Assembly (NCBI GenBank): GCA_004193595.1
Contig: RPGQ01000037.1
Location: 240,827 to 304,826 of the forward strand
Source: Desulfobacteraceae bacterium Eth-SRB2
GTDB lineage: Bacteria; Desulfobacterota; Desulfobacteria; Desulfobacterales; UBA11574
DNA length: 64,000 nt
Reading direction: 5' to 3'
The notes beneath the pieces are model-generated. The model saw nothing but the letters and a program-made list of their open reading frames with translations. It made no database searches and had not been told where the DNA came from. Of this stretch, positions 1 to 64,000 are shown piece after piece. The stretch's first letter is position 1. Every line of letters begins with the position of its first letter. Both the position numbers and the translations under genes were made by a program.

Positions 1-2
1 CG

Positions 3-320
3 ACGCTGTCTGATGGACTTCGGGCGATTATAGCACAGGTCCTGTTTAAAAGAGTAGATAAAAAGGGGCGTTGCCCCGCCCTGGAAATATTGATTGCAAC
101 TCCGGCGGTCCGGAATCTTGTCAGGGAAGGGAAAACTCACCAGATTGCCTCAATGATCCAGACCGGCAAGAAATACGGTATGCAACTTTTAGATGATGCC
201 ATTATGGAGTTGTTAAACAATGGATGGATAGGTGCTGACGAAGCCTATGCCAAGTCAAATGACAAGGGAAAGTTCAGACCTTTTATGAAAAATCCTCCGA
301 CTGACTTCACCGAAGCATAA
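3..320 (+). CDS. pilT: Twitching motility ATPase PilT, C-terminal part
   Basis: The reading frame is open from base 3, so this is the tail of a gene that begins before the window. The visible 105 residues include the segment LSDGLRAIIAQVL, then ILIATPAVRNLVREGKT and the stretch HQIASMIQTGKKYGM. These are characteristic of the C-terminal domain of PilT-type type IV pilus retraction ATPases. The Walker motifs lie outside the window. PilT hexamers hydrolyse ATP at the inner-membrane base of the pilus to drive depolymerisation of pilin. A second ATPase of the same family follows 20 nt downstream, an arrangement like pilT-pilU. The identification is firm for the family. Confidence 0.9.
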   Translation, partial: TLSDGLRAIIAQVLFKRVDKKGRCPALEILIATPAVRNLVREGKTHQIASMIQTGKKYGMQLLDDAIMELLNNGWIGADEAYAKSNDKGKFRPFMKNPPTDFTEA

Positions 321-340
321 CAATTTTGTGAGGTTCTATT

Positions 341-1507
341 TTGAAAAAACAGGAAATTGATCATGTTCTGGCAAGAATGCTCGATTCACACGATAATGTC
401 TCCGATCTAAATATCACCGTGGGAAAAGCGTTTCAGGTTGAGACATCGGGAGAGCTTGCCGCAGTCGACATGGAACCCCGTTTTGAGGAGATCACTCCGT
501 TTCAGGCTGAAATCTTCGCGCTCAACCTTTTAAATCAGAACCGGCGCCTAACCGAGAATCTCCTGCTTGAGGGATCGTGCGATTCATCCTACGAGCTTCC
601 GGGCAAGGCTCGCTTCAGAGTCAATATATTTTCCCAGCGGAGTAACTACTCCATTGTTTTGAGAAAACTTGCAACCAAAATTCCCACCTGTCAGGAATTG
701 GGCATTCCTGAATCCTTTCTCAAAATGGCTGATGAAAAAAACGGTTTCATTCTGGTCACCGGAGCCACCGGTACCGGAAAAACAACCTCCCTGGCCGCAG
801 TGCTTAACGAGATTAATGATCTCAGATCGGTCCACGTGGTGACTCTTGAGGATCCGGTGGAGTATGACCATCCACACAAAATGGCTACTTTCAACCAGCG
901 AGAGATGGGGGAGGACTTCGATTCATTTGCACATGGCCTCAGAGCAGCTTTGCGCCAGGCGCCCAAAGTAATTCTGGTTGGGGAGATGCGTGACCGGGAA
1001 ACGGTGGAAATCGGCCTGAGTGCGGCCGAGACCGGGCACCTGGTTTTAAGCACTCTCCACACGGTTGATGCCGGACAGACAATGAACCGTATCCTCGGTA
1101 TGTTCCCTGTTGAAGAAGAAAATCAGATTCGTATTCGCCTTGCCGACGCAATCCGCTGGATCGTATGTCAAAGACTTCTTCCCAAGGTGGGGGGAGGGCG
1201 GATAGCGGCCTTTGAAATCATGCACACCAACCTGAGGATCAAGGACTTGATACTGCATGGAGAATCTGATGGAAAAACGTATTACGATGTTATCCATGAC
1301 GGGATAGCTTTCGGTATGACTACTTTTGATGATTATATCATTGGGTTATACGAAAAGGGCCTCATTACCGAGGAGACTGCCGTGGCCTATGCTTCCCGAA
1401 AAGGCATACTGGGCCGCGGGATCGATTCAATCAAGAGCTCACGCGGAGAAGCGACAACGGATATTAAGGATCTTAAAGTGGATCACAGTTACGGCAAGCC
1501 GACTTAG
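341..1507 (+). CDS. PilT/PilU-family type IV pilus ATPase
   Basis: This 388-residue secretion ATPase shows the full PilT-family motif set: Walker A GATGTGKT (141-148), Asp box VVTLEDPVEYDH (about 166-177), Walker B VILVGEM (210-216) and His box ETGHLVLSTLH (230-240). The start is a TTG preceded by GTGAGG about 7 nt upstream; no better ATG precedes the conserved N-terminal domain. It follows pilT by 20 nt and is probably co-transcribed with it. By position it fills the role of PilU, the accessory retraction ATPase, but PilT versus PilU cannot be settled from motifs alone. The C-terminal tail beyond about residue 360 is variable and Lys/Asp/Ser-rich. Confidence 0.88.
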   Translation: MKKQEIDHVLARMLDSHDNVSDLNITVGKAFQVETSGELAAVDMEPRFEEITPFQAEIFALNLLNQNRRLTENLLLEGSCDSSYELPGKARFRVNIFSQRSNYSIVLRKLATKIPTCQELGIPESFLKMADEKNGFILVTGATGTGKTTSLAAVLNEINDLRSVHVVTLEDPVEYDHPHKMATFNQREMGEDFDSFAHGLRAALRQAPKVILVGEMRDRETVEIGLSAAETGHLVLSTLHTVDAGQTMNRILGMFPVEEENQIRIRLADAIRWIVCQRLLPKVGGGRIAAFEIMHTNLRIKDLILHGESDGKTYYDVIHDGIAFGMTTFDDYIIGLYEKGLITEETAVAYASRKGILGRGIDSIKSSRGEATTDIKDLKVDHSYGKPT

Positions 1508-1559
1508 TCGTGAGCAAATTTTGGCCTTTGCCCATGGAACGCCCAAAAAGGAAAAAATT

Positions 1560-2252
1560 ATGGACGTGGTATGCGAAAAATGCCGGGGTAAGTTTCAAAT
1601 TCCGGACAAAAAGCTTCCTAAGGGACAGGTTTTCTCTGTAATTTGTCCCAAATGCACCAACAAAGTTTCCGTAGATACTCGTTTTGACATTCCTTTGTCA
1701 ACCAAAGAGACTTCGGCTCCGTCCGCCGGACCAAAACCCGGATTGAATAAAACCATCATTGAGGAAGTCGATTCCAGCGCTTACGACGCTTCGGAAAAAC
1801 CTTTCGATTTTGTTGAAGAAGGCGTGGAGACCGCTCTTTTGTGTGAACCGGAACCGGCCATCCGGGCCAAAATCATAACGGCCCTGTATAACATGGGATA
1901 TCATACCACGGCCCCCCAGTCCCATAAAGACACTCTAAAGCAGATGCGATTCCATGTCTTTGATATGGTGGTCCTTAACGAGCGGTTCGGCACCAGGGAT
2001 CCTGATATGAACAGTGTTCTCAAATACCTGGATCGTCTCAATATGTCTGTCCGGCGAAACATTTTCCTGACGCTGATAACCGACCGCTTTCGCACCATGG
2101 ATAATATGGCGGCCTTTAACAAGAGCGTCAATCTTATTGTCAACCTGAAAAATATAAATGAAATTGAAAAAATCTTGAGGCGAGGGGTTGCCGACAATAA
2201 AGCCTTCTATCGTGTTTTTAAGGAGTCACTTGTCAAGACCGGCAGGGTCTGA
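1560..2252 (+). CDS. Zinc-ribbon (MJ0042) protein with pseudo-receiver domain
   Basis: The 231-residue product starts at an ATG with AAGGA 7 nt upstream; an open frame extends further upstream but overlaps the ATPase gene. The N-terminus carries a zinc ribbon, CEKC (5-8) and CPKC (about 31-34), of the MJ0042/zinc_ribbon_5 type. A linker leads to an alpha/beta domain from about residue 90 that resembles a response-regulator receiver. At the expected end of beta-strand 3 the text reads MVVLNERFG, with Asn where the phosphorylated Asp should be, so phosphorylation is unlikely. Such zinc-ribbon proteins are frequent in deltaproteobacteria. Its position behind two pilus ATPases suggests a regulatory or adaptor role in motility; this is inference. 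Confidence 0.7.
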   Translation: MDVVCEKCRGKFQIPDKKLPKGQVFSVICPKCTNKVSVDTRFDIPLSTKETSAPSAGPKPGLNKTIIEEVDSSAYDASEKPFDFVEEGVETALLCEPEPAIRAKIITALYNMGYHTTAPQSHKDTLKQMRFHVFDMVVLNERFGTRDPDMNSVLKYLDRLNMSVRRNIFLTLITDRFRTMDNMAAFNKSVNLIVNLKNINEIEKILRRGVADNKAFYRVFKESLVKTGRV

Positions 2253-2286
2253 ACATTATTTATTGCCTATTTTAAACGTTAAAACG

Positions 2287-2433
2287 ATGGAATATACTTG
2301 TGCCGACTATCGTTTTGAAATGATACTGTTAAACCTTAAGCGTCGATTGCAGCACGAGGGCCTTAGTGAGGAGGAAAGGGACCACATCCTCTTGGAGATT
2401 AAAAAACTTGAGGCGAAAATGGGGTTTGAATAG
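2287..2433 (+). CDS. Small conserved-looking protein, 48 aa
   Basis: A short ORF begins MEYTCADYRFEMILLNLKR and continues as a charged helical segment rich in Glu, Lys and Leu, predicted to be a helical hairpin. It ends 5 nt before the ATG of the MBL-fold gene, so the two are probably translated from one transcript. The upstream ribosome-binding site is weak. A longer frame upstream overlaps the previous gene and has no good start. No function can be assigned; the amphipathic helices could mediate dimerisation. Confidence 0.55.
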   Translation: MEYTCADYRFEMILLNLKRRLQHEGLSEEERDHILLEIKKLEAKMGFE

Positions 2434-2438
2434 GAAAA

Positions 2439-3359
2439 ATGAAATTAATTGAAATTTCGCCCCAACTCTATCTTGTTCCTCTTGACCAGGATCTGCCCGG
2501 ATTTACATCGTTTATAGGGGCCTGGATCTTCAAAGGCAAAAAAACCTTATTAGTGGATGTCGGACCTTCAGCCACCGTTCCTGTGCTTGTAAAATCCTTA
2601 GAAGGCTTGGGAATAGTGCATCTTGACGCAGTTTTATTGACCCACATTCATATAGATCACGCCGGAGGAGCAGGAGATTTGGCCGTGATTTTCCCCGACG
2701 TTCCCATTATCTGTCACGAAAAAGGTATCCAGCACCTTGCAGATCCCTCACGGTTATGGGAAGGGAGTCTCAAAACCCTTGGTCAAACCGCCCAAGCCTA
2801 TGGACCGTTCCGGCCGGTTCCCCGGAAATTGCTTTACAATGCAGCTCAATATCAAGAAGATAACATTACGCCGATCCTGACGCCCGGGCATGCCCCTCAT
2901 CATGTCAGCTACCTTTTGGGCCCATACCTTTTTGCAGGAGAGGCCGGGGGAGTTTATCTTGATATTTCCGATGGCGATTTTTATCTTAGACCTGCCACAC
3001 CGCCCCGTTTTTTTCTAGAGACTTCTATCAAGAGCATTGATGCCCTGATTGCCCAAAAACCTTCCATTATCTGTTACGGACATTTCGGCATGAACGAAAA
3101 TGCGTTGAACATGTTGAAAACTCACCGTGAGCAGCTTTTGCTCTGGAAAAAAATTGTCGAGGATGAGATGGTCCACCTCAGTGAAGATAAGGACGAAGAT
3201 TTCCTCAAAAGCTGTCTTCAAAGGCTTTTAAAAGAAGATTCTTTTCTTGAAGGGTTTTTTCATATGGATGAGGCTGTAAAAGAGAGGGAAAGAGGGTTTT
3301 TGAAAAACAGCATAAAAGGATTTACAGGCTATCTACAAACCATTGCTGATAATCCGTAA
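2439..3359 (+). CDS. MBL-fold metallohydrolase
   Basis: This 306-residue protein has the metallo-beta-lactamase signature THIHIDHAGG (about residues 68-77), a downstream TPGHAPHHVSY and a late CYGHFG, supplying the usual His/Asp ligands of a di-metal centre. The N-terminal half resembles glyoxalase II-like hydrolases, and the roughly 90 C-terminal residues form a helical extension. No signal peptide is visible, so it is probably cytoplasmic. The substrate cannot be read from the sequence. It follows the 48-aa ORF by 5 nt, and its last 27 nt overlap the convergent coaX gene. Confidence 0.85.
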   Translation: MKLIEISPQLYLVPLDQDLPGFTSFIGAWIFKGKKTLLVDVGPSATVPVLVKSLEGLGIVHLDAVLLTHIHIDHAGGAGDLAVIFPDVPIICHEKGIQHLADPSRLWEGSLKTLGQTAQAYGPFRPVPRKLLYNAAQYQEDNITPILTPGHAPHHVSYLLGPYLFAGEAGGVYLDISDGDFYLRPATPPRFFLETSIKSIDALIAQKPSIICYGHFGMNENALNMLKTHREQLLLWKKIVEDEMVHLSEDKDEDFLKSCLQRLLKEDSFLEGFFHMDEAVKERERGFLKNSIKGFTGYLQTIADNP

Positions 3360-4097
3360 TCCTTCCAAGGTCAAGGCCGGTTCAACAACTTCAATGGTTT
3401 CTGATACTTGATACATAAGTTCTGCCAGGCCTCCTGTTGCGATTACCCGGGGGTTTGTGCCCATTTCGATTTTCATTCGCCGAACCATTCCATCCACAAG
3501 CCCTGCATATCCAAAAATAATTCCCGCCTTAATACTGCTGGCGGTATCTTTGCCGATCACGCTTTTAGGGGGAACAAAGATTTCAACCCTGGGAAGTTTG
3601 GACGCTTTCATGAACAGGGCTTCAGAAGCAATCATGATCCCGGGACTGATGGCGCCACCGAGATATTCCCCCTTTTCTGAAATAGAATCAAAGGTTGTGG
3701 CGGTCCCGAAATCTATTATAACAAGACTGGTTTGGTACTTATGAAATGCCGCAACCGCGTTAACTATCCGGTCTGCCCCTACTTCTGATGGATTTTTGTA
3801 ACATATCGGCAGGTTTGAAGCTGACATGGCATCGACCCAGTGCGGCGCATGACCCAGGTATTTGCGACAGAAAGAATCGAGAATGGTTACCATGGGGGGA
3901 ACCACGCAGGAGATAATCGTCTTGCTGATTTTTTTGGAATTGATATTGCTTTTTGAAAAAAGATTGGAGGCAAGGATATTAAACTCATCTTCTGTTGTCC
4001 GTCTTTCCGTGCGTATCCGCCAGTTCTTAACAAGATGCCTGCCGTCGTAAACACCGATTACCGTGTGGGTATTTCCAATATCGATAACAAGAAGCAT
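3333..4097 (-). CDS. coaX: Type III pantothenate kinase
   Basis: CoaX catalyses ATP-dependent phosphorylation of pantothenate, the first step of coenzyme A synthesis. The 254-residue sequence has all three family motifs: DIGNTHT near the N-terminus (phosphate-binding), GADRIVNAVAAFHKY in the middle and DFGTATTFD, followed by GGAISPG. Length matches the family. The start is an ATG that gives a normal N-terminus, MLLVIDIGNT. It is the last gene of a minus-strand run (tilS, ftsH, folP, ybbR-like, coaX) and converges on the MBL-fold gene with a 27-nt overlap. Deltaproteobacteria often place coaX after birA; birA is not here. Confidence 0.95.
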   Translation of the reverse strand: MLLVIDIGNTHTVIGVYDGRHLVKNWRIRTERRTTEDEFNILASNLFSKSNINSKKISKTIISCVVPPMVTILDSFCRKYLGHAPHWVDAMSASNLPICYKNPSEVGADRIVNAVAAFHKYQTSLVIIDFGTATTFDSISEKGEYLGGAISPGIMIASEALFMKASKLPRVEIFVPPKSVIGKDTASSIKAGIIFGYAGLVDGMVRRMKIEMGTNPRVIATGGLAELMYQVSETIEVVEPALTLEGLRIISNGL

Positions 4098-4119
4098 GAA
4101 TAAAGATTCCTTTTCTTCG

Positions 4120-5034
4120 CTATATTTTTTCGTTACTGATCTTTACTGTGAAGATTTCGGGTGTTACTCCAATAAGAGTGGTTTTAACCGGTAAGGTTAT
4201 GGTTGCCCTTTTAACATAAATCCCGGGTGTTAATCCTTTAAGATCAACATAAACTGTAATCCATTTTTCCCTATGAAGCTTTTCAATAATATTAACCGGT
4301 CCTTTAACTTCAATATTTAAAGCCGGTGGTGTAATGCTGTAACTGAACGGACTGTTTTTACCCTCAACCTGAATATCAAAAAACTTTTTGTTAACAATTT
4401 TTTCTTCTATCAATATTTCAGCAAAAATAATCTCCGAAGGAGAAATGATCTCAAGATCTTCGACAAGGTCCAGAGCGACTTCTTTTTTAAAAGATTCTGA
4501 CAGCCCTTTGATTTCAATCGGTTTTGTCAGTACCTTATCCATGGGTCCAAGTATATTTTCAGGTCCTTGCATAATAACCGACAATGGCTTGGCAACTGCG
4601 CCTGCAACTATAAATCCTGTAGCAGGTTTTCCGGAAAATGAAATTTTAACCGGCAGCTCCTTTTTAATTTTATTCTCTATGGCTACGGCCAAAAACGTTG
4701 GGTTTATTCTTATGATGGATATCCCCTTGGGAAGGATGATACGGTCCTTTTTTATCGGAATAGAGTTAATCCCGACATGTACTCCGGATAGATCAAGTAC
4801 AAATCGTATTTTCACGTCAGAAAGGTTTTTAACTGTCGATTTCGGACCGCGGACGTGAACTTCTATGCCTTTTAACGACGGACCGGTTATTGTCAATCCT
4901 GCAGGGATTTGGCCGATATCAACCGGAATAAGAATAACGGTTTCTTGTAATGATGAGCAGGATCCGGGCAGAAGCAAACAAACCCCAAGCAAAAAACACA
5001 AAACAGACCGTTTTAAATTCCGTGAGTGTAACAT
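4120..5034 (-). CDS. YbbR-domain (CdaR-like) protein
   Basis: The 304-residue protein has a hydrophobic N-terminal segment (about residues 9-25) ending in LPGSC. It resembles a lipoprotein signal but with Pro rather than Leu at -3, so export is likely and lipidation uncertain. Several YbbR-like beta modules follow, seen as recurring patterns such as VHVRGPKSTVKNL, VIMQGPENILG and IEVKGPVNIIEKL. YbbR/CdaR proteins bind and regulate the diadenylate cyclase CdaA, which is normally encoded immediately upstream. Here only 73 nt separate this gene from folP and no cyclase is present. It lies 22 nt upstream of coaX and is probably co-transcribed with it. Confidence 0.8.
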   Translation of the reverse strand: MLHSRNLKRSVLCFLLGVCLLLPGSCSSLQETVILIPVDIGQIPAGLTITGPSLKGIEVHVRGPKSTVKNLSDVKIRFVLDLSGVHVGINSIPIKKDRIILPKGISIIRINPTFLAVAIENKIKKELPVKISFSGKPATGFIVAGAVAKPLSVIMQGPENILGPMDKVLTKPIEIKGLSESFKKEVALDLVEDLEIISPSEIIFAEILIEEKIVNKKFFDIQVEGKNSPFSYSITPPALNIEVKGPVNIIEKLHREKWITVYVDLKGLTPGIYVKRATITLPVKTTLIGVTPEIFTVKISNEKI

Positions 5035-5107
5035 AAATAGATGACTATGGTTATTTATAGCTGAAGCGACAATATTTTCAAAAAGCTAACGTATTTCACC
5101 ATTAATT

Positions 5108-5977
5108 TTATTGCACATTATTAATGGCATCAATGATTTTTAAGGTTGTACGTGTATTGGCAACATTGTGGACTCTGACCATGTGGGCGCCGTTCAAAAC
5201 TGCAGCGGCAACTGAAGCCTGGGAGCCGGTTTCCACTACCGCGAGATCGGGATTAATATCTTTAACAGTCTTATTTTTAAGGATATTTCTTATAAAAGCT
5301 TTTCTGGAAGGTCCGATCATAATAGGAACATCCAGTGTCCTAAATTCATGCAGGTGTTTAATTAATAAAAGATTATGTTCAACTGTTTTCCCGAAACCGA
5401 TACCCGGATCGATGATGATTTTTGATTTTGAAATTCCTTTACTTACAGCATAATCCACGGAATTTTTAAGAAATTCTTTGATTTCTTTTATAAGATCATC
5501 ATAAACAGGATTGGTCTGCATGGTTTTTGGTGTTCCAAGCATATGCATTAAAATGATCGGAACATCGTATTCTGCTGCAACATCTGCAATGTCGTGATCA
5601 AGACGCAATGCTGAAACATCGTTTATAATGGAGGCGCCGGCTTGAATAGCCTTTCTGGCAACACCGGCCTTGGTTGTGTCTATGGAAATGGGAATGGAAA
5701 TACGTGCTGCAAGGTTTTCAATCACAGGTATAACCCGCCGGATTTCCTCTTCGGCAGATACCGCATCAGAAAAAGGGCGTGTAGATTCTCCGCCGATATC
5801 CAGTATGTCAGCCCCTTCTTCAAAAAGTTTTTGGCCTTGAGCGATGGCGTTATCTCGGGTGAAAAATTTCCCGCCATCTGAAAATGAATCCGGCGTAATA
5901 TTCACGATACCCATAATACAGGTTCGCTTACCCAGAACCAGCCTGTGTTTACCCCATGCAAGGCTATATGTTTTCAT
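5108..5977 (-). CDS. folP: Dihydropteroate synthase
   Basis: FolP condenses 6-hydroxymethyl-dihydropterin pyrophosphate with p-aminobenzoate to make dihydropteroate. The 289-residue TIM-barrel sequence shows the two family signatures, GIVNITPDSFSDGG (about 23-36) and DILDIGGESTRP (about 57-68). It also shows IDPGIGFGKTVEHN for pterin binding and GPSRKAFI near the C-terminus, which contributes to pyrophosphate/pABA binding. Length is normal. It lies downstream of ftsH on the same strand, as in many bacteria, but a 318-nt gap containing a palindromic repeat separates the two. Confidence 0.96.
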   Translation of the reverse strand: MKTYSLAWGKHRLVLGKRTCIMGIVNITPDSFSDGGKFFTRDNAIAQGQKLFEEGADILDIGGESTRPFSDAVSAEEEIRRVIPVIENLAARISIPISIDTTKAGVARKAIQAGASIINDVSALRLDHDIADVAAEYDVPIILMHMLGTPKTMQTNPVYDDLIKEIKEFLKNSVDYAVSKGISKSKIIIDPGIGFGKTVEHNLLLIKHLHEFRTLDVPIMIGPSRKAFIRNILKNKTVKDINPDLAVVETGSQASVAAAVLNGAHMVRVHNVANTRTTLKIIDAINNVQ

Positions 5978-5992
5978 ATGTGCTTGTTAATT

Positions 5993-6169
5993 GACGGTCT
6001 CGTAAAAAGTCCAACTTCTGCGTTGTGCTGCATTTCGCAATCATTCAACGTACGAAAAGTACGCCTCATGATTACAAAATTTGCGACGCCTTTTTATCCC
6101 GCCTATTTTTGGCGGGGGAGTTTGAACTTTTTACGAAACCGTCTAAATCGGACTTTTTACGAGTTCATC
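5993..6169. repeat. Palindromic intergenic element, copy A1
   Basis: About 177 nt lie between folP and ftsH. The left arm begins GACGGTCTCGTAAAAAGTCC; its imperfect reverse complement occurs at 6120-6142 (two internal mismatches), and a second reverse-complement arm, GGACTTTTTACGAG, occurs at 6150-6163. The interior has TTCTGCGTTG, a hairpin around CGTACGAAAAGTACG and a GCCTTTTTATCCCGCC segment. Near-identical copies are at 17114-17263 and 60144-60320. The terminal inverted repeats and the absence of any ORF resemble a MITE. Confidence 0.85.
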
Positions 6170-6295
6170 TTAATTGAACGTCTCGGAAATTCTATAGACA
6201 ATCTTCAATCAAAAATCTTCAATTATTTTAAAATAGAGAAATTGTACCGGTAAAAATATTTTGCCATTAAATGTACAAAATTCAACTTTAAGGAA

Positions 6296-8206
6296 TTAAG
6301 ATGAGGGCTGCTCGCTTTCAGTTTCGGTTTTGATTTCTTCCGTATCTTCTTCATTTTCGACCGGAACGTTTTCATCAGTTTTTTCGTCCACAGCCGTCTT
6401 TGATGGAAACTCAAATCCGGGTTTCATGGAAAGTATGAGTTCATCAAGCTCCTTTCCCAGAACCGTCTCTTTTTCTAGCAGACGGTCCGCCAGAGCATGA
6501 AGAATATCCAAATTTTCATTCAAGGTATTTTTTGCGCAATTGTAAGCTTTTTTAATAAGATTATTTATTTCTTGGTCAATTTTCCGTGCCGTTTCTTCAG
6601 AGTAATCCCTGTGCTGTGCTATTTCGCGTCCCAGGAAAACATGCTCGTCATTTTTGGCAAAAGAAAGCGGACTTAACTCTTCACTCATACCCCAGTTTCG
6701 TATCATTTTCTGGGCGATGTCGGTTGCCTGTTTGATATCGTTGGCGGCGCCGGTACTGATACGGTTAAAAATAATTTCTTCGGCCACTCGTCCGCCAAAG
6801 GCAACCGACAATTCACTTTCAAGCTGATCTTTATATTTAAAATCGCTCTCTTCGGGCAAGAACCAGGTAATACCGGCGGCACGTCCCCTCGGAATAATGG
6901 TTATCTTGTTGACGGCATCCGTATTGGGAAGAAAGCGGGCCACAAGGGCATGTCCTGCTTCGTGATATGCCGTGGTTTTTCTGTCTTCTTCCCTGACGAC
7001 TTTTGATTTACGTTCCAATCCCATATAGACCTTGTCTTTGGCATCTTCCAGGTCAAACATGTCAACTTTTTCTTTATTTCTTTTAGCGCCAAGCAACGCC
7101 GCTTCGTTCACAAGATTTTCCAGATCAGCGCCGGAAAAACCGGGAGTGCCTTTTGCCAGTGTGACAAGGTTTACATCGGTTGCTGCCGGCGTTTTTTTCA
7201 TATGAACTTTAAGAATCTTTTCACGGCCTAAAATATCCGGCAGGGGAACAACCACCTGACGATCAAAACGACCGGGTCTCAAAAGAGCCGGATCGAGCAC
7301 ATCAGGCCGGTTTGTGGCGGAAATAAGGATAACCCCTTCGTTTGACTCAAAACCGTCCATTTCAACCAGAAGCTGGTTTAATGTCTGTTCTCTTTCGTCA
7401 TGTCCTCCACCGAGTCCGGCTCCCCTGTGTCTTCCAACCGCATCAATTTCATCAATGAAAATAATACAGGGCGCATTCTTTTTACCCTGGACAAACAGAT
7501 CTCTAACCCGTGACGCTCCAACGCCGACAAACATTTCCACAAAATCCGAGCCGCTGATATTAAAAAACGGAACGTCGGCTTCACCTGCAATCGCTCGGGC
7601 CAAAAGGGTTTTTCCCGTACCGGGTGATCCCATAAGAAGGACACCTTTGGGTATCCTTCCGCCGAGACGCGTAAATTTTTTTGGTTCTCTGAGAAAATCT
7701 ATTATTTCACCGAGTTCTTCTTTGGCCTCATCGATTCCGGCGACGTCTTCAAAGGTAACTTTTTTCATCTGGTCAGATTGCAAGCGAGCCCGGCTTTTGC
7801 CAAAAGACATGGCCTTGCCGCCTCCGGCCTGCATCTGACGCATAAAAAAAATCCATACACCTATTAGTACAATCATCGGAAACCATGAAATCAGCACATT
7901 CATATACCAAGGAGAATCGGTTTCCGGTTTGGCGCTAATTGCCACCCCTTTTTGCCGGAGGATCTTGATAAGGTCGGTGTCCTCTGGTGCATATACCTTG
8001 AAATGATTGTGGTTTACGTCCGTGGTGAAGATTTCCTGTCCCTGGATGACCACCTCGGAAATATTCCCATTATCGACCATGGTTAGAAATTCAGTATAAC
8101 TGATCTTTGTCTCGGCCAAGTGCTGTTGATTGAAGAGATTATAAAGCATAATCATCATCAGCGTAATGACTATCCATAAAGCCAGATTTTTATAAAAAGG
8201 ATTCAA
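6296..8206 (-). CDS. ftsH: ATP-dependent zinc metalloprotease FtsH
   Basis: This membrane-anchored AAA protease extracts and degrades membrane and regulatory proteins. In the 636 residues, TM helix 1 is at about 7-25 and a second near 105-123 ([15 protein letters not shown]), bracketing the periplasmic domain. The AAA module has Walker A GSPGTGKT, Walker [13 protein letters not shown] and the second region of homology [19 protein letters not shown]. The zinc protease site is HEAGH, and the third ligand is in the downstream helical domain. The C-terminus is a Glu/Thr-rich acidic tail. It lies between tilS (upstream) and folP (downstream) on the same strand, a classical neighbourhood. Confidence 0.97.
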
Positions 8207-8234
8207 AAGTCTTAACTCCCTGTAAAATGATTAG

Positions 8235-8380
8235 TTAGTGTCCGTCCATAAATGGTCTTTTTGCCCAATCTCTGCGTTATGCTCAAAAAATAATCCTCGG
8301 AATATCAAATATATGCCTGTGGTTATTTTTTTCGCATGCCTTGATCTTGAACAAAAATCCTCATTTATGGATGGACACGA
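8235..8380. repeat. Palindromic intergenic element, copy C
   Basis: This element fills most of the tilS-ftsH gap. Left arm GTGTCCGTCCATAAATG (8238-8254) pairs with CATTTATGGATGGACAC (8362-8378). The interior read on the minus strand runs AAGATCAAGG, then TAACCACAGGCATA, then CCGAGGATTA, then CGCAGAGATTGG. It aligns along its length with the interior of the element at 63335-63486, while the outer arms of the two differ. Confidence 0.8.
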
Positions 8381-8411
8381 GTTGTAGAATTATATTAATC
8401 ATTATTGTTAA

Positions 8412-9869
8412 TTAGGCAAGAGAAAGTTCAATTTTAAGTACATTCTTGGTTGAAGATTTCACTTTTACAGAATCATCAATTCTATAACCGGCAACCCAGA
8501 TTATTTTTCCCCGGCATAATAATATGGGGCATCTTGTGCGTTCTTTTCTGGGGACCTTTTTATCGATGAAAAATTTTTTTATTTTTTGTGTTCCGGTCAT
8601 GCCCAGTGGCGCAAAACGGTCACCATGGCGAAAATTTCTCAAAACCAGTGGAAAACTTAACGCATCCCTATCAAAAAAACCGGTATTTTGTCCAGTCCCA
8701 TATAAGTCGGGCAGATCTTTTTTGCACATTTCGGTGAATTTAACATGAGCGCTGATTTCTTTTATGAATAAGGATTCGGGTTTTGCTATGGGGTATTCAA
8801 AGGGTAACGTTTCTGCCCGGTCTGATTTTACATCCATATTACGCAATGTGCTTTTTTCTCTGAAAAAAAGAATAACGTCTCCTTTTCGCTGGATCCTGAC
8901 ACGATCAGGTAAATCAATATTTCCATAATCCGGCCCGTATTCCAAAAGGTTTATCGCAGAATCGATGTGGGTTAAACGAATACGCCTTAAGTCCCCTTTT
9001 GTTTTTGAAATTGCTTTTCTTATTATCCGTCTTTGTGCTGCCACATGAATGCCGTTTAAAATTGAGACAGAGAGGGCAATTCGACCGTCCTGAATGCTCA
9101 AAGCTGCTTTTTCGAAGAGAGGGTGTATTACACCTTCAATCCATTCTTCTTCAGATCTTATAATTGAGGCAAGCCGGTTTAGGCTTTGGCTGATTTTGGG
9201 ATTGTAGGATGTTTTTAACAAGGGAATTAAATCGTGACGAATTCTGTTCCTGAGAAATCTTGTGTCCCTATTGGATGGGTCAGATACGTATTTCAGTCCG
9301 TTTTGATCCAGAAAAGTAATTATCTCGGAACGATTTGATTGTAATAGCGGCCGAATAATCTTTCCGTTCCTTACCGGAGGAATAGCTGAAATGCCCAGCG
9401 GTCCGCTTCCTCTAAAAAGATTCATTAATACAAGTTCTGCATTATCATCAAAATGATGGCCGAGTGCAATTTTATTAAACCTGTTTTTTTCTGCCACGTG
9501 GTTTAAAAAGCTGTGGCGAACGCGTCTGGCTGCTTCTTCCAGGGAAAGCTTGTTCTCAATCTGATATTTACGAACATTTATTTTATGAATATAGCAGGGT
9601 ATGCCAAATCTGCCGGCGAGAGATGCAACAAATTCAGCATCCTTATCTGAATCGTCCTGGCGCAGACAATGATTTAAATGTGCAACTCCAAGCCGGAGGG
9701 AAAAGCGGGGTGCGAATGTGAGAAGTAGGTGAAAAAGGGCTACTGAATCAGGCCCACCGGATACACCGATAAGAACTGAATCTCTCGGTTTAAGCATTCC
9801 ATAGGTTGTAATGGTCTGTTTAACAGTACGTAATAATTTATTTTTGTAGCCTTTGTGCGATGCTGGCAT
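8412..9869 (-). CDS. tilS: tRNA(Ile)-lysidine synthase
   Basis: TilS modifies C34 of tRNA-Ile(CAT) to lysidine, converting it from AUG to AUA decoding. The N-type ATP-pyrophosphatase P-loop SGGPDS is present, followed by GVAHLNHCLR and an ALGHHFDDNAE segment, both TilS hallmarks. The C-terminal substrate-binding domain follows (FRHGDRFAPLGMTGTQKIKKF). The chosen ATG gives MPASHKGYKNKLL; a TTG at 9905 would lengthen the protein by 12 residues. From 9869 it overlaps the upstream lipoprotein gene by 32 nt. Length, about 485 residues, fits the long TilS form. Confidence 0.93.
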   Translation of the reverse strand: MPASHKGYKNKLLRTVKQTITTYGMLKPRDSVLIGVSGGPDSVALFHLLLTFAPRFSLRLGVAHLNHCLRQDDSDKDAEFVASLAGRFGIPCYIHKINVRKYQIENKLSLEEAARRVRHSFLNHVAEKNRFNKIALGHHFDDNAELVLMNLFRGSGPLGISAIPPVRNGKIIRPLLQSNRSEIITFLDQNGLKYVSDPSNRDTRFLRNRIRHDLIPLLKTSYNPKISQSLNRLASIIRSEEEWIEGVIHPLFEKAALSIQDGRIALSVSILNGIHVAAQRRIIRKAISKTKGDLRRIRLTHIDSAINLLEYGPDYGNIDLPDRVRIQRKGDVILFFREKSTLRNMDVKSDRAETLPFEYPIAKPESLFIKEISAHVKFTEMCKKDLPDLYGTGQNTGFFDRDALSFPLVLRNFRHGDRFAPLGMTGTQKIKKFFIDKKVPRKERTRCPILLCRGKIIWVAGYRIDDSVKVKSSTKNVLKIELSLA

Positions 9870-10230
9870 GAATAAGCTCGGAAACTTTTTTATCCCAAAT
9901 CCCAACGATGCCTGATCGGACGGAAATCTCTGTAGTCCCGGGTGTTATCATTACAGTTTTTATTGTAACCGGAGTTCCATTGGATTGTTTGGCTTTAATT
10001 GTTGCCTTAATACTGTCTGATGTTTTTTCTGTGATCTCCATTTCCAGACTATTTAGAACTGCAGTACATGCCCGATTAGTTTCATCAAATTCTGCGTGAT
10101 AAGATGTTTTCAGCTCGCCGTTTACATAGGTATATACCCCTGCTCCTGCTCCTGTCCCGGCGATAAAAGCGGCACAGCCTGAAATTATGAAATAAGAGGA
10201 TAATAATAAAATTAGACCATTTCGTATCAT
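9838..10230 (-). CDS. DUF3568-type lipoprotein
   Basis: The 130-residue protein has a lipoprotein signal peptide: a hydrophobic stretch from about residue 4 ending in the lipobox ISGC, then a Gly/Ala-rich segment GTGAGAGVYTYVNGEL. The remainder (SYHAEFDETNRACTAVLNSL onward) is a compact domain that matches what I recall of DUF3568 lipoproteins of unknown role. AAAGG precedes the ATG. The 3' end overlaps the start of tilS, suggesting translational coupling. Probable location is the cell envelope. Confidence 0.78.
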   Translation of the reverse strand: MIRNGLILLLSSYFIISGCAAFIAGTGAGAGVYTYVNGELKTSYHAEFDETNRACTAVLNSLEMEITEKTSDSIKATIKAKQSNGTPVTIKTVMITPGTTEISVRSGIVGIWDKKVSELIHASIAQRLQK

Positions 10231-10445
10231 AATTTACCTTTTCTTTTTTAAATATTTCAAAAAGCTATAGTGTTACGAAATTATTATTTTTGAAATAATT
10301 GAAAAAAGACTAAGATAGTAAGAGGTAAATGTCAATAAAAAACACAGAATATAGATTTATAAATTTAAATTTTCGTCTATGTTGTGGTAGGAAAACCGAT
10401 TTTTTTTATCTTGAATTTTTTTTTTATTGATTATATTTATATTAA

Positions 10446-10650
10446 TGGTTGTGCTAGGCGGGGAGCTAGCGGTGCCCTTTTCCCGAAATCCGCTTCATGC
10501 GGGGCTGAATCCCCTCTAAAGGGTTTTAATCTGGGAACCTATAAGTCAATTTGATCGGCCGCCGCGCAACAGACGGTTACGAACCTCGTCAGGTCCGGAA
10601 GGAAGCAGCGATAAGTAATGCAGTCTGTGTCGTGGATCGATCCCGGTCAA
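10446..10650 (+). ncRNA. ffs: Signal recognition particle RNA (4.5S-like)
   Basis: The SRP domain IV core GTCAGGTCCGGAAGGAAGCA occurs at about 10588-10607. It is flanked by complementary stem strands (CGCGCAACAGACGG...AACCTC and the opposite strand through TGCAGTCTGTGTCG), giving the Ffh-binding hairpin. The upstream segment GTGCTAGGCGGGGAGCTAGC to GGTGCCC is a feature I recall preceding the core in the longer SRP RNAs of several phyla. The exact 5' end is therefore uncertain, and the core from about 10545 is the safe part. AT-rich promoter-like sequence (TTGAAT at 10411, TATATT near 10432) lies just upstream. The RNA joins Ffh for co-translational membrane targeting. Confidence 0.85.
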
Positions 10651-10720
10651 GCTTTTGGCTTATTTCATTTCAGAGAAGATTCGATAGAGGGTGCACAACC
10701 AATTCTTCCACTTATAGCAA

Positions 10721-10863
10721 GTTTCCATCCAGAAATTGCCCTTTTCCGCAATCTCTGCGTCAATCTGCGGAATTACTTGTGCGGCGTACCACTTGTACGC
10801 CTCCGTGTAATTCCTTGATTTCCTTGACCTTGCGAAAAATTGCTAATTTCTGCATTGGAAACT
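10721..10863. repeat. Palindromic intergenic element, copy B
   Basis: The outer arms are GTTTCCATCCAGAAATTGCC and, at the far end, GCTAATTTCTGCATTGGAAAC, which are imperfect reverse complements. The inner hairpin GGAATTAC...GTAATTCC encloses CGTAC...GTACG. It shares TCTGCGT and CCTTGACCTTGCG landmarks with the other palindromic elements. An unpaired arm resembling that of the 8235 element (ATTTATGGATGGATAC) lies just to the right, at about 10876-10891. Confidence 0.7.
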
Positions 10864-11010
10864 TAATTTGTGCCCAATATAGATTTATGGATGGATACTA
10901 ACTATTGATGATCGACCACATCTCTCACCCATTCTTATCCGCCATATTTAAAATCGACAAATTTCAATCATTAAATTCAGAACTCAAAATCTAAAATTCC
11001 TTTTTCTACC

Positions 11011-11038
11011 TTGACAATATCCCAGACCGTCTTATTTT
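11011..11038 (+). promoter_or_regulatory. Sigma70-type promoter for grpE-dnaK
   Basis: TTGACA at 11011-11016 and TATTTT at 11033-11038 are separated by 16 nt, about 87 nt upstream of the grpE start. No CIRCE operator (TTAGCACTC-N9-GAGTGCTAA) and no convincing sigma32 pair is visible here, so the heat-shock control of this operon cannot be read from this sequence. Confidence 0.55.
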
Positions 11039-11124
11039 TATTAGCAATGTTGTGGTATTAGCCCGTATTTTATGAAGAATTGGGTGTGTAAATATCTAAA
11101 AAAATCAGGAGAAGGCCTCAGCTG

Positions 11125-11751
11125 ATGGGAGCAAAAAAAAAGAAAATCGAAATTCATACTGAAGTCGAAGAAAAGGGTAAACAAAAGAAAATTTCCAAAG
11201 AGATCGATTCAGGCAAAAAAGACAAAGAAAAGGCCGATGATCCATTGAAAGTGATGGAAGAAAGACTTGAATCCATGGAACAGGAATCAAAAGATTCCCA
11301 TGATCGTTTTTTGAGGGTTTCCGCTGAGTTTGAAAACTACAAGAAGCGTGCCGCACGCGAAATGAATGACTTCAGAAAATTTGCCAATGAAAGTTTCGCA
11401 AAGGAAATGCTTTCCGTGGTCGATAATCTTGACCGTGCCATAGAATCTTCAAGTGATGACAATCACTCAAACAGCTCTGTGGTGGAAGGTGTAAACATGA
11501 CTCTCAAGGAAATACTGAAGATTTTTGGGCAATTCGGCGTGAAACCGTTTGAGTCTTTGGGGAAAACTTTTGATCCCGCTGTACACCAGGCTGTTATGCA
11601 AGAAGAATCAGATGACCATCCTGAAAAAACTATTTTAACCGAACTTGAAAAAGGATACATGATACATGACCGGTTGCTCAGACCTGCCATGGTCGTTGTA
11701 TCAAAAAAAACAGACTCCGAAAACCAAGAAAAACAGGCCCAAGAAGAATAG
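11125..11751 (+). CDS. grpE: Nucleotide exchange factor GrpE
   Basis: GrpE releases ADP from DnaK and acts as a thermosensor. The 208-residue product has a Lys/Glu-rich N-terminus and a long coiled coil (about 45-100). The central signature RVSAEFENYKKRAAREM is followed by VDNLDRAIE, and the C-terminal beta domain has the family pattern FDPAVHQAVMQEESDD and GYMIHDRLLRPAMVVVS. AGGAGAAGG lies 9 nt before the ATG. dnaK follows after 41 nt, so this is a grpE-dnaK operon; hrcA and a canonical zinc-finger dnaJ are not in the window. Confidence 0.96.
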   Translation: MGAKKKKIEIHTEVEEKGKQKKISKEIDSGKKDKEKADDPLKVMEERLESMEQESKDSHDRFLRVSAEFENYKKRAAREMNDFRKFANESFAKEMLSVVDNLDRAIESSSDDNHSNSSVVEGVNMTLKEILKIFGQFGVKPFESLGKTFDPAVHQAVMQEESDDHPEKTILTELEKGYMIHDRLLRPAMVVVSKKTDSENQEKQAQEE

Positions 11752-11792
11752 AAAGCAAAAAAAGATTATATATAAGGTAAGGAGGAAAACAA

Positions 11793-13724
11793 ATGAGTAA
11801 AATCATTGGAATCGATCTCGGCACTACAAATTCATGTGTTGCGGTTATGGAGGGGAGTGAGGCCAAAGTTATTACAAACCCCGAGGGAGGGCGTACAACA
11901 CCTTCTATTGTTGCCGTTTCAGACAGCAATGAGATATTGGTCGGTCAAATCGCAAAGAGACAGGCTATCACAAACCCTGAGAATACGGTTTTTGCGGTAA
12001 AAAGGCTTGTCGGTCGTAAATATGCATCCAAAGAAGTACAGGACGATATTAAAATACTTCCTTATAAGATTGAACAGGCAGAAAATGGCGATGTCAGAAT
12101 AAATATGCGGGGCAAGTTAAATAGTCCGGCTGAGATATCATCCTTTATTTTGGCTAATATCAAAAAAACGGCCGAGGAATATCTTGGAGAGAAAGTTACC
12201 GATGCGGTTATAACTGTGCCTGCATATTTTAATGACAGCCAGCGACAGGCAACCAAGGATGCCGGAAAAGTCGCCGGTCTTAATGTGTTAAGAATCATTA
12301 ATGAACCCACTGCCGCATCACTTGCATATGGCCTCGATAAGAAAATCGAAGAAAAAATTATTGTCTTTGATCTGGGTGGCGGTACATTTGATGTTTCCAT
12401 ACTTGAAATCGGCGAAGGGGTTTTCGAAGTTAAAGCCACGAACGGTGACACCCATCTCGGCGGCGAAGATTTCGATCTTCGGCTGATCGATTACCTGGCA
12501 GACGAGTTCAAAAAAGACCAGGGGATTGATATAAGAAACGATAAAATGGCCTTACAGCGACTGAAAGAAGCTTCTGAAAAAGCAAAAATGGAACTGTCCA
12601 CTTCTATGGAAACGGATGTTAATCTTCCATTTATTACCGCCGATGCTGCCGGCCCAAAGCACCTTAATATAAAAATAACAAGAGCAAAACTTGAAGGGCT
12701 AATCAGTGACCTGCTGGACAAACTTGAAAAACCCTGTCGAACTGCGCTTAAGGATTCGGGACTGTCCACCAATGATATTAATGAAGTGATTCTTGTGGGT
12801 GGTATGACGAGAATGCCAGCGGTTCAGGACCGCGTCAAGAAAATTTTTGGCAAGGAGCCCCACAAGGGGGTTAACCCGGATGAGGTTGTTGCCCTCGGCG
12901 CCGCCATTCAGGGAGGTGTATTGAGAGGGGACGTAAAGGATGTTCTTCTTCTCGATGTTACTCCTCTTTCTCTGGGTATAGAGACCCTGGGTAGTGTCAT
13001 GACACGACTTATCGAAAAAAACACGACCATTCCGACCAAAAAGAGCCAGACTTTTTCAACAGCGGCCGACAATCAGCCGGCGGTATCTATCCATGTGCTC
13101 CAGGGAGAACGGGAGATGGCCGCCGGAAACAAGACTCTGGGACGCTTTGAACTTGTGGGGATACCCCCGGCGCCAAGAGGTGTGCCGCAAATCGAGGTGG
13201 CATTTGATATCGATGCAAACGGAATTGTGAACGTTTCTGCAAAAGATATGGCAACGGGTAAAGAACAATCCATACAAATAACGGCTTCCAGCGGCTTGTC
13301 CAAAGAGGAAATCGACAAATTGATAAAGGATGCCGAGCTTCATTCTGAAGATGATAAAAAGAAAAAGGAGCTGGTTGAGGCTCGAAACTCAGCGGATGCG
13401 TTGATTTATTCAACGGAAAAATCGATAAAAGATCTCGGCGATAAGATTGATGCGGCAACCAAAGACAAAATTGAAGCTGCCGTTGAACCTCTTAAGAAAG
13501 CTATGGAAGGGGATGATGTGGCAGAAATCAAACGCCTGAGCGAAGAGTTGATGCAGGCTTCCCATAAATTGGCCGAAGCCATGTATCAGAAGGCTTCACA
13601 GGCGGATCAGCAGCAGGCCGGAGCCGATGCAGCAGGAGGACCGGAGCAGCCTGGACCTTCTGCGTCTGACGAGGATGTTGTGGATGCTGATTTCGAAGAA
13701 GTAAAAGACGACGAAAAGAAGTAA
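11793..13724 (+). CDS. dnaK: Molecular chaperone DnaK (Hsp70)
   Basis: This Hsp70 chaperone is 643 residues long. The nucleotide-binding domain shows [27 protein letters not shown] and [11 protein letters not shown], the three Hsp70 signatures. The linker [16 protein letters not shown] leads into the substrate-binding domain, which ends in a helical lid and an acidic tail ([18 protein letters not shown]). A strong GGAGG lies 7 nt upstream of the ATG. It is the last gene of the grpE-dnaK operon, with an intrinsic terminator right after the stop. A separate CbpA-type J-protein is encoded at 24955. Confidence 0.98.
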
Positions 13725-13745
13725 CAGGAAATGTCATTTTGCAAT

Positions 13746-13784
13746 AAAAATCCCGCGTTCACTTTTGTGCCGCGGGATTTTTTA
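13746..13784 (+). terminator. Intrinsic terminator after dnaK
   Basis: The stem AAAATCCCGCG pairs with CGCGGGATTTT around a loop of about 13 nt and is followed by a T run, 21 nt after the dnaK stop codon. Confidence 0.9.
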
Positions 13785-13874
13785 TTATAAGGCTTTTTAC
13801 GAGTTCTTTAGAGGGGATAAGTCTCTGAAAAATTGAAATTGAGTTGACAAACAAAAAGTTATGAGGAGGCTAAG

Positions 13875-14987
13875 ATGCGAGTCGGCGTTTTAAAAGAGAT
13901 AAAAGTCAAAGAAAACCGGGTTGCCATGACGCCATCAGGGGTTGAACAAATGCTGTCACATGGACACGAAGTTCTGGTTGAGACCTCTGCCGGTGTAGGT
14001 TCAGCATGTTCTGATGAAGCGTATATAAAGGCCGGTGCGGTAATTTGTAACACTCCGGAAGAGATTTACCAGAAATGCCAAATGATAATAAAGGTAAAAG
14101 AACCGCTTTCTGTTGAATATCCAATGATACGAAATGAACAGGTTCTGTTTACATTTTTTCATTTTGCTGCATCGCTGGAACTTACCCGTGCAATTATCGA
14201 TTCAGGATCTATTGCTGTGGCTTATGAAACAGTGGAACGGGAGAACGGTTCTTTGCCGCTTCTTACGCCCATGAGTGAAGTGGCCGGAAAAATGGCTATC
14301 CAGGAAGGGGCCAAATACCTTGAAAAGACTTTTGGCGGTAAGGGAATTCTTCTCGGTGGCGTAACCGGGGTAGATTCCGGAACCGTCTTGATTATCGGCG
14401 GTGGTATCGTTGGATCCAATGCTGCCAAAATAGCGTGTGGTCTTGGCGCAAAGGTCTATGTGCTCGATAATAATATTGACCGTCTTCGTTATCTTAGCGA
14501 TGTAATGCCCAAGAACTGCTTTCCGCTCATGTCGAGTCCGCCAACCATACGAAGATTGTTGAAAGAGGCCGATCTTGTTGTGGGTGCGGTTCTTATACCC
14601 GGTGCGGTGGCACCCCAATTGGTTACGCGCGACATGTTACCGTTAATGAAAAAAGGTTCGGTGATTGTCGATGTAGCGATTGATCAGGGTGGGTGTGTGG
14701 AGACGGCAAAACCCACAACGCATGACCAACCCATATTTGAGGTCGATGGCATTATACATTATTGCGTAGCAAATATGCCGGGAGCTGTTTCATATACATC
14801 TACAAAAGCACTTACCAATATAACATTACCCTATGCGCTGGAACTTGCTGACAAAGGGTATGAAAAAGCGGCAAGGGATAATCAGGACATTGCCAAAGGC
14901 ATTAATATTATAAAAGGAAAAGTGACTCATAAAGGTGTGGCCGAAGCTTTTGGGCTGGAATGTGAACCTCTGGATTCACTGTTATAA
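13875..14987 (+). CDS. ald: Alanine dehydrogenase
   Basis: Ald catalyses NAD-dependent interconversion of L-alanine and pyruvate plus ammonium. The 370-residue protein has the family N-terminus MRVGVLKEIKVKENRVAMTP with the substrate-binding Arg and Lys, and the Rossmann motif VLIIGGGIVGSNAAKIA. It also has VGAVLIPGAVAPQLVT and DVAIDQGGCVET, and the catalytic-region IIHYCVANMPGAVSYTST. AGGAGG lies 8 nt before the ATG. It appears monocistronic, between the dnaK terminator and the B12 riboswitch region. Confidence 0.96.
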   Translation: MRVGVLKEIKVKENRVAMTPSGVEQMLSHGHEVLVETSAGVGSACSDEAYIKAGAVICNTPEEIYQKCQMIIKVKEPLSVEYPMIRNEQVLFTFFHFAASLELTRAIIDSGSIAVAYETVERENGSLPLLTPMSEVAGKMAIQEGAKYLEKTFGGKGILLGGVTGVDSGTVLIIGGGIVGSNAAKIACGLGAKVYVLDNNIDRLRYLSDVMPKNCFPLMSSPPTIRRLLKEADLVVGAVLIPGAVAPQLVTRDMLPLMKKGSVIVDVAIDQGGCVETAKPTTHDQPIFEVDGIIHYCVANMPGAVSYTSTKALTNITLPYALELADKGYEKAARDNQDIAKGINIIKGKVTHKGVAEAFGLECEPLDSLL

Positions 14988-15136
14988 TTTAACGACAAAT
15001 TGTTCTTAATAACTCTGGCTCGGCTCGATTTACGGGTGCTTATGCACAAGTTTCAGTCGGTTGGAAAGAGAAACAAGCCGTCGCGGAGCGTTCTCCCTGT
15101 ATAGGGATTCAAATGCGTTTGCCCTGTTTATTTTTC

Positions 15137-15165
15137 TTGACAGGCTTTTTGAAATTGTTTAGAAA
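15137..15165 (+). promoter_or_regulatory. Promoter of the cobalamin-riboswitch transcript
   Basis: TTGACA at 15137-15142 and TAGAAA at 15160-15165 with a 17-nt spacer place a start site just before the riboswitch body. The same -35, spacer length and -10 occur in front of dsrC. Confidence 0.65.
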
Positions 15166-15171
15166 AATTAC

Positions 15172-15328
15172 AAAGGTGCCTTTACGGCTTAATAGGGAAT
15201 TCCGTGAGAATCGGGAGCGGTCCCGCCGCTGTGACCGGCGACGAAATCTGCGATATGCCACTGTTTGGTTTTAACCGTACGGGAAGGCGCAGAGATTAGG
15301 ATGAACCGGGAGTCAGAAGACCTGCCTT
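15172..15328 (+). promoter_or_regulatory. Cobalamin (B12) riboswitch
   Basis: The landmarks of the class occur in order: AAAGGTGCC, TTAATAGGGAA, CGGGAGCGGTCCCGCCGCTG with TGACCGG, GGGAAGGC, GATGAACCGGGAGTCAGAAG and ACCTGCC. The GCCGCTGTGACCGG segment is the B12 box. It is followed by an intrinsic terminator and then by an 86-residue ORF. The expected mode is therefore premature transcription termination when cobalamin is bound. No recognisable cobalamin synthesis or transport gene lies downstream. Confidence 0.93.
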
Positions 15329-15400
15329 ATTAATAACTGTGTCTCTGCGGTGTTACAGAGCGTTATGGTTACATAAAAAAGGGTCAAGTAAGCTGGGTGC

Positions 15401-15438
15401 AGCCCTTCAATCTTTAAAAGGATTGAAGGGCTTTTTTA
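15401..15438 (+). terminator. Riboswitch expression-platform terminator
   Basis: A perfect 12-bp stem, AGCCCTTCAATC / GATTGAAGGGCT, with an 8-nt loop is followed by TTTTTATTT. It lies 72 nt after the riboswitch and 61 nt before the next start codon, so it is the likely ligand-controlled attenuator. Confidence 0.88.
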
Positions 15439-15498
15439 TTTGGGCGTGCTTACGCATCCCGGGCGGGGCTTAATATGTTATGAAAGGAGGTGAAAAAA

Positions 15499-15759
15499 AT
15501 GAAATCAGGACTAATTATTTATGTTGTTGGAAAAGAACCGGCGAATTGGGATGCAGATTTTGGAAAAAAAATAATAAAACAAAACATTCCGGCAGATCTT
15601 GTCGAGATAATTACAACTCAAACCGGTCATTTTGACGTGATCGATGCCTGGTGTTCCTTAATGATCAGGGGTATGAAACAAATTACCTGTATGATCGGAG
15701 AGTTTACACCAAAGGGCACGTTGGCTCTTACAGGTCGAGAGCTCCGCCTGTGCGGATAG
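15499..15759 (+). CDS. Riboswitch-controlled small protein, 86 aa, unknown
   Basis: The ORF is preceded by an excellent ribosome-binding site (AAGGAGGTG, 15484-15492) with 6-8 nt spacing to this ATG. A GTG three codons earlier lies inside that site and is unlikely to be used. The product (MKSGLIIYVVGKEPANWDA... ending TGRELRLCG) has no signal peptide or transmembrane segment and looks like a small alpha/beta protein with three Cys. I do not recognise the family. Being the only gene behind a cobalamin riboswitch with its own terminator, it is probably made when B12 is scarce; a role in cobalamin or corrinoid physiology is inference. Confidence 0.7.
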   Translation: MKSGLIIYVVGKEPANWDADFGKKIIKQNIPADLVEIITTQTGHFDVIDAWCSLMIRGMKQITCMIGEFTPKGTLALTGRELRLCG

Positions 15760-15763
15760 CGAT

Positions 15764-15817
15764 AGGGGACGCTCGGGCATAATTATGAGGTTTGAACCTT
15801 GCCCCGGCGTCCCTCAT
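15764..15817. repeat. Hairpin after the riboswitch-controlled gene
   Basis: GGGGACGCTCGGGCA at the left pairs imperfectly with TGCCCCGGCGTCCC at the right, enclosing a small AGGTTTGAACCT hairpin. There is no T run, so it may stabilise an mRNA 3' end or end transcription inefficiently. It sits between two converging transcription units. Confidence 0.5.
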
Positions 15818-15823
15818 CTGACC

Positions 15824-15853
15824 CGGAGTAATGGAGTGATGGAGTAATGGAAT
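15824..15853. repeat. Short ATGGAGTA-type satellite
   Basis: Near-perfect repeats of a 9-nt unit (GTAATGGAG / TGATGGAG / TAATGGAATA) occur here. The reverse complement of the same satellite occurs at about 22766-22797. Confidence 0.5.
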
Positions 15854-16028
15854 AAGAATATTATGAACCGTGGTTGGATTTGAAGAAACAAGGGTTAAAG
15901 AATAAAAGTCAAATCTTTTTCCGGTTTTATACTCAACACTCCAACACCACATTAGTTCAGTATCTCATATTCTGACATGCTACGAAATGCCGCGGATATT
16001 TCAATAACCCACAGTCTTGATTTATACC

Positions 16029-16841
16029 CTATGGGATGTCATACAGCTCAGGTCGTCTGTTCGGGATAAAGTATCGCATCCTGTGACTTCGAACCCGGTT
16101 CAGGTCTTCGGCCTTGAGGTTTGCTAATAACAACCCTTCTTTGCCGCTTAAATCCTTGTGAATAACTTCGCCGGATGGCCCGATGATCATGGCGATACCC
16201 GGAAAGCTGAGCCCTTTTTTATTTTCACCTGTCTGGTTGCATGCGATAATAAACAGGCTGTTATCAAAGGCCCTTGCAGGCAAATGACGCATCCATGATC
16301 GGTATTTTTCTTCAGGAGTTCCTCTCGGAGATGCATGAGGGATGAAGATAATATCAGCCCCTTTTAGGACCATTCGGGTGGAAAGCTCGGGGAAGTGGGC
16401 ATCGTAACAAAGCTGGATGCCAAAATTTACGCCCGCTGCATGGAACAGAGGGATTTTGTTGCCGGGTGTTAAAACGGTACGTTCCGGAGGAGAGATGTGT
16501 AGCTTTCGGTAGACGCCTACAAACCCGTCAGGTTTTATTACCAGATGACTTGCAAATAACCGGCCCTTTTCATCCCTTTCAGCCATGCCTGCCAGGATGA
16601 CAATCTTTTCAGATTGAGCCAAATTTAAAAGATATCGACTTGCCGGCCCGGGAATGGGTTCTGCAGCCAAATTAATATCCTGGTGATTACTATAACCCGA
16701 GATATTCATTTCAGGGAAACAAACCATAGCGGCGCCTTGATTTTTCGACGACTTGATCCATTTGACCATCCTGTTGAGATTGTTGCTGATCTTGTTTACC
16801 GGTGAATTAGAAACAACGACGGCTATGCGGATATCTTTCAT
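16029..16841 (-). CDS. Carbon-nitrogen hydrolase (nitrilase superfamily)
   Basis: The 270-residue hydrolase has the Glu-Lys-Cys triad in context: FPEMNISGY (Glu), YRKLHISPPE (Lys) and QLCYDAHFPE (Cys). A late PSGEVI and RPELYD C-terminus fit the aliphatic amidase / omega-amidase / carbamoylputrescine amidase branch. The substrate cannot be decided from the sequence. No signal peptide is seen, so it is cytoplasmic. It converges on the B12-controlled ORF, and 441 nt holding two palindromic elements separate it from the next gene upstream. Confidence 0.88.
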   Translation of the reverse strand: MKDIRIAVVVSNSPVNKISNNLNRMVKWIKSSKNQGAAMVCFPEMNISGYSNHQDINLAAEPIPGPASRYLLNLAQSEKIVILAGMAERDEKGRLFASHLVIKPDGFVGVYRKLHISPPERTVLTPGNKIPLFHAAGVNFGIQLCYDAHFPELSTRMVLKGADIIFIPHASPRGTPEEKYRSWMRHLPARAFDNSLFIIACNQTGENKKGLSFPGIAMIIGPSGEVIHKDLSGKEGLLLANLKAEDLNRVRSHRMRYFIPNRRPELYDIP

Positions 16842-16872
16842 TTCTTTAGATTATCATATTAAGTTTGTGTTA

Positions 16873-17054
16873 CCTAAGTTGAGCGATTTTTTGCGAAGAG
16901 ATGTGCTGAGATCTTGATGCATAAGGGTTCGCGAAAACCGTAGGCATACCCGTGGATATGTCGAGGATTTTCGCGGATCCTTGATGCGCAAGTCCAAGAT
17001 CCCGCGTCAGCGGGGAGATCGGTGCAGAACGAGTAAAAAATCGCTCAATTTAGG
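16873..17054. repeat. Palindromic intergenic element, copy D
   Basis: The outer arms CCTAAGTTGAGCGATTTTTT and AAAAAATCGCTCAATTTAGG match as inverted repeats with one mismatch. The inner hairpin is CGCGAAAA...TTTTCGCG around CCGTAGGCATA...TATGTCGAGG. The inner sequence is related to those of the 8235 and 63335 elements. An extra small hairpin CCCGCGTCAGCGGGG lies near the right arm. Confidence 0.78.
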
Positions 17055-17113
17055 TGTAAATATGTTCATTTCCGTTTGTAGATGTGTCTGTTGTTCTTTT
17101 GTCTTTAAAGTTA

Positions 17114-17263
17114 ACGGTTTCGTAAAAAGTCCAACTTCTGCGTTGTGCTGCATTTCGTAATCATTCGACGTACCATAAGCACGCCTCATAATTACAAAAT
17201 TTGCACGCCTTGAATTTGAACTTTTTACGAAACCGTCTAAATCGGACTTTTTACGAGTTCATC
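17114..17263. repeat. Palindromic intergenic element, copy A2
   Basis: This is a shorter copy of the 5993-6169 element lacking the ATCCCGCC...GGCGGG segment. It has the same doubled right arm (CTTTTTACGAAACCGT and then GGACTTTTTACGAG). It lies 60 nt from element D, so the ahb-like/nitrilase gap carries two different members. Confidence 0.85.
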
Positions 17264-17282
17264 AAAGTTATATTTTGGAAAT

Positions 17283-17738
17283 CTAAAGGTCGAAATGCGC
17301 CTTTATCTTAAATACCTTTGTGGCCGGCAGGTTGATAATTTCTTTAATTCCTGTCTGTTGGGAGATACTTTTGAGGTTTTCCTCTATTTCTTTCATGGAG
17401 GGTGCAATAAAGGTAAACCAGACGTTATATTTATTATCCCGCTGATAATTATGAGTGACTCCCGGATAGCGGTTTACCGACACGGCAAAGCTTTCGATTT
17501 TGTCTTCCGGAACCCTTGCCGCACATAACGTGCTGACAAATCCTAGTTTTTCAGGAACAAAATTTCCGCCTATTCGGCGTATAATGCCTTTTTTTTTTAA
17601 CCGGTCCAGTCGTTTTATAACATCATTTTCTGAAAAACCGAGACGTTCGGCAATTGCAAGATACGGTCGGGGGGTTATGGGAAAGTCGGATTGAATCAGG
17701 TTAAGGATTGCCCTGTCCATATCATCTATTGGCGGCAT
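17283..17738 (-). CDS. Siroheme decarboxylase subunit (AhbA/AhbB, Lrp/AsnC-like)
   Basis: The 151-residue protein has an N-terminal winged helix (DMDRAILNLIQSDFPI to RRIGGNFVPEKLGF) and a C-terminal RAM-like domain. The segment YPGVTHNYQRDNKYNVWFTF is typical of AhbA/AhbB and NirDGHL proteins, which decarboxylate siroheme to didecarboxysiroheme on the alternative heme pathway used by sulfate reducers. The conserved His in VTHNY fits the active-site region. The partner subunit is not adjacent, so AhbA versus AhbB is left open. A plain AsnC-type regulator is the alternative. The next gene upstream, yjbQ-like, ends 3 nt away. Confidence 0.75.
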   Translation of the reverse strand: MPPIDDMDRAILNLIQSDFPITPRPYLAIAERLGFSENDVIKRLDRLKKKGIIRRIGGNFVPEKLGFVSTLCAARVPEDKIESFAVSVNRYPGVTHNYQRDNKYNVWFTFIAPSMKEIEENLKSISQQTGIKEIINLPATKVFKIKAHFDL

Positions 17739-17741
17739 GGG

Positions 17742-18146
17742 TTACTCCTGAAACTTTTCTTTAATAATACGAACCTGTACCTTTCGGGTTCGGGGGCCGT
17801 CAAATTCACAGAAAAATATCCCCTGCCACGTGCCGAGTACCAGTCGGTTATTATCTATGGCAATAAGCTCTGAAGGTCCGACAATTGTCGATTTTATATG
17901 GGCCGGTGAATTCCCTTCAAGATGGCGATATCCGGCTTCCCAGGGTATTATCTTGTTTATGATCATCAGGATATCATCTTTAACGCTCGGATCGGCACTT
18001 TCATTAATAGTTATGGCTGCGGTTGTATGGGGTACATAAAGCATGCAAAGTCCCTGGCCGATACCTGCGGACATGACCATATCCTGAATCTTTGAAGTAA
18101 TATCTATCAATTCTGTTCGGGTTCTTGATTTAACTGTACAGATCAT
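17742..18146 (-). CDS. yjbQ: YjbQ/UPF0047 family protein
   Basis: The 134-residue protein shows the family signatures HTTAAITINESADPSV, GNSPAHIKSTIVGPS and LVLGTWQGIFFCEFDGPR. Family members complement thiamin phosphate synthase defects weakly in E. coli, but the physiological role is unsettled. The chosen ATG (MICTVKSRTR) has GGAGGGG 7 nt upstream; a TTG five codons earlier would overlap that site. It is followed after 3 nt by the ahb-like gene, so the two form an operon started between here and the dsrC terminator. Confidence 0.9.
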   Translation of the reverse strand: MICTVKSRTRTELIDITSKIQDMVMSAGIGQGLCMLYVPHTTAAITINESADPSVKDDILMIINKIIPWEAGYRHLEGNSPAHIKSTIVGPSELIAIDNNRLVLGTWQGIFFCEFDGPRTRKVQVRIIKEKFQE

Positions 18147-18164
18147 ACATCCCCTCCACAAAAC

Positions 18165-18200
18165 AAAAAAAGTCCTACAATTAAAGCAGGACTTTTTTGT
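18165..18200 (-). terminator. Intrinsic terminator after dsrC
   Basis: On the minus strand AAAAAAGTCCT pairs with AGGACTTTTTT, followed by TGTTTT, 35 nt after the dsrC stop. It makes dsrC a single-gene unit and separates it from yjbQ. Confidence 0.85.
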
Positions 18201-18234
18201 TAAAAACTGATAAAATTAATTATAATATTTTTGA

Positions 18235-18552
18235 TTAAACACATCCGGTCGGTTTCGGAAGACCAGCCATCTTACAGGCTCCTTTACCGGGTCCTGACGG
18301 AAACAGTTCATAAATATGTTTCAATTTGAAACCGGTAACTTTTGAAAGGATACGGACCATGGGGGCAATTCCGTTCTTCTCATAGTATTCCTGAAGCACC
18401 TGGACAACTTTATGGTGCTCGTCAGTCAATTCTTCAATTCCTTCTTGAGTTTTTACCCATTGAACCCACTCTGGACAAAAATTTTCATAGGCATCGATAA
18501 AGCCATCTTCATCTACGGTAAATGTCTTTCCCATAAATTCTGCTGTTGCCAT
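18235..18552 (-). CDS. dsrC: DsrC sulfur carrier protein
   Basis: DsrC carries the trisulfide product of dissimilatory sulfite reductase and delivers it to the membrane DsrMKJOP complex. The 105-residue sequence has the family core FTVDEDGFIDAYENFCPEWV, and its C-terminal arm ends GACKMAGLPKPTGCV. The two essential cysteines are spaced Cys-X10-Cys, with one at the penultimate position. This distinguishes true DsrC from TusE. GGAGG precedes the ATG. The gene has its own promoter and terminator and is not next to dsrAB here. It is the strongest evidence for a sulfur-dissimilating host. Confidence 0.97.
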   Translation of the reverse strand: MATAEFMGKTFTVDEDGFIDAYENFCPEWVQWVKTQEGIEELTDEHHKVVQVLQEYYEKNGIAPMVRILSKVTGFKLKHIYELFPSGPGKGACKMAGLPKPTGCV

Positions 18553-18622
18553 TTAACAAACCTCCTTTATATTTTAATTATTCTTATTACCTTACCGCCT
18601 TCTTCTGTCTATAATCTAAAAA

Positions 18623-18651
18623 TTTCTATATGATTAATTTATTAATGTCAA
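18623..18651 (-). promoter_or_regulatory. dsrC promoter
   Basis: On the minus strand TTGACA (18651-18646) and TAGAAA (18628-18623) are separated by exactly 17 nt. This predicts a leader of about 65 nt ending in the GGAGG of dsrC. Confidence 0.75.
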
Positions 18652-18806
18652 TATGAAAAATATAAATATTTTTTGAAAATAATTTGCTCCTAAATAACCT
18701 CTAATGTATCCTGAATTTTATTGGTATAAAATTTGTAATGCGGCAAGGTCCTTCAGATAGTCGTGGGACGGAAGAAAAAAACCGGAAGCAAATAATAAGT
18801 TGAATC

Positions 18807-19742
18807 ATGTGTGCTGACATTGTGAATCCGAAAATCATAATTATCTGCGGACCAACGGCTTTGGGCAAAACCTCTACGGCAATTAATCTTTCCAGAACTT
18901 TTAATGGTGAGATTATTGGTGCCGATTCAATGCAAATTTACAGATACATGGATATCGGCACCGCCAAGCCGACCACGGATGAGCAGTCCCGCGTTGCTCA
19001 TCATATGATCGATTTAATCAATCCGGGCGAGCATTTCGATGCCAGACAGTTCGCGGAAATGGCCGATGAAAAAATCATGAAACTCTATGCCCGCAATGTT
19101 ACCCCTTTTGTTGTCGGCGGTACAGGACTTTACATAAAAGCACTTGTGAACGGCTTGTTTACTGCCGGTCGAACAGATATCCGTGTGCGTGAGCGTTTGC
19201 AAGAACAAGCCCGGATTTACGGCTCCGATTTTCTTCACCAAAGGTTAAGCCGTCATGATCCCGATACAGCAGCGAGAATACATCCCAATGATTCTTACAG
19301 GATTGTAAGAGCCCTTGAAGTATATGCGTTGACGGGAACGACCATTACTGAATTTCAACGGGAACACGGGTTTAAAGATAATCGGTTCAGAGCGTTAAAA
19401 ATAGGCCTGAATATAAACCGGGAGGTGCTTTATGATCGTATTAACCACAGGGTAGATGCAATGATCGAGGCCGGGTTTCTTAACGAAGTTAAGGGACTTC
19501 TGGACATGGGATACTCGGACGACCTGAAATCCATGCAGTCCATCGGATATCGTCACCTGGTGGATTTTATTAAAGGACGATGTTCATGGGATGAGGCGAT
19601 ACGGACATTGAAACGAGATACAAGAAGATATGCAAAACGTCAATTGACCTGGTTCAAGGCCGACCCGGAGATTGTATGGAGAGAACCCGGACAGCTAATA
19701 GAAATTCAACGGCTTATAAAAAAATTCTTGCAAGCTGAGTAA
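18807..19742 (+). CDS. miaA: tRNA dimethylallyltransferase
   Basis: MiaA transfers a dimethylallyl group to N6 of A37 in tRNAs reading UNN codons. The 311-residue sequence has the P-loop GPTALGKTS (about 15-23), the substrate signature ADSMQIYRYMDIGTAKPT, then HHMIDLINPGEHFDARQFA and VVGGTGLYIKALV. The C-terminal part contains TRRYAKRQLTWFK. Length and motif order are normal. The start ATG gives MCADIVNPKIIII. No neighbours overlap. Confidence 0.97.
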   Translation: MCADIVNPKIIIICGPTALGKTSTAINLSRTFNGEIIGADSMQIYRYMDIGTAKPTTDEQSRVAHHMIDLINPGEHFDARQFAEMADEKIMKLYARNVTPFVVGGTGLYIKALVNGLFTAGRTDIRVRERLQEQARIYGSDFLHQRLSRHDPDTAARIHPNDSYRIVRALEVYALTGTTITEFQREHGFKDNRFRALKIGLNINREVLYDRINHRVDAMIEAGFLNEVKGLLDMGYSDDLKSMQSIGYRHLVDFIKGRCSWDEAIRTLKRDTRRYAKRQLTWFKADPEIVWREPGQLIEIQRLIKKFLQAE

Positions 19743-19785
19743 AGATATTACAATAAACAGATAATATAGTTGTTTCCTTTTTTGG

Positions 19786-19856
19786 ACACAGATAAACACA
19801 GATTATCAAGATAATAAATTAAAAAATAATAATGTTATCTGTGTATATCTGTGTCA
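19786..19856. repeat. 19-bp inverted repeat upstream of nadE
   Basis: GACACAGATAAACACAGAT (19786-19804) pairs with ATCTGTGTATATCTGTGTC (19838-19856) with a single mismatch around an AT-rich 33-nt loop. It ends 18 nt before the nadE start codon, so it could end the miaA transcript or affect nadE translation. Confidence 0.75.
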
Positions 19857-19873
19857 AATTTATCTTGACTGCC

Positions 19874-21529
19874 ATGAAAATAGCGATTGCACAAATTAAT
19901 CCGATTATCGGTGACTTTAACTATAATTTTGGCAAAATTAAATATTTTGCTGATAAAGCCATCGGGCTTAACTGTGATGTGGTTGTTTTTTCGGAACTCG
20001 TAATACCGGGATATCCACCCCGCGATCTTCTTGAAAAGAAAGATTTTATCGATGCCAATCTTGCCTGTTTAAACAGGCTTCTGTTGTCAATACGAGGTAT
20101 CGGTGTGATATGCGGATTTGTGGATAAAAATTCTGACTATAAAGGAAAACCCCTTTTTAATTCTGCGGTTCATTTTGAAGACGGCCAAATATTGCACAAA
20201 GTTCATAAAAGACTCCTGCCCACATACGACATATTCGATGAGAGCCGGTATTTTGAAGCCGGCCGGGAAAGTTTGTCATACCTTTACAAGGGGCACAGGA
20301 TAGGGCTTACCGTTTGTGAAGATGCCTGGAACGATGAGGATATTTTCAAAAGAAGACTATACACCACAGATCCTGTGGCACTGGTCGTAAAAGCCGGTGC
20401 CGATCTGGTTATCAATGTGTCTGCATCTCCGTTTTATGTGGGACACAGAGAATTCAGATGGAATATGTTTGGTTCCATGGCGCGAAAATATGGCGTTCCT
20501 TTTATTTTTGTCAACCAGGTCGGTGGGAATGACAGTGTTATTTTCGATGGAATAAGCACTGTTTTTGACAAAAACGGAAATGTTGTGGCCAGAGCATGTG
20601 ATTTTGATGAGGATCTTATGGTTTTTGATTCCAAAGCATCTGAGTCATCCAACGGCGACCTCCATCCGATTTCAAATTCGGATACAGAATCTATCTTAAA
20701 AGCCCTTGTCATGGGAACCCGTGACTATGTTACAAAGTGTGGTTTTTCAAAGGCTGTCGTGGGGTTAAGCGGAGGAATAGATTCAGCGCTGACAGCATGT
20801 ATTGCGGTTAAAGCCCTAGGGCGGGAAAATGTTTCGGTTGTATTTATGCCGTCTCAGTATACCTCAAAAGAAAATTTCGAAGATACTGAGGAACTTGCCG
20901 AAAACTTCGGTATAGAGCTGACCCGGGTCCCCATAGACGGTATCTTTAAAGAATTTTTAAGGTTTCTCTCACCGTCTTTCAAAAAGAACGAACCCGGCAT
21001 CACGGAACAGAATATCCAGGCCAGAATCAGGGGTACAATTCTCATGGGCCTGTCCAACAAACATGGCTCCCTTGTACTTTCTACGGGTAATAAATCCGAA
21101 CTGGCCGTGGGCTACTGTACGCTTTATGGTGATATGAACGGAGGACTGGCAGTAATCTCAGATGTGCCAAAAACCACCGTTTATGATCTCGTTCGCTTTA
21201 TAAATCGAGGAAAAGAATATATCCCGTCACGGATCATCACCAAAGCACCTTCCGCTGAACTTAAACCTGATCAAGCCGATCAGGACGACCTGCCGCCTTA
21301 TGAAATCCTTGATTCTATTTTAAAAGCATATATTGAAGACTTCAAAGGGGCCGATGCGTTGGTTCAAATGGGATTTGATAAACATATTGTAGAGGAGATT
21401 ATCTTAAAGGTTGACAGAAACGAATACAAGCGTTACCAGGCGGCTCCCGGTCTTAAAGTGACGTCGAAGGCTTTCGGTTATGGGAGAAATTATCCGCTTG
21501 TGCAAGGATATACAAAATTATCCGTATGA
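19874..21529 (+). CDS. nadE: NAD+ synthase, glutamine-hydrolysing
   Basis: NadE amidates nicotinic acid adenine dinucleotide to NAD+ using glutamine. The N-terminal nitrilase-type glutaminase domain begins MKIAIAQINPIIGDF, with Glu in FSELVIPGYPP, Lys in HKRLLPTYDIFDE and the catalytic Cys in GLTVCEDAW. The C-terminal ATP-pyrophosphatase domain has GLSGGIDSALTA and TGNKSELAVGY. At 552 residues it fits the two-domain bacterial class. The frame is open 14 codons further upstream, but this ATG starts the conserved domain and the extra codons would run into the upstream inverted repeat. Confidence 0.95.
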   Translation: MKIAIAQINPIIGDFNYNFGKIKYFADKAIGLNCDVVVFSELVIPGYPPRDLLEKKDFIDANLACLNRLLLSIRGIGVICGFVDKNSDYKGKPLFNSAVHFEDGQILHKVHKRLLPTYDIFDESRYFEAGRESLSYLYKGHRIGLTVCEDAWNDEDIFKRRLYTTDPVALVVKAGADLVINVSASPFYVGHREFRWNMFGSMARKYGVPFIFVNQVGGNDSVIFDGISTVFDKNGNVVARACDFDEDLMVFDSKASESSNGDLHPISNSDTESILKALVMGTRDYVTKCGFSKAVVGLSGGIDSALTACIAVKALGRENVSVVFMPSQYTSKENFEDTEELAENFGIELTRVPIDGIFKEFLRFLSPSFKKNEPGITEQNIQARIRGTILMGLSNKHGSLVLSTGNKSELAVGYCTLYGDMNGGLAVISDVPKTTVYDLVRFINRGKEYIPSRIITKAPSAELKPDQADQDDLPPYEILDSILKAYIEDFKGADALVQMGFDKHIVEEIILKVDRNEYKRYQAAPGLKVTSKAFGYGRNYPLVQGYTKLSV

Positions 21530-21620
21530 TTACAAACGGTTCAGCAACTTCTCAATAAGTTCTAGTGTATTAAATGATCATATTGAGCCGAATCCGTTAT
21601 TTATGGAGATGTTTCACGGT

Positions 21621-22535
21621 TCAGTCGGTTGCAAACTTTCCCTGCCAGGTATCCCTTTTTTCCAGAGTTTTTTTTATAAGGGCCATGTTCTCTGTTTTTT
21701 TAAGGGCCCACAGGGGTGCGACAAGCTCTTCAGGGTGTGGATCCCCGGTGAGCCGTTGAATAACAATATTTTTCGGAATATGTTCCAGAAAATCACAGAC
21801 AAGGTCTGCATATTCCTGCTGTTCAAGGCACCTGTATTGGCCTGCTGAATAAAGCTTATCAAGTTTTGTACCCCTGACAACATAAAGAAGGTGGATTTTT
21901 ATACCGTCTATTTCCATGTCTGAGATAGCTCTGGCTGTTTCAAGTACGTGGGCTTTTTTTTCGTTGGGAAGACCGAGAATAACATGGGCACATATTTTGA
22001 TCCCCCTGTTTTTTGTGGCAAGGACTGCTTTTTTAAAACAGTTAACGTCATGCCCGCGATTGATAAAGGCAAGTGTTGATTCATTGGCGGATTGCAGGCC
22101 GTATTCGATCCAGACAAGGTATTTTTTTACATAACTTTGAAGAAGCTGCAAAATCTGTTCATCCACACAATCCGGTCTTGTACCAATGGATAAACCGACC
22201 ACATCTTCAATAGCAAGGGCCTGTTCATAAAGAATTTTAAGCCTGTCAAAAGGACCATAAGTATTGGAAAATGATTGGAAATAGGAGATGAATTTTTTTG
22301 CCTTGTACCGCTTTGAAAGCGCTTTTTTTCCTTGAATGACCTGATCAGTCACAGAAAGCCCTTTTGCATGGGCACCAGTTCCGGATCCCCGGACGTTGCA
22401 ATATATACATCCTCCTGTTGAAATCGTTCCGTCCCTGTTTGGGCAGGAAAGACCGGCATCAATGGTTATTTTTTGAACTCTGCAACCAAAAATACTTCTC
22501 AGATACGTGTTAAAATCATTATATCTTTTATGCAT
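21621..22535 (-). CDS. TIGR01212-family radical SAM protein (YhcC-like)
   Basis: The 304-residue enzyme has the cluster-binding cysteines in the family-specific arrangement GLSCPNRDGTISTGGCIYC (Cys-X9-Cys-X2-Cys). It also has QSFSNTYGPFDRL, GLSIGTRPDC and WIEYGLQSA, matching the YhcC/TIGR01212 group of unknown reaction. The start at MHKRYNDFNTYL gives the usual length; an ATG 21 codons upstream is possible but adds a Lys/Cys-rich tail without parallel. It converges with nadE across a 91-nt gap. Confidence 0.88.
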   Translation of the reverse strand: MHKRYNDFNTYLRSIFGCRVQKITIDAGLSCPNRDGTISTGGCIYCNVRGSGTGAHAKGLSVTDQVIQGKKALSKRYKAKKFISYFQSFSNTYGPFDRLKILYEQALAIEDVVGLSIGTRPDCVDEQILQLLQSYVKKYLVWIEYGLQSANESTLAFINRGHDVNCFKKAVLATKNRGIKICAHVILGLPNEKKAHVLETARAISDMEIDGIKIHLLYVVRGTKLDKLYSAGQYRCLEQQEYADLVCDFLEHIPKNIVIQRLTGDPHPEELVAPLWALKKTENMALIKKTLEKRDTWQGKFATD

Positions 22536-22974
22536 GTTACGGATTTCTTTAGGATGAATCTTTTGAGTTTTGCAGCAAAACTTTTTCCATTCTGCCACTA
22601 AGGCACCCAGGCACGAAGAAAGAACGTATCGGCAATTCTATAACTTGTCAAAGTCACAAGTCTTTTAATAACAATCTGTTTATGACATCGGCATGGAAGA
22701 ATGGAATATTGAGGTCAGGATCAGAAATAAACTATTTAAATTGTCAGAAACTCCTCAAACCCATCACTCCATATTTCCATTACTCCATTATTCCAATTAG
22801 GGCGAAGCGCCTAATTTCCATATCCTTAGTGTTTTTGTGGCAAATATTTTTGGTTCCGGTATGGATAAGAAAATTTTCCGATGAAATTATTTCTGGCTAA
22901 TTAATGATTATTTTTATAATATATACTTCTTTGAAGAAAAATTGTAAAATTATTTAACGGGAACATCTTTGCTT
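22536..22974. other. Intergenic stretch upstream of mnmG
   Basis: No gene is supported here. It holds a short satellite of CCATTACT/CCATTATT units (about 22766-22797) and a hairpin AATTAGG...CCTAATT (22795-22816). It also contains the divergent promoter region between the radical SAM gene and mnmG. Confidence 0.6.
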
Positions 22975-24879
22975 ATGGTTTTCTACGGGAAGAAATACGA
23001 CATTATTGTTGTGGGCGCCGGTCATGCCGGATGTGAGGCTGCACTTGCAGCAGCGAGAATGGGATGCCGCGTACTTCTTATGGCCATAGATCTGGACAAG
23101 GTGGCTGCAATGCCTTGCAGCCCGTCAATCGGGGGTATGGCAAAGGGACAGCTTGTAAAAGAGATAGATGCGCTGGGCGGTGAAATGGCTAAGATTACGG
23201 ATAAAACAGCCATTCAATATAGAACGCTGAACACAAAAAAGGGTCCTGCCGTCCAATCTTCGCGCACGCAAAACGATAAAATCCGTTATCATATGGCCAT
23301 GAAGGCTGTGATTGAAAAACAGCCCAACCTGGACCTCAAACAGGCCATGGTTGAGCGACTTGTTGTCGAGAACAATAGGATCGCCGGTGTGGAAGATCAA
23401 ACCGGTTTTGGATATCGGGCCCATGCCGTTGTGCTGGCCACAGGAACCTTTTTAAAAGGTTTGGTCCACATAGGGTTCAATTCATTCCAGGCCGGCAGGG
23501 CCGGCGAGTTTGCGTCGTATGGTCTTCCTGTTCACCTGAAAGAGTTGGGATTTGAGCTTGGAAGAATGAAGACAGGCACCCCGCCCAGACTGAAAAAATC
23601 AAGTATCGATTTTAGCAAATTCATAGAACATGGGTCGGAAGAGGAGCCAAAACCGTTTTCGTTCTTTACCAAAAAGATTAACAATCCCCAGATCAAAAGC
23701 TATATCGGGCATACCAACCGGAACAGCCACCAGATCGTGAAAAAAAACCTTAAACGATCAGCCCTGTATGGCGGCATGATAACAGGCGTTTCGGCCCGCT
23801 ACTGCCCCTCGTTTGAAGATAAGATCGTCAGGTTTCCTGATAAGGAAAGACACCAGGTAATCCTTGAGCCCGAAGGACTTGATACCGATGAGGTTTATGC
23901 CAGCGGCCTGGGGAACAGCCTTCCCATGGAAATTCAGATTCAGTTTGTCAGATCCGTCAAAGGGTTGGAAGCGGCTGAGATCATGCGGCCTGCGTACGCC
24001 ATAGAATACGACTATGTTAATCCTGTCCAGCTCAAGCCCACCCTTGAAACAAAGCGGGTTTCAGGACTTTATATGGCCGGTCAGATTAACGGAACATCGG
24101 GTTATGAAGAAGCAGCGGCCCAGGGGATATGGTCAGGGATTAATGCCGCTGGTAAGATCCAGGGAAGGCCGGCGTTTATTCTCGACAGGTCCCAGGCTTA
24201 CATGGCGGTCATGATAGATGATCTTGTTACAAGGGGTACCCGCGAACCGTATCGCATGTTTACGTCGCGATCGGAATACAGGCTTATGTTGCGGGAGGAT
24301 AATGCGGATTTGAGGTTAATGGAAACCGGTCATGAATTTGGTCTAATCGATCATGATACATTAAAAGATGTAAATGAACGAAAAAAGCAGATTGCCAAAG
24401 AGATTAAAAGAATAAAAGGAACCGTGATAAAGCCTGCCAAAAAGATAAACGATTATTTGGTCAATCAAGGGACAAGACCGTTAAAAAGCGGCATATATCT
24501 GGATCAGCTTCTAAAAAGGGCAGAACTTGATTACCATAACGCACAAGAGCTGGCCAAAAGCCCTTACTACATCAGTGAATCTGTTGCACGACAAGTGGAA
24601 ATAGAGATCAAATACGAAGGTTATATCAAGCGACAGCTCAAGGAAATCGAAAAGTTCAAGAACCTGGAACGGATGAAAATACCGGATGATTTTGATTTCA
24701 CAAAAGTTCACGGACTTTCAAATGAACTCAAAGAAAAACTTTCTGCCATAATGCCTTCTTCACTCGGCCAGGCTTCCCGCATAGATGGAATCACACCTGC
24801 TGCGCTTTCTGTGATTATGATTTCCCTCAAAGCTGCTGAGAAATATTCATCGGGGGCCGGAAATCAAAAAATCGAATGA
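22975..24879 (+). CDS. mnmG: tRNA uridine-5-carboxymethylaminomethyl modification enzyme
   Basis: MnmG (GidA) works with MnmE to place carboxymethylaminomethyl on wobble U34. The 634-residue protein starts with the FAD dinucleotide fold [21 protein letters not shown]. It has the [16 protein letters not shown] motif containing the N-terminal catalytic Cys, then [28 protein letters not shown] and the C-terminal helical domain ending [12 protein letters not shown]. An upstream TTG (22969) could add two residues. mnmE is not in the window. Confidence 0.97.
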
Positions 24880-24954
24880 TCCTTGACACCTAATGATTTT
24901 CAACTTATCTTGAAGTGTCATAAAAGTTTACTATAAAATTGAGGTAATTTGGAG

Positions 24955-25869
24955 ATGGCTGAAACAGATTATTATAAAATACTCGGAGTAAACAAAAACG
25001 CTTCCAAAGAAGATATTAAGAAGTCTTATCGGAAGCTCGCAATGAAGTACCATCCTGACCATACAAAAGGGAATAAAAGCGATGAAGAAAAATTTAAAAA
25101 AATAAGTGAAGCTTATGCTGTTCTGAGTGACAAGGAGAAGCGCAAACAGTATGATACGTTCGGCGCCGCAGGATTCCAGCAGCGTTTTTCACAGGAAGAT
25201 ATCTTTAAGGGGTTCGATTTTGACAATATATTCAGCGATTTGTTTGGAAAATCCCGAGGTTTTTCCGGCAGGGGTAACGGCATGCGGTTTTCCTTCGGAG
25301 GGGGAACTCCGTTTGACGGTTATCAGAGGCAACGCAAGGCCCGGTCAAAAGGAGGAGACCTGGTGTATGAGCTGCCGCTAACATTAGAGGAGGTGGCAAC
25401 GGGGACGAGTAAAACCGTATCATACCAACATCAGGGGCGTAGTGAAAAGATTACGGTAAAGATTCCAAAGGGAATGATATCCGGGAAGAAACTTCGTGTT
25501 ACGGGTAAGGGTGATCCGGACCCATATGGCGGGCCTCCCGGAGATTTGTATATCCAGTCCAACGTGCTCGGTGATAAAGTTTATGAGTCTAAAGAGTATG
25601 ATCTTTATATGCGTAGAGAGATAAGACTAAGCGAGGCTCTTATCGGATCGAATATTTCTGTTCCCACACTCGGCAAAAAAGAGTTAAGCTTGAAAATACC
25701 TCCCGGAACAAAACACAAAACCAAGATGCGTCTCGCGGGACACGGACTTCCCCATATGCATGGTAAAGACAAGGGTGATCTTTATGTCTATATTCATGTA
25801 AACATGCCGGTAAAGCTTAACAAAAAGCAAAAAAAGTTGATTGAACAGCTGGCGGAGACCGGCCTGTAA
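24955..25869 (+). CDS. DnaJ-family chaperone, CbpA type
   Basis: The 304-residue protein has an N-terminal J domain with the HPD motif (KYHPDHT), then a Gly/Phe-rich region (residues about 75-125), then two beta-barrel substrate domains. The Cys-rich zinc finger of canonical DnaJ is absent, so it belongs to the type II / CbpA class. It would stimulate DnaK ATPase, presumably that of the dnaK at 11793. GAGG lies about 10 nt before this ATG; a TTG two codons earlier is less likely. Confidence 0.92.
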
Positions 25870-26014
25870 GGAATTAAATTTATTGACAAGAGTAACTGAA
25901 ATGCCTAAAATTCAAGCATAGTGAACTTGTAAAGTGAAAAGGGGTTGAACGAGAAAATAACAAATTAACAACTTCCATGCTTAATGAGGTCCTGAATATT
26001 TATAGTTTCTGATT

Positions 26015-26533
26015 ATGCCTGAACTTATTCCTATTTTGAATAAAAATGATATCGACCATATGGTCGCTCGGGTTGCGCGCAGGATTTCATCTGACTATCA
26101 GGATCGTGAACTTATTCTCATCGGGATCTTAAAAGGTGCGTTTGTCTTTTTATCTGATCTTGTGCGGCATCTTACGATTCCGGTTAAAGTTGATTTCATA
26201 CGTGTCTGCAGCTACGGTTCCGACGTTTCATCATCAGGGAACATCCGTTTGACAAAAGAAATTGAGATTGATGTTACGAATAAAGATGTACTGCTTGTAG
26301 AAGACATCGTCGATACAGGCTTGACTTTGTCTTATATCGTTGATTATTTAAAAACTTTTGATCCAAAAACGGTTAAAATTTGCGCCCTGCTTGACAAACA
26401 CGAACGCCGTAGTGAAAATATTAAAATCGACTATGCCTGCCATGAAGTGGATAAAGGGTTCATTGTGGGTTATGGGCTTGATTATAATGAAAATTATAGA
26501 AATTTAGCGGGGATTTATCACCTTAAATTATAA
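26015..26533 (+). CDS. hpt: Hypoxanthine phosphoribosyltransferase
   Basis: Hpt salvages hypoxanthine or guanine with PRPP to give IMP or GMP. The 172-residue sequence has the PRPP-binding motif VLLVEDIVDTGLTL (about 89-102), the loop GILKGAFVFLSDL and the SYGSDVSSSGNIRL flexible-loop region, closing with VGYGLDYNENYRNL. Its length is normal. The next gene begins 15 nt downstream, so they may share a transcript. Confidence 0.95.
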   Translation: MPELIPILNKNDIDHMVARVARRISSDYQDRELILIGILKGAFVFLSDLVRHLTIPVKVDFIRVCSYGSDVSSSGNIRLTKEIEIDVTNKDVLLVEDIVDTGLTLSYIVDYLKTFDPKTVKICALLDKHERRSENIKIDYACHEVDKGFIVGYGLDYNENYRNLAGIYHLKL

Positions 26534-26548
26534 GCGGTGGGGTATACT

Positions 26549-28087
26549 ATGATTATTACTTGTAAGGGATGTAACGCCAGTTTCAATTTAGATGAAAGTC
26601 TTCTAAAACCGGAGGGCTCCAAAGTTCGATGCTCAAAATGCAAAGAAATTTTTATGGCCTATCCGCCTGTGCTACCAAAAGAAGCTGAAAAACCGGACGA
26701 AATTATATCGGACCTTGAATTCGAACAAGAGACTGAAGATTTTGAAACCGGCCAATTGGATGACTCGGGGTCCGGTGAACTTGGTTTGCCGGACATGGAT
26801 ACGTTGTTTTCAGAGGAAGAAATCCCGGAAAAAGAAGGCGATGCTGATGAGGCCATTGAAGATTTCGAACTGGATCTGGATCTGGAGCCCGAGCCTGAAA
26901 AACCATCAGAGGATGTGGAGGCGGAAGCCAAACTCGATCTGTCAGAAATGGAAGAACTGCTGGATGATACGCAAGTTCCGGAAAAAGAAGGCGATGCTGA
27001 TGAGGGGATTGAAGATTTCGAACTGGATCTGGATCTGGAGCCCGAGCCTGAAAAACTATCAGGGGATGTGGAGGCGGAAGCCAAACTCGAGGAACCGGAT
27101 GAACTCGATCTGTCGGATATAGAGGAATTGATCGATTTAGAAGATCCGGTAACTGAGGAGAAAGACGAGGCGGAGCCGGAAGAAGTTGATCTTGAATTGG
27201 CTATGGAGATCGAACCCGAGATTGAAAAAGCGCCTGAAGATATTGAGGCGAGTGTCGAACCTGAAGAGTTGGAAGAGGTTGATTTATCAGATATAGAGAA
27301 GATGTTTGAAGCAGAAGAAGGGGAGACCGAAGAGGAAGTGGAACCTGTGGATTCTGCTTTGCCGGAATTGACATTAGGGACTGAACTTGATGAGATTGAA
27401 ACCACGGCAGATGAACCCGAAACCGTTGATTTTTCTGAACCAGAAGAGATAGATCAAGAATTTGCTATTGAAGATACCGATCAGGATGATTTGTCAGAAG
27501 AGGGGATTGCCCATGTGCAACCGGCGGTGGGCAAAGCAATGCCTGCGATGAAAAAACGGATCAGCAAACCGTTAATTGTTTTGCTGATTTTTGTGCTCTT
27601 GGGAGGCGGTTGTTACGGCGTTTATGTTTTGCTCGATTTTATTAATATAAAGATCCCTTTTGTCAGTGATTATTTTAAACCTCCAATTTCAGACCCTGCA
27701 GGCAACCTCAAGATAGACACTTTGGATATTGATAGTGCGTTTGTTAAAAATGTCAAAGCAGGAAAGCTTTTTATGATAAACGGTAAAATTAAAAACGGGT
27801 ATTCAGACGCCCGAAGTTATATCAGGGTGACCGGGAAAATATATAAAAAAGGAAAAAATCTTGTCCAGAAAGAGACGATTTTTTGCGGAAACATTCTGTC
27901 AGATATTGAACTTTCTAATCTGGAGCTTCCAGCTATTAAAAAGCGATTGTCACATCGCCTTGGCGATAATAATTCGAATATTCGGGTTAAACCCGGCCAA
28001 GAACTGCCGTTTATGATTGTATTCGGCAATCTGCCGGCCGATCTGGAAGAATTTGCTATTGAGGCGGAGGGATCCGCTCCCGGATAA
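26549..28087 (+). CDS. Zinc-ribbon / acidic-linker / DUF3426 membrane protein
   Basis: The 512-residue protein has an N-terminal MJ0042 zinc ribbon (CKGC...CSKC within the first 35 residues) and a very acidic linker of nearly 300 residues. One transmembrane helix (LIVLLIFVLLGGGCYGVYVLL) and a C-terminal DUF3426-type domain follow. The predicted topology is cytoplasmic ribbon and linker with an exported C-terminal domain. The linker contains a recent in-frame tandem duplication of 153 nt (51 codons). The ATG has GGTGGGG just upstream; a GTG four codons earlier is the alternative. A second MJ0042 protein lies at 1560. Function is unknown. Confidence 0.78.
   Translation: MIITCKGCNASFNLDESLLKPEGSKVRCSKCKEIFMAYPPVLPKEAEKPDEIISDLEFEQETEDFETGQLDDSGSGELGLPDMDTLFSEEEIPEKEGDADEAIEDFELDLDLEPEPEKPSEDVEAEAKLDLSEMEELLDDTQVPEKEGDADEGIEDFELDLDLEPEPEKLSGDVEAEAKLEEPDELDLSDIEELIDLEDPVTEEKDEAEPEEVDLELAMEIEPEIEKAPEDIEASVEPEELEEVDLSDIEKMFEAEEGETEEEVEPVDSALPELTLGTELDEIETTADEPETVDFSEPEEIDQEFAIEDTDQDDLSEEGIAHVQPAVGKAMPAMKKRISKPLIVLLIFVLLGGGCYGVYVLLDFINIKIPFVSDYFKPPISDPAGNLKIDTLDIDSAFVKNVKAGKLFMINGKIKNGYSDARSYIRVTGKIYKKGKNLVQKETIFCGNILSDIELSNLELPAIKKRLSHRLGDNNSNIRVKPGQELPFMIVFGNLPADLEEFAIEAEGSAPG
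26825..27090 (+). repeat. 153-nt in-frame tandem duplication
   Basis: A run of about 113 nt starting CCGGAAAAAGAAGGCGATGC at 26825 recurs at 26978 with only a few mismatches, giving a 153-nt (51-codon) period inside the acidic linker. The two translated units both contain EKEGDADE and FELDLDLEPEPEK. Confidence 0.9.
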
Positions 28088-28223
28088 TCGATATCCTGAA
28101 TTTGCATTAAATCCCGAAGCGATTTTATAACTTGACTAAATAAAAGTAAGTTGTTAGAGAACCCAATTCCAAAATTAAAAAGGCTGCTGTAAACTATATT
28201 TAAAAAATATTAAGATTTATCAT

Positions 28224-28300
28224 GGCGATGTAGCTCAGATGGTTAGAGCATGCGGCTCATATCCGCAGTGTCCGGGGTTCAATTCCCTGCATCGCCACCA
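28224..28300 (+). tRNA. tRNA-Met (anticodon CAT)
   Basis: A complete cloverleaf is visible. Acceptor GGCGATG (28224-28230) pairs with CATCGCC (28290-28296), then A and an encoded CCA. The D arm is GCTC...GAGC, the anticodon stem TGCGG/CCGCA encloses CTCATAT with anticodon CAT, and the T arm is CGGGG-TTCAATT-CCCTG. The pattern fits elongator tRNA-Met better than initiator. A tRNA-Ile(CAT) target of TilS cannot be fully excluded. Its 3' end doubles as the left attachment site of the island. Confidence 0.95.
28279..28300 (+). other. Left attachment site (attL) in tRNA-Met
   Basis: The last 22 nt of the tRNA (from the T loop through CCA) are repeated at 58944-58965 with one mismatch (T28288 versus C58953). 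Integration into a tRNA 3' end that regenerates the gene is the usual pattern of tyrosine-recombinase islands. Confidence 0.85.
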
Positions 28301-28311
28301 TAGATTAAGAG

Positions 28312-28349
28312 AAGCTATAATCTCAAGAGGTTATGGCTTTTTCATTTTT
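28312..28349 (+). terminator. Terminator after tRNA-Met
   Basis: AAGCTATAATCTC pairs with GAGGTTATGGCTT (two G-U pairs), followed by TTTCATTTTT. Being right of the attachment site, it was brought in by the island. Confidence 0.7.
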
Positions 28350-28480
28350 GCAGGGTGCGGATAGGGTGCGGATAGGTGCATATCTAACTGTACTTTGGGT
28401 ACAATATCACACGAATTTAAGGGACATGATAGCAAATTTCTCAGTCCGGGCTATATGTCAGACTTATGTTGCCAATTTAA

Positions 28481-28624
28481 TTATGTTCTGTGATTTAATT
28501 CCCATTTAATTCCATTTTCTTCTTCAAAGATTAAAAAAAATCCTTTTAATTCCCTTCCATCCCCTTTACCGGACCTTACCTTTTTCATTCCGGTAATTTT
28601 GCTGGGAAGCTCCTTTTTATTCAT
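28481..28624 (-). CDS. Possible small ORF, 47 aa
   Basis: An ATG start with GAAGGG directly upstream opens a 47-codon frame (MNKKELPSKITGMKKVRS..., ending KWELNHRT) with a coding-like composition. It lies just outside the left inverted repeat of the RIT element and could be the remnant of a gene cut by that insertion. I do not recognise the product. The surrounding 28350-28660 holds nothing else that I can name apart from the near-tandem GGGTGCGGATA units at 28353-28378. Confidence 0.3.
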   Translation of the reverse strand: MNKKELPSKITGMKKVRSGKGDGRELKGFFLIFEEENGIKWELNHRT

Positions 28625-28691
28625 CCCTTCAAACATCTGATTCGAGAAGGGTTGAAAAAACCCCGCCCCTCAATTAAAGGCCGTAAAAGGA

Positions 28692-28719
28692 AAAGCCCGA
28701 AGTGGCACCTTCGGGCTTT
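28692..28719. terminator. Hairpin inside the left end of the RIT element
   Basis: AAAGCCCGAAG pairs with CTTCGGGCTTT around a 6-nt loop, with no long T run. It could insulate the element from outside transcription or act in end recognition. Confidence 0.6.
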
Positions 28720-28805
28720 AAAGAAGAGCTACTGCGAACAGCCGGAAGCTCCTCCCACATACTTTCTTTCTACTGTATCCTCCGGCTGTTTGCAAGACCG
28801 GAGGC

Positions 28806-29201
28806 ATGTCTATTCCGCTATTGATCCAAATTCGCTGCCGATGGTGCGGGTTGATTTTCTGTATCTGCCGGGCTTGCTTCAGGGGGCAAGCTTACTGCAG
28901 CGATGCATGCCGGTTAGCCGGGAAACGAAAAAATCACTGTGAAGCGCAAAGACGGTATCGCCAAACCGATAAAGGTAAAAAAGCCCACAGCGAAGCCGAA
29001 AATCGCCGCCGGCATGGCCTGAGCGAAAAAAATCAAAAAAACATGGATGATCCATCTTCCACAGTACTACCCGCATGGGTTATGGGGGTTCTATGCAGGC
29101 TTTGGAGCCGAATTTTTTATGTGGAAAATAGCCCGTATTGCCTTTTTTGCGGATGTGACGGTCAAATTGTGGATCAATTTCCCCGCCGGGGATACGGCTA
29201 A
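28806..29201 (+). CDS. RIT-associated cysteine-rich putative zinc-binding protein
   Basis: The 131-residue protein begins with a dense cysteine cluster (CRWCGLIFCICRACF, then YCSDACRLAGKRKNHCE) resembling a treble-clef zinc fold. A basic helical segment EAQRRYRQTDKGKKAHSEAE follows, and a second Cys pair CLFCGC lies near the C-terminus. I recall similar YCS-x-x-CR/RRYRQT proteins as uncharacterised neighbours of transposases and recombinases. It is followed 17 nt later by the winged-helix-like gene. The Cys cluster and basic helix suggest nucleic-acid binding; this is inference. Confidence 0.6.
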   Translation: MSIPLLIQIRCRWCGLIFCICRACFRGQAYCSDACRLAGKRKNHCEAQRRYRQTDKGKKAHSEAENRRRHGLSEKNQKNMDDPSSTVLPAWVMGVLCRLWSRIFYVENSPYCLFCGCDGQIVDQFPRRGYG

Positions 29202-29218
29202 AGATGAAAGGCGTGGAC

Positions 29219-29632
29219 ATGATACGTAAAATAATACTCGCCCCCGAACGGATAAGACAAATTGAGGGCAGCTTTGGCTTTATTCCCCATCGTTTTCTTA
29301 CTGATGGATTTTTAGCAGCGCTGAGTCAGCACGAACTTCTTTTGTATCTCTTTCTGATACTGGCCGCAGATCGTTACGGCCTGTCCTTTTATAGCTGCAA
29401 TTCCATTTGTTCGCTCCTTGGCCTCAATGTCGATCAATACCTAAAGACCAGAGACGGGCTGATCGAAAAAGATTTGATCGCCTTTGACGGAACCATTTTT
29501 CAAGTACTTTCTTTGCCTGCGCCATTAAATGCCTGTCGGCGTCAAAAGCCTCGATCAACGCGGCCAAAAAGTCCGGTGTCGATTGCTCAAATTTTTCAAC
29601 AGTCGCTCAGAGGATTAACCCATGACCGATAG
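29219..29632 (+). CDS. RIT-associated small helical (helix-turn-helix-like) protein
   Basis: This 137-residue product contains LLLYLFLILAADRYGLSFYS and then SICSLLGLNVDQYLKTRDGL and IEKDLIAFDGTIFQVL. The pattern resembles a replication-initiator or winged-helix DNA-binding domain (helix, turn, helix, beta wing). AAAGG lies 7 nt before this ATG; an ATG five codons upstream is weaker. The 3' end overlaps the first recombinase by 11 nt, so it is translationally coupled to the trio. A DNA-binding accessory of transposition is plausible but unproven. Confidence 0.6.
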   Translation: MIRKIILAPERIRQIEGSFGFIPHRFLTDGFLAALSQHELLLYLFLILAADRYGLSFYSCNSICSLLGLNVDQYLKTRDGLIEKDLIAFDGTIFQVLSLPAPLNACRRQKPRSTRPKSPVSIAQIFQQSLRGLTHDR

Positions 29633-30791
29633 CCCGGCTTTAACCTTGAAGCAAGTCATTGATGAGTGCTTGCAATGGATGCTTTCCTCCGGCTACACTC
29701 GCGGCACCTATAATAGTTATCAAAGTGAGCTGAACACGTTTTTGCGCTTCATAATCGGGAAACAGCTTCATTGGGACGACATCTTTACCCTTAATACGCT
29801 CAAAGACTTCCAAAAATCCAGACAATCGGCGACTGCACCTGCAGTAAAGAGACTGTTCAGGTATCTGTTTGAACAAAAAAGAATCCATCAGTCTATCGAC
29901 TCGCCGAAACAGAGGCTGCCGGATCTTTACGAAGAGTATCTGAGCTATTATCACCAAACTCGGCAAGTTCCTTCAATCAGGCTTACCCGCATCAGGAAGG
30001 TACTTCGCGCCTTTCATGATTACCTGGAAAGATACAACATCAAACCGGCTTCCATCCGGATTGAACAGATCGATGCCTTCCTGGCGGAGTTTTTTACTGC
30101 TTTTTCTCCCAACACCCGCCAGACATACCGTTTCTATCTTCGGGGGTTCTTAAAATACCTGTATTACCCCGGCGGTATAATCGGCAAAGATCTTGCGCCC
30201 CTGGTCATCGGCCCTCGTCAATTTGCGCAAAACACGCCGCCCAAATTTTTTCGCCCCCACGAAATTCAACGGCTCTTTGACAGTTTTGAGCTTTCTTCAG
30301 CCAAAAATCTTCGAAATTATGCCATGGTTCACCTATCATATGGTTTGGGGTTGCGCCCGGATGAGATCAGCCTTATCACTTTAGATGATGTCTCTTTTAC
30401 ACAATCAGAGCTGACCCTAACGACCCGGAAAAACGATTGCCCTGCTAAACTTCCCATTCCTGAAAACATCATGAAATCCATTGCCGCCTATATCATCGGT
30501 TCAAGACCCAAAAGCAGCCACCGGCGGCTGTTTTTGAATCTGGCGGCGCCTCACCGACCCATCTGCGCTACCTCGGTCGGCCAGCATATCACCGAATGTA
30601 TCCGAAAAGCGGGCCTGTCCGGCACAGCCTACTGGTTGCGGCACACCTATGCGCAGAATCTTTTGGAGGCAGGCGCCTCCATCTATGAAATCAAAGAGAT
30701 GTTGGGCCACGACTACATCGATTCTACTGAAAAATATCTTCATATTCACATCAAGCTCATGCGAAGGGTAATCTTCGATGAAGAACTTTGA
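29622..30791 (+). CDS. Tyrosine recombinase, first of the RIT trio
   Basis: The 389-residue integrase has an N-terminal SAM-like core-binding domain and a C-terminal catalytic domain. Arg I is in LGLRPDEISL, Arg II in YWLRHTYAQ and the nucleophile Tyr in STEKYLHI, preceded by MLGHDY. The position that is usually His in the His-X-X-Arg motif is Tyr here (Tyr-Trp-Leu-Arg-His). It overlaps the next recombinase by 14 nt and the upstream gene by 11 nt. In RIT elements all three recombinases are thought to be needed together. Confidence 0.88.
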   Translation: MTDSPALTLKQVIDECLQWMLSSGYTRGTYNSYQSELNTFLRFIIGKQLHWDDIFTLNTLKDFQKSRQSATAPAVKRLFRYLFEQKRIHQSIDSPKQRLPDLYEEYLSYYHQTRQVPSIRLTRIRKVLRAFHDYLERYNIKPASIRIEQIDAFLAEFFTAFSPNTRQTYRFYLRGFLKYLYYPGGIIGKDLAPLVIGPRQFAQNTPPKFFRPHEIQRLFDSFELSSAKNLRNYAMVHLSYGLGLRPDEISLITLDDVSFTQSELTLTTRKNDCPAKLPIPENIMKSIAAYIIGSRPKSSHRRLFLNLAAPHRPICATSVGQHITECIRKAGLSGTAYWLRHTYAQNLLEAGASIYEIKEMLGHDYIDSTEKYLHIHIKLMRRVIFDEEL

Positions 30792-31752
30792 AAGCTTTCT
30801 GGCTCCCCGGTTCAGCGAATTTATCGCTTATCGTCAACATCTTGGTTATTCTTTACAGCCGATGCGACATTCTCTTTTGTTTTTCGATCGCTATATAAAG
30901 GATAAAAAAATCAAGCCCAATGTGTTGTCTCCTTCCTTTTTCCTCGAACTCAGAGGAACCCTTAAAATGGAGCCAAAATCCGTAAATGGACGTCTTAGCT
31001 CTATTAGGGCATTTTTTGATTTTATGGTACGAACGGGTTACTACACGGAAAATCCGTTAAAAGACATCCCACGTATACCGGAGTATTCCTTTGCCCCCTT
31101 TATCTTCTCTCCGGAACAAACCGATCAGTTAATCAAGGCGGTCTGCATGCGAATTCGTAAAGAACCAAGGTATTACCTGAGAGATTTGGCTGAATATATC
31201 GCTATTCTCCTTATAGCTCGATGCGGACTCAGAATAAATGAGTCCGTGCGACTACAACTCCATCATTACCGGTGCCGTGAAAAAACGATTTACATTGAAA
31301 AAACCAAGTTTAACAAAGACCGTCTTGTTCCTGTGCCGAAAGCCGCAGCCATAGAACTTGACAACTACCTGTCCGTTCGAGATGCCTTCATGACTGAAGA
31401 TCAAAATCCATATCTATTTGTCAGCAGTCGACAAAAAGGGTTAAATGATACCAGACTACGTTCTGTGTTTCACCGGGCAGTCAACGATATCGGCATTGAT
31501 CGCCCCAGACAGGTCATTGGTCATATGGTTTTCGGCTCACCGACTCCCCATAGCCTGCGCCACAGCTTCGCTGTGAACACGCTAAAACGCATCAAAGAAC
31601 GCGGCGATTGTCCTCAACACGCACTGCCTGTTTTAGCCGTTTATATAGGCCATGTGTCCTATCAGCAAACCGCCACATACCTGAAGTTCATCGATGCCGA
31701 CCAGCGTCAAGGACTCCTTAATTTTGCCAGCTCAAAAAGGGAGAATATATGA
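30778..31752 (+). CDS. Tyrosine recombinase, second of the RIT trio
   Basis: The 324-residue protein carries an intact catalytic set: Arg I in RCGLRINESV, His-X-X-Arg in PHSLRHSFAV, and Tyr in TATYLKF, with YIGHVSYQQT before it. A Lys in KTKFNKDRLVPVPK sits in the beta-hairpin position. The N-terminal core-binding domain has the FLAPRFSEFIAYRQHLGYS pattern. It starts inside the previous gene and overlaps the next by four nt (ATGA), implying one transcript with coupled translation. Confidence 0.9.
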   Translation: MKNFESFLAPRFSEFIAYRQHLGYSLQPMRHSLLFFDRYIKDKKIKPNVLSPSFFLELRGTLKMEPKSVNGRLSSIRAFFDFMVRTGYYTENPLKDIPRIPEYSFAPFIFSPEQTDQLIKAVCMRIRKEPRYYLRDLAEYIAILLIARCGLRINESVRLQLHHYRCREKTIYIEKTKFNKDRLVPVPKAAAIELDNYLSVRDAFMTEDQNPYLFVSSRQKGLNDTRLRSVFHRAVNDIGIDRPRQVIGHMVFGSPTPHSLRHSFAVNTLKRIKERGDCPQHALPVLAVYIGHVSYQQTATYLKFIDADQRQGLLNFASSKRENI

Positions 31753-32768
31753 GGCTTGAAACCTGCATTTATCGATTCTTCGACCAGTACCTGCTACGTC
31801 TAAAAGGCAGCAGCGATCAAACCATCAAAGCGTATCGGGATGTCTTTTCTTTGTTTCTACCCTTTGCGGCCCACAAACTTTCCATAAAAATCGCCTCTCT
31901 TAGAGTCGAGCATCTTTCCCCCGATATGGTCCTGGCCTTTCTCGATCACCTTGAATCGGATCGCAGAAATGTCGTCCGAACCCGAAACCACCGGCTGGCC
32001 GCCATAAAATCATTGGCCAAAATGATCCGGCTAATGTATCCGGAAAATCGGGAGGAGGCTCAACGGATATTGGATATTCCTCAGAAACGCGCTCAAAAAC
32101 AACTGATCGGCTTTCTCTATCCGGATGAAATCCTGAAGGCTTTTCATTGCGTCAACCTCATCAAAAAGAACGGCTTTCGTAATTACACCATCCTTCATTT
32201 GCTTGAGGACTCCGGCGCCAGGGCCAGTGAGATCGCAACGCTTAACCTTGACTATTTCGATCCTCAAAATGATACGTTGATCATCCTGGGTAAAGGCAAC
32301 CGCTATCGTCAAATAGAACTGGGACAAAGAACCGTTCAGCTTATCAAACGCTATAGTACCCAATACCGTATCAAACCCAAACCGCTTTATCAGCACCGCT
32401 TGTTTATCAATCAGCGCGGTGAAGAAATGACCCGGCATGGTATTTACCGCATCTGTAAAAAATATCTCCAGAAGGCTTTGGATCCAAAACGCCTAAAAAA
32501 TATCAATCCGGTTCATAGCTTCCGTCACAGTTGTGCGGTCAGTCTGCTTTTATCCGGAAAAAGTCTTACGGATATACAAAATCGCTTAGGACATGAAGAT
32601 ATTCAATCCACTACGATTTATACCCATATGGATTTGACTCGCAAGAAAGCAGTGCAAAAAAAATTAATCGAATATATGAAATCTAATATCTCTGAAGACC
32701 CGGAGATCAATAAATTGATTGCTTGGGAAAATAAAAACGACATTCTGGAATGGCTTGACAGCCTTTAA
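31749..32768 (+). CDS. Tyrosine recombinase, third of the RIT trio
   Basis: The 339-residue protein shows Arg I in DSGARASEIATL, Lys in ILGKGNRYRQIELG, His-X-X-Arg in VHSFRHSCAV and Tyr in STTIYTHMDL, after NRLGHEDIQ. It resembles XerC/XerD more closely than its two neighbours do. The ATGA overlap with the second recombinase completes the trio. The C-terminus has a 40-residue charged extension. Downstream, 500 nt without genes lead to the right inverted repeat. Confidence 0.92.
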   Translation: MRLETCIYRFFDQYLLRLKGSSDQTIKAYRDVFSLFLPFAAHKLSIKIASLRVEHLSPDMVLAFLDHLESDRRNVVRTRNHRLAAIKSLAKMIRLMYPENREEAQRILDIPQKRAQKQLIGFLYPDEILKAFHCVNLIKKNGFRNYTILHLLEDSGARASEIATLNLDYFDPQNDTLIILGKGNRYRQIELGQRTVQLIKRYSTQYRIKPKPLYQHRLFINQRGEEMTRHGIYRICKKYLQKALDPKRLKNINPVHSFRHSCAVSLLLSGKSLTDIQNRLGHEDIQSTTIYTHMDLTRKKAVQKKLIEYMKSNISEDPEINKLIAWENKNDILEWLDSL

Positions 32769-33194
32769 TAGGGGGAAAAGGCCATATGACCGGCTGAAAG
32801 GAGTATATGGACCAGCAAATTGTTATGTTGCCGGTTTTCTTTCAAAATTGCAGATTTGTTTATAACATTTTGTTTTTAATAGAAAATTGAATATCCATGG
32901 GCCATATCGAAAATGCTAACAATTTTAAATGGTTAGATCTGCTCGCAACATAATCAGACTTAGCAAAAGGTTTTCTGTTCATCTGATATTCTGGGGTTTT
33001 TACAGGATATCTCAAGACGATCGGTTTCTATGATGAGCTTGTATTTAATCATAATAATTAGATTATGCGCTATCCAGCATCCAGTATTTCCCATTGATTT
33101 TTTTAAACATTTCATTTAAGGTCAAGCAGTAAATTTCCGGCACGGCACGATTTAAACATCTTACATAGGGTTCCAAATGGCTCTACAAATAATG

Positions 33195-33240
33195 AAAGCC
33201 CTTCTTTACGCAAGAATGCTAAGAAGGGCTTTATCTTTTT
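33195..33240 (+). terminator. Terminator-like hairpin at the right end of the RIT element
   Basis: AAAGCCCTTCTT pairs with AAGAAGGGCTTT around a 14-nt loop and is followed by ATCTTTTT. It mirrors the hairpin at the left end. The 32769-33194 stretch before it contains nothing that I can support as a gene. Confidence 0.75.
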
Positions 33241-33445
33241 GAGACTCCCGAAAGCCCCGTAATTTGAGGGGCGCTCCGTAAGTTCCCTTGATGCTGATAC
33301 TGGATAAGCGGATAAATATTGGGCAAACGTGGTCAACAACACCTTGATATCGTATGTTAATTTGTACTAATTATTGATCAAGGTTTGATCCCGTTCATTT
33401 CTAAAGGGGGAATTGGAGGAATTATCGATCTGGGGAACCTCAGGG

Positions 33446-36400
33446 ATGAATCCAATGCCAAACAGAAAAAGCGCAACCAAATTATCTGCAAATATTCTAA
33501 ATTACTTTGCGGCATTTACTGAAACAAGGTTCAATTTCAGGACACTGATAAACTACCGATGGACAGACAATGAGCTGACCCTCGATTTAGGAATATTTCA
33601 GGGCTTTCAAAATGAACTCTTACAAAGAATAAAGACCGGAGACAGCGCCCCTCTTACAGTAAGAAATAATGAGCATGTTCTTTCGTTTTCAGGCGATGAT
33701 GTTTTGTTGGAAATCAATAAAGCTCTTTCGGATAAATTTGGCCTGGAATATCTTAAATCATGTGTTGAGCAAGAAATTCAAAAGGTGGCCGAGCAGGATG
33801 TGGTCTTTATTGCAACCGAAAAAGGATTGCAGGCCGCTGACAACACCATCCTTTCAGAACAAGAGATTGAAAAACAGAATTCACAGATATTCCTTGACGG
33901 CTGCCGGAAATACAATCTTTCCCTCAGAAAACAGATCGAAACTATCCTTATTGAACTACAGAGAAAACAGATTGACCGTTTAAAAGATGAACTCGGCATT
34001 GAGCATGTTCCGGCCTCAACCTTCAATCCTGCCAATTACCTGAAAAAACATTTTGATGCGCTTCAGTCTATTGCAAGGGATACTCGGTCCCAGGAGGAAT
34101 ATATCAGCAGTGTTAAACAGCATTTCAAGGAAAGTATTGATGACATTGTCCTATATGATCTGTTTATCAGCATACAAAAATATGCCAGATACAACACCGT
34201 CGGAACAATCTATCTGTTTTTTCACGAGCTGAACAGGCGAACCGATAATGACGCCGTTGAAGGATATCCGATATTTTTTATTGAGCTTAATCTATCGCCC
34301 GGCACTGAAAACGTGGAGGTTTCATTTCCAAGAGATCTTTTACTGATTAATACTCCCGCTGTTAATTATTTCAAATTTCCATCAATTCTAACCACCTCAA
34401 GATCATCAACCCTCAAAAATGCAGCATCCAACCTTGGCGGGATGGAGGTTTTTTTACAGGCTCAGTACGGCTGGAATGAGCCATTTGTGCTGGAGCCTCA
34501 TTTCAGACCAATAAAAGCCCAACAAGATATTTACCCGGATATTAGATGCCGTGTTGGATTTCAGGTTGTCAGGAACGAAAATAAGAAACTTCTCGATTAT
34601 TCAGAAATAATGACGCGGCTTGAATCAGGCGAAAAGAACAAGTTCGTCAATTTCATTTCGGATTATATTGACGGAAACGTGGAAAACACCCAGAACGTGA
34701 TTGACAGGGAATTTATCGAAAAATACCCGATTAAAAGCGCCAACAGATACATTTCTGATAATCCATTAAATCTGAATATTTCTCAAAAGAGAATCCTCCT
34801 TGCTCTCAATAAGCCAAAGAATAAGATTATTGTTGTCGATGGGCCGCCCGGAACCGGCAAATCACACACGATTGCAGCAATAACTTACTGGGCCAATCAG
34901 GAGGGGAAATCCGTTGTCATTACCTCTCACAAAAAGCAGGCCATTGACGTGATCGACCGGATGCTTACAGACAAGTTCCGCGACTTGCACCCCAATGCCA
35001 AACCATCGATCATCAGGCTGGCTAAAAACGGCAGATCAATAAACACACTTGAAAACTCTCTGCAAAATGCGGTGATAAACGCTGCGGGTGACCGGGCAAA
35101 TGACTACAACAGCCAGGCTGTTGAACAAGATGAAAAAGAGTTGAAAAGATCTGTCTCTGAAAAAATAGAAAAGCAGATTTCTTCATCCGGCGAATACAGG
35201 GAAAAGATTCACGATCTGTTTGAATTTGAGCAGATACAGAGCAGGCTTATTAGTTCCGGCGAGTTTTCAGATGATGATTTTGCTCTTCCTTTATGCGATG
35301 CTTCGGTTGTAATTGATTTTAAAAACATACAAAAATTTGCCGAAGATGCGATTGTTGACAATTTCAACGATATCGGTCTGGCAGCATTTCAGTTTCTTCT
35401 AAAACACCGGAAAGATATTCCAAGGTTTCTTAATGCCTGTGAAGCAATTAACCTTCATTCCAACGAAGATCTTGATTTTGAGACAGCTCTCACTGAAGTT
35501 CCGAAGTCTTTTGTCGAACTAATAGAAGCGTCCGTAAAATCCTTTAAAATGGATATCCCCATTTCAGCGCTTCAGTCCGGCGATATCCCCGGCGCATTCT
35601 TCAAAAAATTGTTCGGAAAGGCTCCTGACAAAAATGTTTTGGAGCAACTGATCAAGTCTTTAAAGAGCTTGAAGCACGCAAATATTATTGAAGAAATCGT
35701 GCGGTTGAAAAACGTGCCGGCAAACGAACTCACTTTGGATATGGCTTCTGAGGGAATTTCAGTGCTTCAAACAGCCATCTCTCTGAAGAAGCACAGGGAC
35801 ATCATTGACGAATACCGCCAAGTGGCCGGAAACAAAGAAAAAAGCATCTCCGAGGTTTACAATACCCTTGAAGGTGTGAAAGATGCTATTCAAAAAATGG
35901 ACGGGGAGCTTTTTAACTGCATCAATTCCCTTTTTAATCACTATGGAACAATGCTTGCCACACTCAAAATTTCAAGCGAGAAATTAGGCACTTTATCACG
36001 GCTCAACAATCTTACGGGCGCTGAAGCCGATATCTGGAAATGGATTCAACTCCATTATGCGCTTTCCCAAAAAACCGTTATTGATTCATTTAACAAAGAT
36101 GATCTTAATGCTTTTAATAAACTCAGGCAGAAACAGGTTGAACATAAAAACGATCTTCGGATGAAAAATCTCAACAACTTTTTGGGAGATGTCGCCAGGA
36201 TCAAGGCTTCTTTTGCCGGCGGGAAAAGGCTGACAAGCACACAGGCCAGGGTGCTCCTGAACAACATATCAGGAATTATTGCCGAACCCGACATGATATC
36301 CAGACACTTTCCGATGGACGAAGACCTGTTTGATCTTCTTGTCATTGACGAAGCGTCGCAGGTCTCTATTGCCGAGTCAATCTCACTTATCCTGCGGGCA

Positions 36401-37801
36401 AAGCAGGTCGTTGTTTTTGGCGATGAATACCAGTACGGCGCTGTCGGCGCAATTAACGTAAACTCAAAATATTCTGCTGCATATTTCAGGGACATCATAA
36501 ATGCATATCAGGATGATTACCGTGCATCTGCGACGGAGCAGGAGGTAAAAGAACTGATTGAAGAAATCTCCAAAGAGGTAGATGAGGATGAACAGGAAGC
36601 TGAACAGGCATTGCGCCCGCAGGAGGATAATACCGGCACAGTCCTGTGGCTCAAAACCTTCAATATTCGTACATCAACACTCAGTTTTGCCAGGGCCATT
36701 GCAAATTACACCACTTCTCTCCGTGAGCATTACCGGAGTTTCCCTGAAATCATAGATTATTCAAATGAATTCTTTTACAAACCCGCACTGCTCGATCTCA
36801 GCATCAACCGCATCCGCACTAAACCGATAGGCGAAGTCTTGCAGTTTATTCCCGTGCAAACCAAAGGAAATTCCGGCAGCAATGTAAACTATGATGAAAT
36901 AGACGCCGTTATTCATGACCTGGACAGCCGTATCAAAAACGGTTTTAAGGGAAGCGCAGGCATTATTACCTCTTTCCGTGAACAGCAGGCAAGAATGGAG
37001 CAGGCGCTGAACGAAAAGCTTAACATGCCGGAACTGAAAAGGAACTATGATCTGGCAGTATGGTTTGTCGGAGATGTCCAGGGCGAAGAACGTGATATTG
37101 TATATTACTCCCTTGTAGAAGACAGCAAATACGGCAACGCTAATTTGCGAAGCATTTATCCGGTCATTGACGGAACGGCGGACAATATCAGGAGCCTAAA
37201 GATGCAGAGGCTCAATGTGGGGTTCAGCCGTGCCAAAGACACAATGGTTTTTGTACACAGCATGCCGGTTAATAAGTATGGTAAAACCAGGCTTGGCGAT
37301 GCCATACGGCATTATGACAAGCTTCTTGACGAAAACAAAAAGAATGATTTTTTCATCGAAGACACCTCTATTTTTGAATCGCCGCCGGAAAAAGACCTGT
37401 ACAATCTTCTGATCGGAACGAATTTTGTGAAAACGCACAGAGAGCATGTGAAAATCATTCCCCAGTTTAAGATCGGAGAATACATCAGGGCCGAATACGC
37501 AAAGCAGATACCCAAATACAGGGTGGATTTTCTCATGACCTTTTCAAAAGGGGGTAAAGAGCAGACCCTGATCCTGGAATATGACGGCGTGGAATATCAT
37601 ACCAAAAACCCGGATATCGTGACCAAACATAATTTTTCGCAAGAGTACCTTGATTATGACATTAGCCGGCAGATAGAGATTGAAAGCTACGGCTACCGCT
37701 TTTTGAGGCTGAATAAGTTCAACCTGCGGCCAGAGCAGGATGGCGAAACAAAGACGGATGTTTTGGATAGATATTTAAGAAAGGCGTTTGCAGTTGAATG
37801 A
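33446..37801 (+). CDS. Large SF1 (UPF1-like) helicase with C-terminal Vsr-type nuclease
   Basis: This 1451-residue protein has a long N-terminal region (about 1-440), then Walker A VDGPPGTGKSH. A long helical insertion follows, then Walker B LLVIDEASQVS, VFGDEYQYG, and the late motifs VQGEERDIVYYS and LNVGFSRAKD. This order fits COG1112 UPF1-like helicases. The last 130 residues (KYRVDFLM, LILEYDGVEYH, GYRFLRLNKF) have the PD-(D/E)XK pattern of Vsr/DUF559 nucleases. A helicase-nuclease in a defence cluster suggests an anti-phage effector. The ATG at 33446 is preferred; a TTG at 33413 has its G-rich site too close. Confidence 0.8.
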   Translation: MNPMPNRKSATKLSANILNYFAAFTETRFNFRTLINYRWTDNELTLDLGIFQGFQNELLQRIKTGDSAPLTVRNNEHVLSFSGDDVLLEINKALSDKFGLEYLKSCVEQEIQKVAEQDVVFIATEKGLQAADNTILSEQEIEKQNSQIFLDGCRKYNLSLRKQIETILIELQRKQIDRLKDELGIEHVPASTFNPANYLKKHFDALQSIARDTRSQEEYISSVKQHFKESIDDIVLYDLFISIQKYARYNTVGTIYLFFHELNRRTDNDAVEGYPIFFIELNLSPGTENVEVSFPRDLLLINTPAVNYFKFPSILTTSRSSTLKNAASNLGGMEVFLQAQYGWNEPFVLEPHFRPIKAQQDIYPDIRCRVGFQVVRNENKKLLDYSEIMTRLESGEKNKFVNFISDYIDGNVENTQNVIDREFIEKYPIKSANRYISDNPLNLNISQKRILLALNKPKNKIIVVDGPPGTGKSHTIAAITYWANQEGKSVVITSHKKQAIDVIDRMLTDKFRDLHPNAKPSIIRLAKNGRSINTLENSLQNAVINAAGDRANDYNSQAVEQDEKELKRSVSEKIEKQISSSGEYREKIHDLFEFEQIQSRLISSGEFSDDDFALPLCDASVVIDFKNIQKFAEDAIVDNFNDIGLAAFQFLLKHRKDIPRFLNACEAINLHSNEDLDFETALTEVPKSFVELIEASVKSFKMDIPISALQSGDIPGAFFKKLFGKAPDKNVLEQLIKSLKSLKHANIIEEIVRLKNVPANELTLDMASEGISVLQTAISLKKHRDIIDEYRQVAGNKEKSISEVYNTLEGVKDAIQKMDGELFNCINSLFNHYGTMLATLKISSEKLGTLSRLNNLTGAEADIWKWIQLHYALSQKTVIDSFNKDDLNAFNKLRQKQVEHKNDLRMKNLNNFLGDVARIKASFAGGKRLTSTQARVLLNNISGIIAEPDMISRHFPMDEDLFDLLVIDEASQVSIAESISLILRAKQVVVFGDEYQYGAVGAINVNSKYSAAYFRDIINAYQDDYRASATEQEVKELIEEISKEVDEDEQEAEQALRPQEDNTGTVLWLKTFNIRTSTLSFARAIANYTTSLREHYRSFPEIIDYSNEFFYKPALLDLSINRIRTKPIGEVLQFIPVQTKGNSGSNVNYDEIDAVIHDLDSRIKNGFKGSAGIITSFREQQARMEQALNEKLNMPELKRNYDLAVWFVGDVQGEERDIVYYSLVEDSKYGNANLRSIYPVIDGTADNIRSLKMQRLNVGFSRAKDTMVFVHSMPVNKYGKTRLGDAIRHYDKLLDENKKNDFFIEDTSIFESPPEKDLYNLLIGTNFVKTHREHVKIIPQFKIGEYIRAEYAKQIPKYRVDFLMTFSKGGKEQTLILEYDGVEYHTKNPDIVTKHNFSQEYLDYDISRQIEIESYGYRFLRLNKFNLRPEQDGETKTDVLDRYLRKAFAVE

Positions 37802-37820
37802 TACTGATTGAAGTCATTTT

Positions 37821-37837
37821 TCCAACAACTTGTTGGA
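37821..37837. promoter_or_regulatory. 17-bp perfect palindrome, candidate operator
   Basis: TCCAACAAC followed by TTGTTGGA forms a perfect palindrome with a single central base, 20 nt after the helicase stop and 76 nt before the next gene. It may be a binding site for the winged-helix domain of the downstream protein; no T run follows. Confidence 0.45.
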
Positions 37838-37865
37838 GAAAATTCCTTACTCACAAACCTTCTGA

Positions 37866-37880
37866 TTCTCATTGTGAGAA
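37866..37880. promoter_or_regulatory. Palindrome TTCTCA-TTG-TGAGAA, candidate operator
   Basis: Perfect 6-bp arms around TTG lie 33 nt before the AlbA_2/GHKL gene. The half-site TGTGAGAAA recurs right after it at 37883-37891, consistent with a regulator-binding region. Confidence 0.5.
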
Positions 37881-37912
37881 AATGTGAGAAAGGGTATTTA
37901 GTGTGAGGAAAA

Positions 37913-39262
37913 ATGAATATACTTGATAAAGTAAGACAGCCTGAAAATCGTAAATTAGAGTTTAAAAGATCCCTGCCACCCAGAGCGAAGTGGTTAAAAA
38001 CCATTATTGCTTTTGCGAATGGAGCTGGAGGTGAGCTAATTTTTGGGGTAAATGATAAAAGCAGAGATATAGTAGGAATAGAGAACCCTTTTGAGTTGGA
38101 AGAAAAGATTTCAAATACTATTCATGATAGTATCCGGCCGTCGATTTCCCCGTATATACAGACTATTAATGTGAAAAGGAGACAGCTTCTTAGTGTGCAG
38201 ATTCTTCCCGGCCAGCAAAAGCCCTATTATCTTGCTTCAAAAGGCCTGGAAAAGGGCGCTTATATCCGTATCGGGTCAACCAATAGGCAGGCCGATCTTT
38301 CCGCCCTCGAGGAGTTGAAACGTCAGGCTTACGGCATTAGTTGCCTTGATCAGATGTTTTTTCAGTGTGGTAAAGAGGCTTTGGATAAAGAGACATTGAA
38401 TGTTTTTTTCATGAGGCTTCTTGGGGTTAAGAAGTTGTTGCTTAATCACTTTTTTCATTACGTGACATTAAAGAAAAACAATGGGGACATCTTTCCCACC
38501 TTTCTTGGTGTAATACTTTTTGGCAAAGAAAATCTGCCTGAATTAAGGGAGTTTGACTATTCGAAAATTAAGATTACCAGATATAAAGGAATTGATAGAA
38601 CGGAAATACTGTCTACACAATTCTTTGAACTGCCTCTCGCTTTGAAAATAGAGAGTATTATTGATTATACCCTATCAGAGATTCCAAATGCCCAAAAACT
38701 TGTAGGTGCAAAAATAGAGAGGATTTCGCTATTGCCGGCATTTGCTGTAAGGGAGGCTATCATCAATGCGATTGTACACAGAGATTATAGTTTGAAAGGA
38801 GCCTCTGTGCAAGTGGATATCTTTAGTGATCGTTGCAAAATTACAAGTCCTGGTGTGCTTCCAGGCACTTTAAGCATTGATCTGTTGGGCCAGGGTATTT
38901 CAGAAATAAGAAACAGAAGTCTTGTCCGCATTTTTCGCGGGGCCGGCTTTATGGAAGAGCTTGGAAGCGGAACTTCAAGGATGATTCAGGAGATGAAAAA
39001 TTTAGGCAATCCAAGGCCGGAGTTCGAGGAAAAAGGCCGATATTTCTGTGTTACTCTCAGGGCGAAGTCGCAAATGACATTCCATTTGGAAGAAATATAT
39101 CGGACACTTAGATTAAAAGGACCGTTGTCTTCTTCCGAGATATCAAAGGCGATAAATATTCATCAAAATACGGCCATAAAAAGGCTTAAAGAGCTTATAG
39201 CTTTGGAGAGCGTAGAAAAAATAGGTTCCGGGAAAAACACCAAATACAGGGTTAAGGAATAA
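37913..39262 (+). CDS. AlbA_2 (Schlafen-type) / GHKL / winged-helix regulator
   Basis: The 449-residue protein starts with an AlbA_2 domain (LEFKRSLPP, FANGAGGELIFGVND, YIRIGSTNRQAD). A GHKL-type ATPase segment of the HATPase_c_4 kind follows (AVREAIINAIVHRDYSLKGA, ITSPGVLPG, FMEELGSGTSRMIQEM). It ends in a winged helix (LKGPLSSSEISKAINIHQNTAIKRLKEL). Such COG2865-type proteins are often labelled RecG-related but have no helicase core. They are frequent in defence loci and are probably transcription regulators. GAGG precedes the ATG. Two palindromes upstream are candidate autoregulatory operators. Confidence 0.85.
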   Translation: MNILDKVRQPENRKLEFKRSLPPRAKWLKTIIAFANGAGGELIFGVNDKSRDIVGIENPFELEEKISNTIHDSIRPSISPYIQTINVKRRQLLSVQILPGQQKPYYLASKGLEKGAYIRIGSTNRQADLSALEELKRQAYGISCLDQMFFQCGKEALDKETLNVFFMRLLGVKKLLLNHFFHYVTLKKNNGDIFPTFLGVILFGKENLPELREFDYSKIKITRYKGIDRTEILSTQFFELPLALKIESIIDYTLSEIPNAQKLVGAKIERISLLPAFAVREAIINAIVHRDYSLKGASVQVDIFSDRCKITSPGVLPGTLSIDLLGQGISEIRNRSLVRIFRGAGFMEELGSGTSRMIQEMKNLGNPRPEFEEKGRYFCVTLRAKSQMTFHLEEIYRTLRLKGPLSSSEISKAINIHQNTAIKRLKELIALESVEKIGSGKNTKYRVKE

Positions 39263-39746
39263 CTCCCGATGTCTTATAAGTCTCTATTATCAGTGGTTGG
39301 TTGTGGGAGCGCCGTTCTTCTTTAAGCAACGGGAAAGATTCAACAGGGGGCTGTTTTCAGAAATAGGGAAATTGCCTATAATTGCCTTAATTGACCAATG
39401 ATTGCCTAATAATTGACTAATGACGAGCAGTGCATCATATAATAAATAGTGAAATAAGGGTGTTATAAAATTCTTGTCTTGTTCTCCTCTCCTCTGTCGA
39501 AAATCACGACTTGGCGGGGGAGGAAGGAAAAAAGCAGACTTTAACAAACATGTGAGTATATTGGAACAGCTCGGTATTTACCCGCTGCCGGTGAACTCTG
39601 GGTTACAGTGCTTATTCCAAAAAGCCTATAGTTGGTTTTGATTCACATGGTTACACATGATGTTTTATTTTATATTCGAAGAATCCGGCTATTTCCTCGG
39701 ATAAAGTAATCAGCATCACATCATTCAAGGCAAGAAGGGCTGAAAA
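39263..39746. other. Intergenic stretch before the Gabija-like pair
   Basis: No gene is supported. It contains an AT-rich series of related ATTGCC/ATTGAC/CTAAT words (39371-39423), probably a degenerate short repeat, and the leader of the OLD-family gene with AAGAAGGGC 9 nt before its start codon. Confidence 0.5.
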
Positions 39747-41732
39747 ATGTATATCTCGAAGGTCGTAATAGAGAACTATCGTTGCTTTGGTTCAAAGACA
39801 GAAATTAAACTAAAACCAGGAGTCAACGTATTCATCGGAGAAAATAATTCAGGCAAGACAACTGTGCTCAATGTATTGGGGTTTCTTTTTGATAGACGAG
39901 GACGCTCTCAGTTAGGAATTGATGACTTCAACAAGAATTTAGAGCCGAGCACCCGGGCACCCAAAATCACAGTTACCGCAACACTCTCCTCGACGGGCAA
40001 AGACACAATTGAAGACAAAGCACTAGTTGCTACATGGCTCACATCCATTGAGGAAGCCTGGGAGGCACAGCTGATATACTCATACCACCTTCCCGAAGAA
40101 GATGAGGAGAAGTTCATCGCCGAGATCGAAAAAAACAAGGAATCCAAAGACCACTTTTGGGAAATACTAGAAAACTTCCAATCCAAATACCTGTCAAGGA
40201 TCTACTGCGGCAACGAAAAAGACAGGAGACGACCAGAGCCAGACTCTCTCGACAAATTCGAGATGCGGTTCCTAAAAGCGATAAGAGACGTCGAATCCGA
40301 GATGTTCTCCGGAACTCAACCACTTCTAAGAAAAATGCTACAGCAGGTACTCGATAACAGCAAAACAGAAGAGGAAAAGATAAAACTGACCAAGTCCTTC
40401 CAAAAAGATGCAACAGAATTACTCGATGGCATAAAGAAAAGGCTGGACACCAATATCCTATTTTCCCTCGTGGACGACGTCGGTGCATCAGAAGGCGGTA
40501 GTCCCACTGTGGAAGGAAAGCTGACAGAAGCTGACCTTCTCAAAGCACTTAACCTGGCAATACCCCGCCACGACACTTCAATACCTCTCACACAAAACGG
40601 GCTCGGATACAATAATCTCATATATATCGCTCTCCTTTTGCGGAGTATGGAACATAGAGCCTCGGAAAAGCGAGGGCGGAATGCAGTAGCATACTCTATG
40701 CTTGCGGTAGAGGAGCCAGAAGCACACTTACATCCCGCACTTCAATACAAGCTTCTTAAATACTTCACAAAACAAGATCAAACACGTCAGATATTTATGA
40801 CAACACATTCAACCCACATCACGGCAGGCGCCGGGCTTGATCCCATAATCAGTCTCTCATCGAATTCTTTAGGTGAGATGGTCGTCGTTTACCCTTCAGA
40901 ATGCTTCCAAGAAAACTCCTCTGGCGTGACTTCAAAGAAGTATGTCGAGAGATACTTGGACGCGACCAAATCAAACATGCTTTTTAGCAAAGGTGTTCTT
41001 TTTGTAGAAGGTATTGCTGAGCAACTACTGATACCAACCCTTACAGAATACATTCCAGGATGCGACTTGGAAAAACAACACGTTTCAGTCATCAATGTGG
41101 GAGGCTCAACCTTCAAACACTTCCTTCCACTTTTTGGGGCAAGAACACAAACAGGAGTCTCAAGCCTTCAATGCCGGGTAGGATGCATTCCAGATGGTGA
41201 TCCCAAGAGAAGGCGTAAAAGCCAGGATAAGGCGAGATATAAGAAGTGTTATCCATACCAGATAGACCTTGATTCGAGCCAGTATGAATATCAGGTTCTC
41301 TCAAGCGTTGTCACAAACCTTAAGAAAGACGCAAATAGTATCGCAAACATCCAAGTAACCCACAGCGTAAAGACCTTTGAATATGACCTGGCATACGAAA
41401 ATGAAAACAGCAAACTGCTCGTCACAGATTCCTGCACAAATAAAGCCAAGATGGAAGAATTCAGACTTAATAAAAATCTAAAGAGCGATGCTGCAAAGAA
41501 GCTGTTGGATGAAGAAACGATTGAAGACCTTAAGGCGTTCGGCAAAGATAAACAGGGCAAAGCAGCATTCGCATCAGCATACCTCGAAAGTCTGGAAAAC
41601 TCAAAAGGGGAACACGCACTCGACCTCGCAAATGCACTGCGCAATAACGCAGAGAAGACTGGGGAGGACGTTGCAATTCCGGTCTATATCTCCAAGGCGA
41701 TCAAATGGGTCTGTGGCAAGGGACAAGAGTGA
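39747..41732 (+). CDS. OLD-family ATPase/TOPRIM nuclease (GajA-like)
   Basis: The 661-residue protein has an ABC-type ATPase with Walker A GENNSGKT (31-38), a long insertion, and Walker B LAVEEPEAHLHP followed by TTHSTHI. A TOPRIM domain follows (VLFVEGIAEQLLIP with its Glu, then CIPDGDPKRR with the Asp-X-Asp). A UvrD-type helicase gene lies 2 nt downstream, so this is a class 2 OLD enzyme, the layout of the Gabija anti-phage system. It is longer than the roughly 580-residue GajA that I recall, so 'Gabija-like' is the safe wording. Confidence 0.85.
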   Translation: MYISKVVIENYRCFGSKTEIKLKPGVNVFIGENNSGKTTVLNVLGFLFDRRGRSQLGIDDFNKNLEPSTRAPKITVTATLSSTGKDTIEDKALVATWLTSIEEAWEAQLIYSYHLPEEDEEKFIAEIEKNKESKDHFWEILENFQSKYLSRIYCGNEKDRRRPEPDSLDKFEMRFLKAIRDVESEMFSGTQPLLRKMLQQVLDNSKTEEEKIKLTKSFQKDATELLDGIKKRLDTNILFSLVDDVGASEGGSPTVEGKLTEADLLKALNLAIPRHDTSIPLTQNGLGYNNLIYIALLLRSMEHRASEKRGRNAVAYSMLAVEEPEAHLHPALQYKLLKYFTKQDQTRQIFMTTHSTHITAGAGLDPIISLSSNSLGEMVVVYPSECFQENSSGVTSKKYVERYLDATKSNMLFSKGVLFVEGIAEQLLIPTLTEYIPGCDLEKQHVSVINVGGSTFKHFLPLFGARTQTGVSSLQCRVGCIPDGDPKRRRKSQDKARYKKCYPYQIDLDSSQYEYQVLSSVVTNLKKDANSIANIQVTHSVKTFEYDLAYENENSKLLVTDSCTNKAKMEEFRLNKNLKSDAAKKLLDEETIEDLKAFGKDKQGKAAFASAYLESLENSKGEHALDLANALRNNAEKTGEDVAIPVYISKAIKWVCGKGQE

Positions 41733-41734
41733 GA

Positions 41735-43504
41735 ATGCAAGAACCAACCATCATCAGCTCCGACGACACTATCCAAGACTTTGACTCTCACATCAAAGTC
41801 TCAGCGGGGCCGGGTGCAGGCAAGACGACTTGGCTCGTAGGCCACATCTTACATGTAGTAAGGTCTTCAAAACGACTCCACAAGGCTGCGAAGATTGTTT
41901 GTATCTCGTACACGAACGCTGCCTCTGAAGCCATCAGAAGCAAGCTCGGTGAATGCGCAGACATTGTCGAGACATCAACAATCCACAGCTTCTTGTTCAG
42001 TAACGTTGTCAGGCCATATCTCCACATGTTGAAAAATGAAAAAGGGCAATGCCTGGTCGCGCATTCACTAGTGAAAAACCATTATGAGCCAAACCCGACT
42101 TATGGAAGAGTGAACACATGGCTGACCGAAGTGAAGGCCAGAAACAAAGCGGCTGTCAATAACAGCACAGCATACGCATATATCAAGAAAGCGCTCTGGC
42201 AAAGACAAGGTGACGGAACCTGGAAGTATGCCCCAATCAAGTGGACCAGCAAACCGAAGTACATGCCAACAACAAAACTCCATATCTATAAGGAACTCTT
42301 GTGGAAGAAAGGAACCATCGAGCATGATGACGTGCTCTACTTCGCCTATCTTATTCTTGAGAAGTACCCTCACCTCGCCGAGCATTTAGGTGCTAGATTC
42401 CCCTATATATACATTGATGAGTTCCAAGACACCGATCCAAGACAAACCCAAATACTCAAATGGATAGCAGAAGCTGGGAACAGCTACGTTGGAGTAATCG
42501 GTGACTCAGAACAGGCAATCTATGGATTTTGTGGAGCAAGAAGAGAAGACTTCACGGGTTTTGAGCTGCCGGAAACTAGGGAATACACAATCGCGGACAA
42601 CTGGCGAAGCACCGACAACATCATTGCGGTTCTCAACAATGCCAGAACTGATGGGATACAGCAGAAGGGGCTGCGAAAGACAGAAGGAAGCGAAGTCGAG
42701 GTTCTAGTTGGAGAAATCAGCAAAGCATACGAGCAAATCAAAGACAAAAACCATGTTATGCTTGCACGAAGCAATGAAATGGCCGATCTCCTAAGAACTA
42801 AGGATTTCGCCAAGCAAAATACGAAAGACCCTTGGTCAGAACTGGAGACGATTGACCTTGACAGATTTCTATTCATAAAGGCTATTCTTGAGGCGTTTAT
42901 GCTCCTGAAATCTGGACGTCCGGGTTCAGCGGTCAGAAAATATCTTGATGGATTTAGAGTAAGAAAGGGGCATTCCAATGTCCTCACAAATGCACCATAC
43001 ATCACAGACACTACAAAGCGTGCGCTTGCATTAACTTTTCTGTATCGCCTACAAACGAAGCATGCTTCACTCTGCAGCAAACCGTTTCTTGAAACATACA
43101 ATGAACTCGGGGAGCAAGTCGCAGAACTCCTTCTTGGTACAATACTCAAAAGGATCACCAGAGGCAAGATTCAAGATTATGCTCAAAAGTTTACACTGCA
43201 GCAACTTCTTGATACAGTAAACATGGTGGATGACACACGGGATGCTAAAACCATACACAAGGCAAAAGGCGCAGAATTTGAAACAGTTTTGATCGCTCTG
43301 CCAAATGAAGAAGACGCAGACAGGATTTTAATGCCAAAAGTAATACAGCACGCAGACGCAGGAGAATCAGAAGAGCAGCGAATCGCATACGTGGGAATAA
43401 GCCGGGCAAGAGACAATCTCTTTATTTCAGTTCCGACGCTTAGCCGCGAAAAGAGAAAGACAATTGAGGATAAGAAACTACCCATTCAAATTGTCGATTT
43501 GTAG
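41735..43504 (+). CDS. UvrD/PcrA-like helicase (GajB-like)
   Basis: The 589-residue SF1A helicase has Walker A SAGPGAGKTTW, motif Ia ISYTNAASEAIRSKL, motif II YIDEFQDTDPRQ, motif III GDSEQAIYGFCGA, motif IV DNWRST, a KAKGAEF motif and motif VI RIAYVGISRARDNLF. Placed 2 nt after the OLD nuclease gene, it is the expected second component of a Gabija-like pair. The frame is open 10 codons upstream, overlapping the nuclease gene, but this ATG matches the spacing. It is longer than the roughly 490-residue GajB that I recall. Confidence 0.85.
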   Translation: MQEPTIISSDDTIQDFDSHIKVSAGPGAGKTTWLVGHILHVVRSSKRLHKAAKIVCISYTNAASEAIRSKLGECADIVETSTIHSFLFSNVVRPYLHMLKNEKGQCLVAHSLVKNHYEPNPTYGRVNTWLTEVKARNKAAVNNSTAYAYIKKALWQRQGDGTWKYAPIKWTSKPKYMPTTKLHIYKELLWKKGTIEHDDVLYFAYLILEKYPHLAEHLGARFPYIYIDEFQDTDPRQTQILKWIAEAGNSYVGVIGDSEQAIYGFCGARREDFTGFELPETREYTIADNWRSTDNIIAVLNNARTDGIQQKGLRKTEGSEVEVLVGEISKAYEQIKDKNHVMLARSNEMADLLRTKDFAKQNTKDPWSELETIDLDRFLFIKAILEAFMLLKSGRPGSAVRKYLDGFRVRKGHSNVLTNAPYITDTTKRALALTFLYRLQTKHASLCSKPFLETYNELGEQVAELLLGTILKRITRGKIQDYAQKFTLQQLLDTVNMVDDTRDAKTIHKAKGAEFETVLIALPNEEDADRILMPKVIQHADAGESEEQRIAYVGISRARDNLFISVPTLSREKRKTIEDKKLPIQIVDL

Positions 43505-43630
43505 AATATAATGGTAAGAATAAAGCATGAGAGCTAAGCGTAGATATGCCGTTTCTAAAGACAAGAACTTCACGTAGCGGATATTGTAAGCTCAGTTTGC
43601 AGCAGATCTTCATTAGATGAAAGCCTATAA

Positions 43631-45661
<2,031 letters not shown>

Positions 45662-45679
45662 CCACTATAAGGAGTTATT

Positions 45680-46027
45680 ATGAAATCGTTTGAAAGCGCC
45701 TCATTGATGAAAAATGAAAGTGAGGCCATCGAGGCAGCTATCAGGATGCTAAAAAGCGAATTCTCCGTATCTAAAGTTATTCTGTTTGGATCAAAGGCCC
45801 GCGGAGACCATGACGAGCATTCAGATATTGATTTGCTTGTGGTCGCTTCCAAATTACTGCATTGGAAAGAAGAAAAGGCCATTATTGGGGCTTTATTCGA
45901 TATCGGCATGGAATATAATGTTATTTTTAGTCCTTTGTTCACATCAGTTGATGAGTGGGAGAATGGTATATTCACGGAGTTTCCTGTTTACCATGAAATC
46001 TCACGAGATGGAGCTGTAGTGTTATGA
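45680..46027 (+). CDS. MNT-type nucleotidyltransferase
   Basis: The 115-residue minimal nucleotidyltransferase has the signature LFGSKARGDHDEHSDIDLLV, giving Gly-Ser and the two metal-binding Asp (Asp-X-Asp); a third acidic residue may be the Glu in GMEYNVIF. GGAG lies 8 nt upstream. The stop overlaps the start of the next gene by four nt. MNT proteins pair with HEPN proteins as toxin-antitoxin modules in which the MNT transfers AMP to the HEPN toxin. Here the pair sits between mod and res of a type III system. Confidence 0.88.
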   Translation: MKSFESASLMKNESEAIEAAIRMLKSEFSVSKVILFGSKARGDHDEHSDIDLLVVASKLLHWKEEKAIIGALFDIGMEYNVIFSPLFTSVDEWENGIFTEFPVYHEISRDGAVVL

Positions 46028-46431
46028 GCCAACAAATTATTATCGACTATTGGGTAGAAAAGGCCGGGGAAGACCTTGCGTCGGCTTGGGACAACTTTAA
46101 ATCCGGCAGGTATCAGAATGCAGTGAGGGATGCATATTTTGCCTGCTTCCATGCTTTTTCTTCAGTGCTTATAAAAGAGGGAAAGACGTTTAAAAAACAC
46201 AAAGAAGTCCGCTCAATGCTCCACAGGGACTTCATTCGAACAAAGAAAATCGATAGTTTCTGGGGAAAACACTATGATTGGCTTTTTGATAATCGGCACA
46301 AGGCGGATTATCGGCCATTGATTCAATTTCATGCTGATCAGGTCAAAGAGATCGTTGAGGAAAGCGAAGCATTTGTGAAAGAGATGACAGATTTGCTAAA
46401 CAGGCCAAAAGAAAATGGCGAAAACGTCTAA
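46024..46431 (+). CDS. HEPN-domain protein
   Basis: The 135-residue all-helical protein has the pattern DYWVEKAGEDLASAWDNFKSGRYQNAVRDAYFACFHAFSS split across HEPN helices, and a late NRHKADYRPLIQ segment. This resembles UPF0332-type HEPN proteins. The catalytic Arg-X4-6-His motif of HEPN RNases is not clearly present, so RNase activity is uncertain. It overlaps the MNT gene by four nt and the res gene by 17 nt, so the pair is embedded in the restriction operon by translational coupling. Confidence 0.8.
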   Translation: MSQQIIIDYWVEKAGEDLASAWDNFKSGRYQNAVRDAYFACFHAFSSVLIKEGKTFKKHKEVRSMLHRDFIRTKKIDSFWGKHYDWLFDNRHKADYRPLIQFHADQVKEIVEESEAFVKEMTDLLNRPKENGENV

Positions 46432-49270
46432 AAGACAAAAAGCGATCAAAAGATTAAACTTGTCCGATCACACACTGGATATAAATATCCGGAGGTGCAA
46501 TTATAACAAGTTCAGTTTTTCGGATATAGAGGACTATGTCCACGAGCTGGTTGGATCGCGCGACTACGAGTATGATGCCATAAAACAGATCATGATTTAT
46601 CTATGGGGCGGCAGTTACAAGAGCATTTCTGAACTTGGAAGAGAAAATTATAAACAAAAATTACAAATTCAGCAGCGGTTTGGAACAGAAGATAATTTTC
46701 TTCGCCAATTGCCCCTTCCCGACCGGCTTTCAGGTGTGGTGCACATGGCTACCGGCACGGGAAAATCTTATTTGATCTTTGCAATTGCCTATCTTTCCCT
46801 TGTTATGGGACTTGCAAAACGGGTGCTTGTGCTTGGCCCGTCCTCAACCATTATCGAACAGGGGCTGCGCGAAAAATTTAAGGAACTGAAAAACAAAATA
46901 GAATTCAACAACAAGCTTCCGCAGAGATACCGGGGAAAAGCCATTAACCTGCTCACAGACAACGACCCCATAGAAGACGACTCCATTGTTATTGAAAACA
47001 TCAACGCAGTTTACACCTTTGGCTCAATCACCGACACGTTGTTTAAAAATACCGACGAAGTCCTTGTGCTTGGAGATGAAATCCACCATGCCTATTCACA
47101 TTTGAAATATGCGGATAATCGTCTTGTGCTTGACAAGGAAGAAGGACCGGGGGGAAGAAAGAGCGAAGCAAGAGATGAACGACTGTGGATGAAGTTTTTA
47201 CGTGAAAACAGCAAAATTACCAAACACATCGGTTTTACCGGCACACCTTATAACCAGAACGAATATTTCGCAGATATCATTTTCAACTACTCCATCAAGG
47301 ATGCAACCCAAGAGAAATATATCAAAGAGATCAATTCGATTATCCGTACCGAGACCGATGAAGGCGGCGACCGGGTCAAGATTGATCAGCGGTTTGAAAT
47401 GGTGCTGAAAAATCATCAGGAAAACAGGGAAAGTTATGCGTATAAAACTCGTTCCGGTAAAAGGATTGTAAAACCGATAACGATTTTTATTTGCCCGAAC
47501 ATAAAAAATGCTCAAAGAAGGCATGATGAGTTTGTCACGTTTCTGGCCGGATATGAGAAAAAGCATCATGGTGCGCAGGGAACGGATTCGGAGATCATAG
47601 ACAGATTGCGCAAAAAGGTGATTTGCGTTGTAAGCAAAGTTTCCAAATCGGAATACAAACAGGAGCTTGATAATATTGAAGAAACAGACCCGAAAAAGCC
47701 GGGCGGGAGTGTTGAGTTTATTTTTGCGGTCAACAAACTTTCAGAAGGCTGGGATGTTGACAATGTCTTTCAGATTGTTCCTATGGAAGAGAGGGTCTTT
47801 AATTCCAAGCTTCTTATTTCACAGGTGCTCGGCAGGGGTATGCGTATTCCCCGAAAAGTTCCCAATGCGCACATTCAGCAAAACTATCCTGTTCTCACTG
47901 TTACAAATCACGACAAATTTGCCGATCACATAAAACAACTGGTTGACTCTGTTACTGAAAGCGATATGTATCTTACCTCTTCACCTCTGACTGACAGGGA
48001 ACAAGGAAGAGGCACACACAATTTCACCCTGTTTAACCTCAATTATGTCCCTAATATACGTTTTGAAAAGGCTGACCGTGTGGATCAGGGGCCTCCCGGT
48101 AAGCTTATATTAACGCCGTTTGAGGAAAAACTTGGCGTTAAAGTCATAAGGACCAAAGACGAAAAACGGTATGAGCTGGCAAGAAATTTTTATACAGTCG
48201 ATCAGATTGTTTACGATATCTTTAACCGTTTTAAATATAGAACGTTTGAGGCATTGCATTTTGATTTTGGCAGCGTGGTTGTAGATGACCGTTATCCGGA
48301 AGAGAATGAAATCATGCAGGTTATTCTTGACGCCATGAAACAGGCCGGAATCAAGGGAGACAAGCTTTCGGAAGAGAACAGAAAACAGATCGATAATTAT
48401 TTTAACCAGTTCCTGCCACGGGGAAAAAAGAAGCGCGTTTTTGAAAATATTTCGGGGGATTTGATCCCTGTTGACACCTCCGGGATGGACAGAACCGGCA
48501 TCCGTGTAAGCGAGCTTGAAAGGGACAGAACCGCATTCTTAAGCGAGGATTATGAAACCGAAGTCGGAGAAGCAAACGAATTTGTACTGGAATACATTAA
48601 CGAATTAAGAGGGCGCCCGGAAGATAAGCAACAACTTTCCCTTTTTAAGCCCGAAGATTTTGTGGAGAGAAAAGATGAAATAATCCGGACATTTGTAAAG
48701 GGAGATACAAGACCACCCTATGTGGTAAATACATCAAAACTGAAAAGTCCGCAAAATATCGTCCTGGTATCCCATACACCGGAAAAGGAGTTCGTTTTTC
48801 AATTGATAGACCATTCTGATTATATTGCTTCCTGGATAAAATCACCCGACAAAAATTTTTACAGCATTGATTATGAATACTGGAAAGGCGGGAAAGACAG
48901 AGTCAGGCGGAGTTTTAATCCCGATTTCTTCATAAAGATCGATCTTGACGAGTACATCTCAAGGCTTGAGAGCGAAGGAAAGCAAGATCATCTTGAAGAA
49001 TTAAAAAAGCTCCAGGATGAAGGATTAGAAACCCTCATCAAGGTGGTGGAGATCAAATCTGATGAAGAGCAGGATGAAGCAACTCCGGCAAAAGAAGATT
49101 ATGCAAAGGCACACTTTGAACGGGTAAACAAGAAATTGAGCGCATTGAATTTAGCGGATCTTGAAAGCAGATATAGGTCAGATGCGAAACAGCATTACTC
49201 CTTTGATTTACTCACTCCCCATCATTTCCCGGGCTGGATTGTAAATTTGAAAAGAGGAAATCTTGGATGA
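46415..49270 (+). CDS. Type III restriction enzyme, Res subunit
   Basis: The 951-residue Res protein has an SF2 motor: Walker A VVHMATGTGKSY, DEXH box LVLGDEIHHAY, motif III IGFTGTPYNQ, and motifs V-VI FAVNKLSEGWDVDN and SQVLGRGMRIPR. The C-terminal PD-(D/E)XK endonuclease has SFNPDFFIKI and then VVEIKSDEE, supplying Asp, Glu and Lys. It works with Mod to cut DNA after ATP-dependent translocation or sliding between sites. All catalytic elements are intact, so the system is probably functional. It overlaps the HEPN gene by 17 nt. Confidence 0.94.
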   Translation: MAKTSKRQKAIKRLNLSDHTLDINIRRCNYNKFSFSDIEDYVHELVGSRDYEYDAIKQIMIYLWGGSYKSISELGRENYKQKLQIQQRFGTEDNFLRQLPLPDRLSGVVHMATGTGKSYLIFAIAYLSLVMGLAKRVLVLGPSSTIIEQGLREKFKELKNKIEFNNKLPQRYRGKAINLLTDNDPIEDDSIVIENINAVYTFGSITDTLFKNTDEVLVLGDEIHHAYSHLKYADNRLVLDKEEGPGGRKSEARDERLWMKFLRENSKITKHIGFTGTPYNQNEYFADIIFNYSIKDATQEKYIKEINSIIRTETDEGGDRVKIDQRFEMVLKNHQENRESYAYKTRSGKRIVKPITIFICPNIKNAQRRHDEFVTFLAGYEKKHHGAQGTDSEIIDRLRKKVICVVSKVSKSEYKQELDNIEETDPKKPGGSVEFIFAVNKLSEGWDVDNVFQIVPMEERVFNSKLLISQVLGRGMRIPRKVPNAHIQQNYPVLTVTNHDKFADHIKQLVDSVTESDMYLTSSPLTDREQGRGTHNFTLFNLNYVPNIRFEKADRVDQGPPGKLILTPFEEKLGVKVIRTKDEKRYELARNFYTVDQIVYDIFNRFKYRTFEALHFDFGSVVVDDRYPEENEIMQVILDAMKQAGIKGDKLSEENRKQIDNYFNQFLPRGKKKRVFENISGDLIPVDTSGMDRTGIRVSELERDRTAFLSEDYETEVGEANEFVLEYINELRGRPEDKQQLSLFKPEDFVERKDEIIRTFVKGDTRPPYVVNTSKLKSPQNIVLVSHTPEKEFVFQLIDHSDYIASWIKSPDKNFYSIDYEYWKGGKDRVRRSFNPDFFIKIDLDEYISRLESEGKQDHLEELKKLQDEGLETLIKVVEIKSDEEQDEATPAKEDYAKAHFERVNKKLSALNLADLESRYRSDAKQHYSFDLLTPHHFPGWIVNLKRGNLG

Positions 49271-49577
49271 TTGGAGTTTCGAGGATCTCCGGTTTATACA
49301 ACCGGCTTTAATCTGTCAAGCTAACCCGATTTGCGTGAAATCACGGACGCGAGAAATCAGCGGGGGACTTCGGATACGTTCGTGCAGAACTTGCTTAAAA
49401 TTCACCTAAAATCTATAACCTTTCAACCTGTGTTATCTCCGATAATTCACAGCCCCGTCCAAACCTGCTATACGAGAATAATATACAATAAAAATCTTGT
49501 TTCTAAATGCGTTTGATCTCTTGCCTCCTAAATTTGATCTTTTTACAGATATCGTACAATAGCGATCGTCAAGATAA
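49271..49577. other. Gap after the type III system
   Basis: No gene is supported. The segment AGCGGGG...CGTGCAGAAC (about 49360-49388) weakly resembles the right part of the palindromic element at 16873, but no convincing complementary arms are seen. Confidence 0.4.
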
Positions 49578-49820
49578 CTAAAGCTTGTTTTTTGCCATCG
49601 TTAAATTATCTTTGTCCAATGACAATTCATCTAATGAGTTTACAGCATCCCGGTTGCTGTTCGGGATTAAATGACCGTAAATATCAACCGTCATTTGAAT
49701 GCTTGAATGTCCCAATTGATCCTTGACATAGACCGGACTTTTGCCCTTGTTCAAAAGCAAGCTGGCAAATGTATGTCGTATGTCATGAAAATGCATATTC
49801 CTTAACCCGGCTTTTTGGTT
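49578..49820 (-). pseudogene. Phage-type integrase, C-terminal fragment
   Basis: About 80 residues remain. They run from NQKAGLRN through the His-X-X-Arg motif MHFHDIRHTFASLLL, then DQLGHSSIQMTVDIYGHLIP with the catalytic Tyr, then a short tail. An in-frame TGA precedes the fragment and the N-terminal domains and Arg I are absent, so it is not functional. This integrase family commonly drives insertion into tRNA genes, so it may be the lost integrase of the island; this is inference. Confidence 0.8.
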
Positions 49821-49834
49821 TCAGATTTTTGCTG

Positions 49835-49862
49835 TTGACAATATCCCTATAATTGGTATATT
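49835..49862 (+). promoter_or_regulatory. Promoter of the HigBA-like pair
   Basis: TTGACA (49835-49840) and TATATT (49857-49862) are separated by 16 nt. The predicted start of transcription falls at about 49869, the very codon where the toxin homology begins, so there is no room for a leader. Confidence 0.65.
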
Positions 49863-49868
49863 TGAGCT

Positions 49869-50147
49869 ATAACATGGACGGTCACCGTTAAAAAGAAAGC
49901 GGAAAAGCAATTTCGCAAACTTCCGGTTGGTGTCGCCAAAGCGCTGGTTCGGCTTTTGAGAGAAATCGAACTTTACGGCCCTTACAGAAACAATTGGCAA
50001 AGCTATGGATCATTGGGCAAAAATCGCTTTCATTGCCATTTAAAAAAGGGACATCCGACTTACGTGGCCGTTTGGGAAATAAGAGACAAAGAAATTCGTT
50101 TGATTGAGGTGACATATGTTGGAACACACGAAAAAGCTCCCTATTGA
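49869..50147 (+). CDS. RelE/HigB-like toxin lacking a standard start codon
   Basis: The open frame encodes about 92 residues. They run from ATA-ACA-TGG-ACG (translated ITWTVTVKKKAEK), through EIELYGPYRNNWQSYGSLG, NRFHCHLKKGHPTYVAVWE and VTYVGTHEKAPY, a RelE/HigB-type mRNA interferase. No ATG, GTG or TTG precedes the conserved core. The expected start position reads ATA, and a nearby ATG (49874) is out of frame and ends after five codons. The first standard in-frame start is TTG 49956, which would drop 29 residues. The toxin may be silenced, or start at ATA on a leaderless mRNA. Confidence 0.6.
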   Translation: MTWTVTVKKKAEKQFRKLPVGVAKALVRLLREIELYGPYRNNWQSYGSLGKNRFHCHLKKGHPTYVAVWEIRDKEIRLIEVTYVGTHEKAPY

Positions 50148-50460
50148 GCTCAAATTCATCGGGCCGCCTACGAATAAGGATAAGGCAATTGCGGCGCTGA
50201 AGTCCTTGGGCTTTTTGAACGTTTCCGACTCGGTTCCTTGGCGGGATCTGTTTCCGGAATATTCGGATGAAGATTTGCCGGGTGTGTGCCTTGCCGGATC
50301 ACGGGCGAAAGAGAGGCTAACCCAAAAACAGCTTTCGGAATTGACCGGTATTCCGCAGAGCCACATTTCCGAAATGGAAAACGGCAAACGACCGATCGGC
50401 AAGAAGCGGGCAAAGATCCTGGCCAAAGCGCTCAATGTTGGGTACAAAGTTTTTCTTTAG
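50116..50460 (+). CDS. HigA-like XRE-family antitoxin
   Basis: The 114-residue protein has a C-terminal helix-turn-helix (RLTQKQLSELTGIPQSHISE then MENGKRPIGKKRAKILAKAL) and an N-terminal extension that probably binds the toxin. GAGGTG lies 5 nt upstream of the ATG. It overlaps the toxin frame by 32 nt, giving the toxin-first order of HigBA modules. It should neutralise the toxin and repress the promoter at 49835. Confidence 0.85.
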   Translation: MLEHTKKLPIELKFIGPPTNKDKAIAALKSLGFLNVSDSVPWRDLFPEYSDEDLPGVCLAGSRAKERLTQKQLSELTGIPQSHISEMENGKRPIGKKRAKILAKALNVGYKVFL

Positions 50461-50519
50461 GCAAATGCAATTTTTCAGTAAAATATGAAAACATTGCTCA
50501 TAATAGTTATGGGCACACA

Positions 50520-50978
50520 TTATGGATTCAGATAAAATCCCAAATCTGCTTTATATGATTGTGTTTCAATAAAATTTGCACCGATGTTTTGATCCTCAAC
50601 CCATATTACCTTGACCGATTTTTTGATTTCTGATCTTTTTGGGTTATCTAACTGAAACTTCACTTCCAATGTATCATCTTTTGAAATTTGGTATAGGCTC
50701 AGATTTTCAAACCGGATTCCACTCATTGATAAGTCTCTAATGATTATATCTCCTTTAACTCCTTTTTCTTGAATAATGTATTCACCGAGCAACTCAACAT
50801 CCTTACGGTGTTTTTTTATGTATACAATGGTGAACTCATAAGCTTTACCACACCTGCATCTACCCTTCAGGATTTTTTGATCATGCTTGATTTTAGTTAC
50901 ATCTATATTCCGTTCAAATAAACATCTGGGGCAGGTGATAGTTGTTTTTTTGGATTTATCTATATAAAGTTTTTGCAT
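50520..50978 (-). CDS. PilZ-domain protein with zinc ribbon
   Basis: The 152-residue protein has an N-terminal Cys pair set (CPRC near 17 and CRCG near 42), probably a zinc ribbon, then a PilZ-like beta-barrel. In the barrel, IIIRDLSMSGIRFE matches the (D/N)-X-S-X-X-G signature. The upstream Arg-X3-Arg motif that contacts cyclic di-GMP is not clear, so ligand binding is uncertain. The ATG has GAGG 7 nt upstream; a TTG one codon earlier is less likely. It is the last gene of a minus-strand cluster. Confidence 0.7.
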   Translation of the reverse strand: MQKLYIDKSKKTTITCPRCLFERNIDVTKIKHDQKILKGRCRCGKAYEFTIVYIKKHRKDVELLGEYIIQEKGVKGDIIIRDLSMSGIRFENLSLYQISKDDTLEVKFQLDNPKRSEIKKSVKVIWVEDQNIGANFIETQSYKADLGFYLNP

Positions 50979-51001
50979 CAATTATCCTCTGCTTCATTTT
51001 C

Positions 51002-51259
51002 TCATCTATTTTGGTTATCAATACCTGTAAAAATAAAGATCGTTTGTAATTTCTCCCACAGCTTTTCTATTATTACAAAAGCTGCATTACTTTCATTAAG
51101 GTTATCATTCTTTGAAACAGCAATACATGATTTAAACAGTTCTTTATCCACAGCCATTTTTATTAATTTATCTCGGACATAGATACCTAAACTCAAATTG
51201 AGTGAATGCAATTCTTCTTTTTTTAAGTTTGCAACTTGCACCCTATCTTTTAATGGCAT
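51002..51259 (-). CDS. Hypothetical protein, 85 aa
   Basis: This small helical protein (MPLKDRVQVANLKKEELHSL...) has no motif I recognise. It starts 8 nt after the stop of the GIY-YIG/H1-like gene, and GGAG sits immediately before the ATG, so it probably depends on translational coupling. The sequence is free of Trp-rich or membrane segments apart from one Trp (EKLWEKLQTIF). Confidence 0.5.
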   Translation of the reverse strand: MPLKDRVQVANLKKEELHSLNLSLGIYVRDKLIKMAVDKELFKSCIAVSKNDNLNESNAAFVIIEKLWEKLQTIFIFTGIDNQNR

Positions 51260-51267
51260 CTCCGTAA

Positions 51268-51885
51268 TTATTTGCTTAATCGTGATTTCAAATAAACACC
51301 CTTACCAACACTTTTGATCTTGCCCTGTTTCCTCAATTTGAAAATCAGATTAGATATTTTCTTTTTGTTGTAGCCCGTCTTTTCCATGAGAGCTGCAGTA
51401 TCGACACCTTTTTTTGATCTTTTGATAATTGCAAGGACTGTATCAGCAGCAGTTGCAGGTGCAGCCTTCTTTGCAGGAGCCTTCTTCACAGCTTTTACCT
51501 TACCGGGTTTGGCTTTTGGTTTTTGAAGTTTATCAAACGTTTTTAAAAGACTTTCTGTCTTTTTTACCAGTGCCTTGAGGTCCTTGTTAACGGTCTGCAG
51601 ATCCTTTTTAAGATTCCTTGTCATTTTATTCTCCTCTTTTGTAAGTTCTAAGTTTTTTTTGCTGGCAGGTAATTGTTTAACCCGATATTCCAGTTTAAGC
51701 GCATCGCTTTTCGTCATTTCAGGACTAACAGCAACCAATTCAACAGGTCTGCGAAATCTTGTATATTTTGCACCTTTACCTGAATTATGCGCTTCCAACC
51801 GATTTTTCAGGTTATTGCTTGTCCCACAATACAAAGATTCATCAGAACACCTGATCAGATAAACAACCCATTGTTTTTTATCCAT
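51268..51885 (-). CDS. GIY-YIG nuclease fused to histone H1-like / winged-helix protein
   Basis: The 205-residue product has an N-terminal GIY-YIG domain of the small YhbQ type (WVVYLIRCSDESLYCGTSNN, NSGKGAKYTRFRRPVEL). A coiled coil, a Lys/Ala/Pro-rich segment (KAVKKAPAKKAAPATAA) and a C-terminal winged-helix domain (IIKRSKKGVDTAALMEKTGY) follow. The last two parts resemble free-standing histone-like proteins of deltaproteobacteria. At the junction, codon 88 is an ATG (51624) with GAGGAG (51636-51631) 6 nt upstream, so the second part may also be made alone. Confidence 0.8.
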   Translation of the reverse strand: MDKKQWVVYLIRCSDESLYCGTSNNLKNRLEAHNSGKGAKYTRFRRPVELVAVSPEMTKSDALKLEYRVKQLPASKKNLELTKEENKMTRNLKKDLQTVNKDLKALVKKTESLLKTFDKLQKPKAKPGKVKAVKKAPAKKAAPATAADTVLAIIKRSKKGVDTAALMEKTGYNKKKISNLIFKLRKQGKIKSVGKGVYLKSRLSK

Positions 51886-51894
51886 TAGTCAGCT

Positions 51895-52170
51895 TTAATT
51901 ATCTACCCGTTCCCTCAATTCCTTACCACACTTGAAAAACGGTAATTTCTTTGATTCCACCCGGATCGGCACCCCGGTTTTCGGATTCTTACCGGCATAC
52001 GCTTTGTAATGCTTGACATAAAAAGAACACAATCCGCGGATTTCAACCCTGTCACCTTTTGCAAGTGAATTGGAAATTTCATTAAAGAAAAGTTTCACTA
52101 CCGATTCTGCCTCTGATTTTGTTAGGTCGGTTTCATTTTGCAGAGCCTCTATAAGATTAAGCTTGTTCAT
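51895..52170 (-). CDS. HU/IHF-family DNA-bending protein
   Basis: The 91-residue protein has the family fold: MNKLNLIEALQNETDLTKSE helices, then VEIRGLCSFYVKHYKA and the DNA-binding arm GKNPKTGVPIRVES. GGAGGA lies 4-5 nt before this ATG; an ATG four codons upstream overlaps that site. It is followed by the GIY-YIG/H1-like gene after 9 nt, so two nucleoid-type proteins are co-expressed. HU versus IHF beta cannot be decided. Confidence 0.92.
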   Translation of the reverse strand: MNKLNLIEALQNETDLTKSEAESVVKLFFNEISNSLAKGDRVEIRGLCSFYVKHYKAYAGKNPKTGVPIRVESKKLPFFKCGKELRERVDN

Positions 52171-52268
52171 CTGATCCTCCATGATGTTGTTTTAATTAGG
52201 ACAATAAAAGGCTGGTAAAAAAAGGTCAAGGAATTCTGAATGGTTGAAGCTGGATTTTGGGGTAAAAC

Positions 52269-52363
52269 TTATCTAATGGTACATTTTTTGAGAAAACGAT
52301 CCAATTGAGCTATCTGATTAGGCATCATTTTCCCAAACTGAACACCTTGTTGTTTAATTTTTA
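52269..52363 (-). pseudogene. Remnant of a PilZ-domain gene
   Basis: The translation GVQFGKMMPNQIAQLDRFL (then KKCTIR and stop) matches the C-terminal part of the intact PilZ protein at 53596 (CLQFGEMKPSQLFQLDYLL) at about half of the positions, in the same strand. A stop lies just upstream, so only the tail survives. It points to a former second copy on the other side of the histidine kinase. Confidence 0.6.
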
Positions 52364-52394
52364 GTTACTAAATCAGACTTTGGATAATAATAAT

Positions 52395-53621
52395 TTAAGA
52401 TGTTGTGGTTTGGGTATGCTGTTCCAGCGGGACTATCAGGGAGACCTGAGTCCCTTGGCCTGGCTCGGAAACAATCTCAAAACGACCGCCCAGATGTTGC
52501 AGTCGCTCCTTGATACTGAAAAGACCGAACCCTCCCATTCTATATAAGTAAGGATCTGTTTCGGCAATATCAAATCCAATTCCATCATCTTCAACACAGA
52601 TTTTAATATTGTCACGGTCCCTGGCAAGGGATATCCTTACCTTTACTTCTTGAGTCTGGGCGTGCTTGATTACGTTGAATAGTAATTCCTGCACTGCCCT
52701 GAAAACAAGAATGCGAAGGTCTTCATTTAATACCTTGGATTGCTTGTCATCCGCTAAATGGATATGGATGCCAAATTGTTTTTGCATTTTTTCGGCGAGA
52801 TCCTCTATGGCTGCTCCAAGCCCTATGCCATAGAGGACTGGAGGACTGAGATCGAAAGTCATAGACCGAATTTGCTCAATTGTCTGACTGATAAGCCCGC
52901 TGATTTTGTTCAAGTGTCGCGAAATCGAAGAAGATGAAATTAATTTTCGCAATTCATCCAACTCAATCTTTGAGATGGCCAGGTTCTGGCTAATAGAATC
53001 GTGAATGTCACTGGCAAAACGTCGTCTTTGCCGCTCCTCGGTTATCAACAACTCCGAGGCAAGCGATCTGAGTTGCTCTTGATAGATACGCAATTTTTCT
53101 TCTGCCCGTTTACGCTCGGTAATATCCTCATAGATAATAAAATGATTTCCACTGGTCATTGCAACTGGTCTGAAATGTATGATTTTTGCAGCACCGTCTT
53201 TGCACGTGACTGTAAACGTTCGAGGTCTGAACTCACCAGGTTTTGCACCCTTCACGTCATTAACCCAAAAAGACATGGCTTCATTACGGCACTCCTCATC
53301 GGGGTACGCCTTTGTAAACCATTCTCGTCCTGTAGGCATATCTTGTAGAGTATATCCGAAAATTTCAACAAATTTGGGGTTTATGTATTTGTAACTGCCA
53401 TCCTTATCAATAATCGATAAACCCAGGGGAGCCCCTTCAGCTATGATGCGATATTCTTCTTTATAGAGTTTTTCTTGAGTCCGCTTACGTTCTTCTATTC
53501 CCTGGTTCAGTTGTTCATTCGTTTTCAACAGTTCGGCAGTGTGTTCCTTTATAGGTTGCTGCAATTTGGCATTCCGTTGTTGCGGTTTCTCCAATTCAAT
53601 AATGAGTTGCTTTTTTGTCAT
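52395..53621 (-). CDS. PAS-domain histidine kinase, NarL/DesK type
   Basis: The 408-residue cytoplasmic kinase has an N-terminal coiled coil, a PAS domain (about 62-170: GLSIIDKDGSYKYINPKFVE, ending IIYEDITERKRAEE) and a HisKA_3 dimerisation domain with the phospho-accepting His in RFASDIHDSISQNLA. The ATPase domain has the N box ELLFNVIKHAQ, G1 EDDGIGFD and G2 GGFGLFSIKERLQHLGG. No membrane segment is seen. It overlaps the upstream PilZ gene by 26 nt. The nearest response regulator, at 54635, is broken, so its partner is unknown. Confidence 0.92.
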   Translation of the reverse strand: MTKKQLIIELEKPQQRNAKLQQPIKEHTAELLKTNEQLNQGIEERKRTQEKLYKEEYRIIAEGAPLGLSIIDKDGSYKYINPKFVEIFGYTLQDMPTGREWFTKAYPDEECRNEAMSFWVNDVKGAKPGEFRPRTFTVTCKDGAAKIIHFRPVAMTSGNHFIIYEDITERKRAEEKLRIYQEQLRSLASELLITEERQRRRFASDIHDSISQNLAISKIELDELRKLISSSSISRHLNKISGLISQTIEQIRSMTFDLSPPVLYGIGLGAAIEDLAEKMQKQFGIHIHLADDKQSKVLNEDLRILVFRAVQELLFNVIKHAQTQEVKVRISLARDRDNIKICVEDDGIGFDIAETDPYLYRMGGFGLFSIKERLQHLGGRFEIVSEPGQGTQVSLIVPLEQHTQTTTS

Positions 53622-54045
53622 CTTTTGATTTCTTATTTGATTTGCATCTGATACGGTCTTTGTCAGATGTTTTTTTATTTGTATAATGCTGTAGGAGATA
53701 ATCCAACTGGAACAACTGACTGGGCTTCATTTCCCCGAATTGAAGACATCGCTGCCTATCTTTTTGAGAATTGAAAGAAAACTTGTCAGCTATTTCAAAA
53801 TCAGAAATAATTTTTATCTGAATTTTTTCTATATAAAAATGACCGTCTATTATGAAGATATCTAATTCGGAAGAATCACTTAACTTCTGGCCCTTACTCG
53901 AATAACGAACCGCCATACCATCTTTGCTAATGTTGATAATTTGCCCTAAAATAGTGGGTTTATATTTAATTATTGCATACACACCATCTTCAGCCTGTAA
54001 TCGGTTATAACTTCTTTTTTCAACCGGCCTTTCCGTATTTTTCAT
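53596..54045 (-). CDS. PilZ-domain protein
   Basis: The 149-residue protein has the c-di-GMP-binding PilZ signature near its N-terminus: KRSYNR (Arg-X3-Arg type) and then IINISKDGMAVRY (N-X-S-X-X-G). The C-terminal part has the helical CLQFGEMKPSQLFQLDYLL tail common in these proteins, and a Lys-rich end. Its stop codon lies within the start of the histidine kinase gene (26-nt overlap), linking c-di-GMP sensing and phospho-signalling in one operon. Confidence 0.8.
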   Translation of the reverse strand: MKNTERPVEKRSYNRLQAEDGVYAIIKYKPTILGQIINISKDGMAVRYSSKGQKLSDSSELDIFIIDGHFYIEKIQIKIISDFEIADKFSFNSQKDRQRCLQFGEMKPSQLFQLDYLLQHYTNKKTSDKDRIRCKSNKKSKDDKKATHY

Positions 54046-54634
54046 GGCAACAACCCCTTACCCGACCACAACAATCGTTCTAACTATTCATTCTGTCGGT
54101 TTTCTTTCCAAGGACCTTTAAGCAGAAAGTTGTATTCGTAATTTTAGGGAGTTAAATGTCTGATCTGTTATTTTTGAAATTTTGTCTTATCATGTTTTTT
54201 ATTCAATTTGTCCATAGAGAGAAGTCTTCATTTTTTTTGCTGGGAACCCCTATGAGAGGGAATTTATCCCGGGTAATCGGGAGAAATACCCATCGTATAG
54301 GTTTTAGGAAATCCGATCACAAGAAAATGATCAATAGGATAATATAACATGTATACATATCCCGAGAATGTAATAGAAAGATCTTATCAGATCTAAATTA
54401 AATAACCGGTGGCCGGAAATCCCGCAGCTAACATTGCACAGAAAAATGTGCAAACGGGTGCCCTTTAGTATAGATGGACTTTTATCAAAAACATAAACCG
54501 TCGATTCTATCTTTTCCTAAACGTCTATAGATCAACATTTTATGACAAGCGGTCGTCTATAATAATTTCAACATCTCGGTTTTGGCATGCTTTGTGAAAT
54601 ATTTCCATTTCAATATATTTGTGGGGGGTATGTT
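54046..54634. other. Intergenic stretch between the PilZ gene and a broken regulator
   Basis: I see no supportable gene; the short frames have no recognisable product or ribosome-binding site. It should contain the divergent promoters of the PilZ-kinase operon and the regulator remnant. Confidence 0.4.
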
Positions 54635-54930
54635 ATGGCAGAATTAACAATGATGTTATTTGAAAAAGGACCCGAAAATAATATCCGGTGCCGGGTTATT
54701 AATGTATGGTTCAAAATGGAGTATTATATTTATACAACGGAAAAGCTTCTATCAGAAATCAAGAGAAACAGGCCTGATGTTGTGGTGCTGGATTTTGGTT
54801 TGTATGAGAAGATGGATGGGATTGAGACTTAAAGACAAATAAGATCTAAGTTTGGTGTTCATGTGATGTATGTATGAATTATGATTCTGATGCTTTGATA
54901 ACATAAGTTCTGAATCGACTTAAAACTTAA
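54635..54930 (+). pseudogene. Decayed response-regulator receiver
   Basis: The ATG after a G-rich site opens MAELTMMLFEKGPEN and reaches the phospho-acceptor strand RPDVVVLDFGLYEKMDGIET, then stops at TAA (54830). Receiver sequence continues beyond the stop (RQIRSKFGVHVMY), then after a frameshift (NYDSDALIT), a second TAA and VLNRLKT. At least two nonsense changes and one frameshift have therefore inactivated the gene. Confidence 0.75.
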
Positions 54931-55240
54931 TTGCAATTATCATTTTGTTACGTACAGGTTGGAGATAGCACAGATCTTAAAACCAGCCAAAAAGTTATTA
55001 GATCCATTACATATCAGCGGTTGACCTATTTTGTGTGATCACGCCAAGACACCTAAAAACTGCCAACTGCTTAGCGGGGTCGTGTCAACCCTTATGAATC
55101 TTAGAAATTTAGGGCGTCTTTCTTTTAACGCTTTTTTGAATAGGCTCTTAATGGACCAGCGGGGGCATTTGAACAGAAAGTTACGGTTTTGAATTAGAGT
55201 CGGGCGGGATAATCCCGAACCCCGACCGATCTGGATCGGT
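54931..55240. other. Gap between the regulator remnant and the intI pseudogene
   Basis: No gene, RNA or repeat that I can support. It may contain further eroded sequence. Confidence 0.35.
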
Positions 55241-55762
55241 TTAAATGGCGTCAAGAGGACTTTTTACACCCATTAAATTCATTTGAGATAAATGAGTGTA
55301 TACCATCGTAGTTTTTACACTGGCATGTCCCAGGAGTTATTGGACGGTTCGGATATCATAGCCGCTTTCTAAAAGATGGGTGGCGAAGCTGTGTCTCAAC
55401 GTGTGCACTGTGATCCTTTTGCTGATACTACCTCGCTTTGTTGCCCGCTTGATGGCCCTTTGCAGATTGGACGGGTGCAGATGATGTCTTCGTATGGTTT
55501 TGGATCTCGGATCGACTGACAATTTTTGTGAAGCAAACACCCACTGCCAGTGCCATTCTTTTCCGGCATTGGCATATTTACGTTCCAGGGCATGGGGCAT
55601 ATAAACGCCAGGGACTTTGTTTTTCTGGTCTTCATTATACAAGACCCAGGCCTTTCGGATATGATTGCTCAGATCTTCTTTAATTTGAGTCGCCAGAAGG
55701 GTTTCTCGATCTTTGTCACCCTTGCCGGCCCTGACAATCAATTAGGGCTTAAATTCATCCAT
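55241..55762 (-). pseudogene. Integron integrase (intI) pseudogene
   Basis: The translation retains IntI-type features: [11 protein letters not shown], the integron-specific extra segment [39 protein letters not shown] and [15 protein letters not shown]. After IRTVQ a TAA replaces the usual Glu codon, then [18 protein letters not shown] and a GVKSPLD tail continue in frame to 55241. At the 5' end, AAAGGAGG and ATG (55762) survive with MDEFKP, but roughly 150-170 codons are missing before [12 protein letters not shown]. An internal deletion plus a nonsense mutation make it inactive. Confidence 0.8.
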
Positions 55763-56040
55763 GACATTTCCTCCTTTCAAATGGGGTTGTTATGCTGCAG
55801 CGGTATAACATGCCATATGGGCGCCAAAAGCCGCTTGGCTATTTTTTTAATATTTCTTCAAGATGTGAAACACAATAATATTGTTGATAATTTTTAAATA
55901 TGATAGGAATGAGATAGTCGAAGATGAAATTTAACTTTTTAATGTGCACGGTTATTGCATTTTCTCGCTATCTTCGATTTTCATTACTTCGCGAGAAAAC
56001 AATACAATAAATATGTTAGTGTCTGTAATTAAGAAGAAAC

Positions 56041-56436
56041 ATGTCAAAAATTGATTATCTAAATACTGACTTGATAATTGAATCTCCGGATGATCTCACG
56101 CCAATAGCTGAAGATTTAGGAGAGGATGTAGTCGTAATGTATAATGGTAAGTGGGGCAAAGTTAATCGGGCGGCATTTGAAATAGCTGGTGTACATTCCG
56201 ATGCAAATGAAACAATACAATATTTCTGTTCGCTGGTAGAAGGGCTTGGAGAAAGGGAACAAGCCATCTGGGATTCCTGTTTTTCAAAAGTATTTGACAT
56301 TGGCTATGAATCAGGAACATCCGCACAGAATTTCAGTTCAGTTATAAGGCCAGGCACAGTGAAGCGCATTGCTGGTATTGGAGCGGCTATTGAAATTACG
56401 ATATATCCTCCAATCGATAAAAGAAAGAAACACTAA
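56041..56436 (+). CDS. Cassette-type hypothetical protein, 131 aa
   Basis: The protein (MSKIDYLNTDLIIESPDDLT...) is soluble and acidic in its first half. Its central segment, ETIQYFCSLVEGLGEREQAI, probably forms helices, and the late segment IGAAIEITIYPP is probably strand-like. I do not recognise a family. Its stop codon lies within the left end of an attC-like site, as is usual for integron cassettes, and it is the first cassette after the intI remnant. AAGAAG sits 7 nt before the ATG. Confidence 0.6.
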   Translation: MSKIDYLNTDLIIESPDDLTPIAEDLGEDVVVMYNGKWGKVNRAAFEIAGVHSDANETIQYFCSLVEGLGEREQAIWDSCFSKVFDIGYESGTSAQNFSSVIRPGTVKRIAGIGAAIEITIYPPIDKRKKH

Positions 56437-56552
56437 CGTGTATCTCCACGGGACCGCAAAAGGCAGGCGACTGTGGTTTTTGCGTATTCATCATTAAACA
56501 ACTCTCTGGCCGCCTTCATTTACTTTTGCGGCCCGTGAGAATTTCGTTATAT
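56431..56552 (+). other. attC-like site 1
   Basis: The left end CACTAACGTGTATCTCCACG (with GGACCGCAAAAG following) and the right end CTTTTGCGGCCCGTGAGAA through CGTTATAT are imperfect inverted repeats of about 28 nt with AAC and GTT at the tips. The 122-nt length fits long attC sites. It overlaps the stop of the preceding ORF. Confidence 0.65.
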
Positions 56553-56557
56553 CTTCG

Positions 56558-56985
56558 ATGAAAAAATATTCGGTAATTACAATTAAAATAATATTTGTCT
56601 TTATTATAGTTTATTTTGTCGCATTCGCTGAATTTTTGATTCGATCTAAATTTGGCGAGTTGTTCGTTCTCGATAGGAGCTTCACAGTGTTTTGGGGCGT
56701 AATTTATCCCGGAAACCTACTTTTAATGCTTCCTAAATTATTCGTATTTTTGCTTCTATGAATTTTGGTCACTGTCATTTTCCGTTACAAAGGAACATTT
56801 AAATGGTCAATTTTAACAGGTATCCTAACTACGATATTTTACATTTATAGCCTAAGGGGAGGGTTTGCGGAAGATTGTACCTGGGTTGACTATGCAAATT
56901 TTAAATGAATTATATTATCCCTTTTATTGCTATTGCCTCAGGAAATATCGTAACGATTTTTTTTCATAAGAAATTTAATGTGTAA
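56558..56985 (+). pseudogene. Broken membrane-protein cassette
   Basis: The frame starts MKKYSVITIKIIFVFIIVYF with clear hydrophobic helices and runs to a TGA at 56759. The same frame continues beyond it (ILVTVIFRYKGTFKWS, then ILTTIFYIYSLRGG) to 56907. Overlapping there, another frame (MNYIIPFIAIASGN... ending HKKFNV) carries a further hydrophobic segment to 56985. One nonsense change and one frameshift in a three- to four-helix protein explain this best. An attC-like site follows. Confidence 0.5.
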
Positions 56986-56993
56986 GTTCAGTG

Positions 56994-57056
56994 ATATAAC
57001 AAGGCTTTTACAGCGGAGCAAAAAACCGCGCGGCTGATTAGCAGCGATAGTTAGCA
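56994..57056 (+). other. attC-like site 2
   Basis: It starts ATATAACAAGGC, has an imperfect inner complementarity (CAGCGG and CCGCGCGGCTG), and ends AGCGATAGTTAGCA. The AAC and GTT ends and 63-nt length fit a short attC. It ends 8 nt before the next ORF. Confidence 0.5.
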
Positions 57057-57063
57057 GGCAAAA

Positions 57064-57528
57064 ATGGAAAAATACAATTGGGAACCTCTCAATAGACAAC
57101 AGGTCGGAGCATTTGCCGAGTATTTCGTGAAAATGGAATTAACGATGTACGGCTTTCAGGTTTACACAACTGAAGTGGACGACAGAGGAATTGATTTCGT
57201 CACAAAGTATGAAAATGGTCCCTATCTCGAAATACAGGTCAAGTCGATTCGCTCCAAGGGTTATGTTTTCATGCAAAAAGAAAAATTTGCTTTAAATGAA
57301 AACCTATATTTAGCACTTGCAATACTCAATCAGGGCGAAACCCCAGATCTTTACTTGATACCCTCTACAGCATGGAAAAAGCATGATGCTATTTTTGTAG
57401 ATAGAAATTATGAAAATTTAAAAAGCAAACCTGAATGGGGCAACAATCTTTCAATGAAAAACATGCCTTTACTTGAGGGCTATCGTTTTGAAAATACGGT
57501 TTCAGCCCTTATTGAAAGAGCCTGCTAA
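57064..57528 (+). CDS. DUF4365-like PD-(D/E)XK-fold protein
   Basis: The 154-residue protein has the restriction-endonuclease-like pattern GAFAEYFVKMELTMYGF, then a beta-strand with DDRGIDFVTKYENG (catalytic Asp) and LEIQVKSIRSKG (Glu-X-Gln-X-Lys). This matches DUF4365-type domains found in defence-associated proteins. It is a single-domain, probably intact cassette gene. A nuclease role is likely from the fold but unproven. Confidence 0.7.
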   Translation: MEKYNWEPLNRQQVGAFAEYFVKMELTMYGFQVYTTEVDDRGIDFVTKYENGPYLEIQVKSIRSKGYVFMQKEKFALNENLYLALAILNQGETPDLYLIPSTAWKKHDAIFVDRNYENLKSKPEWGNNLSMKNMPLLEGYRFENTVSALIERAC

Positions 57529-57530
57529 TA

Positions 57531-57616
57531 ACTTAACCAACCGGACGGAAGACGCTTCTATTCTAAATTTGAAGAATTCGGTGGGTCACGATAGCTCGCG
57601 TCGCCGCCGGTTATCA
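57531..57616 (+). other. attC-like site 3
   Basis: It begins with ACTTAAC, which matches RYYYAAC exactly, and continues CAACCGGACGGAAGACGC. The right half GCGTCGCCGCCGGTTATC is its imperfect complement. It lies 2 nt after the stop codon of the preceding ORF. Length is 86 nt. Confidence 0.6.
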
Positions 57617-57682
57617 TGAACCGTTCGACATGATGATTTTAATAAAAAATAGTAGGATCTTAGAAATACCAAGGAGGAAAAA

Positions 57683-57895
57683 ATGACCGCCACAGATAGT
57701 ATTTTTAAAGAGGCATCAACGCTTAGTCCCTTTGAAAAGGCACAACTGATCGATAAGCTGATTTCCAGTCTTGATAAACCCGATAAGGAAATTGACGAAT
57801 TATGGGCTAAAGAGGCTGAAGATAGAATTGATGCCTATGATCAAGGAAAACTCAAGGCTGTATCTTTAGATAAAGTACTTCAAAAATATAGGTAG
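57683..57895 (+). CDS. Addiction-module antitoxin
   Basis: The 70-residue protein follows the pattern of the TIGR02574-type addiction-module component: ASTLSPFEKAQLIDKLISSL, then EIDELWAKEAEDRIDAYDQG and KAVSLDKVLQKY. AAGGAGG lies 8 nt upstream. The toxin gene begins 8 nt after its stop. Together they form a stable pair suited to maintaining a cassette array or island. Confidence 0.88.
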   Translation: MTATDSIFKEASTLSPFEKAQLIDKLISSLDKPDKEIDELWAKEAEDRIDAYDQGKLKAVSLDKVLQKYR

Positions 57896-57903
57896 AGTTA
57901 AAG

Positions 57904-58194
57904 ATGAAGATAAATTTTCTTGAGATTGCCCAAATCGAGTTGGATGAAGCCGTCGAGTATTACAATTATGAAGTCCCTGGTCTTGGCGATGCGTTTTTGA
58001 CCGAGGTGTTGAATGCTCTGGATCGGATTGGCGAATTTCCTGAAGCATGGCATCCTTGTTCAAAACGAGCAAGGCGATGTCAAACCCGGCGTTTTCCATA
58101 CGGAATTATTTACCAAATACGGGGACAAGAAATTCTGGTTGTGGCAATCGCAAATCTTCATAGAAAACCTGACTATTGGAAGGATCGGATATAA
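57904..58194 (+). CDS. RelE/ParE-family toxin
   Basis: The 96-residue protein has the ParE/RelE layout: AQIELDEAVEYYNYEVPGLG helices, then RIGEFPEAWHP, RRFPYGIIYQIRGQEILVVAIANLHRKP and YWKDR. The C-terminal His and Arg residues are in the usual place. No frameshift is visible. It is the partner of the antitoxin 8 nt upstream. An attC-like site starts 5 nt after the stop codon. Confidence 0.9.
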   Translation: MKINFLEIAQIELDEAVEYYNYEVPGLGDAFLTEVLNALDRIGEFPEAWHPCSKRARRCQTRRFPYGIIYQIRGQEILVVAIANLHRKPDYWKDRI

Positions 58195-58198
58195 ATTT

Positions 58199-58271
58199 GC
58201 CGAACATCAGCTTGGAGAAGGATGCTCATTCTGCTGCGCTTCATTCGCACCTCTCAAGCTGGGGGTTTGCT
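58199..58271 (+). other. attC-like site 4
   Basis: It starts GCCGAACATCAGCTTGGAG, and the right side CTCAAGCTGGGGGTTTGC is its imperfect reverse complement, with AAC and GTT near the ends. Length is 73 nt and the position, directly after a stop codon, is typical of attC. Confidence 0.65.
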
Positions 58272-58554
58272 GCAGTAAAAATTAACTATCTCAAAGCATT
58301 TAATTAGCAATTTTTCAGATATCCATTTGTTACCTCAGATCTTGCTTTTGTTGTGATCTATTGAGATTACCTCACGAATTTCGGATTTCTCAAAACCTTT
58401 GCCATGACATGAAATCTATTAAAACCAATAGATATCAAAATCGAACTGTAAATATCGAATCGGGATCGTTTTTCAGATATCCATTCCGGATATAGATGCT
58501 GGCATCGAGGAAGGTCTTAATTTTAAACGCTCTGGGAAATTGAAAAAAACATTA

Positions 58555-58764
58555 ATGAATAATAACCGGTTGGTTTATTCCACAGAATCAGGCCGAATCT
58601 GTCCTTCCTGCGGACATCCAGCTACGAAATGCACCTGCAAAAAGAAAAAAACCGATAAGAAACAATCAATATATCCAAACGTTTGTCAAAACATTGAAAC
58701 GTTACTATGGCACTGGTGGAACAATGAAAAACGGGGATATAATGTAAAACTTGCCGGTGGTTAA
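58555..58764 (+). pseudogene. Broken SUI1/YciH translation-factor gene
   Basis: The N-terminus MNNNRLVYSTESGRICPSCG with CTCKKKK is the zinc-ribbon start of a YciH/SUI1 protein, and KRGYNVKLAGG is its C-terminal end. The middle is missing, and the surviving core piece (YYGTGGTMKNG, from the conserved GTGGT loop) is in the +1 frame at 58682-58735. A deletion and compensating frameshifts therefore destroyed the SUI1 domain. Confidence 0.75.
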
Positions 58765-58943
58765 GGTTTTTAAAACCTTATTGATCATCCATCATCAGGA
58801 TATATTTGACAATTTGAATGGGAATATTATATTGACTAACAGGCTTAATTAAAATACAAAAGGCTGACACAAGCTGGAAATATCCTGGACAGAGTTGAAG
58901 ACTATTCTTCCAGTAATATCAATAAGTTGGTGGGTTTGGTATG

Positions 58944-58965
58944 TCAATTCCCCGCATCGCCACCA
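58944..58965 (+). other. Right attachment site (attR)
   Basis: TCAATTCCCCGCATCGCCAC plus CA repeats the 3' end of tRNA-Met (28279-28300) with one mismatch. No other part of a tRNA is present here. Core genes resume just beyond. Confidence 0.85.
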
Positions 58966-58981
58966 GGTTTTAATTGAAATT

Positions 58982-59016
58982 AGGTCTCTGATATTATCGT
59001 AGGGGCCTTTTTATTT
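58982..59016 (+). terminator. Terminator behind attR
   Basis: AGGTCTCT pairs with AGGGGCCT (two G-U pairs) and is followed by TTTTTATTTT. It lies 16 nt after the tRNA-end copy, so it was probably the terminator of tRNA-Met before the island inserted. Confidence 0.75.
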
Positions 59017-59055
59017 TGAAACACTTTTTTATTTTTGGGAAAAAAGAGTTCCACT

Positions 59056-59439
59056 ATGCTTTACGGTTTTGGAAAAATTATTGAAGAACGGATTCTAACG
59101 GCCCAGAAAAGGGGCGAATTTGAAAACCTGCCCGGTGCCGGCAAGCCCTTGGAGTTTGAGGACGACCGTTTTGTTTCGGAAGAGTTGCGTCTGGCTTATA
59201 AAATACTAAAAAATGCAGATTGTGTGCCGGTTGAGATTGAATTGAAAAAGGAGATTAGACAGACAGAAGACCTGTTGGCGGGGATGCAGGAAACTTCCGA
59301 AAAATACCGTATATTAAAAAAATTGAACTTTTTAATCTTGAAGTTAAACTCAATTCGAGACACATCAATTGTCCATGAAATGCCCCAGGTATATACGGGA
59401 AAATTGGTAGAACGATTTGAAAATTCTAAAACTATCTGA
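59056..59439 (+). CDS. DUF1992 (DnaJ-homologue C28-like) protein
   Basis: The 127-residue protein has the DUF1992 pattern IIEERILTAQKRGEFENLPG, then GKPLEFEDD and ELRLAYKILKNADCVP. These domains occur in DnaJ homologue subfamily C member 28-like proteins; the molecular role is unknown. The ATG is chosen because the frame upstream offers only a TTG inside the T run of the terminator. It would have been the original downstream neighbour of tRNA-Met. Confidence 0.85.
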   Translation: MLYGFGKIIEERILTAQKRGEFENLPGAGKPLEFEDDRFVSEELRLAYKILKNADCVPVEIELKKEIRQTEDLLAGMQETSEKYRILKKLNFLILKLNSIRDTSIVHEMPQVYTGKLVERFENSKTI

Positions 59440-59569
59440 AATCAAAATGTCGACATTTTGCAAAGGTTTCTTTACTAAACTGTCGAATTCATGTATTATA
59501 CAATTTACAAAAACCCTTTTATTTTTCTCGCGGATCGCAGGATAGGGGATATAAATATCGAGAAATGTT

Positions 59570-60055
59570 ATGGCGTTAAATAAAAAAGAAAAAGAGGAAA
59601 GTCATCTTAAAAGTGTTTTGATGGCTTATTTAATTCTTGTTCTCCATGTTGTTTTGACTACAGGATTGGTCCTGCTTGTCATTTTTTTCCGTGGTATTAT
59701 AAACTACATGATATGGATTTTTATTGCCGGTACTGCTGCCATCGTTGCTTCAGCCTATCATTTTTACAAGCGCATAAAAATGGAAGGTAAGACGCTTCGG
59801 GATATTTTTAATTCTCGTCGATTTGGCGGAAGAACCGTTGAAGTCAATTTATTAGGAGGACTTGCATCTTTAAAAATCAGCGGGTCAAATGGTCCTGCCG
59901 CTTTGGATACCGCTTCATCCGGGCAATTTAAGCAACTAGAAGACCCGAATGTAATTCACAACAGGGAGTTTTCCGAACTGGTCCGCCTGCTTGAAAAAGA
60001 CCTTATTACCCTTGATGAATATAACAAATTTAAAGAACAGATTTTCAAGTCATAG
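59570..60055 (+). CDS. Small membrane protein with SHOCT-like tail
   Basis: The 161-residue protein has two transmembrane helices (about 17-39 and 45-64), then a cytoplasmic segment. The segment contains GGRTVEVNLLGGLASLKIS and, at the C-terminus, FSELVRLLEKDLITLDEYNK, resembling the short oligomerisation (SHOCT) motif. No family can be named. It stands alone, with DUF1992 upstream and a palindromic element downstream. Confidence 0.7.
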   Translation: MALNKKEKEESHLKSVLMAYLILVLHVVLTTGLVLLVIFFRGIINYMIWIFIAGTAAIVASAYHFYKRIKMEGKTLRDIFNSRRFGGRTVEVNLLGGLASLKISGSNGPAALDTASSGQFKQLEDPNVIHNREFSELVRLLEKDLITLDEYNKFKEQIFKS

Positions 60056-60143
60056 AAATATGATGAATTCATTAAAATTCGAATTCATCAAGTTTTAGGT
60101 TTTAGGTAATTATAATATATTGTTTAACAAACACTTAAAACTT

Positions 60144-60320
60144 GACGGTCTCGTAAAAAGTCCAACTTCTGCGTTGTGCTGCATTTCGCAATCATTCAAC
60201 GTACGATAAGTACGCCTTATGATTACAAAATTTGCGACGCCTTTTTATCCCGCCTATGTTTGGCGGGGGAGCTTGAACTTTTTTCGAAACCGTCTAAATC
60301 GGACTTTTTACGAGTTCATC
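60144..60320. repeat. Palindromic intergenic element, copy A3
   Basis: This is a near-identical copy of the 5993-6169 element in the same orientation, including the GCCTTTTTATCCCGCC insert and the doubled right arm. It ends 60 nt before ddl. Confidence 0.88.
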
Positions 60321-60380
60321 AAACTTAACATCTTATTTTTTGGTGAACCCTTGACATTTCAATAACTGAAAGGAAAGCCC

Positions 60381-61325
60381 GTGAAAAAACTGACTCTTGC
60401 GCTTCTTTCCGGTGGTATATCTTCCGAGCGTGACGTATCCATTGCCAGTGGAAACCAGGTCTATGAGGCCCTTGATAGTGAAAAGTACGATATCATCCGC
60501 TATGATCCAAAAACAGACATTTTGCGACTGGTGGCGGATGCACCTAAAATTGATGCCGCACTTATAATTCTTCACGGGCCCATGGGTGAAGACGGTACGA
60601 TTCAGGGGCTACTGGATCTTCTTGAAATTCCTTATCAGGGATCGGGCGTTCTCGGGAGTGCTATAGGAATGAATAAGCTGGTTTCCAAGCAGCTTTATGA
60701 AAAATCCGGCCTCCGGGTTCCGCCTTACATGGTTATAAAACGTGATGATGTCTTAAATCCGGAAAAGTGTGCAGAGCGACTGGGTCTTCCCCTGGTTATA
60801 AAGCCCATTGGCAGTGGTTCAAGTGTTGGGATTTCCATCGTCAAGTCCATAGATTTATTAAAAGATGCAGTTGATATAGCCTTTGCTCATGATGATGCTG
60901 TGTTAATAGAGGCATATATTGATGGTATTGAGCTAACCGGCGGCGTTATCGGTAATGACAAGATAGAAGCATTGCCTATTATAGAAATAATTCCGGATAA
61001 ATTCTATGATTTTTTTGACTACACCGCCAAGTATACCGCCGGTGCTACACAGGAAATATGTCCGGCTCGTATTGATGATGCGTTGACCAAAAAGGCACAG
61101 GCAGTATCTAAAACAGCGCATAACGCCCTTTTTTGTAAAGGATACAGCCGAACCGACATGATTATCAAGGATCAAGATCTCTTTGTCCTCGAGACAAACA
61201 CCATACCCGGCATGACGGCAACGAGTCTGTTGCCTCTTGCTGCCGACGCTGCGGGTATTTCTTTCAGCAGGCTTCTTGACCGATTGATCGAATTAAGTAT
61301 TGAGGCACACAAAACAAACAGGTGA
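60381..61325 (+). CDS. ddl: D-alanine--D-alanine ligase
   Basis: Ddl joins two D-alanines for peptidoglycan precursor synthesis. The 314-residue ATP-grasp enzyme shows LLSGGISSERDVSIASG, LHGPMGEDGTIQGLL (a Ddl signature) and KPIGSGSSVGI (glycine-rich loop). The late metal-binding block GYSRTDMIIK and VLETNTIPGMTATSLLP follows. Length is normal. The start is GTG with AAAGGAAAG upstream; the segment before it is non-coding. A second ATP-grasp gene follows after 4 nt. Confidence 0.95.
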   Translation: MKKLTLALLSGGISSERDVSIASGNQVYEALDSEKYDIIRYDPKTDILRLVADAPKIDAALIILHGPMGEDGTIQGLLDLLEIPYQGSGVLGSAIGMNKLVSKQLYEKSGLRVPPYMVIKRDDVLNPEKCAERLGLPLVIKPIGSGSSVGISIVKSIDLLKDAVDIAFAHDDAVLIEAYIDGIELTGGVIGNDKIEALPIIEIIPDKFYDFFDYTAKYTAGATQEICPARIDDALTKKAQAVSKTAHNALFCKGYSRTDMIIKDQDLFVLETNTIPGMTATSLLPLAADAAGISFSRLLDRLIELSIEAHKTNR

Positions 61326-61329
61326 TTCA

Positions 61330-62076
61330 ATGATCATCAGAAGCAGCAAGGAACTCAAGGCACGATATTATGACCTTGGCCCCGGGGATGTTTTTTTAGG
61401 CACGCTGACCTATAAGCATCTAAAGCCGTCTGTACTGATCGATCTTCTTGAACGAGGCGTCTTATGCTTGCCATCCGCTCTGTCACAAACATTAAACGGT
61501 TCCAAGGCCGCACAGGTTCTTGTTTTAAAAAAATGGATGTTGCCCCATACATCCGTTATTACGCGACGGGCGGATCTGATAGATATTATCAATAAATATA
61601 ACCGGTTTGGCATCGCTTCTGTAATAACCAAGGAGGACCACCTGCACTGCGGTTACGGCATACGCAAGTGGGATACTATTGAAACCGTCTACAGTTTCAT
61701 GGCCTTTTCTGAATCATCATATCCTTTTGTTATTCAGCCCTTTTTGGAAAATTTTACCGATGTCCGCGTTATCATTGCAGGGGATTACGTGGAAGCTTAT
61801 GTCAGACATAATCCCAATAACTTCAGAATGAATATATCAATGGGCGGAACAAATTACCCTTATGCCGTGGACAAGGATATAGAAGAGTTTTGTCGTACCG
61901 CCATGGAGCAGGGCAAATTTCCCTATGCCCACGCGGATCTCCAGATTACGGATAATAGGAAATATTTTCTTTCGGAAATTGCATTAAACGGCGGAATAAA
62001 AGGCGCTCGTATCAGCCGCAAGGAACTTGATCAGAAAAAACAGAATCTTTTAGAAAACCTCGCAGCCATATCCTGA
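61330..62076 (+). CDS. ATP-grasp domain protein next to ddl
   Basis: The 248-residue protein looks like an ATP-grasp enzyme: a central strand set PFVIQPFLENFTDVRVIIAG, then AYVRHNPNNFRMNISMGGT and YAHADLQITDNRKYFLSEIA with NGG, in the positions of the metal-binding and catalytic residues. The N-terminal ADP-forming part is short. It is 4 nt after ddl and 61 nt before purE, so probably co-transcribed. The substrate is unknown; an amino acid or peptide ligase acting on a cell-wall-linked or cytosolic metabolite is inference. Confidence 0.75.
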   Translation: MIIRSSKELKARYYDLGPGDVFLGTLTYKHLKPSVLIDLLERGVLCLPSALSQTLNGSKAAQVLVLKKWMLPHTSVITRRADLIDIINKYNRFGIASVITKEDHLHCGYGIRKWDTIETVYSFMAFSESSYPFVIQPFLENFTDVRVIIAGDYVEAYVRHNPNNFRMNISMGGTNYPYAVDKDIEEFCRTAMEQGKFPYAHADLQITDNRKYFLSEIALNGGIKGARISRKELDQKKQNLLENLAAIS

Positions 62077-62137
62077 AAGAGGAAAAGGTTCACACCCGGA
62101 GGAGGGGTTCTCCAAGGCTTTAACAAAGGAGGTATCT

Positions 62138-62704
62138 TTGAAAACAGGAAAAAAGGCTTTAAAAGAACTTGACCGGTCCCCGGAGGTCGGCATTGCAATG
62201 GGAAGTGATTCCGATCTTGAAATTATGGAAGAAACTGCTTCGGTTTTAAAAGAGTTCGGGGTGTGCTATGAGATGACGGTTGTATCAGCGCACCGGAACC
62301 CCAAAAGCGCAGCTGAATTTGCGTCTTCCGCCCATAAACGGGGCATAAAAGTTATTGTTGCCGGGGCCGGGCATGCAGCCCATCTGGCAGGGACCATGGC
62401 GGCCTTTACCTGGCTTCCGGTCATCGGTGTTCCCATAGATTCTTCTTGCCTTCAGGGGTTGGATTCTCTTCTTTCCACGGTTCAGATGCCTCCGGGTGTT
62501 CCTGTCGCAACGGTATCCATCGGAAAGCCGGGTGCACGCAATGCAGGTATCCTGGCGGTACAGATACTCGCCCTATCAAATCAAAAACTTACAAAAATGC
62601 TGGAAGCATTTAAAGAGGAACTTGCAAAACAGGTTGATCAAAAAGCAAAAAAGCTTAAAGATTTTTCGATTAGACCCGTTACATCCCACACAGGATCTAA
62701 TTGA
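62138..62704 (+). CDS. purE: 5-(carboxyamino)imidazole ribonucleotide mutase
   Basis: PurE interconverts N5-carboxyaminoimidazole ribonucleotide and CAIR in purine synthesis. The 188-residue sequence has the class I motifs GIAMGSDSDLEIM, VSAHRNPK and VAGAGHAAHLAGTMAAFT, then GLDSLLSTVQMPPGVPVATV. The start is TTG with AAAGGAGG 6 nt upstream. A C-terminal Lys-rich tail of about 30 residues is longer than usual. The next gene begins within it. purK is not in the window. Confidence 0.95.
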   Translation: MKTGKKALKELDRSPEVGIAMGSDSDLEIMEETASVLKEFGVCYEMTVVSAHRNPKSAAEFASSAHKRGIKVIVAGAGHAAHLAGTMAAFTWLPVIGVPIDSSCLQGLDSLLSTVQMPPGVPVATVSIGKPGARNAGILAVQILALSNQKLTKMLEAFKEELAKQVDQKAKKLKDFSIRPVTSHTGSN

Positions 62705-63293
62705 TGAGGCAGCCCTTGTAATTAAAAAGGGCGGGGTTATTTCTTTTCCGACACGGTATCTCTACGGGTTGGGGGCGGATGCCTTTAATGCGGATGCCGT
62801 GGATAGGGTCTTTGAGATAAAACGGCGACCTCATGATAAACCGCTTCTCGTGCTGATAGATAAACACTATGATCTTAACCGGTTGGTGCAATATGTTCCT
62901 TATCCGGCAACCCGCATTATGGAACGCTTCTGGCCGGGTGCAATCACCATTGTTTTTAAGGCAAAAGATATTCTGCCGATAAATCTTACGGCAGGTACGG
63001 AAAAAATCGGGGTGCGAATGCCGGAACATCCCGTGGCCTTAGCGCTGACAACTGCTGTTCAAGGCCCTATAACCGCCACAAGTACAAACATTACCGGCGA
63101 TTGGGGATGCTCTCGGGTTTCGGATATGGATCCTTTGATTACGGACAAACTTGATCTTATCATTGACGTGGGTGCGCTCAAAGGGGGTATCGGTTCAACC
63201 GTGGTCGATGTTAGCTCGGGTTCCCCAAAAATTTTAAGAGAAGGAGCGGTTTCTGAAAAAGATATTTTTGCTGCCGTTTTCCAAAAAAGTTAA
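62634..63293 (+). CDS. Sua5/YrdC-family (threonylcarbamoyl-AMP synthase-like) protein
   Basis: The 219-residue YrdC fold shows LIDEAALVIKKGGVISFPTR, LYGLGADAFN, FEIKRRPHDKPLLVLI, RFWPGAITIVF, TEKIGVRMPEHP, ATSTNITG and GSTVVDVSSGSPKILREGA. These fit TsaC/TsaC2-type enzymes that make threonylcarbamoyl-AMP for tRNA t6A37. The usual FPTET/D-TVYGLG motif reads FPTRYLYGLG, so the key acidic/Thr positions differ. The start is placed at a TTG inside purE (71-nt overlap), because no ATG precedes the conserved core outside purE. It has no Sua5 C-terminal domain. Confidence 0.82.
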   Translation: MIKKQKSLKIFRLDPLHPTQDLIDEAALVIKKGGVISFPTRYLYGLGADAFNADAVDRVFEIKRRPHDKPLLVLIDKHYDLNRLVQYVPYPATRIMERFWPGAITIVFKAKDILPINLTAGTEKIGVRMPEHPVALALTTAVQGPITATSTNITGDWGCSRVSDMDPLITDKLDLIIDVGALKGGIGSTVVDVSSGSPKILREGAVSEKDIFAAVFQKS

Positions 63294-63331
63294 TGACGTT
63301 CCTCGGTTTATGATATCTGAAATCTTCAGGA

Positions 63332-63486
63332 AGTAACTAGTGCCCGAACGAAAACTAGGATTTTTCGTTAAGATCAAGGAAGACGAAAATTTTAACCACA
63401 GACATACATTGAGTATTTCGAGGATTAAAATTTGAGTCTGACGCAGATATTGGCGGAAAAGACAGTTTTCGTTCAGGCACTAACTA
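63332..63486. repeat. Palindromic intergenic element, copy E
   Basis: The arms GTAACTAGTGCCCGAACGAA (with AACT following) and AGTTTTCGTTCAGGCACTAA (with CTAC) are inverted repeats of about 24 nt with three mismatches. The interior AAGATCAAGG...TAACCACAGACATA...TTCGAGGATTA...CGCAGATATTGG aligns closely with the reverse complement of the element at 8235. Confidence 0.85.
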
Positions 63487-63522
63487 CAGCTAAGTACAAA
63501 AAAAGTTATTTGTTTTTTCCGC

Positions 63523-63963
63523 TCACGGCGGGATAGACTTTTCAAGACGCATAATGAGTGCATGATCGTCCTCATAGTAGTTTGGAATTTTTCCTATAAT
63601 CTTCATGCCGAGTCTTTTGTAAAACTCTATAGCTTCACTATTTTCCGATCTTACTTCGAGCCATAACCCTTTTTCAGCACACCTTAAAGCATACATGAAT
63701 AACATCTTTCCAAAGCCCTTTCTTCGGTATGATTTTTTAACAACAGTGGAATGGATATGACCGGTTAAATCAAAAATTATGTATCCCACAATAGCTTTAC
63801 CCGATTGCACGACAATAAAAGTATCCGGTAATCGGTCTGCATAGGTTAGAATCGTTGCTTTTGAGAAAACGGTTTTTGGAAAGGCCTGTTCCTCAATTTC
63901 AAGTATTTGGTTTATATCTTCTGACTTGAATTTTCTGGTTTTGGCGAGATGTTTTTCAGCCAT
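63523..63963 (-). CDS. RimI-like GNAT N-acetyltransferase
   Basis: The 146-residue GNAT protein has the acetyl-CoA loop VKKSYRRKGFGKMLFMYAL (Arg-X-X-Gly-X-Gly), then WLEVRSENSEAIEFYKRLGM and PNYYEDDHALIMRL. This is the layout of RimI-type protein N-alpha-acetyltransferases. The N-terminal part (DINQILEIEEQAFPKTVFSK) also matches RimI. The true substrate is not certain, so no symbol is given. It converges on the Sua5-like gene with element E between them. Confidence 0.85.
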   Translation of the reverse strand: MAEKHLAKTRKFKSEDINQILEIEEQAFPKTVFSKATILTYADRLPDTFIVVQSGKAIVGYIIFDLTGHIHSTVVKKSYRRKGFGKMLFMYALRCAEKGLWLEVRSENSEAIEFYKRLGMKIIGKIPNYYEDDHALIMRLEKSIPP

Positions 63964-64000
63964 AAATATTTACCATAGATCAGTTCACTTATTCATTACA

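Follow-up and report, generated by a model that had tools for sequence, protein, structure and literature searches.

A protein of 86 residues, encoded directly behind a cobalamin riboswitch in Desulfobacteraceae bacterium Eth-SRB2, belongs to an undescribed protein family of the Desulfobacterota that is linked to B12 riboswitches. The sequence profile of the family resembles that of the small class II chelatases CbiX-small and CfbA over about half of their domain, and the residues corresponding to the catalytic histidines are not conserved. We tentatively propose a non-catalytic role in the acquisition or handover of corrinoids.

A single-gene unit behind a B12 riboswitch

The locus lies in a 64,000-nucleotide stretch (hereafter, the window) of a 5.26 Mb draft genome, and comprises the following elements:

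15137–15165, plus strand: sigma-70-type promoter TTGACA-17-TAGAAA, read by eye from the sequence; TTGACA is kept in congeners
15157–15343, plus strand: cobalamin (B12) riboswitch aptamer, Rfam RF00174, full length
15401–15432, plus strand: intrinsic terminator (attenuator) of 14 pairs with a loop of 4, then a T tail
15484–15492, plus strand: ribosome-binding site AAGGAGGTG, read by eye and kept in congeners
15499–15759, plus strand: 86-residue protein of the new family behind B12 riboswitches, a putative CbiX/CfbA-like half-domain without the catalytic histidines

The aptamer matches RF00174 at 112.3 bits (E 2.6e-27), against a curated covariance-model cut-off of 31.5. The promoter boxes occupy 15137–15142 (TTGACA) and 15160–15165 (TAGAAA), and the start codon is the ATG at 15499, downstream of the strong ribosome-binding site. 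Although the promoter is absent from the output of a stricter consensus scan, TTGACA is invariant across six congeneric loci; the aptamer, terminator, ribosome-binding site and ORF start are likewise kept in all six, and the DNA further upstream of the promoter diverges among them. The original prediction of a promoter, a full B12 riboswitch, a strong ribosome-binding site and an 86-residue ORF is thereby borne out. The terminator that it described as a perfect 12-bp element is also present, with the 12 perfect pairs forming the core of the longer, 14-pair hairpin. The downstream neighbour gene (16029–16841) is convergent with the 86-codon ORF, and the riboswitch unit is therefore a single gene, as had been claimed. 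Among relatives, the dN/dS of the ORF is 0.08–0.36, demonstrating that it is selected as a protein; the nearest named records hold a homologue at 73–92% identity. Elsewhere in the window, a large bacterial SRP RNA is found at 10449–10698 on the plus strand (RF01854, 151 bits).

Distribution and riboswitch linkage of the family

The protein had been described as an orphan of no recognised family. While the protein has no match in Pfam, NCBIfam or PDB sequences, the designation as an orphan was mistaken, as the family is widespread: it was found by genome search in 34 of 96 relatives, in 51 of the 291 genomes of the class (leaving 240 without the gene), and in 30 of 297 genomes sampled across the phylum, where about two of the weakest matches are doubtful. 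A plasmid collection yielded no match to the family. Identity across the family ranges from 40 to 90%. Fifteen positions are invariant in the 30 closest members, among them a GM turn and the positions of the motif G-H-F-x-x-x-D-A-W, and almost every one of these proteins terminates in RLCG or a close variant; the GHFD..DAW motif and the C-terminal RLCG are the most conserved motifs of the family. A divergent paralogue at 27% identity is present in the same genome (L049:9890–10177, contig C40); it lacks the GHFD..DAW motif and stands alone behind its own B12 riboswitch, convergent with a btuF-btuD-btuC-cbiK operon.

For the linkage analysis, 65 loci were fetched, and 63 were assessable after leaving out L031, which is cut by a contig end, and L087 (E 6e-4), judged a false hit because it falls inside a 347-residue ORF of MtnA-type appearance by eye and has no riboswitch. 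A B12 riboswitch is located on the same strand within 1.2 kb upstream in 60 of these 63 homologues. The distance is at most 600 nt in 51 of the 63, with a median spacing of 166 nt, and 780–1190 nt in nine; a gene intervenes in seven of these nine, read by eye as cbiK in six, and the intervening gene of L088 appears by eye to be uroporphyrinogen-methyltransferase-like. The remaining three homologues are consistent with riboswitch linkage: porin and cbiK genes stand between the riboswitch and the family gene in L038, a TonB receptor gene does so in L060, and L061 possesses a sub-threshold riboswitch match (15.2 bits) together with a terminator. Cobalamin riboswitches occur in 278 of the 291 genomes of the class and are thus nearly universal, so that the linkage of the family is a matter of position and not of mere co-occurrence. 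A strong terminator separates the aptamer from the gene in 44 of the 51 close loci, as compared to 0.6% of shuffled spacers; transcription attenuation is therefore expected, with abundant B12 switching the gene off. The original prediction had asked whether homologues lack B12 riboswitches, and the opposite was found. Its proposal of an undescribed component of corrinoid handling is supported by this linkage and by the corrinoid uptake and salvage neighbours of many homologues; within such handling, the protein might serve as a carrier, a salvage factor or a regulator.

Several further arrangements around cobalamin riboswitches were observed. Tandem riboswitches precede one transcription unit at L049:15686–15874 and 16124–16328 (minus strand), and also in L099, L113 and L117. 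In one genome, an AraC-type regulator (L063:1804–2139, minus strand) separates the family gene from its B12 riboswitch. A Phenol_MetA_deg protein (outer-membrane type, PF13557; L051:4550–5560, minus strand) has a cobalamin riboswitch upstream of it on contig C72. A DUF6125 protein (Pfam PF19620; L053:8320–8865, minus strand), about 0.5 kb downstream of the riboswitch at L053:9334–9520 (minus strand) in the same genome, is possibly another, so far unassigned member of the B12 regulon. The riboswitch at G000:C18:70652–70856 (minus strand, L052) has no obvious B12 gene near it; at a distance of about 0.8 kb, the closest ORF detected on this strand shows a weak reprolysin-like match.

Similarity to small class II chelatases

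A profile of 42 family members was compared using hhalign to a CbiX profile built from nine sequences of the phylum. The two aligned with a probability of 70% (P 4e-5, score 30.5) over residues 1–66, co-linearly and with a Met-to-Met start. Restricting the family profile to its more divergent members, half of the set, raised the score against CbiX (33.7, probability 82%); overall, the family–CbiX matches ranged from 70 to 82% (P 4e-5 to 1e-5), with local alignments of 66–72 columns. By comparison, the maximum score of 45 control families against the family profile was 20.95 and that of 200 column shuffles 17.6, while the reversed profile scored 8.9. The positive control, CbiX compared with the CbiK profile, returned 96%. 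The CbiK profile gave no signal with the family profile, nor did a profile match emerge for BtuF, BtuC, BtuD, CbiL, CbiA, CbiD or BtuB, and the Pfam CbiX model hit none of the 30 family members scanned. Two other candidates were set aside. A likeness to CbiC, which scored 23.7 once and 14.7 with another reference row of the same cluster, was taken as noise; kinship to the B12-binding domain (PF02310) was rejected given a profile score of 11.1, no better than typical for column-shuffled profiles scored against CbiX (mean 10.8), and no Pfam hit.

Two AlphaFold models, built from eight similar sequences and of moderate confidence (pLDDT 77 and 73), both predicted the same order of elements: strand 1, an uncertain helix, strand 2, a helix at residues 47–56, and strands at 61–69 and 75–81. 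Foldseek searches with both models returned no significant match. At these non-significant E values (0.57 or worse for CfbA), the sirohydrochlorin nickelochelatase CfbA was among the best matches of both models and SirB among those of the second, with Foldseek probabilities of 0.2–0.6 that were the highest or near-highest and a TM of about 0.5. What the family shares with CbiX-small/CfbA (PF01903) would be a co-linear β-α-β-α-β half-domain extending from Met1 to around residue 66, with a glycine after strand 1. With 86 residues, as against 120–145 in a complete CbiX/CfbA domain, the C-terminal third is missing.

In CbiX-small of A. fulgidus, His10 and His74 carry out metal insertion in an active site that lies between two subunits (PMC7689651); the corresponding histidines of CfbA are His9 and His75 (PMC11301274). 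None of the 42 family members has a histidine at position 10, and position 74, a histidine in four of them, is not conserved. Lacking a counterpart of the metal-binding histidines as well as the C-terminal third, the protein most likely functions non-catalytically. Taken together, the profile comparisons and structural models support, but do not prove, a derivation of the family from the fold of small class II chelatases in which the catalytic histidines were lost; the tetrapyrrole-binding framework may have been retained.

Gene neighbourhoods and alternative explanations

The family gene is solitary in about half of the 41 mapped loci, where context is consequently uninformative about a partner. 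In the others it adjoins cbiK, btuF, btuC, btuD or a TonB receptor gene, and in some cbiA, cbiC or cbiL; neighbours were named by clustering and by-eye reading, with the places of cbiK, cbiC and CbiZ confirmed using Pfam models. One recurring partner falls into a protein cluster in which a periplasmic-binding domain of BtuF type is fused to CbiZ, the adenosylcobinamide amidohydrolase of cobamide salvage. CbiZ itself is mildly enriched among family-positive genomes (26 of 51, versus 81 of 240 negative; P 0.025, uncorrected for relatedness). The BtuF-CbiZ, BtuCD and TonB receptor salvage genes belong to the same B12-riboswitch regulon and often to the same cluster as the family gene; unlike the family, to which they are unrelated in sequence, they encode transport and amidohydrolase proteins. 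Separately, a riboswitch-led cluster at L050:9354–20000 encodes two TonB receptors, a Peripla_BP_2-CbiZ fusion of 707 residues and a CobN/magnesium-chelatase-H-like protein, and is an apparent island of corrinoid salvage and remodelling.

The many solitary loci would suit a small protein that acts in regulation or stress adaptation when the cell is starved of B12, which might modulate a B12-dependent enzyme or importer and whose likeness to chelatases would be incidental; the GHFD..DAW and RLCG motifs, too, are unlike a chelatase active site. We consider this rather unlikely, since the family gene repeatedly adjoins genes for uptake, salvage and chelation, and since the shuffle-controlled profile likeness is specific to CbiX among the families tested.

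One neighbour that invites a partnership is cbiK, which adjoins the family gene in around a dozen mapped loci and in several genomes overlaps it through ATGA stop/start codons. CbiK, including the periplasmic-type CbiK of Desulfovibrio (PF06180), is a class II chelatase of the same superfamily and a frequent neighbour behind the same riboswitch, and the resemblance of the family to half of such a chelatase makes a mixed complex conceivable. The small protein could accordingly be envisaged as an accessory subunit or regulator of this cobaltochelatase, or as its cobalt donor, co-produced when B12 is scarce. The distribution of the family, however, renders this improbable. CbiK is found in 26 of 51 family-positive and 138 of 240 family-negative genomes (P 0.44 across the 291), and CbiC, taken as a marker of corrin ring synthesis, in 26 of 51 and 124 of 240 (P 1.0), both being counts that ignore shared ancestry. 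Presence of the family is thus independent of either protein, and we discarded CbiK partnership as its general function despite the operons that suggest it. Moreover, CbiK and CbiC are both missing from 24 of the 51 family-positive genomes, and ten of those 24 are at least 95% complete; in general, therefore, what the protein does cannot depend on cobalt insertion or on the making of the corrin ring. In addition, the neighbouring CbiK often carries an N-terminal hydrophobic leader, judged by eye, and the 86-residue protein has none.

That the protein is a true small metal chelatase, or binds cobalt, by way of other ligands such as His44, Cys64 and Cys85 is more improbable still: His44 and Cys64 are invariant and Cys85 nearly so in the 30 closer members, but across the 42 diverse members Cys64 is kept in 36, Cys85 in 30, and His44 is not universal; both chelatase histidines are absent, and genomes that produce no corrin retain the gene. 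That the ORF is a leader or non-functional, with the riboswitch serving a distant gene or nothing, is scarcely credible: a solitary unit with a convergent neighbour would fit such a reading, but family-wide conservation, purifying selection and the occurrence of the gene in both operonic and solo loci largely refute it.

A proposed role in corrinoid acquisition

That the family persists in genomes lacking de novo corrin synthesis, together with the evidence on its fold, favours binding or handover during acquisition as its role. The explanation that we consider best, at somewhat less than an even chance, is a non-catalytic tetrapyrrole-fold protein of chelatase descent, produced from a one-gene, B12-repressed unit and acting in corrinoid acquisition or handover. 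When cobalamin is plentiful, the aptamer would bind it and transcription would stop at the attenuator; when cobalamin is scarce, the 86-residue protein would be made. This B12-repressed switching is suggested by the anatomy of the locus and by the known action of attenuator-type B12 riboswitches. The protein is predicted to be cytosolic, as no signal peptide is visible in its sequence, and there it may bind a corrinoid or a related tetrapyrrole, perhaps as a dimer like CfbA. The bound corrinoid could then be held or passed on during B12 acquisition. A more specific scenario, possible but on the unlikely side, is that a catalytically dead, half-size descendant of an ancestral cobaltochelatase has been re-used for the dedicated task of carrying corrinoids or handing them over inside the cell, with induction through its own riboswitch when B12 is scarce and retention even in salvage-only bacteria.

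Discussion

In published accounts of delta-proteobacterial B12 regulons, to the extent drawn on here, cbiK-cbiL and btuCDF operons are placed behind B12 elements (Rodionov 2004, PMC545781; Sun 2013, PMC3766115), and these are operons of the kind in which the family gene sits. The passages of both accounts considered here make no mention of the small protein, and B12 regulons are described in the latter as comprising transport, synthesis and isozyme genes (PMC3766115). We regard the finding as a previously undescribed family within an established regulon, probably descended from a familiar fold whose function has changed. Unlike CbiX-small/CfbA, the family is encoded downstream of B12 riboswitches, including those of genomes that do not synthesise corrin; from CbiK it differs in its independent distribution and in the lack of detectable profile similarity.

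To our knowledge, the intracellular handling of imported corrinoids in bacteria is poorly understood. Being small and apparently soluble, the family protein should lend itself readily to binding tests. A conserved small protein tied to riboswitches across a phylum, with or without corrin synthesis, offers a concrete missing piece; were it truly a pseudo-chelatase, it would also reveal a hitherto unseen outcome in the evolution of that ancestral fold.
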